A DNA stretch of 47,754 bases, taken from positions 1-47,754 of the forward strand of contig JAGVQM010000033.1 in NCBI GenBank assembly GCA_020051695.1. The letters run 5' to 3'. The first letter of the stretch is position 1. Every line of letters begins with the position of its first letter. The DNA is from Candidatus Zixiibacteriota bacterium. Its GTDB lineage: Bacteria > Zixibacteria > MSB-5A5 > WJJR01 > JAJRUJ01. A model generated the notes under the pieces. That model had not been told where the DNA came from, searched no databases, and saw nothing but the letters and a program-made list of their open reading frames with translations. This document shows, piece after piece, positions 1 to 47,754 of this stretch. Position numbers and translations under genes: made by a program.

Positions 1-1
1 T

Positions 2-277
2 TCGTTGAAAAGGGACGTCCTGATCACGGCCAATGCCACGCAGCAACAGACCCCCGCCGGTCCCTGGTACGAATTCGATTTCTCCCCGGACGGTCTGGTA
101 TTCTTGCGCCCGGCAATTCTGACGCTTGATGCCGACTTTGTCTCCGGCCGGCCGGTGAAACTCTATTGGTTCAATGAACGCACCGGGGTGTGGCAAGTTG
201 AGAATATTGGTATCCCTGATCGGGATGGAAAAGTCAAGTTCCAGATCTTTCACTTCAGCAAGTATGCGATCTCGTGA
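2..277 (+). CDS. ZU5-like surface protein, C-terminal fragment (copy A, cut by contig edge)
   Basis: This reading frame enters from the left edge without a credible start and ends at 275-277, so about 90 C-terminal residues are visible. They contain FSPDGLVFLRPAILTL and end in HFSKYAIS, the pattern of the second half of a ZU5-type beta domain (proline-glycine turn, 'F-S-P-D-G-L' strand, closing 'F-S-x-Y-A'). The intact protein at 822-1442 has the same ending and the same hairpin after its stop. An almost identical copy lies in opposite orientation at 47478-47753, with only five residue differences by eye. By analogy with the intact copy this is probably a lipoprotein or exported protein, but its N-terminus is not in the window. 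No enzymatic residues are evident; the function is unknown. Confidence 0.75.
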   Translation, partial: SLKRDVLITANATQQQTPAGPWYEFDFSPDGLVFLRPAILTLDADFVSGRPVKLYWFNERTGVWQVENIGIPDRDGKVKFQIFHFSKYAIS

Positions 278-327
278 TGACCAACGATGACAATTGACCC
301 CAAGACCCAATAGCCAGAACCTCCCCA

Positions 328-359
328 CCCCGGACCGCGGCCCACGGTCCGGGGTTCCT
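328..359 (+). terminator. Hairpin terminator of copy A
   Basis: A perfect 10-bp stem (CCCCGGACCG at 328-337 with CGGTCCGGGG at 345-354) has a 7-base loop and is followed by a short T-rich stretch. The same stem and loop recur after the paralogue at 1483-1509 and, inverted, at 47401-47427. It is probably a rho-independent terminator carried along with the gene family. The weak T-run leaves open that it is a palindromic repeat or RNA-stability element. Confidence 0.65.
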
Positions 360-381
360 CATTGTATCCGCAATATTAAGG

Positions 382-498
382 CGTGGCATGGGCATCTTGC
401 CCATGCCACGTCCACGGGCGAGACGCCCGTGCCACATGAGTTTTCCCATTTGGATTGCCCACCGTCTCATGTGTGGGCGGCACATGTCCACATGTGCC
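382..498. repeat. Cluster of dispersed palindromes (REP-like)
   Basis: Three clean inverted repeats sit end to end. One is a 13-bp stem at 382-394/398-410 with a 3-base loop, built on CATGGGCA/TGCCCATG. One is an 8-bp stem CACGGGCG/CGCCCGTG at 413-420/424-431. One is an 8-bp stem GGCACATG/CATGTGCC at 479-486/491-498, with a weaker GCCCAC/GTGGGC pair just inside it. No gene overlaps them. They resemble the dispersed REP-type palindromes found between genes in many bacteria. No REP-associated transposase is present in the window. Confidence 0.75.
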
Positions 499-821
499 CC
501 AGGTCAGAGTTGTGCAGGAGTCAAGCAAGCGGCAGATGAGGATCCGCCACGGCGGACCGGCCACAAAACGACTCGTCCCCCAAACGCCAAAACTACTGCC
601 GGAACCTCCCCACCATCTGTCGGATAAATCCCCCACTTTTTGCGGTTTGTGGCCATCCTGTACTATCCCCAAACCCCGGTGCAAAGATTAGACAGGGGCA
701 TATCAGCTTACAGGATAATGTCTTTGGGTGGTGATGTGGAGAACCGGTTCATCTTGGTGTCCTAATTGCTAACCATCAGTACAGCGACACAAAAGATTGG
801 AAAAAAAAAGGAGGAAGGCCT
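499..821. other. Non-coding stretch upstream of the intact ZU5-like lipoprotein
   Basis: I find no believable gene here. There is a short TCCGCC/GGCGGA inverted repeat at 543-556 and an isolated -10-like GATAAT at 714-719 without a well-placed -35. The region presumably holds the promoter of the lipoprotein gene at 822, with a strong ribosome-binding site (AAGGAGG) at 808-814. Confidence 0.5.
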
Positions 822-1442
822 ATGCGTATCGTAAACGGGAAGTCGGTTCTGAAAGCAGGTCTCGCGGTTCTTGGCTGCGCGTCATTTATGGTTTTTGCGG
901 TGGGGTGTTCGACCGACGCCCCGGTTGCCCCCGGCACGATGAGTAATTCTACGGAGAACGCCTTTAAGGCGGCGGCCTTTGCCGATTCAATCATGAGAGC
1001 CGCTGGCCCAAGCGGCCTCGCGGCGGGTTCCGATCTTGATTATCTGAAAGATTCCGAGTACTACCTTTGTGATGCGGCAACCAAAACCAAAATCGATGCC
1101 GCCGGTGGCGAGTTGAAAATCCAGCTGGATAACGACGAAATATTTTTCGTTGTTCCGGCTGGGGCATTGAATACCGAAGTTGAGATTGAAATAGTCGGTT
1201 TCAAGTTCCGTACACCGTATGGTGACGTCTGGATATACGGTTGCGGCCCGGACGGATTGGAATTCAGCGTTCCCATGTGGGTGGATCACCCTATTGATAA
1301 ACAGGATGGCGAGGCAGCCGCATTAATCTATATCGATGAAGAACATCAGAATATCCAACTTGAACTCGAACAGGTCGCACCGGCGCAGGATGGCAAGGTC
1401 TTATTCAATATCCATCACTTCTCCAAGTATGCGATCTCGTGA
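822..1442 (+). CDS. Lipoprotein with ZU5-like C-terminal domain (copy B)
   Basis: A 206-residue protein of unknown function. The ATG at 822 is fixed by AAGGAGG seven bases upstream. The N-terminus is a lipoprotein signal: basic start, hydrophobic run, then a lipobox-like AVGC with Cys29 as the likely lipidated residue. The mature part has a low-complexity linker, then about 110 residues that read like a ZU5-type beta domain: VVPAGAL near residue 110, GPDGLEFSVPM near 143 and the terminal HFSKYAIS. Such domains are usually protein-interaction modules, in bacteria often on exported proteins, so a cell-envelope location is likely. The last residues, stop and following hairpin match the partial paralogues at both contig ends. 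The central part diverges, so this is an older or faster-evolving member of the family. Confidence 0.8.
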   Translation: MRIVNGKSVLKAGLAVLGCASFMVFAVGCSTDAPVAPGTMSNSTENAFKAAAFADSIMRAAGPSGLAAGSDLDYLKDSEYYLCDAATKTKIDAAGGELKIQLDNDEIFFVVPAGALNTEVEIEIVGFKFRTPYGDVWIYGCGPDGLEFSVPMWVDHPIDKQDGEAAALIYIDEEHQNIQLELEQVAPAQDGKVLFNIHHFSKYAIS

Positions 1443-1482
1443 TTGAAACGAAAATTGACCCCAAAAGCCAGAACCTCCCCAA

Positions 1483-1512
1483 CCCCGGACCGCGGCCCAC
1501 GGTCCGGGGTTC
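1483..1512 (+). terminator. Hairpin terminator of copy B
   Basis: The same 10-bp stem and 7-base loop as at 328-354 lies at 1483-1492/1500-1509, about 40 bases after the stop of the lipoprotein gene, followed by TTCCTGTTTGT. Conservation of this element behind three paralogues suggests that duplication or gene conversion included the terminator. Confidence 0.65.
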
Positions 1513-1654
1513 CTGTTTGTGCCGGGGCGCTTGTGTAATATCCTGACGGTTTTCGGGTAAATGACTTGCCCACTGCAGGCGATAATATTAGTGGGGCATT
1601 ACTGAGAGGATCAGGGCCTGGCTGATGGCGGATCAACAACAAGGATGACCCAAC

Positions 1655-2692
1655 GTGCCCGTTACCGACAAACAGCAGGCCGACTCCGGTGTTTCCACGT
1701 TTTCTCTGGCCCGTTTTGGGATTTTTGCCGGATTGCCGACCGCTGTCCTGAAATCATTACAGAACGCGATGGACGTGCGGCTGGTCCCGGCCGGGGCGCA
1801 GTTGTTTGCGGAGGGAGATGCCGCCGATTGCGTTTATGTAATTCATCGGGGGATTGTCAGGATCATCAAGCACGTGGACGGCGCCCCGGTGGTCCTGGCC
1901 CGGCGGGGTCCGGGAGAGATTATCGGCGACATGGCCCTGCTGGACGGCAGCACGCGTTTTGCCACGGCCGTGTGTGAAGTCGATACCGAGGTCTATATCC
2001 TGCGGGAAGACCGGCTCGCCGGATTAGTCGGCACTCTTTCGCCAGTGGCATTGCGGCTGATCAAAACGCTGATCTCTCGTCTTCGCGCAATGGACATGTC
2101 CTGGGTCAAAAGACTGTCCGTGCAGGAACGCGATTTCCATTCGGCCCTGCAACTGCGCGACCAGGTCCTGGAAATATCCACCCACCCCATTGTTATCACC
2201 GATGACAGCACCCGCATTAAATTGGCCAATCCCGCCGCGAGAGAATTATTCGGCACCCCCGATAAACGTGCAGGCATCTGGCAGTGGATCAAGACCGAAG
2301 GGCACACTCTCCGCCGCGAGGCCGTCCACGCCGCCAAAGAGCATATCGGCTGGCATGGCGAATGTATGGCGAAGGATATTCGCGGCGGTGCCCGCATTTT
2401 CAAGACAGTGATGGTCCCGACAACCGGCCGTGGCGGCAAAGCCCGCGAGTGCCTGTGGATTTTGCAGGAACTCACCGAAGTCCGCGCGCTCGAACAAGTT
2501 GTCCATCAGCAGGATATGCTGGATTCGGCGGCTTCCACGGCAGTAAAACGCGAATTGGACAAATGTTTTGCCGCCCTGGCCGAACAGCGTAAGCTGGTCA
2601 GCGGCTGCCTGCCGTCGCGCCGGGCGCTCCTGATCGAGGAAAGCTTCACGAATATTCAACGCGCTCTCGAAAAAGTGAAAGCGTTGAGTTGA
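1655..2692 (+). CDS. Cyclic-nucleotide-binding / PAS domain sensor protein
   Basis: A 345-residue cytoplasmic sensor with a GTG start at 1655. Residues about 20-140 form a CRP-type cyclic-nucleotide-binding barrel. The phosphate-binding cassette reads GEIIGDMALLDGSTRFATA, keeping the arginine but carrying Asp where Glu is common. Residues about 165-285 look like a PAS domain (VITDDSTRIKLANPAAREL). A short helical tail follows. There is no helix-turn-helix, so unlike CRP/FNR it is unlikely to bind DNA, and no kinase or cyclase output is visible. It lies upstream of a membrane protease and a GAF-GAF-PP2C phosphatase on the same strand, which suggests a shared stress or partner-switching role; that link is inference from position. 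Confidence 0.82.
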   Translation: MPVTDKQQADSGVSTFSLARFGIFAGLPTAVLKSLQNAMDVRLVPAGAQLFAEGDAADCVYVIHRGIVRIIKHVDGAPVVLARRGPGEIIGDMALLDGSTRFATAVCEVDTEVYILREDRLAGLVGTLSPVALRLIKTLISRLRAMDMSWVKRLSVQERDFHSALQLRDQVLEISTHPIVITDDSTRIKLANPAARELFGTPDKRAGIWQWIKTEGHTLRREAVHAAKEHIGWHGECMAKDIRGGARIFKTVMVPTTGRGGKARECLWILQELTEVRALEQVVHQQDMLDSAASTAVKRELDKCFAALAEQRKLVSGCLPSRRALLIEESFTNIQRALEKVKALS

Positions 2693-2842
2693 ATACTCTT
2701 CGACTCGTGCTTCCCTCTGTCACTCGCCGCGTTTTCTGCTCAGCCCGTGCCTTGAATCGGCGGGATGATTTGCGCCTACCATCCCGGAGCCAAAATCGTA
2801 TATTACTGCCGAAGTTATCAATGCGGGCGGGGAAACAGGGTA

Positions 2843-3715
2843 ATGACCGACGATTCAATTCAAGATCAATCTCGGATGCCGGATACCGGGGCCGGTTTTT
2901 TGCCCGCAGGGCCAAGTCCGGGGCTTTGGGATTTTGGCCGCGCCTTGCTTTTTTTCTTCTTTTTGGTCGGCGGGACTATCGCTGTCGGCGTGGCCCTGTT
3001 ATTGCTTTTCGGTTTCAAAGCCAGCGCCCTGCTCACGGAACTGGGATTATACCTCATGGTGCCGTACCTGCTTTCGCGGTTTCTGGATACCGGCTGGCAG
3101 CAGTGGATGCGCCGCCCGCATCTGTCGCTGGGGGGCTGGATGTCCATGCTGCTGGCGCTGTTCGGGCTGGGGGTCCTGATCTCCAATATTCCGGTTGCCG
3201 TCGATTCGGTGTATCCCATGTCTGAGGAGTATAGGGAGTTTTTTGAGACATTTTTGCGGGCCGATTCGACCGGTGAATTTATCGTGCTTTTGGTAATTGC
3301 CGCGATTGTCCCCGGCATTTGTGAGGAGATCACCTTCCGTGGGCTGATCCACCAGGGTATCCGGACGACTTTCGGCCCGCAGGCGGCGGTGGTCATCACC
3401 GGCGTTTTGTTTGCCGTTATCCATCTGAGTCCCTGGAATTTTCTGGCGTTGATTTTTATGGGGTTGTTTCTCGGCTTGCTGCGGGAAAAAACCGGCTCGA
3501 TCTGGCCGGGGGTGGTCGCCCACACGGTCAACAATACGCTGGCCCTGACCCTGATTACCGTCGCCCCGCCGCAGGAGAACGCCTGGCAATATGATTATTT
3601 TCCGTGGTGGCTCAACCTGACGGCGCTTGCCGTGCTCGTGCTGGGGATGTTACTTTTCCTGCGGCAGGTCGGGCCGCGGACAGCTCCCGGTCCTGCCGGA
3701 CAGGAAGGGTACTAA
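2843..3715 (+). CDS. CPBP family intramembrane metalloprotease
   Basis: A multi-pass membrane protein of the CPBP (CAAX protease and bacteriocin-processing) family. The diagnostic motifs are in order: EEITFR starting at base 3323, FAVIH, then HTVNN, which together supply the presumed metal-binding Glu and His residues in the membrane. I place the start at ATG 2843; the frame stays open to 2765, but that extension is cysteine-rich and unlike a membrane-protein N-terminus. About 290 residues is usual for the family. The stop overlaps the next start by one base (TAATG), so translation is probably coupled to the PP2C phosphatase gene. Family members cleave membrane-bound substrates or process peptides; the substrate here cannot be told. 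Confidence 0.85.
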   Translation: MTDDSIQDQSRMPDTGAGFLPAGPSPGLWDFGRALLFFFFLVGGTIAVGVALLLLFGFKASALLTELGLYLMVPYLLSRFLDTGWQQWMRRPHLSLGGWMSMLLALFGLGVLISNIPVAVDSVYPMSEEYREFFETFLRADSTGEFIVLLVIAAIVPGICEEITFRGLIHQGIRTTFGPQAAVVITGVLFAVIHLSPWNFLALIFMGLFLGLLREKTGSIWPGVVAHTVNNTLALTLITVAPPQENAWQYDYFPWWLNLTALAVLVLGMLLFLRQVGPRTAPGPAGQEGY

Positions 3716-5520
3716 TGGACGAACACGCACACGCATCGATTGAGCCGGGCGAGGATACTTCATGTCTGGATTCAGCCGTCCTCATCCGCACCGGCCGGGT
3801 GCTGAATTCGACTCTGAACCTCCCGGATTTGCATGATGCTGTCCTGCGCCTGCTGGCCGAAGTCTGCCATGCCGAAGCGGCGGTTCTGCTGCTGGTCGAG
3901 CGCAAATCGCAGAATTTTGTGATGATGCGCGTGCTGAACAGGCGCACGGACACCTTTACTGATTGCACCGAGCGCGATGCCAACCGCTTGTTTTCCTGGG
4001 TCCAAAGCGAAAATCCCGCTGGCCAACCCCCGGCGGCGCCTCTGCCGCGCCGGGTGGAAGCGTTATTGGACGATTATGTCGATCCCGCAGACCGCAAATC
4101 GCTGTGGAGCGTATTGAACCGCCGGGGACGGCTTTCCGGGGCGATCGGCATCGTCTATCGCGGCGACGACCGTCCGGAACGGGGCGTGTTCCTCTCGGCG
4201 GTCTCCAACCAGATCGCCACTGCGCTGGATAATGCCCTGTTGTTCCGTGCGGTCAAGCGGCGGTCGCTGGAAGCACGCATTTTGCTGCAATCGTCGGTTG
4301 CCCTGTCCCGGGGGCTGGAATTGGATGAAATCCTCAATACGATTTTGGATAAGCTGCAAACAGTCATCCCTTACGATGCAGCGGGGATCTTTCTGTTTCG
4401 GCAGGAAAACGGCGAGTTGACGCCGATCATCGACCGCGGTTTCGATGAAGACAAACACAGCAATTTATCCCGCAAATCCGATGAGGGTCTGGTGGGGTAT
4501 GCGGTCAGGACGGGGGAGATTGTGCTGGTCGATGATGTCCGGACTGACCCCCGCTATACCAACGCCCGGGATGCTACCCGTTCGGAACTGGTGATCCCGA
4601 TCCGCGCGGCGGGCCGTCTGGTCGGGGCTTTCGACCTCGAGCGCGATATCACCAGCGGTTTCAATACTGAAGCATTGGACCTGGCCTCGGCTTTTGCCGG
4701 CAGCGCCGGGCTGGCCATTGAACGGGCGCAGTTGTACCGCGAGGCCCTCGCCAAGCGGCGGCTGGACGGTGAGTTGGAGATCGCCCGCTCGATTCAGGAA
4801 ACTTTCCTGCCCAAGGCCAACCCGGTCATTCCCGGCTATGACATTGCCGGATTGAATTTCCCCTCCGAGGAAGTCGGCGGAGACTATTATGATTTCATTC
4901 CCATCGTCAATAACCAACTGGGCATTGCCATCGGTGATGTCTCCGGCAAGGGGATCCCCGCGGCATTGATCATGGCCGCGTTCCGCGCCTCACTGATCGC
5001 CGAGATCCGCAATAATTATGCGATCCGCACGATCTTCGCCAAAGTCAATTCGCTCCTGGAAGAAACCAGCGAACGGGGTCGTTTTGTCACCGCCATGTAT
5101 GGTGTGCTGGACACGAAAAACGGCATCCTCACCTTCGCCAACGCCGGACACAACCCGGGCCTGCTCTTGCGCGGCGATGACTCCATCGAATACCTGGCCG
5201 AGGGCGGCTTGCCCTTCGCGATCAAAGCGGGTGTGACGTATGAGGAACGGCCGGTATCCATTCGGCCGGGCGATGTGATGCTGTGGTATACCGACGGCGT
5301 CACCGATGCAATCAATCAGCATGATGAATTTTTCGAGGAAGAACGGCTAATCCGGATACTGCGGGACAACCGACACCTGCCCGCCGTGGAAATTCTCAAC
5401 ACCATCAACCGGGAAATTCGTGCATTCGCCGCGCCTGATTCGAAAATGGACGACATCACCATGATTATTGTCCGCGCCCTGCCGCTCACTGTCCCCCGTC
5501 CGGGAACGGCCCCCACCTGA
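3715..5520 (+). CDS. GAF-GAF-PP2C (RsbU/SpoIIE-type) serine phosphatase
   Basis: A 601-residue cytoplasmic protein. The ATG at 3715 is preceded by AGGAAGGG and overlaps the stop of the CPBP protease gene. Residues about 20-165 are a degenerate GAF domain and about 180-340 a second, better-conserved one (SDEGLVGYAVRTGE, VPIRAAGRLVGAFDLE-like strands). After a coiled linker with the ERAQLYREAL type helix, residues about 370-590 form a PPM/PP2C phosphatase. Its metal-binding aspartates are visible in VGGDYYD, IGDVSGKG, YTDGVTD and DDITMI. Such RsbU-like enzymes dephosphorylate anti-anti-sigma factors. No anti-sigma kinase or STAS partner is encoded in the window, so its target must lie elsewhere. 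Confidence 0.9.
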   Translation: MDEHAHASIEPGEDTSCLDSAVLIRTGRVLNSTLNLPDLHDAVLRLLAEVCHAEAAVLLLVERKSQNFVMMRVLNRRTDTFTDCTERDANRLFSWVQSENPAGQPPAAPLPRRVEALLDDYVDPADRKSLWSVLNRRGRLSGAIGIVYRGDDRPERGVFLSAVSNQIATALDNALLFRAVKRRSLEARILLQSSVALSRGLELDEILNTILDKLQTVIPYDAAGIFLFRQENGELTPIIDRGFDEDKHSNLSRKSDEGLVGYAVRTGEIVLVDDVRTDPRYTNARDATRSELVIPIRAAGRLVGAFDLERDITSGFNTEALDLASAFAGSAGLAIERAQLYREALAKRRLDGELEIARSIQETFLPKANPVIPGYDIAGLNFPSEEVGGDYYDFIPIVNNQLGIAIGDVSGKGIPAALIMAAFRASLIAEIRNNYAIRTIFAKVNSLLEETSERGRFVTAMYGVLDTKNGILTFANAGHNPGLLLRGDDSIEYLAEGGLPFAIKAGVTYEERPVSIRPGDVMLWYTDGVTDAINQHDEFFEEERLIRILRDNRHLPAVEILNTINREIRAFAAPDSKMDDITMIIVRALPLTVPRPGTAPT

Positions 5521-5532
5521 TCCTGGTGTACG

Positions 5533-7011
5533 ATGTCCGCGCATACGAAAAAAGTGCCGTCCGGCGAACTGCCTCCTCCCGTTGAAATCAAAGACTTTGT
5601 GGCCCGCGTTCGCCGCACAGTCCGCGAGGGAAGCATGCTGAGCACGGGCGATCGGGTGCTGGTTGGCATTTCGGGTGGGCCGGATTCAGTGGCTTTGTTG
5701 CGCGTGTTACAGCTGCTGGCCGGCGAGTTGTCGCTGTCGCTGGCGCTGGCGCATGTCAATTATCATCTGCGGGGGCGGGCGTCCGCTGGCGACGAACGAT
5801 TTTGCCGGGAATTGGCGGCGCAGGCCGGGGTTCCTGTTTATGTTCGCTCACGGCATAAACCGCGGCGTGCGGGGAAATCTCCCAACACTCAGGATTGGGC
5901 ACGGCGGGAGCGATATGCTGTTTACAATTCACTGGCCGACCGGCATGGTTTCACCCGCATTGCCGTCGGCCATACCTTCGATGACCAGGTGGAAACCGTC
6001 GCCGGCGGACTGTTCGGCGGCCGCGACAGCTTTGCCCTGACCGGCATTCCCCGCGTTCGCGGCCGCATCGTGCGGCCCCTGTTTGACTGCCGTCGCCCGG
6101 AAATTCTGGCTTTCCTCGGGCAATTAGGCCAGCCGTATCGGGAGGACACCAGCAACCGGGACCCCGGTTATCTGCGTAACTGGGTGCGCCATCACATCCT
6201 GCCGCAATTGCGCCGGGATTATCATCCGCGCCTTGATGACGTACTTTTTCGCTGGTCGGGCTTGATGGCCCAACAGCGCATGTTTTTCGAGAAAGAAGCC
6301 GCCCGCCGACTCGCCCGCTTGTTGATTTGTCGCGGAAACGGCTGGTTGTCATTGGATTTGTCACGGTTGCGGCGCGCCGGGACACCGCTCGATTATTACT
6401 TGCTACTGGAATGCGCGCGTCTATTGGGCATCGATAATCTCGCCTTGAGTGCGGCCATGCTGAACCGGTTCCGGCAGTTGGCGGCTTCCGGGTTGTCCGG
6501 TCGGCGGCTGGTTTGGGGAAAGCTCACGCTGGAGGTGTCTCGCACGGCATTGAGCGTATATCTTCACCGGCCCACAGCTGCCCGCCAGGTGGAAATTAAC
6601 CTGGCCGGCTCCACTCCGGCCGCACCATGGGGTTTGCAGGTGACCTGTCGGCTCCGGCAGCGGAAAACCGGCGCGGTGCCACGCCTGCCACGGGGGGCGC
6701 TGCGTTTTAACGGCGACGCCGCTCAAATCCGGCCCCCGGTGGTTTTGCGCGAGCCCCGCCCGGGGGAGAAAATCAAACCGATGGGCATGGCCGGGCGCAA
6801 AAAAATATACGATATTCTCTCCGAAGCGGGAGTCCCGGGAATAGTGCGCGAACGGACGCCGGTCTTCGCCGACCGGAAAGGCGTGTTCTGGGTCGTCGGC
6901 TATCGGCAGGAGGAACGAGTGCGCGTGCGGGACCATACCCGTGAAATATTGAACATCACTCTTGCAGACAGGAGTGCTGGTGATGGATCATTCCACCAGA
7001 CCCGGCGCTGA
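5533..7011 (+). CDS. tilS: tRNA(Ile)-lysidine synthase
   Basis: TilS attaches lysine to C34 of the CAU-anticodon tRNA-Ile with ATP, switching it from Met to Ile decoding. The PP-loop ATP site SGGPDS is at residues 47-52. Family features such as HVNYHLRG and GHTFDDQVET follow, and the C-terminal TilS domain has the PGEKIKPMGM and REERTPV-like signature region. The 492-residue length fits two-domain TilS. The usual acidic D-D-Q-x-E motif is retained. It begins 12 bases after the phosphatase and its 3' end overlaps hpt, as in the common bacterial tilS-hpt-ftsH cluster. Confidence 0.93.
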   Translation: MSAHTKKVPSGELPPPVEIKDFVARVRRTVREGSMLSTGDRVLVGISGGPDSVALLRVLQLLAGELSLSLALAHVNYHLRGRASAGDERFCRELAAQAGVPVYVRSRHKPRRAGKSPNTQDWARRERYAVYNSLADRHGFTRIAVGHTFDDQVETVAGGLFGGRDSFALTGIPRVRGRIVRPLFDCRRPEILAFLGQLGQPYREDTSNRDPGYLRNWVRHHILPQLRRDYHPRLDDVLFRWSGLMAQQRMFFEKEAARRLARLLICRGNGWLSLDLSRLRRAGTPLDYYLLLECARLLGIDNLALSAAMLNRFRQLAASGLSGRRLVWGKLTLEVSRTALSVYLHRPTAARQVEINLAGSTPAAPWGLQVTCRLRQRKTGAVPRLPRGALRFNGDAAQIRPPVVLREPRPGEKIKPMGMAGRKKIYDILSEAGVPGIVRERTPVFADRKGVFWVVGYRQEERVRVRDHTREILNITLADRSAGDGSFHQTRR

Positions 7012-7558
7012 GACAAAACCCGGCCGGCCGGATGAGACACTGCGGGTACTCATTGACACGGCCGCGCTTCACCGGCGAGTGGAGCAGCTAGCGGCGCAGC
7101 TTGATCGGGACTATGCCGGGGAAAAACCCGTGCTTGTCGGACTGCTGAAAGGCAGTTTTGTTTTTCTGGCCGATGTGATTCGCTGCCTTACCATTGAGTA
7201 TGAGATTGATTTCATGAGTATCGCCGGGTACGGAAATCTGACAGAACATTCGGGCGCCGTGCGACTTTTGAAGGATTTAAGCGTAAATATAAGTGGCCGG
7301 TCGGTGATAATTGTCGAGGATATTGTCGATTCCGGCCTGACGATTGATTATATTCGGCGAATGTTGTTGGCCCGGCAACCCGCGGATTTAGCAATTATGG
7401 CGCTGTTGAACAAACAAACAAGACGCGAGGTTGACGTGCCGATAGAGTACATAGGTTTCGAAATCGAGGATACATTCGTGGTCGGGTATGGTCTGGACCT
7501 GGCCGAACGGTATCGGGGGCTGGATTATATTGCTACGGTGGATATTGCTGATGGATAA
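6983..7558 (+). CDS. hpt: Hypoxanthine phosphoribosyltransferase
   Basis: A purine-salvage enzyme that joins hypoxanthine or guanine to PRPP. The PRPP-binding signature [13 protein letters not shown] lies at residues about 108-120, and LLKGSFVF near 54 is the conserved loop. I choose ATG 6983 with GGAG eight bases upstream. The gene starts inside the last 29 bases of tilS and its own end overlaps the ftsH start, so the three genes are translationally packed. The 191-residue length is normal. Confidence 0.92.
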
Positions 7559-9638
7559 CATGGATAAAATGAGACCGCCCAGTCAATCCGACCGGCCGCC
7601 GCGGCGGCCGCCGCGGCGCCTTAACGACCCCGGCGGCAAGGGCACACCGGGATTCAACTGGAAACGCAGTTCGCGGACCGGGCTGTTCTGGATTGCCCTG
7701 ATCATCCTGGCTGTGCTGGCGATGCAGGCGCTTTCGGCGACCAAAGTTGAATATACCGAGATCAACTATACAGATTTCATCCAGCAGCTGGACGCCGATA
7801 ATGTCGCCAAGGTCACGTTCCTTGAACGCTGGCTGCAGGGTGAATTGATTACGGCCCTGCAGAACGACCCCGGGAAAAAACCGTCGCAGTATCGGCATTT
7901 CAAGTTCCTGATCCCGCCGGTGCCCAACAAGCTGCTGGAACGGCTCGAGGAACACAATGTCGAAATCGCCGCCGAGACCGAAGGAGTCAATTGGACCCAG
8001 ATCATCTTCACCATCGGCCCGTGGATTTTATTAATGGCGTTTTTCTGGCTGTTCATGTTCCGCCAGATGCAGGGCGGCGGGACCAAGGGGATCTTCTCTT
8101 TCGGCAAGAGCCGCGCCAAATTGCTGGCCGAAGACCGGCCCAAGGTCACTTTCGCCGATGTGGCCGGGGCCGAGGAAGCCAAAGTCGAACTATCCGAAAT
8201 CATCGAATTCCTTAAAGACCCTGGCAAGTTCCAGAAACTCGGCGGCAAGATCCCCAAAGGCGCTTTATTGCTGGGCGCGCCGGGCACGGGCAAGACGCTG
8301 ATGGCGCGTGCTGTGGCCGGGGAGGCCGGGGTGCCGTTTTTCTCGATGAGTGGGTCCGATTTTGTCGAGATGTTCGTCGGGGTCGGCGCTTCCCGCGTGC
8401 GTGACCTGTTCGACCAGGGCAAGCGGCACGCGCCCTGCATCATCTTTATCGATGAAATCGATGCCGTCGGCCGGCACCGTGGCGCGGGTCTGGGCGGCGG
8501 ACACGATGAGCGGGAACAGACGTTAAACCAACTCCTCGTGGAAATGGACGGTTTCGAGTCCAACGACGGGGTCATCCTGATTGCCGCCACCAACCGCCCC
8601 GATGTCCTTGACCCCGCATTATTGCGGCCGGGGCGGTTTGACCGCCAGATTGTCGTGGATTCGCCGGACGTCAAGGGGCGCGAGGGTATCCTGCGCGTGC
8701 ATACGCGAAAGATCACTCTCGCTGATGAAGTCGATCTGTCGATCCTGGCCCGGGGGACCCCTGGTCTGTCCGGCGCCGATATTGCCAATTTGGTCAACGA
8801 AGCGGCCTTGCTGGCCGCCCGGCGCGATCATGACCAGGTCATGGTTATCGATTTCGAGGACGCCAAGGACAAAGTCATGATGGGCACCGAACGGCGTTCG
8901 CTGGTCATCCCGGAAGAAGAGAAAAAATCGACCGCCTATCACGAGGCGGGGCACACCCTGTGCGGCAAACTGCTGCCGGATACCGATCCGGTGCACAAGG
9001 TGACGATCATCCCGCGCGGCATGGCCCTGGGACTGACCAGTTTCCTGCCGATCGATGAGCGCCACTCTCATTCCCGGAAGTATCTTGAATCGGTGCTGGT
9101 CTTCATGATGGGCGGGCGTGTCGCGGAAAAGCTGGTGTTCGACCACTACACAACCGGCGCGGGAAACGACCTCGAGCGGGCTACCGTGCTGGCGCGCAAG
9201 ATGGTCTGCGAGTGGGGCATGTCCGATAAAATCGGACCGTTAACCTACGGCAAAAAGGAAGAGGAAATTTTCCTCGGCCGCGAGATCTCGCAGCGCCGTG
9301 ATTATTCTGAACGCACAGCCCAGCTGATCGATGAAGAGGTTTCCCGGATTATTCATGTGGCCGAATCAAAAGCCCGGGAACTGATCGAAAACAATTTCGA
9401 CAAACTTCGGATGATCGCCGACGCCCTCCGGGAATTTGAAATCCTTGACGGCAACGAGATTGACATCATCATGAGAGGGGAAAAACTGGAAGACCGGATC
9501 CAGAAGAAAAACAACGAGGCGCAGAAAGAACCGGCCGCCGGCGGCGAAAAGAAAAAGTCGCCGGGAAAACAGGTTGCGCCGAACCTCGATCAGATCGGCC
9601 GGGCGGACGCGAAGCAGGCCGATCCCAGCCGGGGATGA
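7551..9638 (+). CDS. ftsH: ATP-dependent zinc metalloprotease FtsH
   Basis: A membrane-bound AAA protease that degrades misfolded membrane proteins and short-lived regulators. From ATG 7551 the protein has 695 residues. There is a first membrane helix near 35-55, a periplasmic segment, a second helix near 150-175, the AAA module with Walker A GAPGTGKT at 242-249, Walker B IIFIDEID and the second region of homology, then the zinc site HEAGH at 464-468. The tail is rich in lysine and glutamate. Other possible starts are 7560 and 7569; all lie in the overlap with hpt, where no single ribosome site decides. The longer frame back to 7488 is only read-through of hpt. Confidence 0.96.
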
Positions 9639-9647
9639 CGAGGTCTG

Positions 9648-10541
9648 ATGATCGTGGAATCGACCGTGGCAACAACTCGGCATCATGAGACGATTACGAT
9701 AGGTGCACAGACGATAACCCTGCCGGCGCGGCCGCTGGTCATGGGGATTGTCAATATTACCCCCGATTCGTTTTCGGACGGGGGTGTTTTTTTTGCCCCG
9801 GAAAAAGCTGTCGCGCATGTGCGGCGGCTGGTCGACGAGGGCGCCGAACTGATCGATATCGGCGGAGAGTCGAGCCGTCCCGGCGCCGAACCGGTCGATA
9901 TCGGCGAGGAATGGCGGCGGATCGGCCCGGTACTCTCGCGGGTGACGGGGACTTCGCCCGTCCCGATTTCGGTGGACACTTATAAAGCTGAAATCGCGCG
10001 CCGCGCGCTGGACAGCGGCGCATCGGTCATCAACGATATTTCGGCATTGCGTTTTGACCCCGAGATGGCGGCGGTCGTCGGCCGTGGGGGCGCCTCGGTG
10101 GTCTTGATGCACATGCAGGGGACCCCGCGCAGCATGCAACAGCATCCGGCATATGCCGATGTCATGGGTGAAATTGTCGCCTTCCTGAACGAACGGATCG
10201 CCGCTGCGCAGGACGCCGGCATACCGCATGAGAAAATAATCGTCGATCCCGGTATCGGGTTCGGCAAAACCCTGGGCCATAATTTGCAGATATTGCAACG
10301 GATGGCCGAACTGGCGGGCACCGGTTGCCCCGTGCTGCTCGGCGCCTCGCGCAAGTCGTTTATCGGCCGGATTTCCGGAGTTACCGGGGAGTACCGGCTG
10401 CCCGGGTCACTGGCTGCCGTTGTGCTGGCCGCCCGGGCCGGAGTGCGAATCGTCCGAGTGCATGACGTGCAGGCCACACGCCGGGCCCTTGAGGTGTGTG
10501 CGGCGGTGGCGGAGCCCGACGTGTGGGCGGATAATACGTGA
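9648..10541 (+). CDS. folP: Dihydropteroate synthase
   Basis: A folate-pathway enzyme condensing para-aminobenzoate with dihydropterin pyrophosphate. The signature NITPDSFSDGG is at residues 36-46, followed by DIGGESSRPGA, VSVDTYK-like and DPGIGFGKT. The length (297 residues) is slightly longer than typical because of the N-terminal 25 residues; a later start is possible. It follows ftsH by nine bases and precedes cdaA by ten, so it belongs to the same operon. Confidence 0.94.
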   Translation: MIVESTVATTRHHETITIGAQTITLPARPLVMGIVNITPDSFSDGGVFFAPEKAVAHVRRLVDEGAELIDIGGESSRPGAEPVDIGEEWRRIGPVLSRVTGTSPVPISVDTYKAEIARRALDSGASVINDISALRFDPEMAAVVGRGGASVVLMHMQGTPRSMQQHPAYADVMGEIVAFLNERIAAAQDAGIPHEKIIVDPGIGFGKTLGHNLQILQRMAELAGTGCPVLLGASRKSFIGRISGVTGEYRLPGSLAAVVLAARAGVRIVRVHDVQATRRALEVCAAVAEPDVWADNT

Positions 10542-10551
10542 GTTAATCGGC

Positions 10552-11310
10552 ATGGACTTGTTCCGTATCGGGTTTATCACCTTCGGCGCAGTTGATGTGA
10601 TCGATGTGGCGGTCGTGTCGTTTGTTTTTTATAAGCTGCTGTCGTTGATGAAAGGCACGCGCTCGGCGCAGATCGCGATCGGCCTGGTCCTGGTGTTTGT
10701 GGCCTCGCTGTTGTCTTTCTGGTTCCAGCTGGACGCGGTGATGTGGATGTTTTCCAATCTGGCCACTGTCGGATTCATCGTGCTGGTGATTGTTTTCCAG
10801 CCCGAATTGCGTTCGGCGCTGGCGCGGATCGGGCATTCGCGCCTTGTCCGCATGTTTTTCGATATCGAAGAACTGCGAAAAATCGACGAAATCATCAAAG
10901 CCACGACCCGGCTGGCCGAATTGAAATACGGCGGTTTGCTCGTCCTCGAACGGAATGTCGGCCTGAAAAACATTATTGAAACCGGCGAGCCGCTCAAATC
11001 TCAATTGTCGGCGGAGCTGCTGGTCACCCTGTTTACTCCCTACACGCCGCTGCATGACGGGGCGGTGATTATCCGCGCCGAATTGATCGAGGCGGCCGCC
11101 TGCACTCTGCCCATGACCAAGCAGCCGCGCTACATGCAGTTGTACGGGATGCGCCACAAAGCCGGGATCGGGGTCACCGAGGAATCCGATGCTATTGCCG
11201 TCATTATCTCCGAAGAGACCGGCGAAATTTCGCTGGCTGCCGCCGGCGTATTGTATCGTAATGTCGAAAAACTCGCCGTCAAAGACCAGTTGATCAAATT
11301 GATGAGTTGA
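10552..11310 (+). CDS. cdaA: Diadenylate cyclase CdaA (c-di-AMP synthase)
   Basis: Makes cyclic di-AMP, a messenger controlling potassium and osmotic balance, from two ATP. The 253-residue form starting at ATG 10552 has the family layout: three N-terminal membrane helices (about 12-30, 40-58, 65-83), a helical linker, then the DAC domain. The DGA motif is at 169-171. The second ATP motif reads RHK at 201-203 where the family standard is RHR; this conservative change probably preserves activity. The frame is open upstream to 10420, but that part is folP read in another frame. No glmM or cdaR follows, unlike in Firmicutes. Confidence 0.93.
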   Translation: MDLFRIGFITFGAVDVIDVAVVSFVFYKLLSLMKGTRSAQIAIGLVLVFVASLLSFWFQLDAVMWMFSNLATVGFIVLVIVFQPELRSALARIGHSRLVRMFFDIEELRKIDEIIKATTRLAELKYGGLLVLERNVGLKNIIETGEPLKSQLSAELLVTLFTPYTPLHDGAVIIRAELIEAAACTLPMTKQPRYMQLYGMRHKAGIGVTEESDAIAVIISEETGEISLAAAGVLYRNVEKLAVKDQLIKLMS

Positions 11311-11338
11311 CCGCCACGCGAATTTTCCTTTCCTGCTG

Positions 11339-11367
11339 TTGACAAAAATCGGAATACACGCATCTTG
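11339..11367 (+). promoter_or_regulatory. Candidate promoter of the SGNH/dockerin gene
   Basis: A perfect -35 TTGACA lies at 11339-11344. The -10 is weak: CATCTT or ATCTTG, 16-17 bases downstream. It lies between the cdaA stop and the start at 11405, where a new transcription unit is expected. Confidence 0.45.
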
Positions 11368-11404
11368 CAGGCAATTAACCTGAATGCCGGATCGGGGAGG
11401 AACT

Positions 11405-12433
11405 ATGAACAGCAGAGCGCGCGTCGTGTTCATGAACGTGGCTGTCGTGATGTCATGTTGGCTGTGGGGGGGGATGCCCTCATACGCCCAGGCCATTATT
11501 GCCGATCATAATGCGGTCGGGGAATTCCCCCTGATTCCGGGACCGGTGATCGAGGCCATTGGCGATAACTACGATATTTACTATGTCCATACCTCCCACG
11601 GCAGCCAGATTATGACCGGGATTTCGCAGGTGTATGACGAAGATAACTTCTATGATCCGCCGGTGTTCCACGAAGTCGGCGACGATCTGGGCCATAACGG
11701 CGACCTGACATGGGTCCCGGCCACGCGCGCGTACCTCGATGCCCATCCGGAGTGCACCATGGCCATGTTTTCCTGGTGCGGGGGTGTTTCCGATAATACC
11801 GAGGAAGGGATCAACATTTACCTCGAGGCCATGGAAACCCTCGAAGCCGATTACCCGGGGGTGGTTTTTATCTATATGACCGGACATCTGGACGGCACCG
11901 GTCCCGAGGGCAACCTTTACATCCGCAACAACCAGATCCGGGAGTATTGCGCGGCCCACGACAAGATACTTTTCGATTTTGCCGATATCGAAAGCTACGA
12001 CCCCGGCGGCATCTGGTATCCGTATGAGACCGACGCCTGCGGCTGGTGCGAGACCTGGTGTGCGGCGCATGCCGAATTCGGCTGCACGTGCGGGGAGTGT
12101 GCGCATTCCCATTGCTTCAATTGTTATCAGAAGGGGAAAGCGTGGTGGTGGATGATGGCGCGGGTTTCCGGCTGGACCTCCTCCGGCTGTAACTGTGGGG
12201 CAAAAGGCGACATGGACGGCAGCGGCACGGCCAATCCCGTAGATGTGGCTTATCTGGTTAATTATGTCTATAAAAGTCTGGATGCCCTGGTCGATCCGCC
12301 GAATTGCGCTTTCCCCGCTGGAGATGTAGATTGCGGCGGCCAGATTACCCCGTTGGACGTGGCGTTTCTGGTCAAGCTGGTGTACACCAGCCAGGATGCG
12401 CTGTGCAGCGGCTGTAATCCACCGCCACGATAA
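11405..12433 (+). CDS. Secreted SGNH-hydrolase-like protein with dockerin-like tail
   Basis: A 342-residue exported protein starting at ATG 11405, with GGGGAGG in front. A signal peptide with cleavage after about SYAQA is clear. Residues about 30-255 look like an SGNH/GDSL-type hydrolase fold (YVHTSHGSQI near the start, MFSWCGGVSDNTEEG in the middle, a TGHLDGTG strand), though I cannot assign the catalytic residues with certainty. The segment is rich in Cys, Trp and His (ACGWCETWC, ECAHSHCFNC), perhaps binding metal or forming disulfides. Residues about 262-335 hold two dockerin-like calcium repeats, GDMDGSGTANPVDVAYLV and GDVDCGGQITPLDVAFLV. No cohesin is encoded nearby. The domain may stabilise the protein or anchor it to partners elsewhere. 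Confidence 0.75.
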   Translation: MNSRARVVFMNVAVVMSCWLWGGMPSYAQAIIADHNAVGEFPLIPGPVIEAIGDNYDIYYVHTSHGSQIMTGISQVYDEDNFYDPPVFHEVGDDLGHNGDLTWVPATRAYLDAHPECTMAMFSWCGGVSDNTEEGINIYLEAMETLEADYPGVVFIYMTGHLDGTGPEGNLYIRNNQIREYCAAHDKILFDFADIESYDPGGIWYPYETDACGWCETWCAAHAEFGCTCGECAHSHCFNCYQKGKAWWWMMARVSGWTSSGCNCGAKGDMDGSGTANPVDVAYLVNYVYKSLDALVDPPNCAFPAGDVDCGGQITPLDVAFLVKLVYTSQDALCSGCNPPPR

Positions 12434-12461
12434 AAAATCCAAAAATTCAGGGGAAATATGC

Positions 12462-12489
12462 TTGCGCCTCCGGTGATTGTGATTATTAT
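12462..12489 (+). promoter_or_regulatory. Candidate promoter of the orphan small transcription unit
   Basis: TTGCGC at 12462-12467 and TATTAT at 12484-12489 are separated by 16 bases. Transcription would start near 12496, only a few bases before a very strong ribosome-binding site. Confidence 0.45.
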
Positions 12490-12517
12490 GCCGGTACAGC
12501 GGAAAGGAGGTGGTCGG

Positions 12518-12553
12518 ATGAACATAGACTTAGCTGAGGTGGCTGATACTTAG
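12518..12553 (+). CDS. Possible 11-residue peptide MNIDLAEVADT
   Basis: An ATG seven bases after GGAGG inside an unusually long SD match opens a frame of eleven codons ending in TAG. The acidic peptide resembles no leader peptide I know: it has no run of a single amino acid that would suggest attenuation. Initiation is likely if the region is transcribed. Whether the peptide matters or only the act of ribosome binding does cannot be told from sequence. Confidence 0.35.
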   Translation: MNIDLAEVADT

Positions 12554-12610
12554 CAGGCCCTCGAATCAATATTGGTTGGGGTTTGTTAAGTAAATCCCAA
12601 CAGTTTACCG

Positions 12611-12646
12611 ACCCGGCGGGCCATGACGGCTCGCCGGGTTTTGTTA
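12611..12646 (+). terminator. Rho-independent terminator
   Basis: An 8-bp stem ACCCGGCG/CGCCGGGT at 12611-12618/12632-12639 is followed by TTTTGTTAT. It closes the small transcription unit. Confidence 0.75.
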
Positions 12647-12953
12647 TCGATAGACATTGCCGGAACCGCTGAACGGGTGGCATGGTCTTACCAAACGAAA
12701 AGGGAGCACCGTGGGCAAGGGGATACGCTGCTGCAGCTTAAGTACTGATCAGCACCACTAGTCGCCGCTTTATGCGGTGTTGACTGTTTTGGGAATGAAA
12801 AACGAGTTTCCAATCCAACTTTAAATAAACCACAGATTTACGCCGATTAAGTCATTAGGGGGGTTTCTTGTCCGTGGACCCACAATATAATTTTACGATT
12901 TCTGCGTAAACTGTTTGGAGATTGGGCGTTAATTGCTATATTTGTCCCGTGGT
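12647..12953. other. Non-coding gap before the GH116 gene
   Basis: No gene is visible. A small hairpin CCGC/GCGG at 12765-12777 flanked by AGTC/GACT and followed by GTTTT could be a weak second terminator. A perfect TATAAT at 12886-12891 is a plausible -10 for the GH116 gene, but the -35 is poor (TTTCTT, 16 bases upstream). I compared the 12660-12790 part with riboswitch consensus patterns I know and saw no match. Confidence 0.5.
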
Positions 12954-15900
12954 ATGTACCGTCGTGCTACCCGCCTGTGCATGGAGGTAGGTTTGGCAGG
13001 GACGTGGTGTAAGATCGGCTTTCGGGTATCGGGATTTCTCGTATTATTGGTGTTGTCCGTGACCTTTATGGGGGGAGATTCTCCCTCCACGCAGCTTGCG
13101 GCCGACAGCGCCCCGATCCCCTTCGAACCAGTGCATGTGTTCCCCGGGAACGACAATCACGCGTTTCCCGAGGATTTCACGTTGCCGCGCGGGGCCTGGC
13201 AGCGGGCCATTGGTGATGTTCCCTGGCCGCGCATGAGCAGTGACCCCAACCGGGGGATTGTCATCGGTGGTTTCGGCGCCGGTGCGTTTATGTACAACCT
13301 CAGCGGCTCGTTCGGTCCCTGGGCCGATGAAGTCGGGGAATACAGCTCGCAGCGCCTGGGCGGCGCCGCGTTTCATATTTTTGAGCGGCTTGGTGAGGGC
13401 AGCATGACCCGCTGTCTGTCCGCCGACACCATGATGTTGCCCGCCTGGGAGCAGATCGCGGTCGGCGACGGCATGTATTATGCCCTGCACCCGAAAGGGT
13501 GGTGCGAGTACAGCTGTTTCTCGACCGATATTCGCTCGACTTTCTACAGCCCGATCTTGGCCAACAATTACCGTGAGACATCATTCCCCGTCGGGGTCTG
13601 GCAATACGCCTTCAATAACCCGACGGGCGACACGGCGTTTATCTCGGTGATGCTCACTTGGCCGCACCCGCCGTTCAGCGGCGGCAGGCAGGTCCGCACC
13701 GGGTATTTCAATACGCTGCATGTCTCTCCCGGCAAAATCGGGATTGTCATGAAAGCCGACGATGCGGCCAATACCCCGGAGACCCAGAAATCCGAATGGT
13801 GCATTGCCACCGAACAGGGATCCGGGGCCGTGGTTTCGTACGCCACATGGAACGGCACGGGGGACGGCAGTGACATCTGGAACGGGTTTGCGGATGACGG
13901 CGTCCTTTCCAATGTGATCAATCCCTTTGCCTCGGCGGCAGCGCTGGCGGTCAAGGTAACTGTCCCGCCGGGCCAGACCAAGACTGTCCCCATCATCGTT
14001 TCCTGGGATTTCCCCGTTGTTGAATTCAAGAGTGCCTACGACGGCGGCCGCAGCACCCAGTGGTGGAAGCGGTATTGCGAATATTTCGATACACTCAGCG
14101 ACAATTCCTTTGCCGTCGCCGCCGAAGCGCTTGACAGCAGCGACACCTGGTCCGAGCGCATCGACGAATGGATGGCGCCTTATATCTCCGACCCGCGCTA
14201 TCCCGACTGGCTGCTGTGTGCAGCGTTTAACGAGCTATACTACAATCAATTCGGCGGCTCGTTCTGGGAGTCCGGCCTGCGCTCGGGACATGCCACCGAG
14301 TTTTTGAACCTGCATCCGGGGGACAATAAGAATTTCATTATGGAATCGCAGGCCTACACGCTTTCAGGAAACATCAGTGTCGGCCATTATAGTTCCATCG
14401 TGCATTCGGCGTTCTGGCCCGATATGGAGCATGACCTGCTCTGGTGCCACGCGGATATTATTTTGTATTGGGACGAATGTGACCGTGTCGCGCCTTATCA
14501 GACCGCTCCGGAGATCGGTGCGCCCCGCGATTACAGCAGCGATGATTCGTGTTTCATCGGCGACCCGTTTTTTGCCGTCGACCCCCATGCCTATCAGTCC
14601 CGCGCGCTCCCGTGCGAGGCCGGCGTGACCCATCTCCAGACGGAAACTTCCTCGAAGTTCATCCAGCGGTGCTGGCGGTATTATGCCCTGCATAAGGACA
14701 TCATCTTCCTGTCGTATGTCTGGCCGGCGGCCAAACGCACCTTCCAGTTCATGAAAACCTATGACTGCGAGGCCGAGCCCCGCGATTCACTTCCCGATGC
14801 GCAGGGGTACGACAATACGTACGACGGTTGGGGGATGTACGGCACGGACATGTATTCCGGCGGGTTCTGGGTCGGCGCGCTGGAGGCCCTGGATACCATG
14901 GCGGCGATCCTGGGTGATCCGATCCGTGGTGAGGTGCAGTCCTGGCTGGCAGCGGCGCGGCGTAATCTCGATGCACAGCTCTGGGATGGCGAGGGGTTGT
15001 ACTACCATATAGATACTGACAGCGACTATCCGCAGGCGGTGTTTGCCGATGCGCTGGGCGGCCAGCGGTATAACGAAGCATGGGGCCTTCCTGATATTTT
15101 GCCCCGCTGGAAAATGGATGCGCATCTGCAGAAAGTATATGACGTCTGTGTGGCGCAGAATCCGTTTTATGGCGCGCGGGTCGGGTTGATGCCCGACGGG
15201 TCGTTCGTCCCCACCGGCGATCGTGATACGCATGAATTCTGGGTGGGGTCAACCTACTATGTGGCGGCGATGATGTATCACGCCGGTCTCAGGAACGAGG
15301 CCCTGACCACCGCCTATGGCGCGTTTTACCCGGTCTTTGAAAACGAAATAACGGCGTATTGGTTCAATACTCCGGAGGCGTGGGAGGATGACGGTATCTC
15401 ACCTCGTCCGGATGCTTTTTCCCTTACCCGGCAAGCCGATCACGCGCCGGGGGAGGCACCGATCGACATGTCCGAATCCATGGCGTGGGCGGACTCCCCA
15501 CACCAGTATCAGCGGCCGCGCGCTGTCTGGGAACTGGTCTTCGAAATGGGAGTCTCCGCGCCGGAGATCCCGCTGCAGTTGAAACCGGATGATTTTGCCT
15601 ACCTCGGCGATAACACGCCGACATTTCATTGGAGCAGGACCATCGGGGTTGACGGTTCTTATATCCTGCAATGGGCGAAAAATGCGCAGTTCACCGACCA
15701 GTTACATACCGTGATGTCTCTGCCCGATACCCTGTTGCGGGTACCCGATTCTCTGGCGCTGGACAATGGGCTATGGTACTGGCGGGTGCAGGCGGTCGGC
15801 CCCTCCGGACAACAAAGCGGGTATCAGACCAATCCGTTCTCGCTGGTCATCGATGCCGGTATTCCCTGTGATTGCACGTATCTGGGTGATTGCAACGGCG

Positions 15901-16106
15901 ACGAGCAGATCAACCCCGTGGACGTGGCTTACCTTGTCCAATATGTCTATTTGAGTAAAGGCGATCCGCCCCCGGCCATCCCCAATTGCCCGGCCATCAA
16001 CGGCGATTGGGACTGCGATGATCATATTTATCCGCTGGACGTCATTATCCTAGTCAATTACGTCTTTCGCCAGTTGGGTCAGGGACCCTGTGACCCCTGT
16101 CCCTGA
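12954..16106 (+). CDS. Secreted GH116-family glycosidase with dockerin-like C-terminus
   Basis: A large exported enzyme of about 1,050 residues. A hydrophobic signal segment follows a long basic N-terminus; the start may be ATG 12954 or 12981, neither with a clear ribosome site. Residues about 75-400 fit the GH116 N-terminal beta domain (GIVIGGFGAGAF). Residues about 405-840 fit the (alpha/alpha) catalytic barrel of non-lysosomal glucosylceramidase/beta-glucosidase enzymes. By analogy with GBA2, the Glu in FNELYY (bases 14232-14234) is the likely nucleophile and the Asp of DNTYDGW (14811-14813) the acid/base. A fibronectin-III-like module (about 870-970) leads to two dockerin-like repeats (GDCNGDEQINPVDVAYLV and a degenerate second). 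The substrate is probably a beta-glucoside or beta-xyloside. Confidence 0.82.
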   Translation: MYRRATRLCMEVGLAGTWCKIGFRVSGFLVLLVLSVTFMGGDSPSTQLAADSAPIPFEPVHVFPGNDNHAFPEDFTLPRGAWQRAIGDVPWPRMSSDPNRGIVIGGFGAGAFMYNLSGSFGPWADEVGEYSSQRLGGAAFHIFERLGEGSMTRCLSADTMMLPAWEQIAVGDGMYYALHPKGWCEYSCFSTDIRSTFYSPILANNYRETSFPVGVWQYAFNNPTGDTAFISVMLTWPHPPFSGGRQVRTGYFNTLHVSPGKIGIVMKADDAANTPETQKSEWCIATEQGSGAVVSYATWNGTGDGSDIWNGFADDGVLSNVINPFASAAALAVKVTVPPGQTKTVPIIVSWDFPVVEFKSAYDGGRSTQWWKRYCEYFDTLSDNSFAVAAEALDSSDTWSERIDEWMAPYISDPRYPDWLLCAAFNELYYNQFGGSFWESGLRSGHATEFLNLHPGDNKNFIMESQAYTLSGNISVGHYSSIVHSAFWPDMEHDLLWCHADIILYWDECDRVAPYQTAPEIGAPRDYSSDDSCFIGDPFFAVDPHAYQSRALPCEAGVTHLQTETSSKFIQRCWRYYALHKDIIFLSYVWPAAKRTFQFMKTYDCEAEPRDSLPDAQGYDNTYDGWGMYGTDMYSGGFWVGALEALDTMAAILGDPIRGEVQSWLAAARRNLDAQLWDGEGLYYHIDTDSDYPQAVFADALGGQRYNEAWGLPDILPRWKMDAHLQKVYDVCVAQNPFYGARVGLMPDGSFVPTGDRDTHEFWVGSTYYVAAMMYHAGLRNEALTTAYGAFYPVFENEITAYWFNTPEAWEDDGISPRPDAFSLTRQADHAPGEAPIDMSESMAWADSPHQYQRPRAVWELVFEMGVSAPEIPLQLKPDDFAYLGDNTPTFHWSRTIGVDGSYILQWAKNAQFTDQLHTVMSLPDTLLRVPDSLALDNGLWYWRVQAVGPSGQQSGYQTNPFSLVIDAGIPCDCTYLGDCNGDEQINPVDVAYLVQYVYLSKGDPPPAIPNCPAINGDWDCDDHIYPLDVIILVNYVFRQLGQGPCDPCP

Positions 16107-16146
16107 TCTGACAAGCGTAAGTCATCGAATAATTGGTTGAGTTTAC

Positions 16147-16920
16147 TTAGCTCAATCCGGGGGGATGTGATTCGTCCTCGGCAATATAGATGCGTTCCAG
16201 GGCCTGCTCGGCGGCGGCCTGCTCAGCTTCTTTCTTTGACGAACCCGTGCCGATCCCCATTTCGCGGCCAAGACAGAAGACGCGGACAGTGAACGTCTTG
16301 TCGTGGTCGGGGCCGGTTTCGGTCAGCACGTCGTAGCGCGGCATCCCGAGGCCGCGGCCCTGCAGGTATTCCAGCAAATCACCCTTATGATTGACGTGGG
16401 CGATTTGTGTCCGCCAGCGGTCGAAATCGTTCAAGAGCGCGCGGGCGATCCAGCGCCGCGCCGCCGCCATGTCACCGTCAAGAAATATCGCGCCGGTAAT
16501 TGATTCGAACACATCCGAGAGGATGGAGGGACGGTCGGCGCCTCCGGCGCGGCGTTCTTCCGGGGACAGGCGAATGAATTTCCCCAGCCGCAGGGACCGG
16601 GCCAGGTGCGTCAGCGAGTGAATATTCACCACCCCGGCCTTGAGCTTGGTCAGGTCGCCTTCCGAATGCGCCGCATAATGGGCATGTACGTACTCCGCCA
16701 CGCAGACACCAAGCACGGAATCCCCAAGGAATTCCAGACGTTCATAGGACGGCAAATGCTCCTTGCCGGGAAGATTGATGTACGAGCGATGGGTCAGTGC
16801 TTCTTCGAGCAACGCCGGATTCGCGAATTGATGGGCCAGAATCTGCTGCAACTCGGCCAGGTCGTCCGCGGCCGGCGTACGGCCAAATAAGCGGCGAAGA
16901 CGGGAAAACATGATCGGCAT
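16147..16920 (-). CDS. rnc: Ribonuclease III
   Basis: A double-stranded-RNA endonuclease that processes rRNA and some mRNAs. The catalytic signature ERLEFLGDSVLG occupies residues 60-71, and a double-stranded-RNA-binding domain fills about 177-247 (GTGSSKKEAEQAAAEQAL). At 257 residues it is slightly longer than average owing to the N-terminal 20. The start could be the ATG at 16920 or the one at 16911; neither has a good SD. It lies downstream of fabF in the common acpP-fabF-rnc order, but a hairpin separates the two. Confidence 0.95.
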   Translation of the reverse strand: MPIMFSRLRRLFGRTPAADDLAELQQILAHQFANPALLEEALTHRSYINLPGKEHLPSYERLEFLGDSVLGVCVAEYVHAHYAAHSEGDLTKLKAGVVNIHSLTHLARSLRLGKFIRLSPEERRAGGADRPSILSDVFESITGAIFLDGDMAAARRWIARALLNDFDRWRTQIAHVNHKGDLLEYLQGRGLGMPRYDVLTETGPDHDKTFTVRVFCLGREMGIGTGSSKKEAEQAAAEQALERIYIAEDESHPPGLS

Positions 16921-16949
16921 AATTCGTTACAATGATTCGGGCCTACAAC

Positions 16950-16984
16950 AAACGGGCCTCTCCGGTGAATCAACAAGAGGCCCG
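16950..16984 (-). terminator. Terminator between fabF and rnc
   Basis: On the minus strand a 9-bp stem (CGGGCCTCT with AGAGGCCCG, 16976-16984/16953-16961) is followed by TTTGTTG. It sits 36 bases after the fabF stop. It should end or reduce the fatty-acid operon transcript, leaving rnc to read-through or its own promoter. Confidence 0.65.
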
Positions 16985-17019
16985 AAATACGCACTGATCA
17001 TCTGCGCGTTGAATGTGCG

Positions 17020-18297
17020 TCAACCATCTGCCTCGGAATATTTGCGGACAGCGAGCGTGACATTATGACCGCCAAAACCGAAGGAATTGGAAATAGCCCT
17101 GGTCACTGAAAGCTGCCGCGCGGTGTTCGGGATATAATCGAGGTCGCATTCCGGGTCGGGTGTTTCCTGGTTGATGGTGGGATGGGCCACACCGGTAAGG
17201 ATGGTCTTGATCGTGGCCATCAATTCCAGCGAACCGGCCGCCCCGAGCAGGTGGCCGGCCATCGATTTGGTGGCGTTGACCGGGATGTTATACGCCCGCT
17301 CACCGAAAATGGTCTTGATCGCCATGGTTTCGGCGATGTCGCCCAGGCCGGTGGACGTGCCATGGCTGTTGATGAATTCGATATCGTTCGGTGTCCATTC
17401 GGCATCGGCCAATGCAGCGGCCATCGCCCGCGCGGCGCCGTTTCCGTCCGGTGCGGGCGCGGTCATATGGTGCGCGTCGCCGGACAGCCCCGCTCCCATC
17501 AATTCCGCCAGGATCGGAGCATTGCGCTTAAGGGCATGGCCCAGCGCCTCGAGAATGACGATGACCCCGCCTTCACCCATCACAAAACCGTCCCGGTTCA
17601 AATCAAACGGCCGCGAGGCCTTCTGCGGCGCATCATTAAGCGTGGAAATGGCCTTGTTCGCACAAAAACCGGCGACCGAGGCCGGCGTGATCGTCGCTTC
17701 GGCGCCGCCGGTGACAATCACCTCGGCATCGCCGCGCTCGATGATACGCAAGGAATCGGCAATGGCATGCGCCGAGGTCGCGCAGGCCGAAACCGTCGCG
17801 TAATTCGGGCCGCGAAAGCCATACCGCATGGAAATCAGCCCCGAGGACATGTCCACGATCATCAGCGGGATAAAAAACGGGCTGACCCGGCTGGGGCCTT
17901 TGGCCAGCAGTCGTCCGTGCTGTTCTTCGAATGTCGAGATCCCCCCAATGCCCGAACCGACGATCACGCCGACACGGTCGCGGTCGACGCGCTCCGGGTC
18001 CAGTTCCGCATTTTTCAAGGCCTCGGCTGCCCCGATCATGGCGTACATATTAAACAAATCCATACGCCGGATCTCGCGGCGGTCGAAGTACGTGGCGGGG
18101 TCGAAGTTTTTCACTTCGCAGGCGATTTTTGAATCGAATTCCGCGGCGTCAAAGTGCGTGATCGGTCCCGCGCCGGAACGCCCGGCCACCAGGGCGTCCC
18201 AGGTTTCCTGCACGGTATGCCCCAATGGCGTTATGGCGCCGATGCCGGTTACGACGACGCGGCGGCGCGGCCTGCTTTCGCGAAATAATTCGACCAT
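17020..18297 (-). CDS. fabF: Beta-ketoacyl-ACP synthase II
   Basis: Elongates acyl chains by condensing malonyl-ACP with acyl-ACP. From ATG 18297 it has 425 residues, with active-site Cys172 (VSACATSAH), His312 (NSHGTST) and His349 (KSMAGHLLGA). The C-terminal NSFGFGGHN glycine loop is present. The frame stays open upstream to 18660, but that stretch is the acpP gene read in another frame and is not coding. About 13 residues precede the usual VVVTGIG start of the fold, so a later start is possible. It follows acpP by 22 bases. Confidence 0.95.
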   Translation of the reverse strand: MVELFRESRPRRRVVVTGIGAITPLGHTVQETWDALVAGRSGAGPITHFDAAEFDSKIACEVKNFDPATYFDRREIRRMDLFNMYAMIGAAEALKNAELDPERVDRDRVGVIVGSGIGGISTFEEQHGRLLAKGPSRVSPFFIPLMIVDMSSGLISMRYGFRGPNYATVSACATSAHAIADSLRIIERGDAEVIVTGGAEATITPASVAGFCANKAISTLNDAPQKASRPFDLNRDGFVMGEGGVIVILEALGHALKRNAPILAELMGAGLSGDAHHMTAPAPDGNGAARAMAAALADAEWTPNDIEFINSHGTSTGLGDIAETMAIKTIFGERAYNIPVNATKSMAGHLLGAAGSLELMATIKTILTGVAHPTINQETPDPECDLDYIPNTARQLSVTRAISNSFGFGGHNVTLAVRKYSEADG

Positions 18298-18319
18298 AGT
18301 CAGCTGGGTAACGGTTCCC

Positions 18320-18559
18320 TTAACCTTCTTTTTGGGCCTGTTCGATGTGCCGGATGGCATCGCCGACGGTTTTGATTTTTTCGGCCTGTTCGTCGGGGAT
18401 TTCCAGGTCAAACTCCTCCTCCAGTGCCATAACCAATTCCACGGTGTCCAGTGAATCAGCACGTAAATCGTCGATAAATGACGCGTCCTCGGTGACCTGG
18501 TCCGCGCTGACACCCAACTGCTCGACGACGATTTCCTTGACTCGATCAGCAACCGACAT
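18320..18559 (-). CDS. acpP: Acyl carrier protein
   Basis: A small acidic carrier of growing acyl chains. The 79-residue form begins at MSVADR, fixed by GGAGG six bases upstream (18566-18570). Ser36 in ADSLDTVE is the site of phosphopantetheine attachment. Its place between fabG and fabF is standard. Confidence 0.97.
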
Positions 18560-18685
18560 GTAAATCCTCCGTGTATCTTTTGTTTGTTTTTTGTCTTTTC
18601 CACCCCTCCGGGGCACATGCGAATGCAATAAAAACATATTACCGGCGCTGTGGCAACCACGATCTTGCCGGTTCCCGCCGGGCCT

Positions 18686-19435
18686 TTACCCCATAATCAT
18701 CCCGCCGTCCACCCGAATGACCTGGCCGGTGAGGTAACTTGCGGCCTCGGAGGCCAGAAACGCCACTACCTGCGCAATGTCGTCCGGTTGTCCCAGCCGG
18801 CCCAGGGGGATATTTTTCATAAATTCCTCGATTGCCGTCGTCGGCAGGTTCCGGGTCATCGCCGTGTCAATAAACCCCGGGGCAACGGCATTGACCGTGA
18901 TACTTCTTGAGGCCGCCTCCCGTGCCGCCGACATGGTCAGCCCGATCAATCCCGCCTTGGAGGCCGCATAATTGGCCTGGCCGGCATTACCCATGATCCC
19001 GACGACCGAGGCGATATTGATAATTCGCCCCCAGCGTTTTTTCAACATCGGCCGCAGGCAGGCCTTGGTCAACATGAAGGCGGCCTTCAAGTTTACGGTC
19101 AGGACCGCGTCCCAGTCGGTCTCAGACATCCGCATCAGCAGCGAATCGCGGGTGATGCCCGCGTTGTTGACCAGAATGTCGGGGGTGTCCCACTTGTCGG
19201 CGATTTGCTGGAGGGCTTCGCTGACCTGTTCGCCGTTGGTGATATTTGTTACCATCCCCAGCGCCGGAATGTTTTTGCCGTCTAATTCCGCGACAAAAGC
19301 GTCGAGCGATGGCTGATCGATATCCCAGATCGCCAGTTTGTGCCCGGCCTCGCCCAGCACTTCGGCGATGCGCCGCCCGATGCCGTTGGCGCCGCCGGTG
19401 ATCAATGCCACCCGTGTGGCTACGGCATTTGTCAT
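18686..19435 (-). CDS. fabG: 3-oxoacyl-ACP reductase
   Basis: An NADPH-dependent short-chain dehydrogenase that reduces the keto group in each elongation cycle. The cofactor loop TGGANGIG is at residues 13-20. The catalytic residues are Ser143, Tyr156 and Lys160 (YAASK), with NNAG near 90. ATG 19435 is preferred because GGGGAG lies five bases upstream; a GTG two codons earlier is the alternative. The operon context with fabD and acpP confirms the fatty-acid role rather than another SDR. Confidence 0.95.
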   Translation of the reverse strand: MTNAVATRVALITGGANGIGRRIAEVLGEAGHKLAIWDIDQPSLDAFVAELDGKNIPALGMVTNITNGEQVSEALQQIADKWDTPDILVNNAGITRDSLLMRMSETDWDAVLTVNLKAAFMLTKACLRPMLKKRWGRIINIASVVGIMGNAGQANYAASKAGLIGLTMSAAREAASRSITVNAVAPGFIDTAMTRNLPTTAIEEFMKNIPLGRLGQPDDIAQVVAFLASEAASYLTGQVIRVDGGMIMG

Positions 19436-19462
19436 GGCCACTCCCCAGTTAAGCGCCGCGGC

Positions 19463-20392
19463 TCAACCGGCCGCCCCTGCTCCTGCCGCCTCCAGCGACG
19501 CCAGCGTATCCATACTCAAAATTTCCACATCGCCAAGCGATTTTTTTACCAGACCGCCGAGCACCGTTTTCGGCCCCAGCTCAACAAACCGGCCCGCGCC
19601 GGCCTGGGCCAGCCATTGCAGTGTCGGGTACCACAACACCGGCGCGGTGATTTGTTCGATCAATAATTTTTTCAATTTGCCGGGATCGGCGCATGGCTGG
19701 GCCGTGACATTCGGGATCACCGGAATCCGTGGCGCGGTAAACTCGATGGTGTCCAGGACGGCGGCCAGTTGTTCCGGCGCGGGTTCCATCAGCGGCGAAT
19801 GAAACGCTCCGCCGACACTCAGCGGCAATACCCGCCGCGCACCTTTTTCTTTCAGCAGGGCCGAGGCCCGTTCGACCGCGTCCACTTCTCCGGAAATCGC
19901 GATCTGCTCCGGAGAATTATAGTTGGCCGGGCGCACGATGCCGCCGATAGCCCGGCAAACCTCCTCAACGACGGCATAATCAAGCCGGACCACTGCGGCC
20001 ATCGACCCCGGATTACGCTCGCAGGCCTGTTGCATAAATTCCGCGCGCTTGCCGACCGCCAGCAGGGCGTCCTCGAATCGTAATACACCGGCAGCATACA
20101 GCGCGGAATATTCGCCAAGCGAATGGCCCGCGCAAAAATCGGGCGTGAACCCGCGTCCGGCGGCCAGGTCGTACATGATCGTCGAATGGATGAAGATCGC
20201 CGGCTGGGTATATTTTGTCTGGACCAGTGTTTCGGCCGGGCCGGAAAACGAAGCCGTGGAGATCTCGCAGCCCAGGATCGCGTCGGCCGCGGCATACCGC
20301 TCCCTGACCCAGGAGAACGCATCGAACAAATCCCGGGCCATCCCGACATATTGCGAGCCCTGCCCGGGAAACATTGCCACGGTTTTGCTCAT
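19463..20392 (-). CDS. fabD: Malonyl-CoA:ACP transacylase
   Basis: Loads malonate onto ACP. The nucleophile is Ser91 in GHSLGEY, with FPGQGSQ at residues 8-14. From ATG 20392 it has 309 residues, the family norm, with AAGGA upstream. The open frame to 20449 adds a poor N-terminus. The C-terminal 40 residues keep the usual VELGPKTVLGGL strand and then an alanine-rich tail. Confidence 0.95.
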   Translation of the reverse strand: MSKTVAMFPGQGSQYVGMARDLFDAFSWVRERYAAADAILGCEISTASFSGPAETLVQTKYTQPAIFIHSTIMYDLAAGRGFTPDFCAGHSLGEYSALYAAGVLRFEDALLAVGKRAEFMQQACERNPGSMAAVVRLDYAVVEEVCRAIGGIVRPANYNSPEQIAISGEVDAVERASALLKEKGARRVLPLSVGGAFHSPLMEPAPEQLAAVLDTIEFTAPRIPVIPNVTAQPCADPGKLKKLLIEQITAPVLWYPTLQWLAQAGAGRFVELGPKTVLGGLVKKSLGDVEILSMDTLASLEAAGAGAAG

Positions 20393-20452
20393 TGGGCGTC
20401 CTTGCGTGTGTGCCGTCTGCCGCAGCCAGACGGTCCCGGTTATGCGCACTTT

Positions 20453-21445
20453 TCAAAAGCGGACGATGGCCGAACCCCAGGCGAAGCCGCCGCCGAATGC
20501 CGTCATCAGCACTCTCATCCCCGGCTTGATTATCCCCATCCGCATGGCCTCGTTCAGGGCAATCGGCACCGAGGCCGAAGAGGTGTTGCCATACCGCTGG
20601 ATATTGACAAAGACCTTGTCGCGATCAGCATGGAGTTTTTTGGCCAGCGCGTCGATGATCCGGATATTCGCCTGGTGGGGGATGATCAAATCGATGTCCT
20701 CCACACTCAGGCCGGCCTGGGCTAGCGACTGCAGGCATGAATCGGCCATCTCCCGGACCGCATGCTTGAATACTTCGCGGCCGTCCATGTGCAGCAGATG
20801 CCCGCGTTCATGATAGTTCTCCGGGGTCAGGGGGACTTTTGAGCCACCGATCGGCATATTCAACAAATCACCAAGGCGCCCGTCCCCGGAGATATGTGCG
20901 GCCAGGATGCCCCGGTCGCGGTCGCCGTTTTCGCTGCGCGCGACAATCGCGCATCCGCACCCGTCGCCGAACAGCACGCAGGTGTTGCGGTCTTCGTAAT
21001 TGGTGATTGAAGTGAGCGCCTCGGCGCCCGCGACCAGGATTGTCCGATACATCCCGGCCTCCACCAGGGCTTTGCCCAGGGCCAGGCCGTAGATGAAACC
21101 CGCGCAGGCGGCAGCGATATCCAGCACCGCGGCCTTGGGCGCATCGAGTTTCTGCTGGACCACACACGCGGTCGAGGGCAGCCGATAATCAGGAGTCACC
21201 GTGCCGACGATAATTGCTTCCAGATCGGCCGGCTGTTTGCCGGATTTTTCCAGCGCCTCCCGGGCGGCCGAGACAACAAAATCGGAGGTCGCTTCTCCGT
21301 TGGCCCGAATCCGCCGTTCGCGGATCCCGGTCCGGGAGACGATCCACTCATCGGAGGTATCGACGATGCGCTCCAGGTCGGCATTGGTCAGTATGCCGTC
21401 GGGGGTATAGTGCCCCGTCCCGACGATCACCGCTCGGTGAGTCAT
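20453..21445 (-). CDS. fabH: Beta-ketoacyl-ACP synthase III
   Basis: Starts fatty-acid synthesis by condensing an acyl-CoA primer with malonyl-ACP. The catalytic triad is Cys114 (AAACAGF), His257 (IPHQANIR) and Asn287 (YGNTSS). The 330-residue length is typical. The start overlaps the plsX stop by four bases (ATGA), indicating translational coupling. Confidence 0.95.
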   Translation of the reverse strand: MTHRAVIVGTGHYTPDGILTNADLERIVDTSDEWIVSRTGIRERRIRANGEATSDFVVSAAREALEKSGKQPADLEAIIVGTVTPDYRLPSTACVVQQKLDAPKAAVLDIAAACAGFIYGLALGKALVEAGMYRTILVAGAEALTSITNYEDRNTCVLFGDGCGCAIVARSENGDRDRGILAAHISGDGRLGDLLNMPIGGSKVPLTPENYHERGHLLHMDGREVFKHAVREMADSCLQSLAQAGLSVEDIDLIIPHQANIRIIDALAKKLHADRDKVFVNIQRYGNTSSASVPIALNEAMRMGIIKPGMRVLMTAFGGGFAWGSAIVRF

Positions 21446-22482
21446 GTAGTCTCCGCCGGTTTGCGCACACCGTTGGTCAAGGCATTAATAATATGAGCAT
21501 TGACATCGGCGTCCATCATTTTTGCGGCCATGTGCAGCGCGCTGGTGATCGCCCGCGCGGATGACCGGCCGTGGCAGACAATGCAGATCCCCTGCACTCC
21601 CAGCATCGGCGCCCCGCCGACTTCGGCGTAATCGAACATCCGGCGCAGACGGCGCAAAAACGGTCCCATCAGGATTGCCCCCAGCCGCGAAAAATTGTTG
21701 CTGCTGATCTGCCGTTTGAACGCATTGGTTACGAACCCGCGGACCGATTCGGCGAATTTGAGCATGATATTGCCGACAAACCCGTCACACACGATGACGT
21801 CCGCCCGGCCGCGCAGAATGTCCCGTCCCTCGACATTGCCGATAAAATTCAACGCCGACTGGGCCAGCAGTTCATAGGCGGCGAGGGTCAATTCGTTGCC
21901 TTTGGACCGTTCCTCGCCGTTGGACAACAGGGCCACCCGGGGTGTGGCGTTGCCCATGACCGCCGCGGAATACACTGAGCCCATGATGGCGAATTCCAAG
22001 AGGTTTTGGGCCTTGCAGGTGGGATTGGCGCCCACGTCCAGGATGAGCGTCGAACCGGCCTCGGTGGGGAAGAACGTAGCAATCGCCGGCCGCGAGACGT
22101 TTTCCAGCCGGCCCAGCGTCAATAACGACGCGGCCATGAACGCCCCGGTATGGCCGGGCGACACCGTGGCCGCGACTTTACCCTCACGCTGCAGCCGCAC
22201 CGCCACGGCGATGGAGGAATCCTTCTTCTTCACTCCATCGGCGGCCCGCTGCGTCATTTCGACTGTTTCCGAGGCGTGTGCCACTTCGGCCAGATTGCGC
22301 CGGGCATGTTTGGCGTAATCCCGGTCCAGCGCAGTGTTGAGTGTCGTCTCGTCGCCGACCAGCACCACCCGGTGCGGCGCGGCCGCATGAGTGAGATAAT
22401 CGAAGACACCTTCGATGCAAATCGAAACGCCACCTTCGGTGCCCATGGCGTCGATGGCAATTGCGCGCGTCATTTCCGGCAT
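21442..22482 (-). CDS. plsX: Phosphate acyltransferase PlsX
   Basis: Converts acyl-ACP to acyl-phosphate, the donor for the first step of phospholipid synthesis, linking the fab genes to membrane formation. The N-terminus contains IAIDAMGTEGG, and later VSPGHTGAFMA, LDVGANPTCKA and DGFVGNIMLKF, all family landmarks. The start is ATG 22482 or ATG 22473; the second matches the usual N-terminus better. It is followed directly by fabH. Confidence 0.94.
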   Translation of the reverse strand: MPEMTRAIAIDAMGTEGGVSICIEGVFDYLTHAAAPHRVVLVGDETTLNTALDRDYAKHARRNLAEVAHASETVEMTQRAADGVKKKDSSIAVAVRLQREGKVAATVSPGHTGAFMAASLLTLGRLENVSRPAIATFFPTEAGSTLILDVGANPTCKAQNLLEFAIMGSVYSAAVMGNATPRVALLSNGEERSKGNELTLAAYELLAQSALNFIGNVEGRDILRGRADVIVCDGFVGNIMLKFAESVRGFVTNAFKRQISSNNFSRLGAILMGPFLRRLRRMFDYAEVGGAPMLGVQGICIVCHGRSSARAITSALHMAAKMMDADVNAHIINALTNGVRKPAETT

Positions 22483-22570
22483 GGAAGGAACACTGTGTGG
22501 CAGCCCGCGCTCGAGTCCCGCCGATCGTGCGGCGTCCCGCAGCGCAGCTACCCGTCAGCCCGTGGCGGAA

Positions 22571-22753
22571 TCAATCCTTCCCGGGAGTGATAATCTCTTT
22601 CCCGTTATAGAAACCGCACTCCGGACATACATGGTGCGGCAGCCGCAATGAATGGCAGTTCGAGCATTCACTCAGGTTTGGTGCCGCGATCTTGTAATGC
22701 GTGCGCCGTTTCCGGCCCCGCGCCTGCGAATGACGCCGTTTTGGTAGTGGCAT
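22571..22753 (-). CDS. rpmF: 50S ribosomal protein bL32
   Basis: A 60-residue ribosomal protein. The N-terminus PKRRHSQARGRKRRTH is basic. A zinc ribbon with two Cys-x2-Cys pairs (CSNC and CPEC) is intact, so this is the zinc-binding form. The yceD-rpmF-plsX order is widely conserved. Confidence 0.96.
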   Translation of the reverse strand: MPLPKRRHSQARGRKRRTHYKIAAPNLSECSNCHSLRLPHHVCPECGFYNGKEIITPGKD

Positions 22754-22794
22754 GCTTAACTACTCCGTCTGTGTTCGGCCAGCCCGCCGGCAGT

Positions 22795-23328
22795 TTACTC
22801 CCCCCGGCGCAACTGTTTGTCCATTATTTCTTTTAAGGGGCCCCAGCGACCGTCTGTTGTCGGCGTATCGCAGGTGCAGGTTTCTTCATTCAGGTTTGCC
22901 CCGCATCGCGCACACAAGCCGCGGCATTCACTGGTACACACCGGATGATAGGGCAGGCCGACTAAAATGCTCTCCCGTACCCGGTCGGTGATATCAAGCT
23001 GGGCGCTCCCCTTTTCGATAAACCAATAATCTTCCGTATCTTCTTCTTTTAATCGTGCTTGCACGTCTTCCATTACCTGGACGACCCAGCCGATGTCTTC
23101 CGTCACCGGCAAGGTAAACGGCGCCAGACATTTAACGCAATTCGTGTTCGCGATTGTGGATATCTGCCCCCGAATAACGAATTGCGTTTCGGCGTGCGTA
23201 ATGCGCAAACTGACCTTCACCGGCTCGGTAAAAGCAAAATCGGGGAATTGCAGGCCGATCTCTTCGGGTCCGGCCTGTTTCTTCCATATGGTTTCCCTCT
23301 GTTTTAACTCCGTCAAATCAATCACCAT
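22795..23328 (-). CDS. yceD: YceD/DUF177 family protein
   Basis: A 177-residue protein of the DUF177 family, found upstream of rpmF in most bacteria and linked to 23S rRNA accumulation. The family hallmarks are present: CVKCLAPF in the middle and the C-terminal CRGLCARCGANLNEETCTC segment with four cysteines, probably a metal site. It is the first gene of the fatty-acid operon. Confidence 0.9.
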   Translation of the reverse strand: MVIDLTELKQRETIWKKQAGPEEIGLQFPDFAFTEPVKVSLRITHAETQFVIRGQISTIANTNCVKCLAPFTLPVTEDIGWVVQVMEDVQARLKEEDTEDYWFIEKGSAQLDITDRVRESILVGLPYHPVCTSECRGLCARCGANLNEETCTCDTPTTDGRWGPLKEIMDKQLRRGE

Positions 23329-23337
23329 AAACGGATT

Positions 23338-23365
23338 AACCTACATCATTCGTCCCGATTGTCAA
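23338..23365 (-). promoter_or_regulatory. Candidate promoter of the yceD-fab operon
   Basis: Reading the minus strand, TTGACA lies at 23365-23360 and TAGGTT at 23343-23338, 16 bases apart. The start site would be within a few bases of the yceD ATG, giving a very short leader. The -10 is weak, so the true promoter could be elsewhere in the divergent yceD-dnaB gap. Confidence 0.4.
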
Positions 23366-23513
23366 GTATATTCTTATCCCTCTCCGTACCCCGCATGATA
23401 CGGCGCGGGTTAGCGATGGTTGGTCACCGGCAGTCAATATGCTTCCGGCACGCAATCAGGCCTGTTTCATCGGCGGGCTGTATGTAGTATATTGCCGCCG
23501 GAGGGAAGGATAA

Positions 23514-24938
23514 TTGACAACACCCGGAGCGGACGCAGGACGCCTCCCGCCACAGGCGGTGGAGGTCGAGCAGGCAGTTATTGGGGCCATCTTATTTGAC
23601 AGCGAGGCCATCGGGCGGATCGTGGAATCGCTCCACCCCGCTGATTTCTATGTCAAAGCCCACCGGCTGATTTACGAGACTGCGGTGGAGTTGTTCGAAC
23701 GCAACGAACCGATTGATATCACGCTGGTCGCCGAACGGCTGCAGCGGCGCAATGAGCTTGACCGTCTGGGTGGACGAGTCGCGCTGATCGAACTGGCCGA
23801 CAGTGTCGCGACATCCGCCCATCTTGAACATCATGCCCGGATCATCCGCGAAAAATCCGTCCTGCGCAGTCTGATTACCGCGTCGACTAAAATCGTCAAG
23901 GACTGCTACGAATCGGCCGGGGAGGTTGACGACCTGTTGGACCGGGCCGAACAAAATATTTTTGCCATCTCCGAACACCAGGCCCGGCAGGATTTTGTTC
24001 TGATGGGTGATATCCTGCCCCACACATTCAATGAAATCGAGGAATTTCACCGCCGGGGGGGCAGGATTACCGGCATTGCCACGGGGTTCAACGAGTTGGA
24101 CGCCCTCACCGCCGGGATGCATAAGGGCGACCTGATTATTATCGCCGGCCGGCCCTCCATGGGCAAGACTGCCTTTGCCCTGAATATGGCCGAGCATGTG
24201 GCCATTCGCGAAGATATTCCCGTCGGGGTGTTTTCGCTGGAAATGTCCAAGGAGCAACTGGCCCTGCGCATGCTGTGTTCGCTGGCCCGGATCAATTCCC
24301 ATGCCCTACGCACCGGCCGCCTGCGCACTGAAGAGTGGCCCAAACTCAGCGCAGCTACCGGTCCGCTTTCCGAGAAAAAAATCTTTATCGATGATACTGC
24401 CGGTTTAAGTGTGCTGGAAATGCGGGCCAAGGCCCGCCGGCTGAAAGCGCAGCAGGACCTGGGATTGATTGTCGTGGATTACCTGCAAATGATGCGCGGC
24501 GGCGCCAATATGGAAAACCGCCAGCAGGAAATTTCCCTTATCTCGCGTTCACTCAAGGGATTGGCTAAGGAGCTGCACATCCCTGTGGTTGCCCTGTCCC
24601 AATTGTCACGGGCCCCTGAACAGCGCGGGGGGGACCGCAAACCCCAACTGGCTGACCTGCGCGAATCCGGCGCAATCGAGCAGGACGCCGACGTAGTCAT
24701 ATTCATCTACCGGCCCGAACGGTACGATATAAAGAAAGACAGCGAGGGACGCTCGGTGGAAAATGTCGCCGAAATTATCGTCTCCAAACAGCGTAACGGT
24801 CCCACCGGGGTCGTGCGCCTGGCGTTTTTAAAAGACTACGTCCGTTTCGACAACCTGGCGACCACGTTGCAGCCGGAACCGGTCGGACCGGCGGCGGAGG
24901 GGCCGTACGATATGGGCGAATCGGACATACCGTTCTGA
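23514..24938 (+). CDS. dnaB: Replicative DNA helicase
   Basis: The hexameric helicase that opens the replication fork. Residues about 15-115 are the N-terminal DnaB domain (LPPQAVEVEQAVIGAIL). The RecA-like ATPase has Walker A GRPSMGKT at 212-219, VDYLQMM as Walker B and the NRQQEISLISRSLKGLA DNA-binding loop. The start is TTG at 23514, with AGGGAAGGA directly before it. The 474-residue length is normal and no intein is inserted at the Walker sites. Its stop shares a base with the start of mlaE, an unusual partnership. Confidence 0.95.
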   Translation: MTTPGADAGRLPPQAVEVEQAVIGAILFDSEAIGRIVESLHPADFYVKAHRLIYETAVELFERNEPIDITLVAERLQRRNELDRLGGRVALIELADSVATSAHLEHHARIIREKSVLRSLITASTKIVKDCYESAGEVDDLLDRAEQNIFAISEHQARQDFVLMGDILPHTFNEIEEFHRRGGRITGIATGFNELDALTAGMHKGDLIIIAGRPSMGKTAFALNMAEHVAIREDIPVGVFSLEMSKEQLALRMLCSLARINSHALRTGRLRTEEWPKLSAATGPLSEKKIFIDDTAGLSVLEMRAKARRLKAQQDLGLIVVDYLQMMRGGANMENRQQEISLISRSLKGLAKELHIPVVALSQLSRAPEQRGGDRKPQLADLRESGAIEQDADVVIFIYRPERYDIKKDSEGRSVENVAEIIVSKQRNGPTGVVRLAFLKDYVRFDNLATTLQPEPVGPAAEGPYDMGESDIPF

Positions 24939-25714
24939 TGGCTATTTTCATTCGCGGACTGGGCCGAGCAGCCCTCGACTTTTTCGCCGATGTCGGGGGC
25001 TTGTTTCTTTTGGGGATGCGCTTGCTGCGCGTGCTTCCGCGTGTCTTCGGCAGTCCGCGGCTGTTGACGACCCAGATGTTGTATATGGGGGTCAACTCCC
25101 TGCCGCTGATCGTCCTGGTCTCCGTATTCACCGGCAGCGTGGCGGCCTGGCAGGCGGCCTACCAGTTTGAGGGCTTTGTCCCCATGCGTTACCTGGGCAC
25201 CGCTGTCGGCAAGGCCATCATTATCGAACTGGCCCCGGTGCTGACTGCGCTGGTCGTGGCCGGGCGCGTCGGCGCCTCGATCGCCGCCGAATTGGGTACC
25301 ATGCGGGTCACTGAACAAATCGACGCCCTCGAAGTCATGGCCATCGATCCGGTCCGCTATCTGGTGTTGCCCCGCGTCATCTCCGGCATCATCATGCTGC
25401 CGATCCTCGTGATCTTTGCCGACCTTGTGGCCATCCTCGGGGCTTTGGCTGTTGCGGTGAACATGGTCAATGTTTCCTCGGAAACATTCTTAAACGGTGT
25501 GAAGGCCTTCTTTTATGTTTCGGACATGGTCGCCGGGCTGACCAAAGCGGCCATTTTCGGTTTCATTATTTCGTTCATTGGCTGTTATCAGGGTTTCACG
25601 ACCTCTGGCGGGGCGGCGGGGGTCGGCCAGTCGACCATGCGCGCCGTGGTCGTTTCGGCCGTGCTGATCTTGATTTCCGATTTTATTGTGGCCACTCTGA
25701 TGTTCCGGTTGTGA
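24938..25714 (+). CDS. mlaE: MlaE-family ABC transporter permease
   Basis: An inner-membrane permease of the phospholipid transporter that keeps outer-membrane lipid asymmetry. It has about six hydrophobic segments and the family motif region LAPVLTALVVAGRVGASIAAELGTM (only part quoted as evidence: GRVGASIAAELGTM, residues about 109-122), plus EALEVM-like text read here as DALEVM. The ATG overlaps the dnaB stop by one base. mlaF follows after seven bases. Confidence 0.92.
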   Translation: MAIFIRGLGRAALDFFADVGGLFLLGMRLLRVLPRVFGSPRLLTTQMLYMGVNSLPLIVLVSVFTGSVAAWQAAYQFEGFVPMRYLGTAVGKAIIIELAPVLTALVVAGRVGASIAAELGTMRVTEQIDALEVMAIDPVRYLVLPRVISGIIMLPILVIFADLVAILGALAVAVNMVNVSSETFLNGVKAFFYVSDMVAGLTKAAIFGFIISFIGCYQGFTTSGGAAGVGQSTMRAVVVSAVLILISDFIVATLMFRL

Positions 25715-25721
25715 GCGCAGG

Positions 25722-26492
25722 ATGAATACCAACACACCACAAATCGTCATCGAAGTTCGGGACTTAAGGAAGAGCTTCGCCGGACACGTGGTCCTCGACG
25801 GGATCGATATTGACGTCCGCCGGGGCGAGACACTGGTGATTATCGGCCGCTCCGGCTGCGGCAAATCGGTCCTGCTCAAGCATATCATCGGATTGTTGTG
25901 GCCGGATGGCGGCACGGTGGCCGTGGAAGGCCAAATCCTTGCCCGCATGAGCAGCCGCGAGTTGTACGGGGTCCGCCTGCGTTTCGGGATGCTCTTTCAA
26001 AACGCGGCGTTGTTTGATTCGATGACCGTCGCCGAGAATGTCGGTCTGGCGCTGGCGGAGCACACACGGAAATCGCGGGGAGAAATTGCCGATATGGTCG
26101 CCCATAAACTCGAGCTTGTCGGCATGCAAGGCACCGAACACATGATGCCCGCTGATCTGTCCGGCGGCATGAAAAAACGAGTTTCCCTGGCCCGCGCCAT
26201 CGCCTTCGACCCGGCGTATATTCTCTTTGACGAACCGACCACCGGCCTGGACCCGATTACCGCGGGGGCGATCAACGACCTGATTGTCGAGCTGGGCGAC
26301 CGGCTGGATGTCACCTCGATTGCCGTGACCCACGATATGAAATCCGCCTATAAAATCGCCGACCGGATTGTGATGCTGCATGAGGGCAGGATTATCCAGA
26401 CCGGCACGCCCGAAGAAATCCAAAACTCGGACGACCCGGTCATCCACCAGTTCATCAATGGGTTGGCCGAGGGCCCCCTGCGGGCGATTTGA
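25722..26492 (+). CDS. mlaF: MlaF-family ABC transporter ATP-binding protein
   Basis: The ATPase partner of MlaE. Walker A GRSGCGKS is at residues 42-49, the signature LSGGMKKR near 150, and Walker B with ILFDEPTTGLDP follows; a His switch sits in VTHDMKSA. The 256-residue length fits. The substrate-binding MCE protein (MlaD) that normally follows is absent: the next 286 bases have no such gene on this strand. Confidence 0.92.
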   Translation: MNTNTPQIVIEVRDLRKSFAGHVVLDGIDIDVRRGETLVIIGRSGCGKSVLLKHIIGLLWPDGGTVAVEGQILARMSSRELYGVRLRFGMLFQNAALFDSMTVAENVGLALAEHTRKSRGEIADMVAHKLELVGMQGTEHMMPADLSGGMKKRVSLARAIAFDPAYILFDEPTTGLDPITAGAINDLIVELGDRLDVTSIAVTHDMKSAYKIADRIVMLHEGRIIQTGTPEEIQNSDDPVIHQFINGLAEGPLRAI

Positions 26493-26499
26493 CCAGCGA

Positions 26500-26637
26500 T
26501 TACATTTTAAGCCACTGAATTACCGCTTTCCCGATGATGATCAATGCCAGCAACCCGGCCAGCCAGATACTCGGTCAGCGGAAACACACGCGGAGAAAAT
26601 CGCGGGTTTTACTCGGTTTGTCGGTGATCTGCTGCAT
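26500..26637 (-). pseudogene. Small membrane-protein reading frame interrupted by TGA
   Basis: On the minus strand an ATG at 26637, preceded by a GGGGG-rich patch, opens MQQITDKPSKTRDFLRVCFR. A TGA follows at 26577-26575, and the same frame then continues PSIWLAGLLALIIIGKAVIQ and ends WLKM-TAA at 26500. The second half is a convincing single membrane helix with a charged end. The whole would be about 45 residues. It may be a decayed gene, a sequencing or assembly error, or a recoded stop. I see no clear SECIS-type hairpin and no selenocysteine genes in the window. Confidence 0.35.
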
Positions 26638-26778
26638 TATGTGCCCCCGTTCAACGGCCTTGCCCACATAAAGCCGGCTGCGTATGTACTACAGGGTGCG
26701 CGCTCTTTTTGATGGTCAAATTCTCGGGCCGACCAGGGCGGGGTCTCCGGATTTCGACATGAGGACCATCGTCCGGGG
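26638..26778. other. Non-coding stretch between small membrane ORF and hypothetical gene
   Basis: No gene or strong hairpin is visible. Together with 26493-26637 this makes the 286-base gap between mlaF and the convergent hypothetical gene. Confidence 0.5.
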
Positions 26779-27300
26779 CTAATACTCCGGCATGTTCGGC
26801 AGATACCCCCAGCGGTCCTCACCGGTGTAACCGGGGTGCACCTGCGCCCAGATCTGCTGCACTTTGGGCGGGAAGACCGTCGTATCGGCCAGGCGGATAT
26901 AGCAGAAATTGCTTTGATCGGGCATGGCGAAGGTATAATGGGCTTTGAGATGGCGGAACTGGTCTTCAGTGAATGGATATTCCTCACCCCGGTTGAATTT
27001 ATTGAGCAGCCGGTAATCGTCCGGGGTCGATTCCTTGTCGTCAAAAAAGTACAGGTTGAACAGCCCCCGCTGCGCGCGGAACGGCGTGCCGATCAGTGTG
27101 TCCAGTACCCCGGCCATCCATTCCTCATTCGGATAATATCTGGGGGAGACATACACCATTTTGATATTGCCGAAATCGGCCACGACTTCCCAGTTGTCTC
27201 CCGCGGACGGCGGGCGGTTCTTGAACACCCCGAAATAAAACGCAATGGCGAGTATCGCTGATGCAATCGTCATCACTTTGCCTAACGACCGGCTGACCAT
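26779..27300 (-). CDS. Hypothetical membrane-anchored protein
   Basis: A 173-residue protein that I do not recognise. ATG 27300 is preferred, with AAAGGG upstream; the frame is open to 27342. One N-terminal hydrophobic segment (about residues 8-24, SAILAIAFYFGVF) is followed by a soluble domain rich in aromatic residues and ending in NMPEY. It is probably anchored in the inner membrane with the domain outside. It is alone on its strand, downstream of the T9SS-cargo gene by about 140 bases, and could be co-transcribed with it. No catalytic motif is apparent. Confidence 0.65.
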   Translation of the reverse strand: MVSRSLGKVMTIASAILAIAFYFGVFKNRPPSAGDNWEVVADFGNIKMVYVSPRYYPNEEWMAGVLDTLIGTPFRAQRGLFNLYFFDDKESTPDDYRLLNKFNRGEEYPFTEDQFRHLKAHYTFAMPDQSNFCYIRLADTTVFPPKVQQIWAQVHPGYTGEDRWGYLPNMPEY

Positions 27301-27442
27301 AGATGGACCCTTTCTGCTGCGGGCACGGGCCGCCCGATGCAACCAACGGACTCTATTGCGCCCTAATGTATTGATCGACGAATCGACGGAAAAAGTAAGT
27401 CAAGCGCTGAAACGCAGGATGGGCATTGCCCGCCATTTGGGA

Positions 27443-28177
27443 TTATTTCAGCAGTACTATTCGGCGGATTGCCGATTGTCGCCCTGCCGTCGCCCGGCAA
27501 AAGTAAACGCCTGAGGGCAGCGAATGGCCTTGCCCGTCATTCCCGTCAAAAAGCACTTGGTGCTCTCCGACCGGGCAGGACTCCGTAGCCAGTTGCCGTA
27601 CTTGCCGCCCAAGAATGTTGTAAACCGACAGCTCAACGTCCGCCGGTTCACGCAGAGAGAAACTGATCGTCGTCCCCGAATTGAACGGATTGGGATAATT
27701 CTGATGCAAAACAAATATCGAGGGCAGACCAGCATCGTCAACCTCCCGGATGTCCAACGGCCCGGTGACTACGAATTGCTTCTCGCAAACGTATGGCTCG
27801 CCGAATAATGAATCAAGTTCTCGATCATCATACGTCCAATCCCAGGTAGTCCGAACGCAGTGCGTTCCTGCGACCAGTGGTCCAATGGTATCTGCCAGGT
27901 GCAGATCAAAGAACGTTGGACACGTAATGTAAGGCATTCCATATCCGGATATCCAGACATCGAAGTCAAACAGTGTATCTTGTGCCGATGTCCGGATTGA
28001 ATCAACATTGACACACCCCTGAAGTGTTTCAACGATCTGGATAATGACGATGTCTTCGTTTGTCGGATTCGGCGGTTGTACATCAATGGTTACTGCGTGG
28101 GCGAATTGCCCGGCATTCATCACATACATCAACATAAAGACCGGCACATCAAACTGGAAAATGGATTTGTATCGCAT
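27443..28177 (-). CDS. Secreted protein with T9SS type A sorting domain
   Basis: A 244-residue exported protein. It has a signal peptide at 1-28 (to about AHA), then a beta-rich domain of about 110 residues with four cysteines and no recognised family. From about 150 there is the C-terminal type IX secretion sorting domain: the landmark NYPNPFNSGTTISF, then SVYNILGRQV and the closing SGVYFCRATAG and LLK. It implies that the organism has a T9SS, whose components are not in the window. A ribosome site GAGGGGAAG precedes ATG 28177, 21 bases after the dockerin gene, so the two are probably one transcript. Confidence 0.85.
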   Translation of the reverse strand: MRYKSIFQFDVPVFMLMYVMNAGQFAHAVTIDVQPPNPTNEDIVIIQIVETLQGCVNVDSIRTSAQDTLFDFDVWISGYGMPYITCPTFFDLHLADTIGPLVAGTHCVRTTWDWTYDDRELDSLFGEPYVCEKQFVVTGPLDIREVDDAGLPSIFVLHQNYPNPFNSGTTISFSLREPADVELSVYNILGRQVRQLATESCPVGEHQVLFDGNDGQGHSLPSGVYFCRATAGRQSAIRRIVLLK

Positions 28178-28198
28178 CTTGCACTTCCCCTCTACCCG

Positions 28199-28987
28199 TC
28201 AAGGCCCCCACGGATCGTTATGCCGCTCTTCACAATATTCGCCGGTAATGGGGTTGGTCAGATCAAGCGTAATTTCGAATATTTTTCTCAGGTAAGAATA
28301 GGAAATCCCGATTCGCCACAATCCCGGCGGCAAATTATCGATACGATAGTCAAGATCATAAAGACAACTGCAGGTACACCATTCCCATCCGGCCTCGTAT
28401 TCGGTGATGAGCAGTTCATCCTGCAAAATTGTTATTTCAGCGAAAATCGTATCCGGGCAACAATTGAAAGCCGCGTTGACATGTTTGATTAACAATGTTC
28501 CCATGCCGTCATACTCATACTGAAGACACTCCTGACGGAATGCCAGCTCATCCGCAGTCTTGCCTTGGTTGTGTGGCTTACAGTTGCTCCGCTCGGTCAT
28601 AATGGCGCCCGGGCAGGGATTGCCGCACAGGCCGGCCGTACTCTCGCGATAGAAATAGTTAATGAACAGGATTGCGTCGAGTAATTCGATTCGCCCGTTA
28701 CAGTTGGCGTCTCCAATATTGTACGGACAGGCAAATGGCTGAATCGTGGCGTCGCGGCCACGGCAGATGAAATTGACAAGGTAGACAATGTCCTCCAGGC
28801 CAAAGGCCGCATCGTTGTCGGCATCACCCCAGGCGCCACAGTCGCACTTGCCGCTGTCTAATGTAAAATTACTTTCCCCGAAACTGCTGGGCGTCCCCTG
28901 GTCAAGGCCGGAGACAAGCAAAGGAATCGCGACGATAATAATAGCCGCCGTCATTTTCACCGTGAGGAAATGAGCCTTGCATTTCAT
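28199..28987 (-). CDS. Secreted protein with N-terminal dockerin-like repeats
   Basis: A 262-residue exported protein; ATG 28987 has GGGAGG in front. After the signal peptide, residues about 47-120 carry two dockerin-like calcium repeats (GDADNDAAFGLEDIVYLV and GDANCNGRIELLDAILFI). Here they precede the main domain instead of following it as in the two proteins at 11-16 kb. The rest (about 130-262) is a cysteine-rich domain with pairs such as CC and CTCSC, probably disulfide-bonded, and is of unknown function. It probably forms an operon with the T9SS cargo gene downstream. Confidence 0.78.
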   Translation of the reverse strand: MKCKAHFLTVKMTAAIIIVAIPLLVSGLDQGTPSSFGESNFTLDSGKCDCGAWGDADNDAAFGLEDIVYLVNFICRGRDATIQPFACPYNIGDANCNGRIELLDAILFINYFYRESTAGLCGNPCPGAIMTERSNCKPHNQGKTADELAFRQECLQYEYDGMGTLLIKHVNAAFNCCPDTIFAEITILQDELLITEYEAGWEWCTCSCLYDLDYRIDNLPPGLWRIGISYSYLRKIFEITLDLTNPITGEYCEERHNDPWGP

Positions 28988-29032
28988 CGGCCCTCCCGGG
29001 ACGAGCAAATCTCATATACAATGTATCCAGTA

Positions 29033-29062
29033 ATAACATACTGCTGTAAGTACGGGTGTCAA
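29033..29062 (-). promoter_or_regulatory. Promoter of the dockerin/T9SS gene pair
   Basis: On the minus strand TTGACA (29062-29057) and TGTTAT (29038-29033) are 18 bases apart, about 45 bases before the start codon. It is one of the best sigma-70-like promoters in the window. Confidence 0.6.
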
Positions 29063-29113
29063 CAGATTTTCTAAGATGTTGTAACGAATTATAGAACAAT
29101 TACTTGAAAGATG

Positions 29114-29836
29114 TCACGGCCGTTCCAGCACATACACCACCCACGGGGCGATTCGTGTCTCATTGACCCACGTGAATGGCTCATCCTCCCGGGCCAGCGG
29201 GCGGCAGGTGTGCACAAGGGTAAGCCCGGCCTGCTCATAGACTTTTCGGTAATCTTCATCCGACCAGATGATATCTTCCACCGGCCGGCGGTCGGTGACG
29301 TCGGTCATGATGATTTTGACCTTGTCGCCGCTTCTGGCGAATTTGTTTTCCGGAAAATCCCTGGTGGTAAACGAGGCCCACTCATGCGTGTAAATGTCGG
29401 GGGAGGAGACCAAGCTGATGATTTTGCCGCCCTCGTTCAGCAGGTTTCCCAAATCGGTGAACAGGGCGACTTTCTTCTGCATGGTCGGGATATTGTCGAA
29501 GGTGAAAACCGACAAGACCAGGTCGAAGGCCTTGTCCCGCCAATGGCCGAGGTCGCCGTCTTTGACCAGCACATATTCGCTGCCGGGGTCTTTGGCCCGT
29601 GCCAGTTTAATCATGTCGTCGGCGATATCCACGCCGATTGCAGCAAAACCGAGTCGGTGCAGGAACCGTGTCGAGCGCCCCGTGCCGCAGCCGAAATCAA
29701 GCGCGGCGGTCCCCCGCACATGTCCGGCGATAATCGGAGGCAGGTCGCGGTAGGCCAGGTAATACGTCCCGGGAAACTCCAGCCGGGCGTAGGCCTCGGC
29801 CCGCTCCCGATCATTGTACACATTATCGAATTCCAT
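29114..29836 (-). CDS. Class I SAM-dependent methyltransferase
   Basis: A 240-residue cytoplasmic enzyme. ATG 29836 has GGAGGA seven bases upstream; the frame is open to 29917 but that part is implausible. Motif I LDFGCGTGR is at residues 46-54, an acidic residue follows in GVDIADDMI, and FDLVLSVFTFDNI is motif IV. The layout is that of a methyltransferase 11/25-type Rossmann domain acting on a small molecule. No neighbour indicates the substrate. A GNAT gene is divergent next to it. Confidence 0.82.
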   Translation of the reverse strand: MEFDNVYNDRERAEAYARLEFPGTYYLAYRDLPPIIAGHVRGTAALDFGCGTGRSTRFLHRLGFAAIGVDIADDMIKLARAKDPGSEYVLVKDGDLGHWRDKAFDLVLSVFTFDNIPTMQKKVALFTDLGNLLNEGGKIISLVSSPDIYTHEWASFTTRDFPENKFARSGDKVKIIMTDVTDRRPVEDIIWSDEDYRKVYEQAGLTLVHTCRPLAREDEPFTWVNETRIAPWVVYVLERP

Positions 29837-30010
29837 CACAGCCTCCTCCGGGCATGTCCCGCTGCCGCCGCAGTCCGTGCCGCAGAGAACATATCTCACG
29901 CGCCGGATCGTTGTCAATCGGGAAGAATAATTGTGCCGGTCGGCACAATTGTGATTGTCATCGAACGAGGGATTGGTTATCCCTCACCCGGGAAACAACG
30001 GGGGAGACGC

Positions 30011-30880
30011 ATGGAATTGATCTATCTGGAAAATTATTGGGATCGTCCCCAACGCAAAGCCGAGTTTATCCGGTTTTTGGTGAGCGTCTTTCACTTGGAC
30101 TTGTCCTTGTGGGACCGGCGGGGTTACTGGGACCACAACTACCGGCCTTTCTCCTATTTTGCCGGTGAAACGCTGGTCTCCAGCGTGTGCCTGTATTCGA
30201 TGGACATGGTTGTGGCTGGCCGACGCTGCCGAGTGGCCCAGTTCTCGGCGGTGGGGACGCTGCCCGAGTACCGGCGGCAGGGACTGAGTTCTCAACTCAC
30301 CCGAAAGGCCATGGCCTGGGTGGGGGACAGCCACGATTTCTATTTTTTATTTGCGGACGAAGAAGCGTTTCCTTTCTACCAAAGTTGCGGTTTCCGCCGC
30401 GTGGCCGAACATAAAACCCGCATCGCCGTGGCCGGAGGCACGGCGCGCCCCGGCGCACGCAAGCTCGATATCAACGACGAAAAGCACCGGAAATTGATCC
30501 ATCGCCTGGCGGCAGAAAGAGTGCCGGTCTCCGAGCGTCTCGGTATTTTGAACGAAAAATTGTTCATGTTCTGGTGTTTGTACGGTCTGGGGGAGTATCT
30601 CGACTACATTGCGGAACTGGATTTGCTGGTGGTGTACAAACGCGCCGACGGCCGGTTAACCATGTATGATGTTGTCGGGCAGAACATCCCTTCGTTCGAC
30701 GACATCTATCCCTATCTCCGCGACGAACGCGACCAATCGGTTGATTTCCTGTTTATGGCCGATAAAATGCGGCTTGCGAATCCCGAGTACGTCAGGATCG
30801 AGGAGAACGGCACCCACCTGTACGGCAATTTTCCCCTGAAACACGAAAAATTCATTTTCCCCTTCACCGCCCACGCCTAG
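30011..30880 (+). CDS. GNAT family N-acetyltransferase
   Basis: A 289-residue protein with ATG 30011 four bases after GGGGAG. The acetyl-CoA loop is recognisable as EYRRQGLSSQL (residues about 86-96), preceded by the strand VAQFSAVGTLP and followed by YQSCGFRRV, which closes the GNAT core (about 1-140). A C-terminal part of about 150 residues has no obvious family and may be a second, degenerate GNAT-like lobe. The substrate is unknown. The very long open frame back to 29111 is antisense to the methyltransferase and not coding. Confidence 0.78.
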   Translation: MELIYLENYWDRPQRKAEFIRFLVSVFHLDLSLWDRRGYWDHNYRPFSYFAGETLVSSVCLYSMDMVVAGRRCRVAQFSAVGTLPEYRRQGLSSQLTRKAMAWVGDSHDFYFLFADEEAFPFYQSCGFRRVAEHKTRIAVAGGTARPGARKLDINDEKHRKLIHRLAAERVPVSERLGILNEKLFMFWCLYGLGEYLDYIAELDLLVVYKRADGRLTMYDVVGQNIPSFDDIYPYLRDERDQSVDFLFMADKMRLANPEYVRIEENGTHLYGNFPLKHEKFIFPFTAHA

Positions 30881-30911
30881 GCCGTGATGTGTCGGCGATT
30901 CTGTCGGGGAG

Positions 30912-31604
30912 CTAGTCCGCGCCGGTGGCCAGCAGCGGTTCCAGGGAGAAAGCCCGGATGATTGTTTCCTCGACGGTGCCTTGGAAGCCCTTGACGATGG
31001 CGCATTCACTGGCGATGGCGATAATCCGGCCCGTCGCATCCAGCACCGGCCCGCCGGAATAGCCGGGTTTCATGACGCCGGAGAAATCGATAAACGCCAG
31101 CGATTCGTTTTGCCGGGCCACGTGCCCCGTGGCCGAAACCACGGCGCGGATGATCTGCAATTTGGGGAGCCGGGCCGGTTCCCAGCCGAAATAGATTACC
31201 GTATCGTAGGGCTGGACTGCCGCAAATTCGCCGAGTTGATACGCCGGGATATTCGCTCCGCGAATGATTTTGTACACCGCCAGATCGAACGCCTCGAGTT
31301 TTTCGGCAAGCACCATCACCGAATCGGCGTTGCTCATCACCGGCTGGAACCGCATCGTGTCCTTGACGGCGATATGCGCGCAGGTGACGATGCCCAGGCC
31401 GCCGACTGCAAAACCGAAGCCGTTGCGCACGTCCTTTTCGGCTTTCACATGCCCCAGCGGCAGGACAATGGTTTTGAGTTGTTCCGCCGCTTCATGATCG
31501 GCGATTTCCCGTAACGCGACATCCACCGCACTCGGCGCACAGGAAAATCCGAGAAACAACCCGACAATAAAAAAGCGGAATGCTCTTACGATTTGCGTGA
31601 ACAA
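30912..31604 (-). CDS. Trypsin-like serine protease, lipoprotein
   Basis: A 230-residue envelope protease. The N-terminal signal ends in a lipobox LGFSC with Cys22. The catalytic triad is complete: His77 in TCAHI, Asp107 in FDLAV and Ser183 in GYSGGPV. The S1-type fold is minimal, with no PDZ domain, so it is not a DegP/HtrA type. The start is TTG at 31604 with GGGGAGG nine bases upstream. It is convergent with the GNAT gene (31-base gap) and divergent from the Ntn hydrolase. Confidence 0.82.
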   Translation of the reverse strand: MFTQIVRAFRFFIVGLFLGFSCAPSAVDVALREIADHEAAEQLKTIVLPLGHVKAEKDVRNGFGFAVGGLGIVTCAHIAVKDTMRFQPVMSNADSVMVLAEKLEAFDLAVYKIIRGANIPAYQLGEFAAVQPYDTVIYFGWEPARLPKLQIIRAVVSATGHVARQNESLAFIDFSGVMKPGYSGGPVLDATGRIIAIASECAIVKGFQGTVEETIIRAFSLEPLLATGAD

Positions 31605-31764
31605 ATGCGTGACCCTCCCCGTGACAATATACTTCGCCCCTGAATTTCGTCAAGATTTTGTATTTCAACCTACTGTTATGCCCGGTCCGGTATGCAACCT
31701 TTTCGGATTTAGCCCGTCAGTTGAATATGGCCACGAACAACAAATTCATCGGGAGGTCGTCGGG

Positions 31765-32841
31765 ATGATTATGTACGGCAGGAAGAATAAAATTGTCTGT
31801 TCGGCAGCGGCCGCGTTGCTGATGCTGACCGGGTTGGTTTCGGCGCAGGACAAAGTTGTGGAGCTGGCCTTCCGGCAGCCGCCCGCCACGGGCTCGGACA
31901 GCTCCCGGACCGTACAGAGTATTGTCAAAGTCCAGGGCACGGGGGGGCTGTGTCAGGATGCCCTGTACCTGATCACTCACGTGGGCGACCGCGAAGATCT
32001 CTTTCAAAAAGAAAACCAAAAAGCCATCGACCATCCCTGGCTCAACGACACCTGGCGTTTCTGCAGCGTCTATTCCACTATTGCCGATAGCACGGTCATT
32101 GTTGGCAGAAACTGGGATAATCAGAATGTGGGTTCGATCATCGTCAGTCTCTATCAACCCGCCGGCTGCTGCGCCTCGATATCATTTTGCCGGGCCATCG
32201 ATCTGGGCTATCCGTTGAACATGGATGTGGAGGAAATTGCGGCAAGCGAGCTGGGCCGCAAATTGCTGCTGGCGCCGTTTTACGCGGTGGACGGCATCAA
32301 TGAGCACGGGTTGGCCGTCGCCGTTGCGGGCTTGCGTACATCAACCCATAAAAATGCCAACGGCAAACCATTGATTTTTATTACCTACTTGATCCGCAAA
32401 ATTCTCGACCAGGCGGAAAATGTCGAAGAGGCAGTGAAACTGGCCGAGAAATATGTGCCTTTCGATCTGGACCGGCATTCCGTGAACGGCCATCTGCTCA
32501 TCGCCGATGCGACGGGCCGCTCGGTTATTTTGGAATATGAACAGGATCAGTGGCGCAAGATATATCCTGACAAACCCTGGCAGGTGCTCACCACCAAACC
32601 GATCTATAACGTGCCGGATACCGTCCTGAAAGAGCAATGTTGGCGTTATCGCGGCATCTCTGAAACACTTGAGTCGAAAACGGGAAACGTGGACTGGCGC
32701 GGCGGCATGGAAATCCTGCAGGACGTCGCCCAACAAGGCACGACCTGGTCGGAAGTCTTCTGTCTGCCGACCAAAGAGCTCTATTTTTCGGTGTATCAAG
32801 ACTGGGAGATTGCGTATCATCTGGATTTTTCTTCCAGATGA
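31765..32841 (+). CDS. Exported Ntn hydrolase (choloylglycine hydrolase / C45-like)
   Basis: A 358-residue exported protein with a signal peptide (about 1-27, ending VSA). ATG 31765 is set by GGGAGG eight bases upstream; the frame extends to 31597, but without support. Cys100 in RFCSVYST is the probable N-terminal nucleophile after self-processing. GRNWD, GINEHGLAVAV and HLLIADATGRS, which follow in order, match amide-bond hydrolases of the choloylglycine/acid-ceramidase-like superfamily. A propeptide of about 70 residues between signal and Cys is longer than usual. Possible substrates are N-acyl amides or penicillin-like lactams. Its 3' end overlaps the convergent antiporter gene by 25 bases. 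Confidence 0.75.
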   Translation: MIMYGRKNKIVCSAAAALLMLTGLVSAQDKVVELAFRQPPATGSDSSRTVQSIVKVQGTGGLCQDALYLITHVGDREDLFQKENQKAIDHPWLNDTWRFCSVYSTIADSTVIVGRNWDNQNVGSIIVSLYQPAGCCASISFCRAIDLGYPLNMDVEEIAASELGRKLLLAPFYAVDGINEHGLAVAVAGLRTSTHKNANGKPLIFITYLIRKILDQAENVEEAVKLAEKYVPFDLDRHSVNGHLLIADATGRSVILEYEQDQWRKIYPDKPWQVLTTKPIYNVPDTVLKEQCWRYRGISETLESKTGNVDWRGGMEILQDVAQQGTTWSEVFCLPTKELYFSVYQDWEIAYHLDFSSR

Positions 32842-34520
32842 TTGCGCACCTGCGCACAAGCCGTGGCGACCCGGCCGGTGTCCAGCCGGTATCGTGCCAG
32901 CAACCCGGAGATGACCTGCACGGCGGCTTCCCGTTCGGCGGGGATGACCTCATTGGCTCCGGCATCTTGTAACGGCACGAGATCGAGGAGGTAATTCGTT
33001 CGGACCATGATATGCACGTTCGCGGCGAGCCGGCGGGCGACCTTCACCGCGTGTTCCCCGGCCCCGGGATCGTTGATCAACAATACCAGCTCGCGGGCGT
33101 GGGTGATGCCCAGATGGTTAAGCACTTCCGGGCTGGTCACATCACCGAAAAACGCGTGATGGCCGTCGTGCTGTGCCCGGTCGACGTTTTCCGCATTCAA
33201 GTCCACAATAACATAGGGAATTGTACACTGGGCCAGCACGGCGGCAAGCTCCCGGCCGGCGAAACCATAACCGCCGATGATGACATGGTCGTGCATCGAC
33301 CGGACAACGCCGGCGGCTTCTTCTGCGGTCGCTACTTTGAATAATTTCGACAGCCCGCGCAACCGGCCGGCGCCCAGGGCAAGATGGGGGCCGAACGCGA
33401 TGGCGAACGGCGTCATGAACATCGACAGGATCGCCGCGGTCAGCAGGTTGTCGGCAACCTGTCTGTCGATCAAATTCAGCTCCCGTGCGGCATAGGAGAG
33501 CACCAGGGAAAATTCTCCTATTTGGGCCAGGGCCACCGCCGACAGCAGCGCCACGCGCAGCGGCATGCGCATGATGATCGAGACCATAAAGACCACCGCC
33601 GCCTTGCCGAACAAAATCGCCGCCAGCAACAGCATGATGGTCGGCAGGTAGTCGATGATGACCCGTGGGGCAAGCATCATCCCCACCGAGACGAAAAACA
33701 AACTGGCAAAAACGTCCCGGAAGGAAATCAAATCGGCCATGGCCTGGTGGCGGTACTCGCTCCCGGCGACCACGAGGCCGGCCAGGAACGCGCCGATCGC
33801 CAGCGACGCCCCGGAGCTGGTGATCAGCCACGCCGTCCCCATGCAAATGAGAAAGACCGTCAGGATAAACAGGTGCCGTTGCCGCGTGCGGGCCACCAGA
33901 TGCAGCAGGCGGGGCACCACAAACAGGGCGACTAGGACCACCGCGCCGATGATCGTCACCGAGCGGACCAGCGCGACTACCATCCCGTGCGTGGTCACCG
34001 CCGTGCCGGCCAGCAACGGCAAAAGCAAAATCATGGGTACGACACTGAAATCCTGAAACACCAGGATGCCGAGGATCAGCCGCCCGTGTGGCGTGTCCAC
34101 TTCGGCCCGCTGTTGCAATCCGCGCAGGACAATGGCCGTACTCGACAGGGCCATGAGAAATCCAATAAACACTGCCGTCGGGGCCGGCAGGTACATCAGC
34201 CGGGCCACCAAAAAAGTTGCCGCGACGCTCAGCCCGACCTGCAGCAGTCCGCCGACCAACGCCATTTTCCAGACCCGGCGCAGTTTTTCCAGTGAGAGTT
34301 CCAGGCCGATGCCGAACAGCAACAGCGCGACACCGATCTCGGCCAAAACCTCGACTTGATGCACATCATCAACAAAGCCGAAACCGTCCGGGCCGACGAT
34401 GATGCCGGCCAGGATGAAACCGGCGATGGAGGGCAGTTTGAATTTGTGGAACGTGGCCACGATGATTACGGCGAGGGCCAGGATGATTACAATATCGTGA
34501 AGAAAAACAGCTGTTTCCAT
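32817..34520 (-). CDS. CPA2 monovalent cation:proton antiporter with TrkA-N domain
   Basis: A 567-residue inner-membrane exchanger of the KefB/KefC-type CPA2 family. About twelve membrane helices fill residues 1-385, with FGIGLELSLEKLRR and DFSVVPMILLLPLL as family landmarks. A cytosolic TrkA-N domain with the nucleotide loop GGYGFAG begins near 410. No TrkA-C domain follows. It probably exchanges K+ or Na+ for protons under control of NAD(H). It is convergent with, and overlaps, the Ntn hydrolase gene. Confidence 0.9.
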   Translation of the reverse strand: METAVFLHDIVIILALAVIIVATFHKFKLPSIAGFILAGIIVGPDGFGFVDDVHQVEVLAEIGVALLLFGIGLELSLEKLRRVWKMALVGGLLQVGLSVAATFLVARLMYLPAPTAVFIGFLMALSSTAIVLRGLQQRAEVDTPHGRLILGILVFQDFSVVPMILLLPLLAGTAVTTHGMVVALVRSVTIIGAVVLVALFVVPRLLHLVARTRQRHLFILTVFLICMGTAWLITSSGASLAIGAFLAGLVVAGSEYRHQAMADLISFRDVFASLFFVSVGMMLAPRVIIDYLPTIMLLLAAILFGKAAVVFMVSIIMRMPLRVALLSAVALAQIGEFSLVLSYAARELNLIDRQVADNLLTAAILSMFMTPFAIAFGPHLALGAGRLRGLSKLFKVATAEEAAGVVRSMHDHVIIGGYGFAGRELAAVLAQCTIPYVIVDLNAENVDRAQHDGHHAFFGDVTSPEVLNHLGITHARELVLLINDPGAGEHAVKVARRLAANVHIMVRTNYLLDLVPLQDAGANEVIPAEREAAVQVISGLLARYRLDTGRVATACAQVRNHLEEKSR

Positions 34521-34654
34521 GTCTTGCCTGTTCTCCCGGGATCACATCCTCATCTGACCTGACTCCAGCGGGACACATCTGCTGTCCCGGTTTTTTCAGC
34601 AAAGTACAAGCACATGCGCATTCCGACAATACACAATTTTCGCCCTGGTCACGA

Positions 34655-34692
34655 AACAAAACAGGGCAGGACCGTGTACCGGTCCTGCCCTG
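34655..34692 (-). terminator. Strong terminator of the C39-like lipoprotein gene
   Basis: A perfect 13-bp stem (34662-34674 with 34680-34692) and 5-base loop is followed, on the minus strand, by TTTTGTTTC. It lies 33 bases after the stop at 34725. Confidence 0.85.
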
Positions 34693-34724
34693 ATGCTTAC
34701 ATCGCGTCGAATTTGGCCCTGCCA

Positions 34725-37097
34725 CTACGGCAGGATTTCCCACAGCAGCAGCTTCAGTTCGCCGTCGTGATCGTTGTTAAGCCAATCGACGCTGAGCAGC
34801 AAGTCCGTGCTGAACACGCTGCCGTCCGCATTAAATGAATTGCGCACCCAGCGCAGTTTCGTCAGTTTGGGCGCGATCTCTTCTTTTTCCAGCACATACC
34901 AGCAGAAGAAACCGTCCTCATCGTCCATGGAGTATTGGAAGTCCAGATCGGTCCCGCCCAGTTCGGTGATTGTGCGCTCCACGGTCTTGCCTTCAAGGAT
35001 GCGTTCGACTTTGCAATACCCGTTGATCGAGTCGATTTTCGCCCCGTTGGCGGCGAAGACAATACGCAGGTCGACTGTCTCGAAATATTGGTTCTCATCA
35101 TCGATTGCGGCGGTATAACTCTTGGTGGCCACCCTGCCGTTCCACTCCAGTTCGCGTTCGTTGCTTTTCGCCGGCCAGAACAGACCGAACATGCGGCTGT
35201 AAATGGTATTGAACACGCCGAACGCGTTGAACTGTTCGAACTTGCAGCGCTTGACCTGGTCCAGCAGCCCGGTCATGCCGAAATATTTGGCGTTGCTTTT
35301 ATAGCTGCCGACCGTGACCACCACATCGCCGGCCGCGGCGCCGTCCGGGACTTTGGCGACAATCGTCGAATCGTTCCACACCGAGACACTCACCGCCGGC
35401 GCATTGTCGAATGTGACGCTGGTCATCGTCGGGCCGAACCCGACACCGCTGACGGTCACCCAATCACCGATCTGTCCCGAACTCGGGGACAGGGTGCGGA
35501 TCCATAGCGGGCGGTACTTGAAACTGACGTCAAAAGCATCGAGCCGTGTCCCCGTCGTGCTGAAAATCTCGGTTTCCAAAGCCAGCATCGAGTCGGGCGA
35601 GTGCAGCTTGTCGATGAAGTCGGCCACGGCGAGGTCGGCTTTGTAATTATACTTCGATTTGGCCGCCACCGATGTCGTTTCGTCTTTCACCAAAACCGGT
35701 GGTTCTTTGAACACATTGCCGTCCTTGCGGTACAAGCTGGTCTTGATCCGCACCGGCACGGCGGCGGTTTCCTCCATATTCCACACCGGCACCTTACGCA
35801 GCACGATCGTGGTGAAATCACGCGGGATCGTCCCGCCGAAATCCCTAAAAAGTAAACCACTTGGTTTGGTGTAGTCCCAGATCACCCATTCCACAATCAG
35901 GCCGTTTTTATCGAATTCCAGGCCTTCCTGGAAACCGTAGGTAGCCCCTGAAACGATGTCCGCGTCGGGTAAATGGACGGTCTGCATCGTCGGGTTCGTC
36001 GTCGGCACTTTCAGGTTGAGCGTCGTGAAATAATTATAGAGCATGAAGTTGGCCGTGCCGTTCCAATACTGGTTTTGTAAGGCGTTCAGCGAAATTTTGC
36101 GATATGGTATCTGATCGCTGGGGTTTGGCGGATCTTGGTAGAAGGCCTGCGGGTCGTGATAGATGAAATAAAATTCCTGGTTCGGTCCGGGGTTTTCTAT
36201 CTCATAGCCGATGAAGTTGCCCTGATGCGTGAGCATGTTGACCATCACCGGCAGGCCCTGATCGACCTGTTTGACGATGAAGTTCTTGAAATTCTCATAG
36301 AAAACCCAGCTGTGGATCTCCGGTTCCAGGCCGATCGCCAATTTAATTTTATCCCCGAGAATATCCGTATCATGCCACACGACGCCGGCTTCCTTCTCGA
36401 TGTTCATCACCTGGCACATTTCATAGATTTCGTCGAAAGCGAAATTGTTCTGGTAGGCCTTCATCAGGGCGATGGAGCAGGCCGCCCAACAATTGCCGCC
36501 ATCCTGCTGATAATACGGCAGGCGCAATACATTGCGCAGACTGGTGGTTTGCAACGGCGCGCCCATCTCGATGACATATTCCCCCGCTGCCACCGGGTCG
36601 GCGGCTGAGCCGTTTTTTTGGAGTACGGCGCCTTCACCGATTTCGACCACGAGCGTATCCTCGGTCGCGTTCACGGTCCCGGTCAGGCGGGTCATCGTTT
36701 GACCGTTGTTGGTCAAAAGCGCCGCGCCGCATATTGTGGTGTCCTGCCCGGCAGCAAGCGGCAGCCGGAAAGACGCTTGAGCAATCGAGCCGTCCGCCGA
36801 AATTTTCAAGACGGTCTGGATATCGGCGTTATACAGCGTATCTTCAACCTGCAGCAGATCAACTTTGACTGTGCCCTCCACCGCTCCCGGCGGTACCGCC
36901 AGCGCCATTCCGTTTTGCAAGGTGAGCGTGGCCCCGGTGTCGGTGACGTCCGCGCTGACCTGATCGATAATAACCGGGTCGGCGGGTGGTTTGTTGTCCG
37001 GCCCGGTAGAATTGGAACAACTCAACACTAAGGCCGTAGTCAGCATTGTCGCCGCGGTCAATAACCTTTTAGAGGGGTGTGGGGTCAGGGATTTCAT
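34725..37097 (-). CDS. Lipoprotein with C39-like cysteine peptidase and IPT/TIG domains
   Basis: A 790-residue surface lipoprotein. ATG 37097 has GGAGGAG six bases upstream. The lipobox is LVLSC with Cys27. Residues about 45-180 include VPPGAVEGTVKV, a ZU5-like or related beta module. Residues about 185-350 look like a C39-family papain-type peptidase: Cys203 in GGNCWAAC, His291 in THQGNFIGYE and Asp315 in YHDPQ. The long central section (350-525) is unassigned. An IPT/TIG beta domain follows at about 530-605. The C-terminal 180 residues have no known family. No exporter is adjacent, so this is probably a secreted-side protease or inactive binding protein, not a bacteriocin-processing ABC subunit. 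Confidence 0.75.
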   Translation of the reverse strand: MKSLTPHPSKRLLTAATMLTTALVLSCSNSTGPDNKPPADPVIIDQVSADVTDTGATLTLQNGMALAVPPGAVEGTVKVDLLQVEDTLYNADIQTVLKISADGSIAQASFRLPLAAGQDTTICGAALLTNNGQTMTRLTGTVNATEDTLVVEIGEGAVLQKNGSAADPVAAGEYVIEMGAPLQTTSLRNVLRLPYYQQDGGNCWAACSIALMKAYQNNFAFDEIYEMCQVMNIEKEAGVVWHDTDILGDKIKLAIGLEPEIHSWVFYENFKNFIVKQVDQGLPVMVNMLTHQGNFIGYEIENPGPNQEFYFIYHDPQAFYQDPPNPSDQIPYRKISLNALQNQYWNGTANFMLYNYFTTLNLKVPTTNPTMQTVHLPDADIVSGATYGFQEGLEFDKNGLIVEWVIWDYTKPSGLLFRDFGGTIPRDFTTIVLRKVPVWNMEETAAVPVRIKTSLYRKDGNVFKEPPVLVKDETTSVAAKSKYNYKADLAVADFIDKLHSPDSMLALETEIFSTTGTRLDAFDVSFKYRPLWIRTLSPSSGQIGDWVTVSGVGFGPTMTSVTFDNAPAVSVSVWNDSTIVAKVPDGAAAGDVVVTVGSYKSNAKYFGMTGLLDQVKRCKFEQFNAFGVFNTIYSRMFGLFWPAKSNERELEWNGRVATKSYTAAIDDENQYFETVDLRIVFAANGAKIDSINGYCKVERILEGKTVERTITELGGTDLDFQYSMDDEDGFFCWYVLEKEEIAPKLTKLRWVRNSFNADGSVFSTDLLLSVDWLNNDHDGELKLLLWEILP

Positions 37098-37356
37098 TAG
37101 CATCTCCTCCATTGGCGGGGGTGGGGAAGAGGGCAGCGAGATGCCCACGCGCCGGTAATCCTCCGCCGTTCGGGTGGTTCGATGGGGTAATGGTCAAGTT
37201 TTCGGTTTATCGGTAGGCCGAGTTTTGCCTTCAAGAATTGGAATTACAAAACTCGATTAAAGATGAGTGCGATGTTGCCTGCCCGTATAATGCGGACCCG
37301 CCGCAGCGGATTCTCCTTCAGCTGTCAAACCATATCTTGTCCGTGGACCTGAAAAA
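37098..37356. other. Gap between C39-like lipoprotein gene and tRNA
   Basis: No gene is visible. An inverted repeat CGAGTTTTG/CAAAACTCG lies at 37219-37227/37247-37255, and an isolated TATAAT lies at about 37286-37291 on the plus strand with no useful -35. The promoter of the lipoprotein gene is probably in here. Confidence 0.45.
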
Positions 37357-37429
37357 TGGAGCTGATCGGGATCGAACCGACGACCTGTACGTTGCGAACG
37401 TACCGCTCTCCCAGCTGAGCTACAGCCCC
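37357..37429 (-). tRNA. tRNA-Ala (anticodon CGC)
   Basis: All four arms fold: acceptor GGGGCTG/CAGCTCC, D-stem GCTC/GAGC, anticodon stem GTACG/CGTAC around loop TTCGCAA, and T-stem GTCGG/CCGAT with loop TTCGATC. The third acceptor pair is G3-U70, the identity element for alanyl-tRNA synthetase. Position 73 is A. CCA is not encoded; the gene runs directly into TTTTT. A possible promoter on the minus strand begins at TTGACT (37515-37510). Confidence 0.95.
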
Positions 37430-37728
37430 ATCCAACTCTTTTCTTGCCGGGCCCGACAGACCCCGTCCGGCCGGCGCGGACTAATATATCGTATCGGCCG
37501 GAATTGGCAAGTCAAAATCCCGCACGTATAAAGTATACGGTTTTGACAGGATCGCGGGATTTGCCGCATCTGACCGTTGACTCGGGGAATTTATGGCCTA
37601 AATTCGGGGAGTTGTCGGTGTCTGCCGGGCCAAACCGGGGCACAATTCCCCGGCGGGATCACCGTATACAAATAATGGTATGTTTGTTACGGCATAACCG
37701 CACTATTTCAGCTACTTGAGGGACTCGG

Positions 37729-38799
37729 ATGACCGAACCGCAAAGCATACAGATTAAAGCCAAGGCCTATTTCGCCATCGACCCCGCGGCGCGCACGCGC
37801 CGGGACCGCAAGGAGTTTCTTGCTGTCCTCGGCTTGGAGCATCCGGGGCATTTTTTGCGCAGTGTCTGGACGCCGACCTGGGAAGCAGCCATCGACGATA
37901 TCCTCGACCCGCGTTCCAGTTTCCTCCGGCCGCTGAATCCATCCGATTTTCACTTTAAATGGGCGGTGGGCGCGATCAACCTGTTGCCCACGGCCACCCG
38001 GCTGAATATCCTGGGGTTGAAGATGAAACCGGCGGGACTGGAAGCCGCGCTCAAAAAACTGCTGGCCGCAGGCGGCTATCCCGCCGCCGATTTTGTCATT
38101 GAGGACGTCGAAATCCTCCGGCAGATCCACTCGGAATACTCGATAAAATTGCGCACCGCTGACGCGCGGCAATTACGGGTGGAGGTCTCGCATTACCTGC
38201 CGGCGGCCGAGGAAATTTTCCACCGCTTCGCCGGGCCGCTGAATGTGCCGGTGACCGCGGTCCTGGCGGCGTCCACCCCGCACGGGACCAGGTTTATCAT
38301 GGAACTGGAAGAACCCGACCGGGTCGAACTTACGGTCGCGCCGCATGAACGGCTGGCCGCGTTTGGCGATAGAATCATCGAACGCGCGGCGCTGCACGAT
38401 GCGGCGGGGGATATTCTGGGCACGGTGATGCGCGATCCGCATTACCTGCTGGCCGCCGACGGCGAATTATTTTCTTTTCACCATTACCAGTTGTTCATGG
38501 ACCTCGATGACGAGCAGTTCGGCTTTTTTCAGCCGGTGTTTGCGTTTTTAGGCCGGGAACTCGGTGATGAACCGGGCTGGTTTGCCGCATACCGTACGGC
38601 CTATATCCGCGAATTTAAAAACCTGCAGGCCCGCCGGGACGAAATCCTGCACATTTTCGATGAGGCGACAGATATTGTCAGCCAGTACCTGGGCGGTCCG
38701 GGCGGGATTGCCGAGGTCCGAAAAGGGATGGAACAGCGGCTGGCCTTTGATCCGGAACAACGGGTGCGGACCATCGGCGAGTTATTCGCCAAATGTTAA
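37729..38799 (+). CDS. Unrecognised protein preceding the nfnAB pair
   Basis: A 356-residue soluble protein that I do not recognise. ATG 37729 follows GAGGGA. There is no signal peptide or membrane helix. Features such as FIMELEEPDR in the middle and MRDPHYLLAADGELFSFHH followed by FMDLDDE recall the catalytic end of kinase-like folds (aminoglycoside-phosphotransferase or ABC1 type), but the spacing is not convincing and no glycine loop is seen; this is a weak idea only. It lies 24 bases upstream of the NfnA-like gene, so it is probably in the same transcript and may act on or with that redox complex. Confidence 0.7.
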   Translation: MTEPQSIQIKAKAYFAIDPAARTRRDRKEFLAVLGLEHPGHFLRSVWTPTWEAAIDDILDPRSSFLRPLNPSDFHFKWAVGAINLLPTATRLNILGLKMKPAGLEAALKKLLAAGGYPAADFVIEDVEILRQIHSEYSIKLRTADARQLRVEVSHYLPAAEEIFHRFAGPLNVPVTAVLAASTPHGTRFIMELEEPDRVELTVAPHERLAAFGDRIIERAALHDAAGDILGTVMRDPHYLLAADGELFSFHHYQLFMDLDDEQFGFFQPVFAFLGRELGDEPGWFAAYRTAYIREFKNLQARRDEILHIFDEATDIVSQYLGGPGGIAEVRKGMEQRLAFDPEQRVRTIGELFAKC

Positions 38800-38823
38800 A
38801 CCCGCCGGGACTGGAGACACTCC

Positions 38824-39669
38824 ATGCATAAAATCGTCTATAAAAAAGAACTGGCACCCAAAACGGTGATGCTCAAAGTCGAGGCGCCGTGGATCGCCCG
38901 CAAGATTCAACCCGGCCAGTTTATTATCGTCCGCCTCGATGAACACGGCGAACGCATCCCCCTGTCGATTTCGGGCTGGGATGCGGAGGCTGGGACGTTG
39001 CGGCTGATCGTCGTCGGTGTCGGCTACACCAGCAACAAAATGATCGCCTTAAACGAGGGCGACTCGATTTTGGATGTTGTCGGGCCGCTGGGCCGCCATA
39101 CGCACCTCCCCGAGGGGGGGGCGGCAGTCATGATCGGCGGCGGGTATGGTACCGGGGCGATTATTCCCTCGGCTTTAGAACAGCGCAAAGCCGGCCGCCG
39201 GGTGGTGGGGATTGTCGGTGCGCGTACTAAAGAGCTCGTGCTGTTGGAGGATGACCTGCGCGCGGCCTGCGCTGACGTGTTTGTCACCACCGATGACGGT
39301 TCCTATGGCCGCAAGGGGCTGGTCACCGATGCGTTGAAAGATATCATCGACAACGAGGATGTCGGCGCGGTGTTGGCCGTCGGGCCGGTGCCGATGATGC
39401 GCGCGGTTTCGGAGTTGACCAAACCGCATAATATCCCCACGATGGTCTCGTTGAATGCGATCATGGTCGACGGGACCGGGATGTGCGGCGCCTGCCGGGT
39501 GACTGTTGGCGGCAAGATCAGGTTTGCCTGTTATGACGGCCCGGATTTTGACGGGCATCTGGTCGATTACAAAGAGCTGACCATGCGGCAGCGGACTTAT
39601 CTCAAACAGGAAGCGAAAGCGATGGAGGTCTTCAACCGCGAAAGCGCGGGCCGGACCGCCACGCCATAA
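38824..39669 (+). CDS. nfnA: NfnA-type FAD/[2Fe-2S] subunit (NADH-dependent ferredoxin:NADP+ oxidoreductase)
   Basis: A 281-residue flavoprotein of the ferredoxin-NADP reductase superfamily. Residues about 1-95 form the FAD barrel (RIPLSISGW), and about 96-205 form the NAD-binding domain (MIGGGYGTGAIIPSAL). The C-terminal [2Fe-2S] site has Cys221, Cys224 and Cys236 (DGTGMCGACR, FACYDGP), with Asp216 as the possible fourth ligand as in NfnA. Paired with the next gene it would form the electron-bifurcating NfnAB complex or a sulfide-dehydrogenase-like enzyme. The same protein family is also annotated as dihydroorotate dehydrogenase electron-transfer subunit. Confidence 0.85.
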   Translation: MHKIVYKKELAPKTVMLKVEAPWIARKIQPGQFIIVRLDEHGERIPLSISGWDAEAGTLRLIVVGVGYTSNKMIALNEGDSILDVVGPLGRHTHLPEGGAAVMIGGGYGTGAIIPSALEQRKAGRRVVGIVGARTKELVLLEDDLRAACADVFVTTDDGSYGRKGLVTDALKDIIDNEDVGAVLAVGPVPMMRAVSELTKPHNIPTMVSLNAIMVDGTGMCGACRVTVGGKIRFACYDGPDFDGHLVDYKELTMRQRTYLKQEAKAMEVFNRESAGRTATP

Positions 39670-39685
39670 GCGAGGACGCGCGACT

Positions 39686-41179
39686 ATGGAAGCCAAAGAC
39701 CTTACGCCGCGGCAGCGCATGCAGATCCCGCGCCAGTCGATGCCCGAACAAAAGCCCGAAATCCGGCGCACTAATTTTAATGAAGTCCCCCTCGGGTATG
39801 ACGAACAAACGGCGATCACCGAAGCCGACCGTTGCATCAAATGCAAAGTGCCGCATTGTATCGACGGTTGTCCGGTGAATATCGACATTCCCGGGTTTCT
39901 CGAATTGATCACCCGCGGCGAGTTCGCGGCTGCCGCGCGAAAAATCAAGGAGACGAACGTCCTGCCCGCGGTCTGCGGCCGGGTCTGTCCGCAGGAAAAT
40001 CAATGCGAGGCCGTCTGTGTCGTCGGTAAAAAATACAAACCGGTGGCGATCGGGCGGCTGGAGCGTTTCGTCGCCGATTACGAACGCACGCATAACCTGG
40101 TTGTCGACCCGGTCAAGCCGAAACAAACCGGCTGTAAGATCGCCGTGGTCGGTTCCGGCCCGGCAGGGTTGACCGTGGCTTCGGAGATGGCCCGGCGCGG
40201 GCACCAGGTCGTCGTCTACGAGGCCTTGCATCAGCCGGGCGGCGTGTTGTTTTACGGCATCCCCCGGTTTCGGTTGCCCGGCGACGTGATCAAATCCGAA
40301 TTGGAATATCTGAAAAAGATGGGCGTGGAAATTCATGTCAACACCGTCATCGGCAAGCTGGCGACACCCGCCGAACTGATGAAAGACATGGGTTTCGACG
40401 CCGTGTTCCTTGGTACCGGCGCGGGCTTGCCGCGTTTTCCCAACGTGCCGGGACAGAATTTTAACGGCATCTATTCGGCCAACGAATACCTGACGCGGTT
40501 AAACCTGATGCGGGCCGACAGATTCCCCGAGGCGATCACACCGCTGCACTGCGGCAAGCGCGTGGCCGTGTTCGGCGCGGGGAACACCGCCATGGACGGC
40601 GCGCGCACCTCGATCCGCATGGGACCGGAAAGCGTGACCGTGTATTATCGCCGTACCCGCGAGGAAGCCCCCGCGCGTACGGAAGAGCTGGAACACGCGA
40701 TCCAGGAAGGCGTCAAATTCGAATGGCTCACCGCGCCTTTGGAATTCTATGGCGACGACAACTTTTTCGTCAAGGGCGCGCGCCTGCAGCGGATGAAACT
40801 CGGCGAACCCGATGAATCGGGCCGCCGCCGTCCGGTGCCGATGGAGGGTTCGGAATTCGATATCGAAGTCGACACCGTTGTCTTCGCGCTGGGTTTCGGT
40901 GTCAATCCGTTGATCCTCGAAGCCGCTCCTGATCTGAAAACCAATCGTTGGGGTATTGTCGAGGCGGACAAAGAGACGGGCATGACTTCCATTGACGGTG
41001 TGTTTGCCGGGGGGGATATCATCACCGGCGGCGCGACCGTAATTTTGGCGATGGGCCAGGCCAAGATCGCCGCGCGCGGCATGCACAACTGGTTGATCAA
41101 CAAAAAAGGCCTCGATATGCCCAGGGAACTTCCTCCCGAATCGGCGACGCACGCGAAATCGAAGACGGCAAAAGTGTAG
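39686..41179 (+). CDS. nfnB: NfnB / glutamate-synthase small-subunit-like flavoprotein
   Basis: A 497-residue cytosolic flavoprotein. The N-terminal ferredoxin-like domain has two cysteine sets (Cys50, 53, 58, 62 and Cys97, 101, 107, 111) for two [4Fe-4S] clusters. An FAD loop GSGPAGLTVA (about 156-165) and an NADP loop GAGNTAMDGA follow. GltD-like proteins share this layout, but the adjacent NfnA gene and absence of a glutamate synthase large subunit favour NfnB (NADPH side of the bifurcating complex). It starts 16 bases after nfnA. Confidence 0.87.
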   Translation: MEAKDLTPRQRMQIPRQSMPEQKPEIRRTNFNEVPLGYDEQTAITEADRCIKCKVPHCIDGCPVNIDIPGFLELITRGEFAAAARKIKETNVLPAVCGRVCPQENQCEAVCVVGKKYKPVAIGRLERFVADYERTHNLVVDPVKPKQTGCKIAVVGSGPAGLTVASEMARRGHQVVVYEALHQPGGVLFYGIPRFRLPGDVIKSELEYLKKMGVEIHVNTVIGKLATPAELMKDMGFDAVFLGTGAGLPRFPNVPGQNFNGIYSANEYLTRLNLMRADRFPEAITPLHCGKRVAVFGAGNTAMDGARTSIRMGPESVTVYYRRTREEAPARTEELEHAIQEGVKFEWLTAPLEFYGDDNFFVKGARLQRMKLGEPDESGRRRPVPMEGSEFDIEVDTVVFALGFGVNPLILEAAPDLKTNRWGIVEADKETGMTSIDGVFAGGDIITGGATVILAMGQAKIAARGMHNWLINKKGLDMPRELPPESATHAKSKTAKV

Positions 41180-41204
41180 TTGTTTTTATATCCATGCTTC
41201 ATAT

Positions 41205-41239
41205 CAGGGCGGAGTCTTTTGTGACTCCGCCCTGTTTTT
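41205..41239 (+). terminator. Terminator of the nfnAB operon
   Basis: A perfect 12-bp stem CAGGGCGGAGTC/GACTCCGCCCTG (41205-41216/41223-41234) with a 6-base loop is followed by TTTTTG, 25 bases after the nfnB stop. Confidence 0.92.
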
Positions 41240-41300
41240 GTGCGTGCCGGAAGAATCATTCAACGATAGTAGTGTTATCACGCGCGGTATCCGTATGCGG

Positions 41301-41329
41301 GGAAGTACGATATGACCTTACACTATAAT
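41301..41329 (+). promoter_or_regulatory. Candidate -10 of the small hypothetical gene
   Basis: A perfect TATAAT at 41324-41329 lies 65 bases before the start at 41394 and after a strong terminator. The -35 position (GGAAGT) is poor. Confidence 0.35.
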
Positions 41330-41393
41330 TTGCCCGCTTTGGCAGGCCATGTGCTAACCTATTACCTGGCTAAAACTAGGCCAGGACTATAAA

Positions 41394-41627
41394 ATGAAAC
41401 CAACCCGATGGAGCGGGCAGAACGAGACCGAATTCGGGCCAAATCTGCAGATGAGTTTCGGTGATTTCCATCATGTTGAGATTGACAATGACGGGATGGA
41501 ATTTATAACGTTCTCGCGAAACGGTTTTGTCGTTCGGGCGAAAAAACTGGATTGGCAGGAGTTGTTTGCGGTGGTGTTTGGGCAGGCCCTTCCGGACGGG
41601 GAGGTGACAACCACCGAGGAGTGTTGA
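41394..41627 (+). CDS. Small hypothetical protein
   Basis: A 77-residue protein without a recognised family. It is soluble, with alternating hydrophobic strands (FHHVEIDNDGMEFITFS, FVVRAKKLDW) and an acidic C-terminus. The ATG follows CCAGGA at good distance. It sits alone between the nfnAB terminator and a dispersed hairpin, just before the AT-rich nuclease gene. Confidence 0.5.
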   Translation: MKPTRWSGQNETEFGPNLQMSFGDFHHVEIDNDGMEFITFSRNGFVVRAKKLDWQELFAVVFGQALPDGEVTTTEEC

Positions 41628-41657
41628 CCACGACTCTGTAATTGATTTATTTGTCTT

Positions 41658-41673
41658 CCCCGCGAAGGCGGGG
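41658..41673. repeat. Short dispersed hairpin (CCCCGC-GAAG-GCGGGG)
   Basis: A 6-bp stem with a GAAG loop. It is the same type as the 8-bp copy at 47188-47207. It lies between the small hypothetical gene and the nuclease gene. Confidence 0.65.
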
Positions 41674-41737
41674 AACCAGGATGGAAGTTCTTGACCTGCA
41701 GCAAGTGAAGGCGTACCGATGACTTGGATGGTGATAA

Positions 41738-42838
41738 ATGGACAAATTTGCTGAGTTTGAAAAGCTGATGCGCGAATTTAAACAATTGCCTCAACGGGCA
41801 ACAAATGAACCGACTTTATTGGAGATTTCGAAATTTCCACATTATGAAAATGTATGCAGTAATATACTTGAATTCTATTTATCCCCGGAAAAGCCCCATA
41901 AATTGGGCGGTATTATGATACGCTCACTCTTGAGGGCCACTTCGATGGGGAAAGAAATCGCCGATGGGTTTTTGCAAGTGGAACGGATTGAACGGGAAGC
42001 AGCTACGGAGAGGGGTAGAATTGATATTGTGGTGGAAACCAACGAATGTATCATTGGCATCGAAAACAAAATATGGGCCGCAGTCAATAACGATTTTTCG
42101 GATTATCAACAGACCCTCGAGAATCGTGCTAATGAAAGAGAGATTCGCTTCATTGGCATACTCTTAAGCTTGAAGGCCATCGAACCCACGAAAGATTCAG
42201 ATTTCGAAAACGTGACGTATGACAATTTTTTTAAAATCCTCCTACGTGACATTGGGCTTCGCGCAGTTGATGGTCATCAGAAATATGTGAACTACCTGTT
42301 TGATTTCATACACACGATTCAAAACCTGACGAGGAATCAAATGATAGATAAAGAATTCCTGAATTTCGCCAGAGAGAATAAAGATGCTATTGGTAGTCTT
42401 CTACAGCGGCTGGCGGATTCACGACAGGGAATAAAGGAAAAAGTGTCTCAATTGCGCGAAAGCGTGTCTGCTAAGCTTGAATCGGAAAAACCAAAATATC
42501 AGAATGTCACAATGCGCTCGGTCTTTCAGGCACAAGATCCCGGGATAATAGAAGCTGCCCTTCTCACAACCATAACATTGGACTGGCACGGTAATGAGAC
42601 CAGGATAACAGTTGATACCGTCCTTAACCTGAAGGGATGGGAAATACGAATATATCTTAATTGCGCAAGTGATTTGAAGAAAAAACTGTCGCTTTTGTTG
42701 CAGGAGTCAGGGATTTCACTTCAGCGGGGAGCCGACAAAGAGGAGATAGTGAGTCTGCCTTTTGATGCGAAAATCACGGAGGTTGAGAAAACAATTCACG
42801 ATGTTGTCGATAAAATCGCCGGTGCATCGATCTCCTGA
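41738..42838 (+). CDS. PD-(D/E)XK nuclease family protein
   Basis: A 366-residue protein. The nuclease core is clear: Asp96 in RGRIDIVVE, Glu109 and Lys111 in IGIENKIWA, with Gln124 further on, which is the D-x(n)-E-x-K motif of the PDDEXK_4-type family. The N-terminal E-x(n)-ILEFYLSP segment fits too. The last 150 residues are helical and then beta-rich, without a known domain. Codons are much richer in A and T than in the neighbours, for example AAA, AAT and ATA throughout, which suggests horizontal origin. No methyltransferase or toxin-antitoxin partner is adjacent. It may be an orphan restriction-like or defence nuclease. Confidence 0.75.
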   Translation: MDKFAEFEKLMREFKQLPQRATNEPTLLEISKFPHYENVCSNILEFYLSPEKPHKLGGIMIRSLLRATSMGKEIADGFLQVERIEREAATERGRIDIVVETNECIIGIENKIWAAVNNDFSDYQQTLENRANEREIRFIGILLSLKAIEPTKDSDFENVTYDNFFKILLRDIGLRAVDGHQKYVNYLFDFIHTIQNLTRNQMIDKEFLNFARENKDAIGSLLQRLADSRQGIKEKVSQLRESVSAKLESEKPKYQNVTMRSVFQAQDPGIIEAALLTTITLDWHGNETRITVDTVLNLKGWEIRIYLNCASDLKKKLSLLLQESGISLQRGADKEEIVSLPFDAKITEVEKTIHDVVDKIAGASIS

Positions 42839-42955
42839 CGACGGCAGTGTTTGCTTGGTGAGTCAAGATCCGAGCGCAGCGAAGTGATCCTGCCGGTGAT
42901 CCTGCGGCCGCCCCGCCGGAGCAGATGCAGGCATCGGCTCCCCGCAGATGCCGTC

Positions 42956-43795
42956 TTACGGTTCCTTTTTCTCCACGGGGGCGGGCAGGCGGGATTTCAT
43001 CTGCGCGTATTTGGTTTTGATCAGCGGGCGGTTCGCGTTTTCCGGGGGCAGCGCGGCGATCTGGTCTTTGATGCGGGATATCCGGTCTTTGGTGTCCGGA
43101 TGCGTGGAGAGCAAACCCTCGAAAAAGTTGCTTTCGCGGTCGCCGGACGCTGCGGCGAGTTTTTCAAACATCGTCACCATTGCCTGCGGGTTGTATCCGG
43201 CTTTGGTCATATAGTGCAGGCCGTACTGGTCCGCCTCATGTTCGTTGCTGCGGCCATACCCGCGTAAAGCCAATCCAAAGACGATCTCGGTAATCTGGCC
43301 GATTTCCTTGTCCGCCTGATCGCCCAAAAGAATATTCGCGGCAATTGCGCCGCCGTAATAGGCCTGGATCGTCTTGACCGAATGCCGCCCGACGACATGC
43401 GAAATTTCATGCGCCATCACCGCCGCCAATTCATCCTCGGATTCCATCATGCGTAAAATGCCGGTATAGAAAAACAAATACCCGCCCGGTGTGGCGAAGG
43501 CATTGATCTGATCATTGTCCAGCACGGTAAAATGAAAGGGCAGCGTGCTGCGATCGGAGACTGCGGCGATCTTCCTGCCTACTTCAGTTAGGTACGCCTG
43601 CCACTGATCGTCGGCCAGTGCCTTTTCCTGTCCCAGTACCTGCTCGGAAACTGACTGGCCCAGCTCAATTTCCTGGCTTTCGGAAATAAGAATAAACGAT
43701 TTTTTCCCGCCCGGCCCGGTCGTCGCACAGGAAAGCAGCGACAGTCCCAGGAGAATAAATAATCCATGCCGGAAGAACACGCGCAATTCGTTCAT
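42956..43795 (-). CDS. M48-family metalloprotease, lipoprotein
   Basis: A 279-residue envelope protease. The signal ends in LSLLSC with Cys23 as the probable lipidation site. The zinc motif HEISH is at residues 129-133, and the third ligand is in the conserved NEHEADQYG stretch. It resembles BepA/LoiP-type periplasmic proteases for outer-membrane quality control, but without TPR repeats. It follows the DUF4870-like gene on the same strand with a palindrome between them. Confidence 0.88.
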   Translation of the reverse strand: MNELRVFFRHGLFILLGLSLLSCATTGPGGKKSFILISESQEIELGQSVSEQVLGQEKALADDQWQAYLTEVGRKIAAVSDRSTLPFHFTVLDNDQINAFATPGGYLFFYTGILRMMESEDELAAVMAHEISHVVGRHSVKTIQAYYGGAIAANILLGDQADKEIGQITEIVFGLALRGYGRSNEHEADQYGLHYMTKAGYNPQAMVTMFEKLAAASGDRESNFFEGLLSTHPDTKDRISRIKDQIAALPPENANRPLIKTKYAQMKSRLPAPVEKKEP

Positions 43796-43816
43796 GGTCT
43801 CAACCTACACAGTAGT

Positions 43817-43835
43817 GGCGGGTTTTAAACCCGCC
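43817..43835. repeat. Palindrome between M48 and DUF4870-like genes
   Basis: GGCGGGTTTTAAACCCGCC is a 19-base near-perfect palindrome in the 48-base gap. It has no T-run typical of a terminator and probably belongs to the dispersed palindromes of this genome. Confidence 0.6.
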
Positions 43836-43843
43836 CCCACAAC

Positions 43844-44233
43844 TTAAATTTTCAATTTTTCAGCAATATCGCTGATATACGGCAATTTGGTTTCTTTGCC
43901 CTGCACAGCAAATAATATCCCGGCAATCGCCGAGCCGACACAAAAAATGATCACCAGCGCCCAGAAATAACCGGAGATCTTAGGAATCATGAAAATAACC
44001 GCCAGGACCTCCAGCATCAACAGCACCAATCCCTGCTTCCCATGATGCAGGGCGAACTGGTTATGGCGCATGGTAGTCAGGGGCACAAAACACAAAAAAG
44101 GAATATACGCCAGGATGGCCGCCGAGCGCCCCTCATCCACTGAATCACCGGCGGAGGGTTGCTTGTCGTTGATCGTCGGTTCCGGCTCGTCCTCGCCGAA
44201 TTCCGGCACGCTTCCTGTTTCGAGAGTATCCAT
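43844..44233 (-). CDS. DUF4870-like small membrane protein
   Basis: A 129-residue inner-membrane protein. GGGAG four bases before ATG 44233 sets the start; the frame is open to 44332. An acidic soluble N-terminus of about 40 residues precedes three membrane helices. The patterns RSAAILAYIPFLCFVPL and HHGKQGLVLLM match the DUF4870/Tic20-like family. The function is unknown. Confidence 0.7.
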   Translation of the reverse strand: MDTLETGSVPEFGEDEPEPTINDKQPSAGDSVDEGRSAAILAYIPFLCFVPLTTMRHNQFALHHGKQGLVLLMLEVLAVIFMIPKISGYFWALVIIFCVGSAIAGILFAVQGKETKLPYISDIAEKLKI

Positions 44234-44248
44234 CATGCTCCCCCATCT

Positions 44249-44265
44249 CGGGTCCCGGAGACCCG
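44249..44265. repeat. Short hairpin CGGGTC/GACCCG
   Basis: A 6-bp stem with a 5-base loop just upstream of the DUF4870-like gene; probably another dispersed palindrome. Confidence 0.4.
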
Positions 44266-44368
44266 CCCCGGTTGCGGCACAATACAGCGTTTTGGCGCCG
44301 GGGGCAAGAGACAATAACATCCGGTTCCTCACGTAAGAGATTTTCTGTCGGAAATTATCCCGGCTGCC

Positions 44369-44397
44369 TTGAATTTCTGTAACTTTGTGGATAACAT
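44369..44397 (+). promoter_or_regulatory. Candidate promoter of the DUF5916 gene
   Basis: TTGAAT (44369-44374) and TAACAT (44392-44397) are spaced by 17 bases, about 80 bases before the start codon at 44480. Confidence 0.5.
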
Positions 44398-44479
44398 CAC
44401 GTAATATTGGGCCATGGTTCGGGTCGGGGTGACCCGGCTGGATGTTCTGAGGTTGAGTAGCTGAATTCCGGGGGAGGTC

Positions 44480-47122
44480 ATGCCGCGCGAGAATACATTT
44501 CGTTCCGTTGTATTATCTTTGTTTTGCCTCACATTGGCCGCGACCAAGGTTGTTGCGTGGGCGAACGATGACCCCCCCCGCAAGCAGCTTCACGCCACGC
44601 GGATCCCCGACGGTGGGATCGAACTTGACGGCCGGTTGGATGACCCGGCGTGGCAGCAGGCGCCGCCGATTACTGATTTCACCCAGAAGCTGCCCGACGA
44701 AGGCGCATCGCCGACGTATCCGGTGGAGGTCCGCGTGTTGTATGACGAGGACGCGCTGTATATCGGGGGCCGAATGTACTGCGGCGATACGAAAAACCTG
44801 CGGTTGCACCTTGAGCGCAAGGATTCCCAGGGACCGGCCGAGCAGTTGATCGTCGTCTTCGATTCATACTATGACCGCCGCACGGCATATGGTTTCGGGA
44901 TCAACAGCGCAGGGGTGCGGTTCGACCGTTTTCACCCGTCGGATGAGGAAGGGGACAAAGATTTTTCTTATGAACCGGTTTGGGAAGGCCGGACCGCGCT
45001 GGGGCAGGATTACTGGACCGCCGAAATGCGTATCCCCTTTTCCCAGCTGCGTTTCAATCGGCAGGATGAACAGCGCTGGGGCATCAATTTCAATCACTGG
45101 GTGCCCCAGCGCAATGAGGATGTTTTTTGGGTGATGGTGCCCCGTGACGAGGTGGGGTACGCCTCGCGGTTCGGCGATTTGACCGGGATTGAGGGGATTA
45201 AACCGTCCCGCCGCCTCGAAGTGCTGCCCTACGGTGCGGCCAACGCCCGGGTCATGGATGTCCCGGAAGAAGACCCCTTTCGCGATGACACGGAATTCGA
45301 TGGTCATTTCGGCGCGGATGTCAAAATGGGCCTGGGTCCCAACCTGACGCTGGATGCCACGATCAATCCCGATTTCGGGCAGGTCGAGGCCGACCCGGCC
45401 GAGGTCAATTTGTCGGCCTATGAAACATATTTTGAGGAGAAACGGCCCTTTTTTACCGAGGGCAATAATTTGTTCGAGGCCGACGGCCCCGCCTATTTTT
45501 ATTCACGCCGCATCGGACAGGCGCCGCACGGCCGGGTGGACGGTACGTTCCGCGATTTTCCGAATAACACCACCATTCTGGGCGCGGCAAAAGTTACCGG
45601 CCGGCTGGCCTCCGGGACCTCGGTCGGCGTCCTGGCCGCGGTGACCGAGCGTGAACATGCCCGGGGGTACTTCCCGGAAAGCGATTCAACGATTACCGTC
45701 GAAGTCGAACCGTTGACGACATTTGGTGTCATGCGCCTGCAGCAGGATTTCGGCGAGGACCAGTCGACCGCGGGAATTATTCTGACCGGCATGCATCGCG
45801 ACATAGATGATGATCACCCGCTGCTGGGCAGCTTGCGCAAGGATGCGATCACCGGCGGCGCCGACTGGAACCTGCGGTTCAAGGACGGCATGTACGTGCT
45901 GGAGGGATATGCCGGGTTCAGCCATGTCCGGGGTGACAGCAGCGCGATACTGGCCGCCCAGTACTCAAGCGCCCATTATTTCCAGCGTCCCGATCAGGAC
46001 CATGTGGCACTCGATCCGGCGGCGACATCGATGACCGGGACCGCCGTGTCGCTGGAATTTGCCAAGGAAAGCGGACGGCACTGGCTGGGCGGCGTCGGTT
46101 TTGAGGGCGAATCACCGGGCTTTGAATTGAACGACGCGGGCATCCTTAATTCGGCCGATGATATCGTGTACTGGGGGTATGGGCGATATCGTGAGACGCG
46201 GCCCGGTGTGCATTTCCAGGACTATTCAATCGAAGTGGAAGCAGTTGACGTTTTGAATTACGGCGGCATTCGGCAGGGTGCGGAACTCTCCCTCGCCTCC
46301 AACGCCACATGGAAGAACTATACCCGGACTTACTTGAACCTGGCCCTGGAATTGCCGGGGCAAAGCGATGATTTGACCCGGGGTGGGCCGCTGATGAAGA
46401 CCAAACTCGAATATTCCCTGGAATGCGGGGTGCATAACGACCATTCGGCCACAACGGGTTACGGGATCACCACCGTTCTGGTCGGAGATGAACTGGACGG
46501 CTGGTTGTATTTGTTCAGCGGCGATTTTTCCACTCGCGTCGGCAATCGCGGCCAAATCTCGCTTGCTCCAACCTATCGCCGTCAGGAGAAATCGCGCCAG
46601 TATGTGGCAACCGTATCATCCGCCGGCGGGGGGGAGCAGACCTTCGGCAACCGCTATGTGTTTTCCCGCATTGCCGCCAGTGAATTGTCGCTGCAATTGC
46701 GCGTGAATTATTATTTCACCCCCGATTTGTCTTTGGCGTTATATGCCGAACCTTTTACTGCGAGCGGGCGGTTTTTCGGCCACGGCGAGCTGTTGCGCGC
46801 CCGCGACAACCAACTGCGGGAGTACGGCGCCGACGGCACAACGATCGGTCTCGATGAGGATGGCAACTATTTGGTCACCGACGGCGCCGCCCTATTCACC
46901 ATTCCCAACCACGACTACGGGTATCAGTCATTCCGCAGCAATGTCGTGTTACGCTGGGAATTCCTGCGGGGCAGCACGCTGTATGTTGTCTGGCAGCGCA
47001 ATCTTGAAGATGAGCATGACCCCGGTCGTAACGTGCGGCCGAAAGCGCTGTTTGATGCTTTTGACGCACGCGGCGAGGATTTTGTGGCTTTAAAAATCAG
47101 TTATTGGCTGCCGATTTCATAA
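44480..47122 (+). CDS. DUF5916 family outer-membrane-associated protein with CBM9-like domain
   Basis: An 880-residue exported protein. Signal peptide to about residue 28. Residues about 40-235 form a carbohydrate-binding family 9-like sandwich (LDGRLDDPAWQQA, YDEDALYIGGRMY, WTAEMRIPFSQLRF). From about 260 the DUF5916 part follows, including NPDFGQVEADPAEVNLSA and YFEEKRPFFTEG, then alternating amphipathic strands to a C-terminal aromatic-rich strand (KISYWLPIS), which suggests an outer-membrane beta barrel. The family is common in Bacteroidota-like phyla and of unproven function. It may bind or import a sugar or peptide ligand. GGGGGAGG precedes ATG 44480. Confidence 0.88.
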   Translation: MPRENTFRSVVLSLFCLTLAATKVVAWANDDPPRKQLHATRIPDGGIELDGRLDDPAWQQAPPITDFTQKLPDEGASPTYPVEVRVLYDEDALYIGGRMYCGDTKNLRLHLERKDSQGPAEQLIVVFDSYYDRRTAYGFGINSAGVRFDRFHPSDEEGDKDFSYEPVWEGRTALGQDYWTAEMRIPFSQLRFNRQDEQRWGINFNHWVPQRNEDVFWVMVPRDEVGYASRFGDLTGIEGIKPSRRLEVLPYGAANARVMDVPEEDPFRDDTEFDGHFGADVKMGLGPNLTLDATINPDFGQVEADPAEVNLSAYETYFEEKRPFFTEGNNLFEADGPAYFYSRRIGQAPHGRVDGTFRDFPNNTTILGAAKVTGRLASGTSVGVLAAVTEREHARGYFPESDSTITVEVEPLTTFGVMRLQQDFGEDQSTAGIILTGMHRDIDDDHPLLGSLRKDAITGGADWNLRFKDGMYVLEGYAGFSHVRGDSSAILAAQYSSAHYFQRPDQDHVALDPAATSMTGTAVSLEFAKESGRHWLGGVGFEGESPGFELNDAGILNSADDIVYWGYGRYRETRPGVHFQDYSIEVEAVDVLNYGGIRQGAELSLASNATWKNYTRTYLNLALELPGQSDDLTRGGPLMKTKLEYSLECGVHNDHSATTGYGITTVLVGDELDGWLYLFSGDFSTRVGNRGQISLAPTYRRQEKSRQYVATVSSAGGGEQTFGNRYVFSRIAASELSLQLRVNYYFTPDLSLALYAEPFTASGRFFGHGELLRARDNQLREYGADGTTIGLDEDGNYLVTDGAALFTIPNHDYGYQSFRSNVVLRWEFLRGSTLYVVWQRNLEDEHDPGRNVRPKALFDAFDARGEDFVALKISYWLPIS

Positions 47123-47144
47123 TTTGTACAAGTCAAGACTTAAC

Positions 47145-47175
47145 CTGGTACCCCACCCGTTGGGCGGGGTACCAG
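47145..47175. repeat. Long imperfect palindrome after the DUF5916 gene
   Basis: A 14-bp stem with one mismatch (CTGGTACCCC paired with GGGGTACCAG, plus a shorter inner part) lies 22 bases after the stop, with a GTT loop. It may terminate transcription, although no T-run follows. Confidence 0.6.
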
Positions 47176-47187
47176 TATCATCTTGTC

Positions 47188-47207
47188 ACCCCCGCGAAGG
47201 CGGGGGT
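47188..47207. repeat. Dispersed hairpin ACCCCCGC-GAAG-GCGGGGGT
   Basis: An 8-bp perfect stem with a GAAG loop, related to the hairpin at 41658-41673. This type of palindrome is found between genes in many genomes. Confidence 0.75.
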
Positions 47208-47245
47208 CCAGTTTCGACATTTACAATTCAATAAACTAAAAATGG

Positions 47246-47265
47246 ATTCCCGCCTGCGCGGGAAT
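47246..47265. repeat. Dispersed hairpin ATTCCCGC-CTGC-GCGGGAAT
   Basis: An 8-bp perfect stem whose right arm begins a short tandem series. Confidence 0.75.
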
Positions 47266-47330
47266 GACAGAAAAAGGGGAATGATAGAAAAGATGCGGGA
47301 ATGACAGAAAAGGTGCGGGAATGACATGAA
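47261..47330. repeat. Short tandem repeat, unit about 20 bases
   Basis: GGAATGAcaG-type units begin at 47261, 47278, 47298 and 47318, with spacings 17, 20 and 20. They look like repeated right halves of the adjacent palindrome, perhaps by slippage. This is too few and too short for a CRISPR array. Confidence 0.65.
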
Positions 47331-47397
47331 GGGGCATTTCCCTGTATGGCAGGACCGCTGCGGATCCTGCCCCACTGTTTCCCGTGGATACAATAAA

Positions 47398-47427
47398 GAA
47401 CCCCGGACCGTGGGCCGCGGTCCGGGG
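47398..47427 (-). terminator. Hairpin terminator of copy C
   Basis: The same 10-bp stem as at 328-354 and 1483-1509, inverted (47401-47410/47418-47427). On the minus strand it is followed by TTCTTTATTG. Confidence 0.65.
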
Positions 47428-47477
47428 CGGGAAGGTTCTGGCTATTGGGTCTTGGGGTCAATTGTCATTGTTGGTCA

Positions 47478-47753
47478 TCACGAGATCGCATACTTGCTGA
47501 AGTGAAAGATCTGGAACTTGACTTTTCCGTTCAGATCAGGGATGCTAATATTCTCAACTTGCCACACCCCGGTGCGTTCATTGAACCAATAGAGTTTCAC
47601 CGGCTGGCCCGGGACAAAGTCGGCATCAAGCGTCAGAATTGCCGGGCGCAAGAACACCAGACCGTCCGGGGAGAAATCGAATTCGTACCAGGGACCGGCG
47701 GGGGTCTGTTGCTGCGTGGCATTGGCCGTGATCAGGACGTCCCTTTTCAACGA
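47478..47753 (-). CDS. ZU5-like surface protein, C-terminal fragment (copy C, cut by contig edge)
   Basis: Mirror image of copy A: the frame enters from the right edge and ends at 47478. The visible 90 residues differ from copy A at five places (Ser/Pro and Arg/Gln in the DFVSGRP patch, then Gly/Ser, Arg/Leu and Asp/Asn in NIGIPDRDG). The three-dimensional pattern FSPDGL through HFSKYAIS is kept. Because differences cluster while the outermost 99 bases are identical, this is a real second locus and not the same molecule read twice. The N-terminal part is outside the window. Confidence 0.75.
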   Translation of the reverse strand, partial: SLKRDVLITANATQQQTPAGPWYEFDFSPDGLVFLRPAILTLDADFVPGQPVKLYWFNERTGVWQVENISIPDLNGKVKFQIFHFSKYAIS

Positions 47754-47754
47754 A

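Follow-up and report, generated by a model that had tools for sequence, protein, structure and literature searches.

Rfam family RF02471 (Ms_IGR-5) is the closest described relative of the RNA element reported here. It is entered in Rfam as "Actinobacteria sRNA", was first obtained from Mycobacterium smegmatis, and is given no function. Ms_IGR-5 is detected by RNA-seq in M. smegmatis (PMC10454040), as is a homolog in S. lividans (PMC8079986), and the S. avermitilis homolog is an independent transcription unit (PMC8780764). Ribosome reads were reported on the homologs of M. abscessus and M. smegmatis; such reads on noncoding RNAs generally may mean binding without elongation (PMC4974804). A literature search for anti-SD small RNAs across Actinobacteria found none.

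Other described systems share parts of the layout. Dual-function sRNAs such as SgrS/SgrT and SR1/SR1P are likewise stand-alone small RNAs that carry an ORF, but their peptide is conserved and functional, whereas for the RNA described here the phyla have only the act and the site of translation in common. Leader-peptide attenuators also have a short ORF ending inside competing hairpins and followed by a terminator, but they have a conserved downstream gene, which this RNA does not. Long SD duplexes at weak start codons are also found in the extended SDs of S. aureus; these lead ordinary genes or uORFs (PMC13009471), whereas our element is an orphan RNA with a 14–15-nt SD and a second SD at the stop. 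What was known is thus an Rfam family without a function; what is new is that its range is far wider, that a micro-ORF is universal, and that the structure differs in part.

An RF02471 homolog in Zixibacteria

The element lies in a stretch of 47,754 nucleotides (hereafter, the window) from a 3.5-Mb Candidatus Zixiibacteriota genome; all its features are on the forward strand. At the Rfam gathering threshold, only a tRNA was found in the window. RF02471 surfaced at a relaxed E-value, with a match over the full length of the model (positions 1–184) that scored 42.5 bits (E = 1.2e-8), 2.5 bits under the curated cut-off of 45 bits. Other Zixibacteria copies score up to 63 bits, and the cut-off is exceeded in 25 of 132 Zixibacteria genomes. 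Judged by sequence, the homology is clear, with the window copy just below the cut-off, and the element, which the earlier note had matched to no RNA or leader family, belongs with RF02471. Both have the same order of parts, namely, a long SD (SD1), the ORF region, GUGAGGUGGCUG, a loop helix, and a terminator-like 3' end. They differ in that RF02471 is annotated as actinobacterial, whereas the window copy is in Zixibacteria.

We placed the RNA gene at 12496–12646 on the basis of the RF02471 match, DNA conservation, a covariance model termed R1 (see below), and the fold z-score. A12496 is the predicted 5' end, and the 3' end was placed in the T-rich tail. The predicted promoter (12462–12489) consists of a −35 box, TTGCGC (12462–12467), and a −10 box, TATTAT (12484–12489), separated by 16 nt, with a gap of 6 nt between the −10 box and A12496. 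A generic sigma-70 consensus scan gave it no score, and the call is based on its position, which is conserved upstream of the relatives. Nitrospinota copies have a near-consensus TTGAC-17-GATAAT 6–7 nt ahead of the RNA start. Behind the promoter, segment 12496–12646 holds in order a 15-nt match to the 16S tail, an 11-codon ORF, a structured 3' half, and an intrinsic terminator (12610–12646) made of a 13-bp stem (12610–12640) and a T-rich tail. The terminator hairpin and T-run were found in all copies inspected from Zixibacteria (34/34) and Nitrospinota (10/10). The genome has one copy of the segment, which, with its own predicted promoter and terminator and no conserved neighbors, stands alone between genes as expected of RF02471. 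The promoter, SD, ORF, and terminator proposed earlier are all present and ordered, beyond chance.

Distribution in four phyla

A DNA search of 98 relatives gave one strong match in each of about two dozen genomes, covering approximately positions 12494–12620 of the window and little beyond. The outcome that would have refuted the earlier note, a lack of conservation or one that disregards the SD, start codon, and stem, was looked for and did not occur; of these features, only the particular stem it proposed failed. The pattern SD1-N(15–45)-GAGGTGRCTGNTNNNTAG occurred in 85 stretches among 84,980 species genomes, which are labeled as Zixibacteria, Actinobacteria, one Sumerlaeia MAG, and one Nitrospinaceae MAG. 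R1 was built from 50 copies and scores the window copy, itself in the training set, at 101.6 bits. It found the element in 48/129 genomes of Zixibacteria, 105/296 of Actinomycetota, 15/18 of Nitrospinota (the phylum of the Nitrospinaceae MAG), and 17/40 of Sumerlaeota (that of the Sumerlaeia MAG), with essentially one copy per genome in all four. Nitrospinota and Sumerlaeota were retained on the grounds that divergent copies of their own are present in most or many of their genomes. A small RNA catalogued as actinobacterial and without function thus occurs in single copy in at least four phyla.

Matches labeled Acidobacteriota (L148), Calditrichaeota (L139), and Thermoleophilia (L133) were left out of the phylum count, since their sequences hardly differ from copies of Actinobacteria or Zixibacteria; judging from this near identity, these labels probably reflect MAG mislabeling or contamination. 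A phage origin was also considered and dropped, viral contigs having no match. Two divergent R1 matches with E-values of about 1e-8 (G007:C12:22196-22334 and G005:C88:45431-45569) come from a sister family within the order of the window genome, the other members of which have no R1 match.

SD1 is complementary to the free tail of 16S rRNA

The 16S rRNA of the source genome ends in ...GGATCACCTCCTTTCT. SD1 (GGAAAGGAGGTGGTC, 12501–12515) pairs with 15 nt of this tail, from GATC through the final TTTCT, and begins approximately 5 nt into the predicted transcript. The anti-SD match noted earlier as 14 bases is real, but its length is 15 when the two G-U pairs are counted. The 14-mer GAAAGGAGGTGRTC has just two exact matches in the 3.5-Mb genome, one in the window RNA and one on the strand opposite to the 16S gene. 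No other SD match in this genome is as long as SD1. A match of 14–15 nt was found in 102/104 copies from the four phyla. Training copies of R1 had been picked for an exact SD1; among the copies found by search alone, 55/57 have a 14–15-nt match. In shuffled sequences with G-U pairs allowed, the longest 16S-pairing run averages 12.6 and reaches 16, so that the 15 nt of SD1 lie within this extreme and length alone is insufficient; the case for SD1 is made by its place, uniqueness, and conservation. The remaining RNA pairs with 16S no better than shuffles do.

An RNA of this kind could serve as a decoy or reservoir that titrates or stores 30S subunits through the 15-nt match, the ORF merely making the capture productive. 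Strong anti-SD pairing is what such a decoy would need, and SD1 provides 15 nt of it to the organism's own 16S tail. The length and conservation of SD1, its location at the very 5' end, and the published ribosome reads (PMC4974804) agree with this reading, but a single gene copy would have to reach near-ribosome expression, and the in-frame stop, kept with codon swaps as described next, would be superfluous. We regard a decoy as unlikely.

A universal micro-ORF with a fixed stop

The ORF (MNIDLAEVADT, 12518–12553) runs over 11 codons from the ATG at 12518 to the TAG at 12551–12553. Within it, 15 nt ahead of the stop, is a second anti-SD-complementary segment, SD2 (GAGGTGGCTG, 12536–12545), with 7–8 nt of complementarity to the 16S tail; it also supplies the 5' strand of helix P1 (see below). 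The ORF results on 104 copies, which are not independent of one another, are as follows: in 103 copies across the four phyla, a stop codon is found exactly 15 nt past the first base of GAGGTG (TAG in 92, TGA in 6, and TAA in 5); an in-frame ATG, GTG, TTG, or CTG start is present in 98 and absent in 6; and upstream stops occur in the ORF frame of 5 copies, whereas the two alternative frames have them in 82 and 92. ORF length is 10–14 codons across phyla, and the SD-to-start distance varies from approximately 5 to 11 nt while the frame stays constant.

The stop codon sits in the 5' strand of a second helix, P2, and its A is often kept despite a broken P2 pair, being unpaired in 37/94 copies. A change from TAG to TGA requires two substitutions. 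Structure alone is insufficient to account for the TAG/TGA exchange, the constant frame at a varying SD distance, and the ORFs of 10–14 codons in separate phyla.

The earlier note's micro-protein holds as far as the ORF is concerned, which is real and universal, but the peptide past EV(A/T) differs across phyla. Indeed, EV(A/T) is all that the peptides MKIDICEVAAT, MISHRTREVAAR, MSSRRFGTSEVAGR, MKIHCRDEVTVV, and MSKMETSEVAVT have in common. In a dual-function sRNA the peptide would be conserved; here, the ORF is universal and the peptide largely not. An active product of 10–14 aa ending in EV(A/T) is an improbable explanation. It would be in keeping with the universal ORF and with a mild synonymous excess among close relatives, where the N/S ratio is 0.50 of neutral. 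Against it, the N-terminal two thirds are wholly different between phyla, and the retention of EV(A/T) is accounted for by nucleotides that are invariant at silent positions too, GAGGTG being fixed third codon positions included. In one copy (L253:1501-1625), a base is missing in the stretch from GAGGTGACTG to the stop, so that SD2 is read in another frame, yet the TTG-to-TAG ORF is still open; this copy is a natural test of RNA versus peptide. By these comparisons, translation and its end point are more clearly conserved than the peptide product.

Since SD1 pairs with the whole single-stranded tail, a factor for 16S 3'-end maturation or quality control was also considered. The span of SD1, from GATC to the final TTTCT, would suit such a role, but the ORF, its stop, and SD2 would be left unexplained, and we consider this reading very improbable.

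Two covarying helices and a competing hairpin

The window RNA (152 nt) folds at −63.7 kcal/mol, compared with −44.3 kcal/mol for shuffles (z = −5.1). Its minimum-energy fold contains P1 (12538–12609; 12538–12545, GGUGGCUG, with 12601–12609, CAGUUUACC), P2 (12547–12592; 15 bp between 12547–12561 and 12578–12592), and the terminator. Between the 3' strands of P2 and P1, AAUCCCAA (12593–12600) is unpaired, and an AAUCC-type motif is conserved at this position in all four phyla. Over 94 copies, P1 and P2 together show 238 two-sided changes versus 75 in shuffles (0/500), with 87.4% of cells paired versus 70.3% when shuffled. These values are from alignment A2, which was fitted to the model; an initial count on a MAFFT alignment (A1) gave a consistent result. 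The signal disappears when the partner strand is slid by one to three columns. Two-sided changes are found at all eight modeled pairs of P2, and in each phylum its cognate strands give better pairing than permuted ones; its partner segment lies approximately 30–130 nt downstream of the stop segment. For P1, which pairs GGUGRCUG, that is, SD2, with CAG..ACC near the 3' end, cognate strands outperform permuted ones in Actinomycetota, Nitrospinota, and Sumerlaeota and weakly in Zixibacteria. The Rfam model has P2 in common with ours, but there the 3' half of SD1 is joined to GCUGCC and the SD2 region to other bases, whereas our comparison favors P1.

In Zixibacteria, an alternative local hairpin, H1, can form between GGUGRCU of SD2 and a 3' strand at 12554–12560. 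Within this phylum, A/G in SD2 covaries with T/C after the stop (p = 1e-5, uncorrected for relatedness). Because H1 covaries with SD2 and would exclude P1, the RNA likely has two states in Zixibacteria.

The stem proposed earlier at 12575–12601 (UUGGG/CCCAA) is formable and kept in Zixibacteria, but it lacks covariation, and other helices, P1 and P2, have the best support. We likewise rejected a pseudoknot that includes this stem: no covariation was seen, and in the minimum-energy fold the G strand of the stem is taken up by P2. Pairing of the SD1 3' half with the middle of the ORF was also discarded, having a pooled signal only and no significant support within any phylum.

A proposed role for ribosome loading

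A frame and stop that are conserved around a peptide that is not point to a purpose tied to ribosome engagement itself. The reading that we put forward, with even weight for and against, is that the function lies in the act of translation and not in the peptide, and that ribosome loading followed by a short round of translation switches the fold of the RNA. As SD1 is near the 5' end and spans the whole free 16S tail, it would capture a 30S subunit very firmly. Such a firm hold could let weak codons start, UUG, CUG, GUG, and perhaps AUU; extended SDs with non-canonical start codons are shown for S. aureus in the work cited above (PMC13009471). The ribosome would then read 10–14 codons, melt P1 and P2, and arrive at the stop. 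With the stop codon in the A site, GAGGUG would lie 6 nt ahead of the P-site codon, an ordinary SD-to-start spacing, and this spacing suggests that the terminating ribosome may be held there. With a ribosome on, P1 and P2 would be open and their 3' strands and AAUCC free; with the ribosome off, both helices would be closed. Candidate outputs in trans are free ribosomes, an RNA target, or a protein at the AAUCC loop.

Sequence comparison supports the ORF, SD1, the position of SD2, P1/P2, and the orphan status; the holding, the switching, and the output are what the proposal would add. Some observations count against these additions. GAGGTG is also constrained by P1, which weakens the argument for holding at SD2. 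The copies with no standard in-frame start (6/104), the weakness of P1 when Zixibacteria are taken alone, and the competition from H1 are further points against the proposal. The sequestration of 30S subunits suggested in the earlier note survives here in modified form: the ribosome idea is kept, and the 102/104 SD1 matches and the published ribosome reads (PMC4974804) fit.

More tentatively, RF02471 may constitute a widespread ribosome-docking class, in which two anti-SD sites bracket a micro-ORF and a ribosome is loaded, advances by 10–14 codons, and is parked at a stop in a bistable hairpin. The RNA would then be a trans-acting sensor of translation, responding to either initiation capacity or termination and controlling no gene of its own. 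The idea is directly testable, as family members occur in tractable organisms (Mycobacterium smegmatis and Streptomyces).

Genomic neighborhood

At 21 Zixibacteria loci, no gene within 5–6 kb was conserved as a neighbor, and no conserved neighbor gene was found across the other phyla, which bears out the description of the element as an orphan transcription unit. Downstream, the RNA is often followed by a gene on the other strand. In Mycobacterium, the locus adjoins an aminodeoxychorismate lyase gene and a nitrobindin-like gene.

These data bear on whether the RNA is a cis-acting leader or attenuator whose downstream gene was lost in the window genome, as the earlier note had allowed. A leader-peptide ORF, the competing hairpins H1 and P1, and a terminator do make up an attenuator layout. 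The idea is largely refuted by synteny, since neighboring genes are not conserved: four phyla share this orphan arrangement, and none has a conserved downstream gene. In addition, the terminator stem and the P1 strand do not overlap, and no antiterminator is therefore seen. A leader or attenuator thus seems very improbable.

In the window, the gene downstream of the RNA (12933–16106, approximately 290 bases past it) encodes a GH116-type glycosidase (Pfam DUF608 and Glyco_hydr_116N). The upstream ORF (11384–12433, 349 aa) has no Pfam or NCBIfam match; by eye, its C-terminus contains two dockerin-like repeats (DMDGSGTANPVDVAYLVNYVY and DVDCGGQITPLDVAFLVKLVY). The sole tRNA of the window is a tRNA-Ala with anticodon CGC at 37356–37430.
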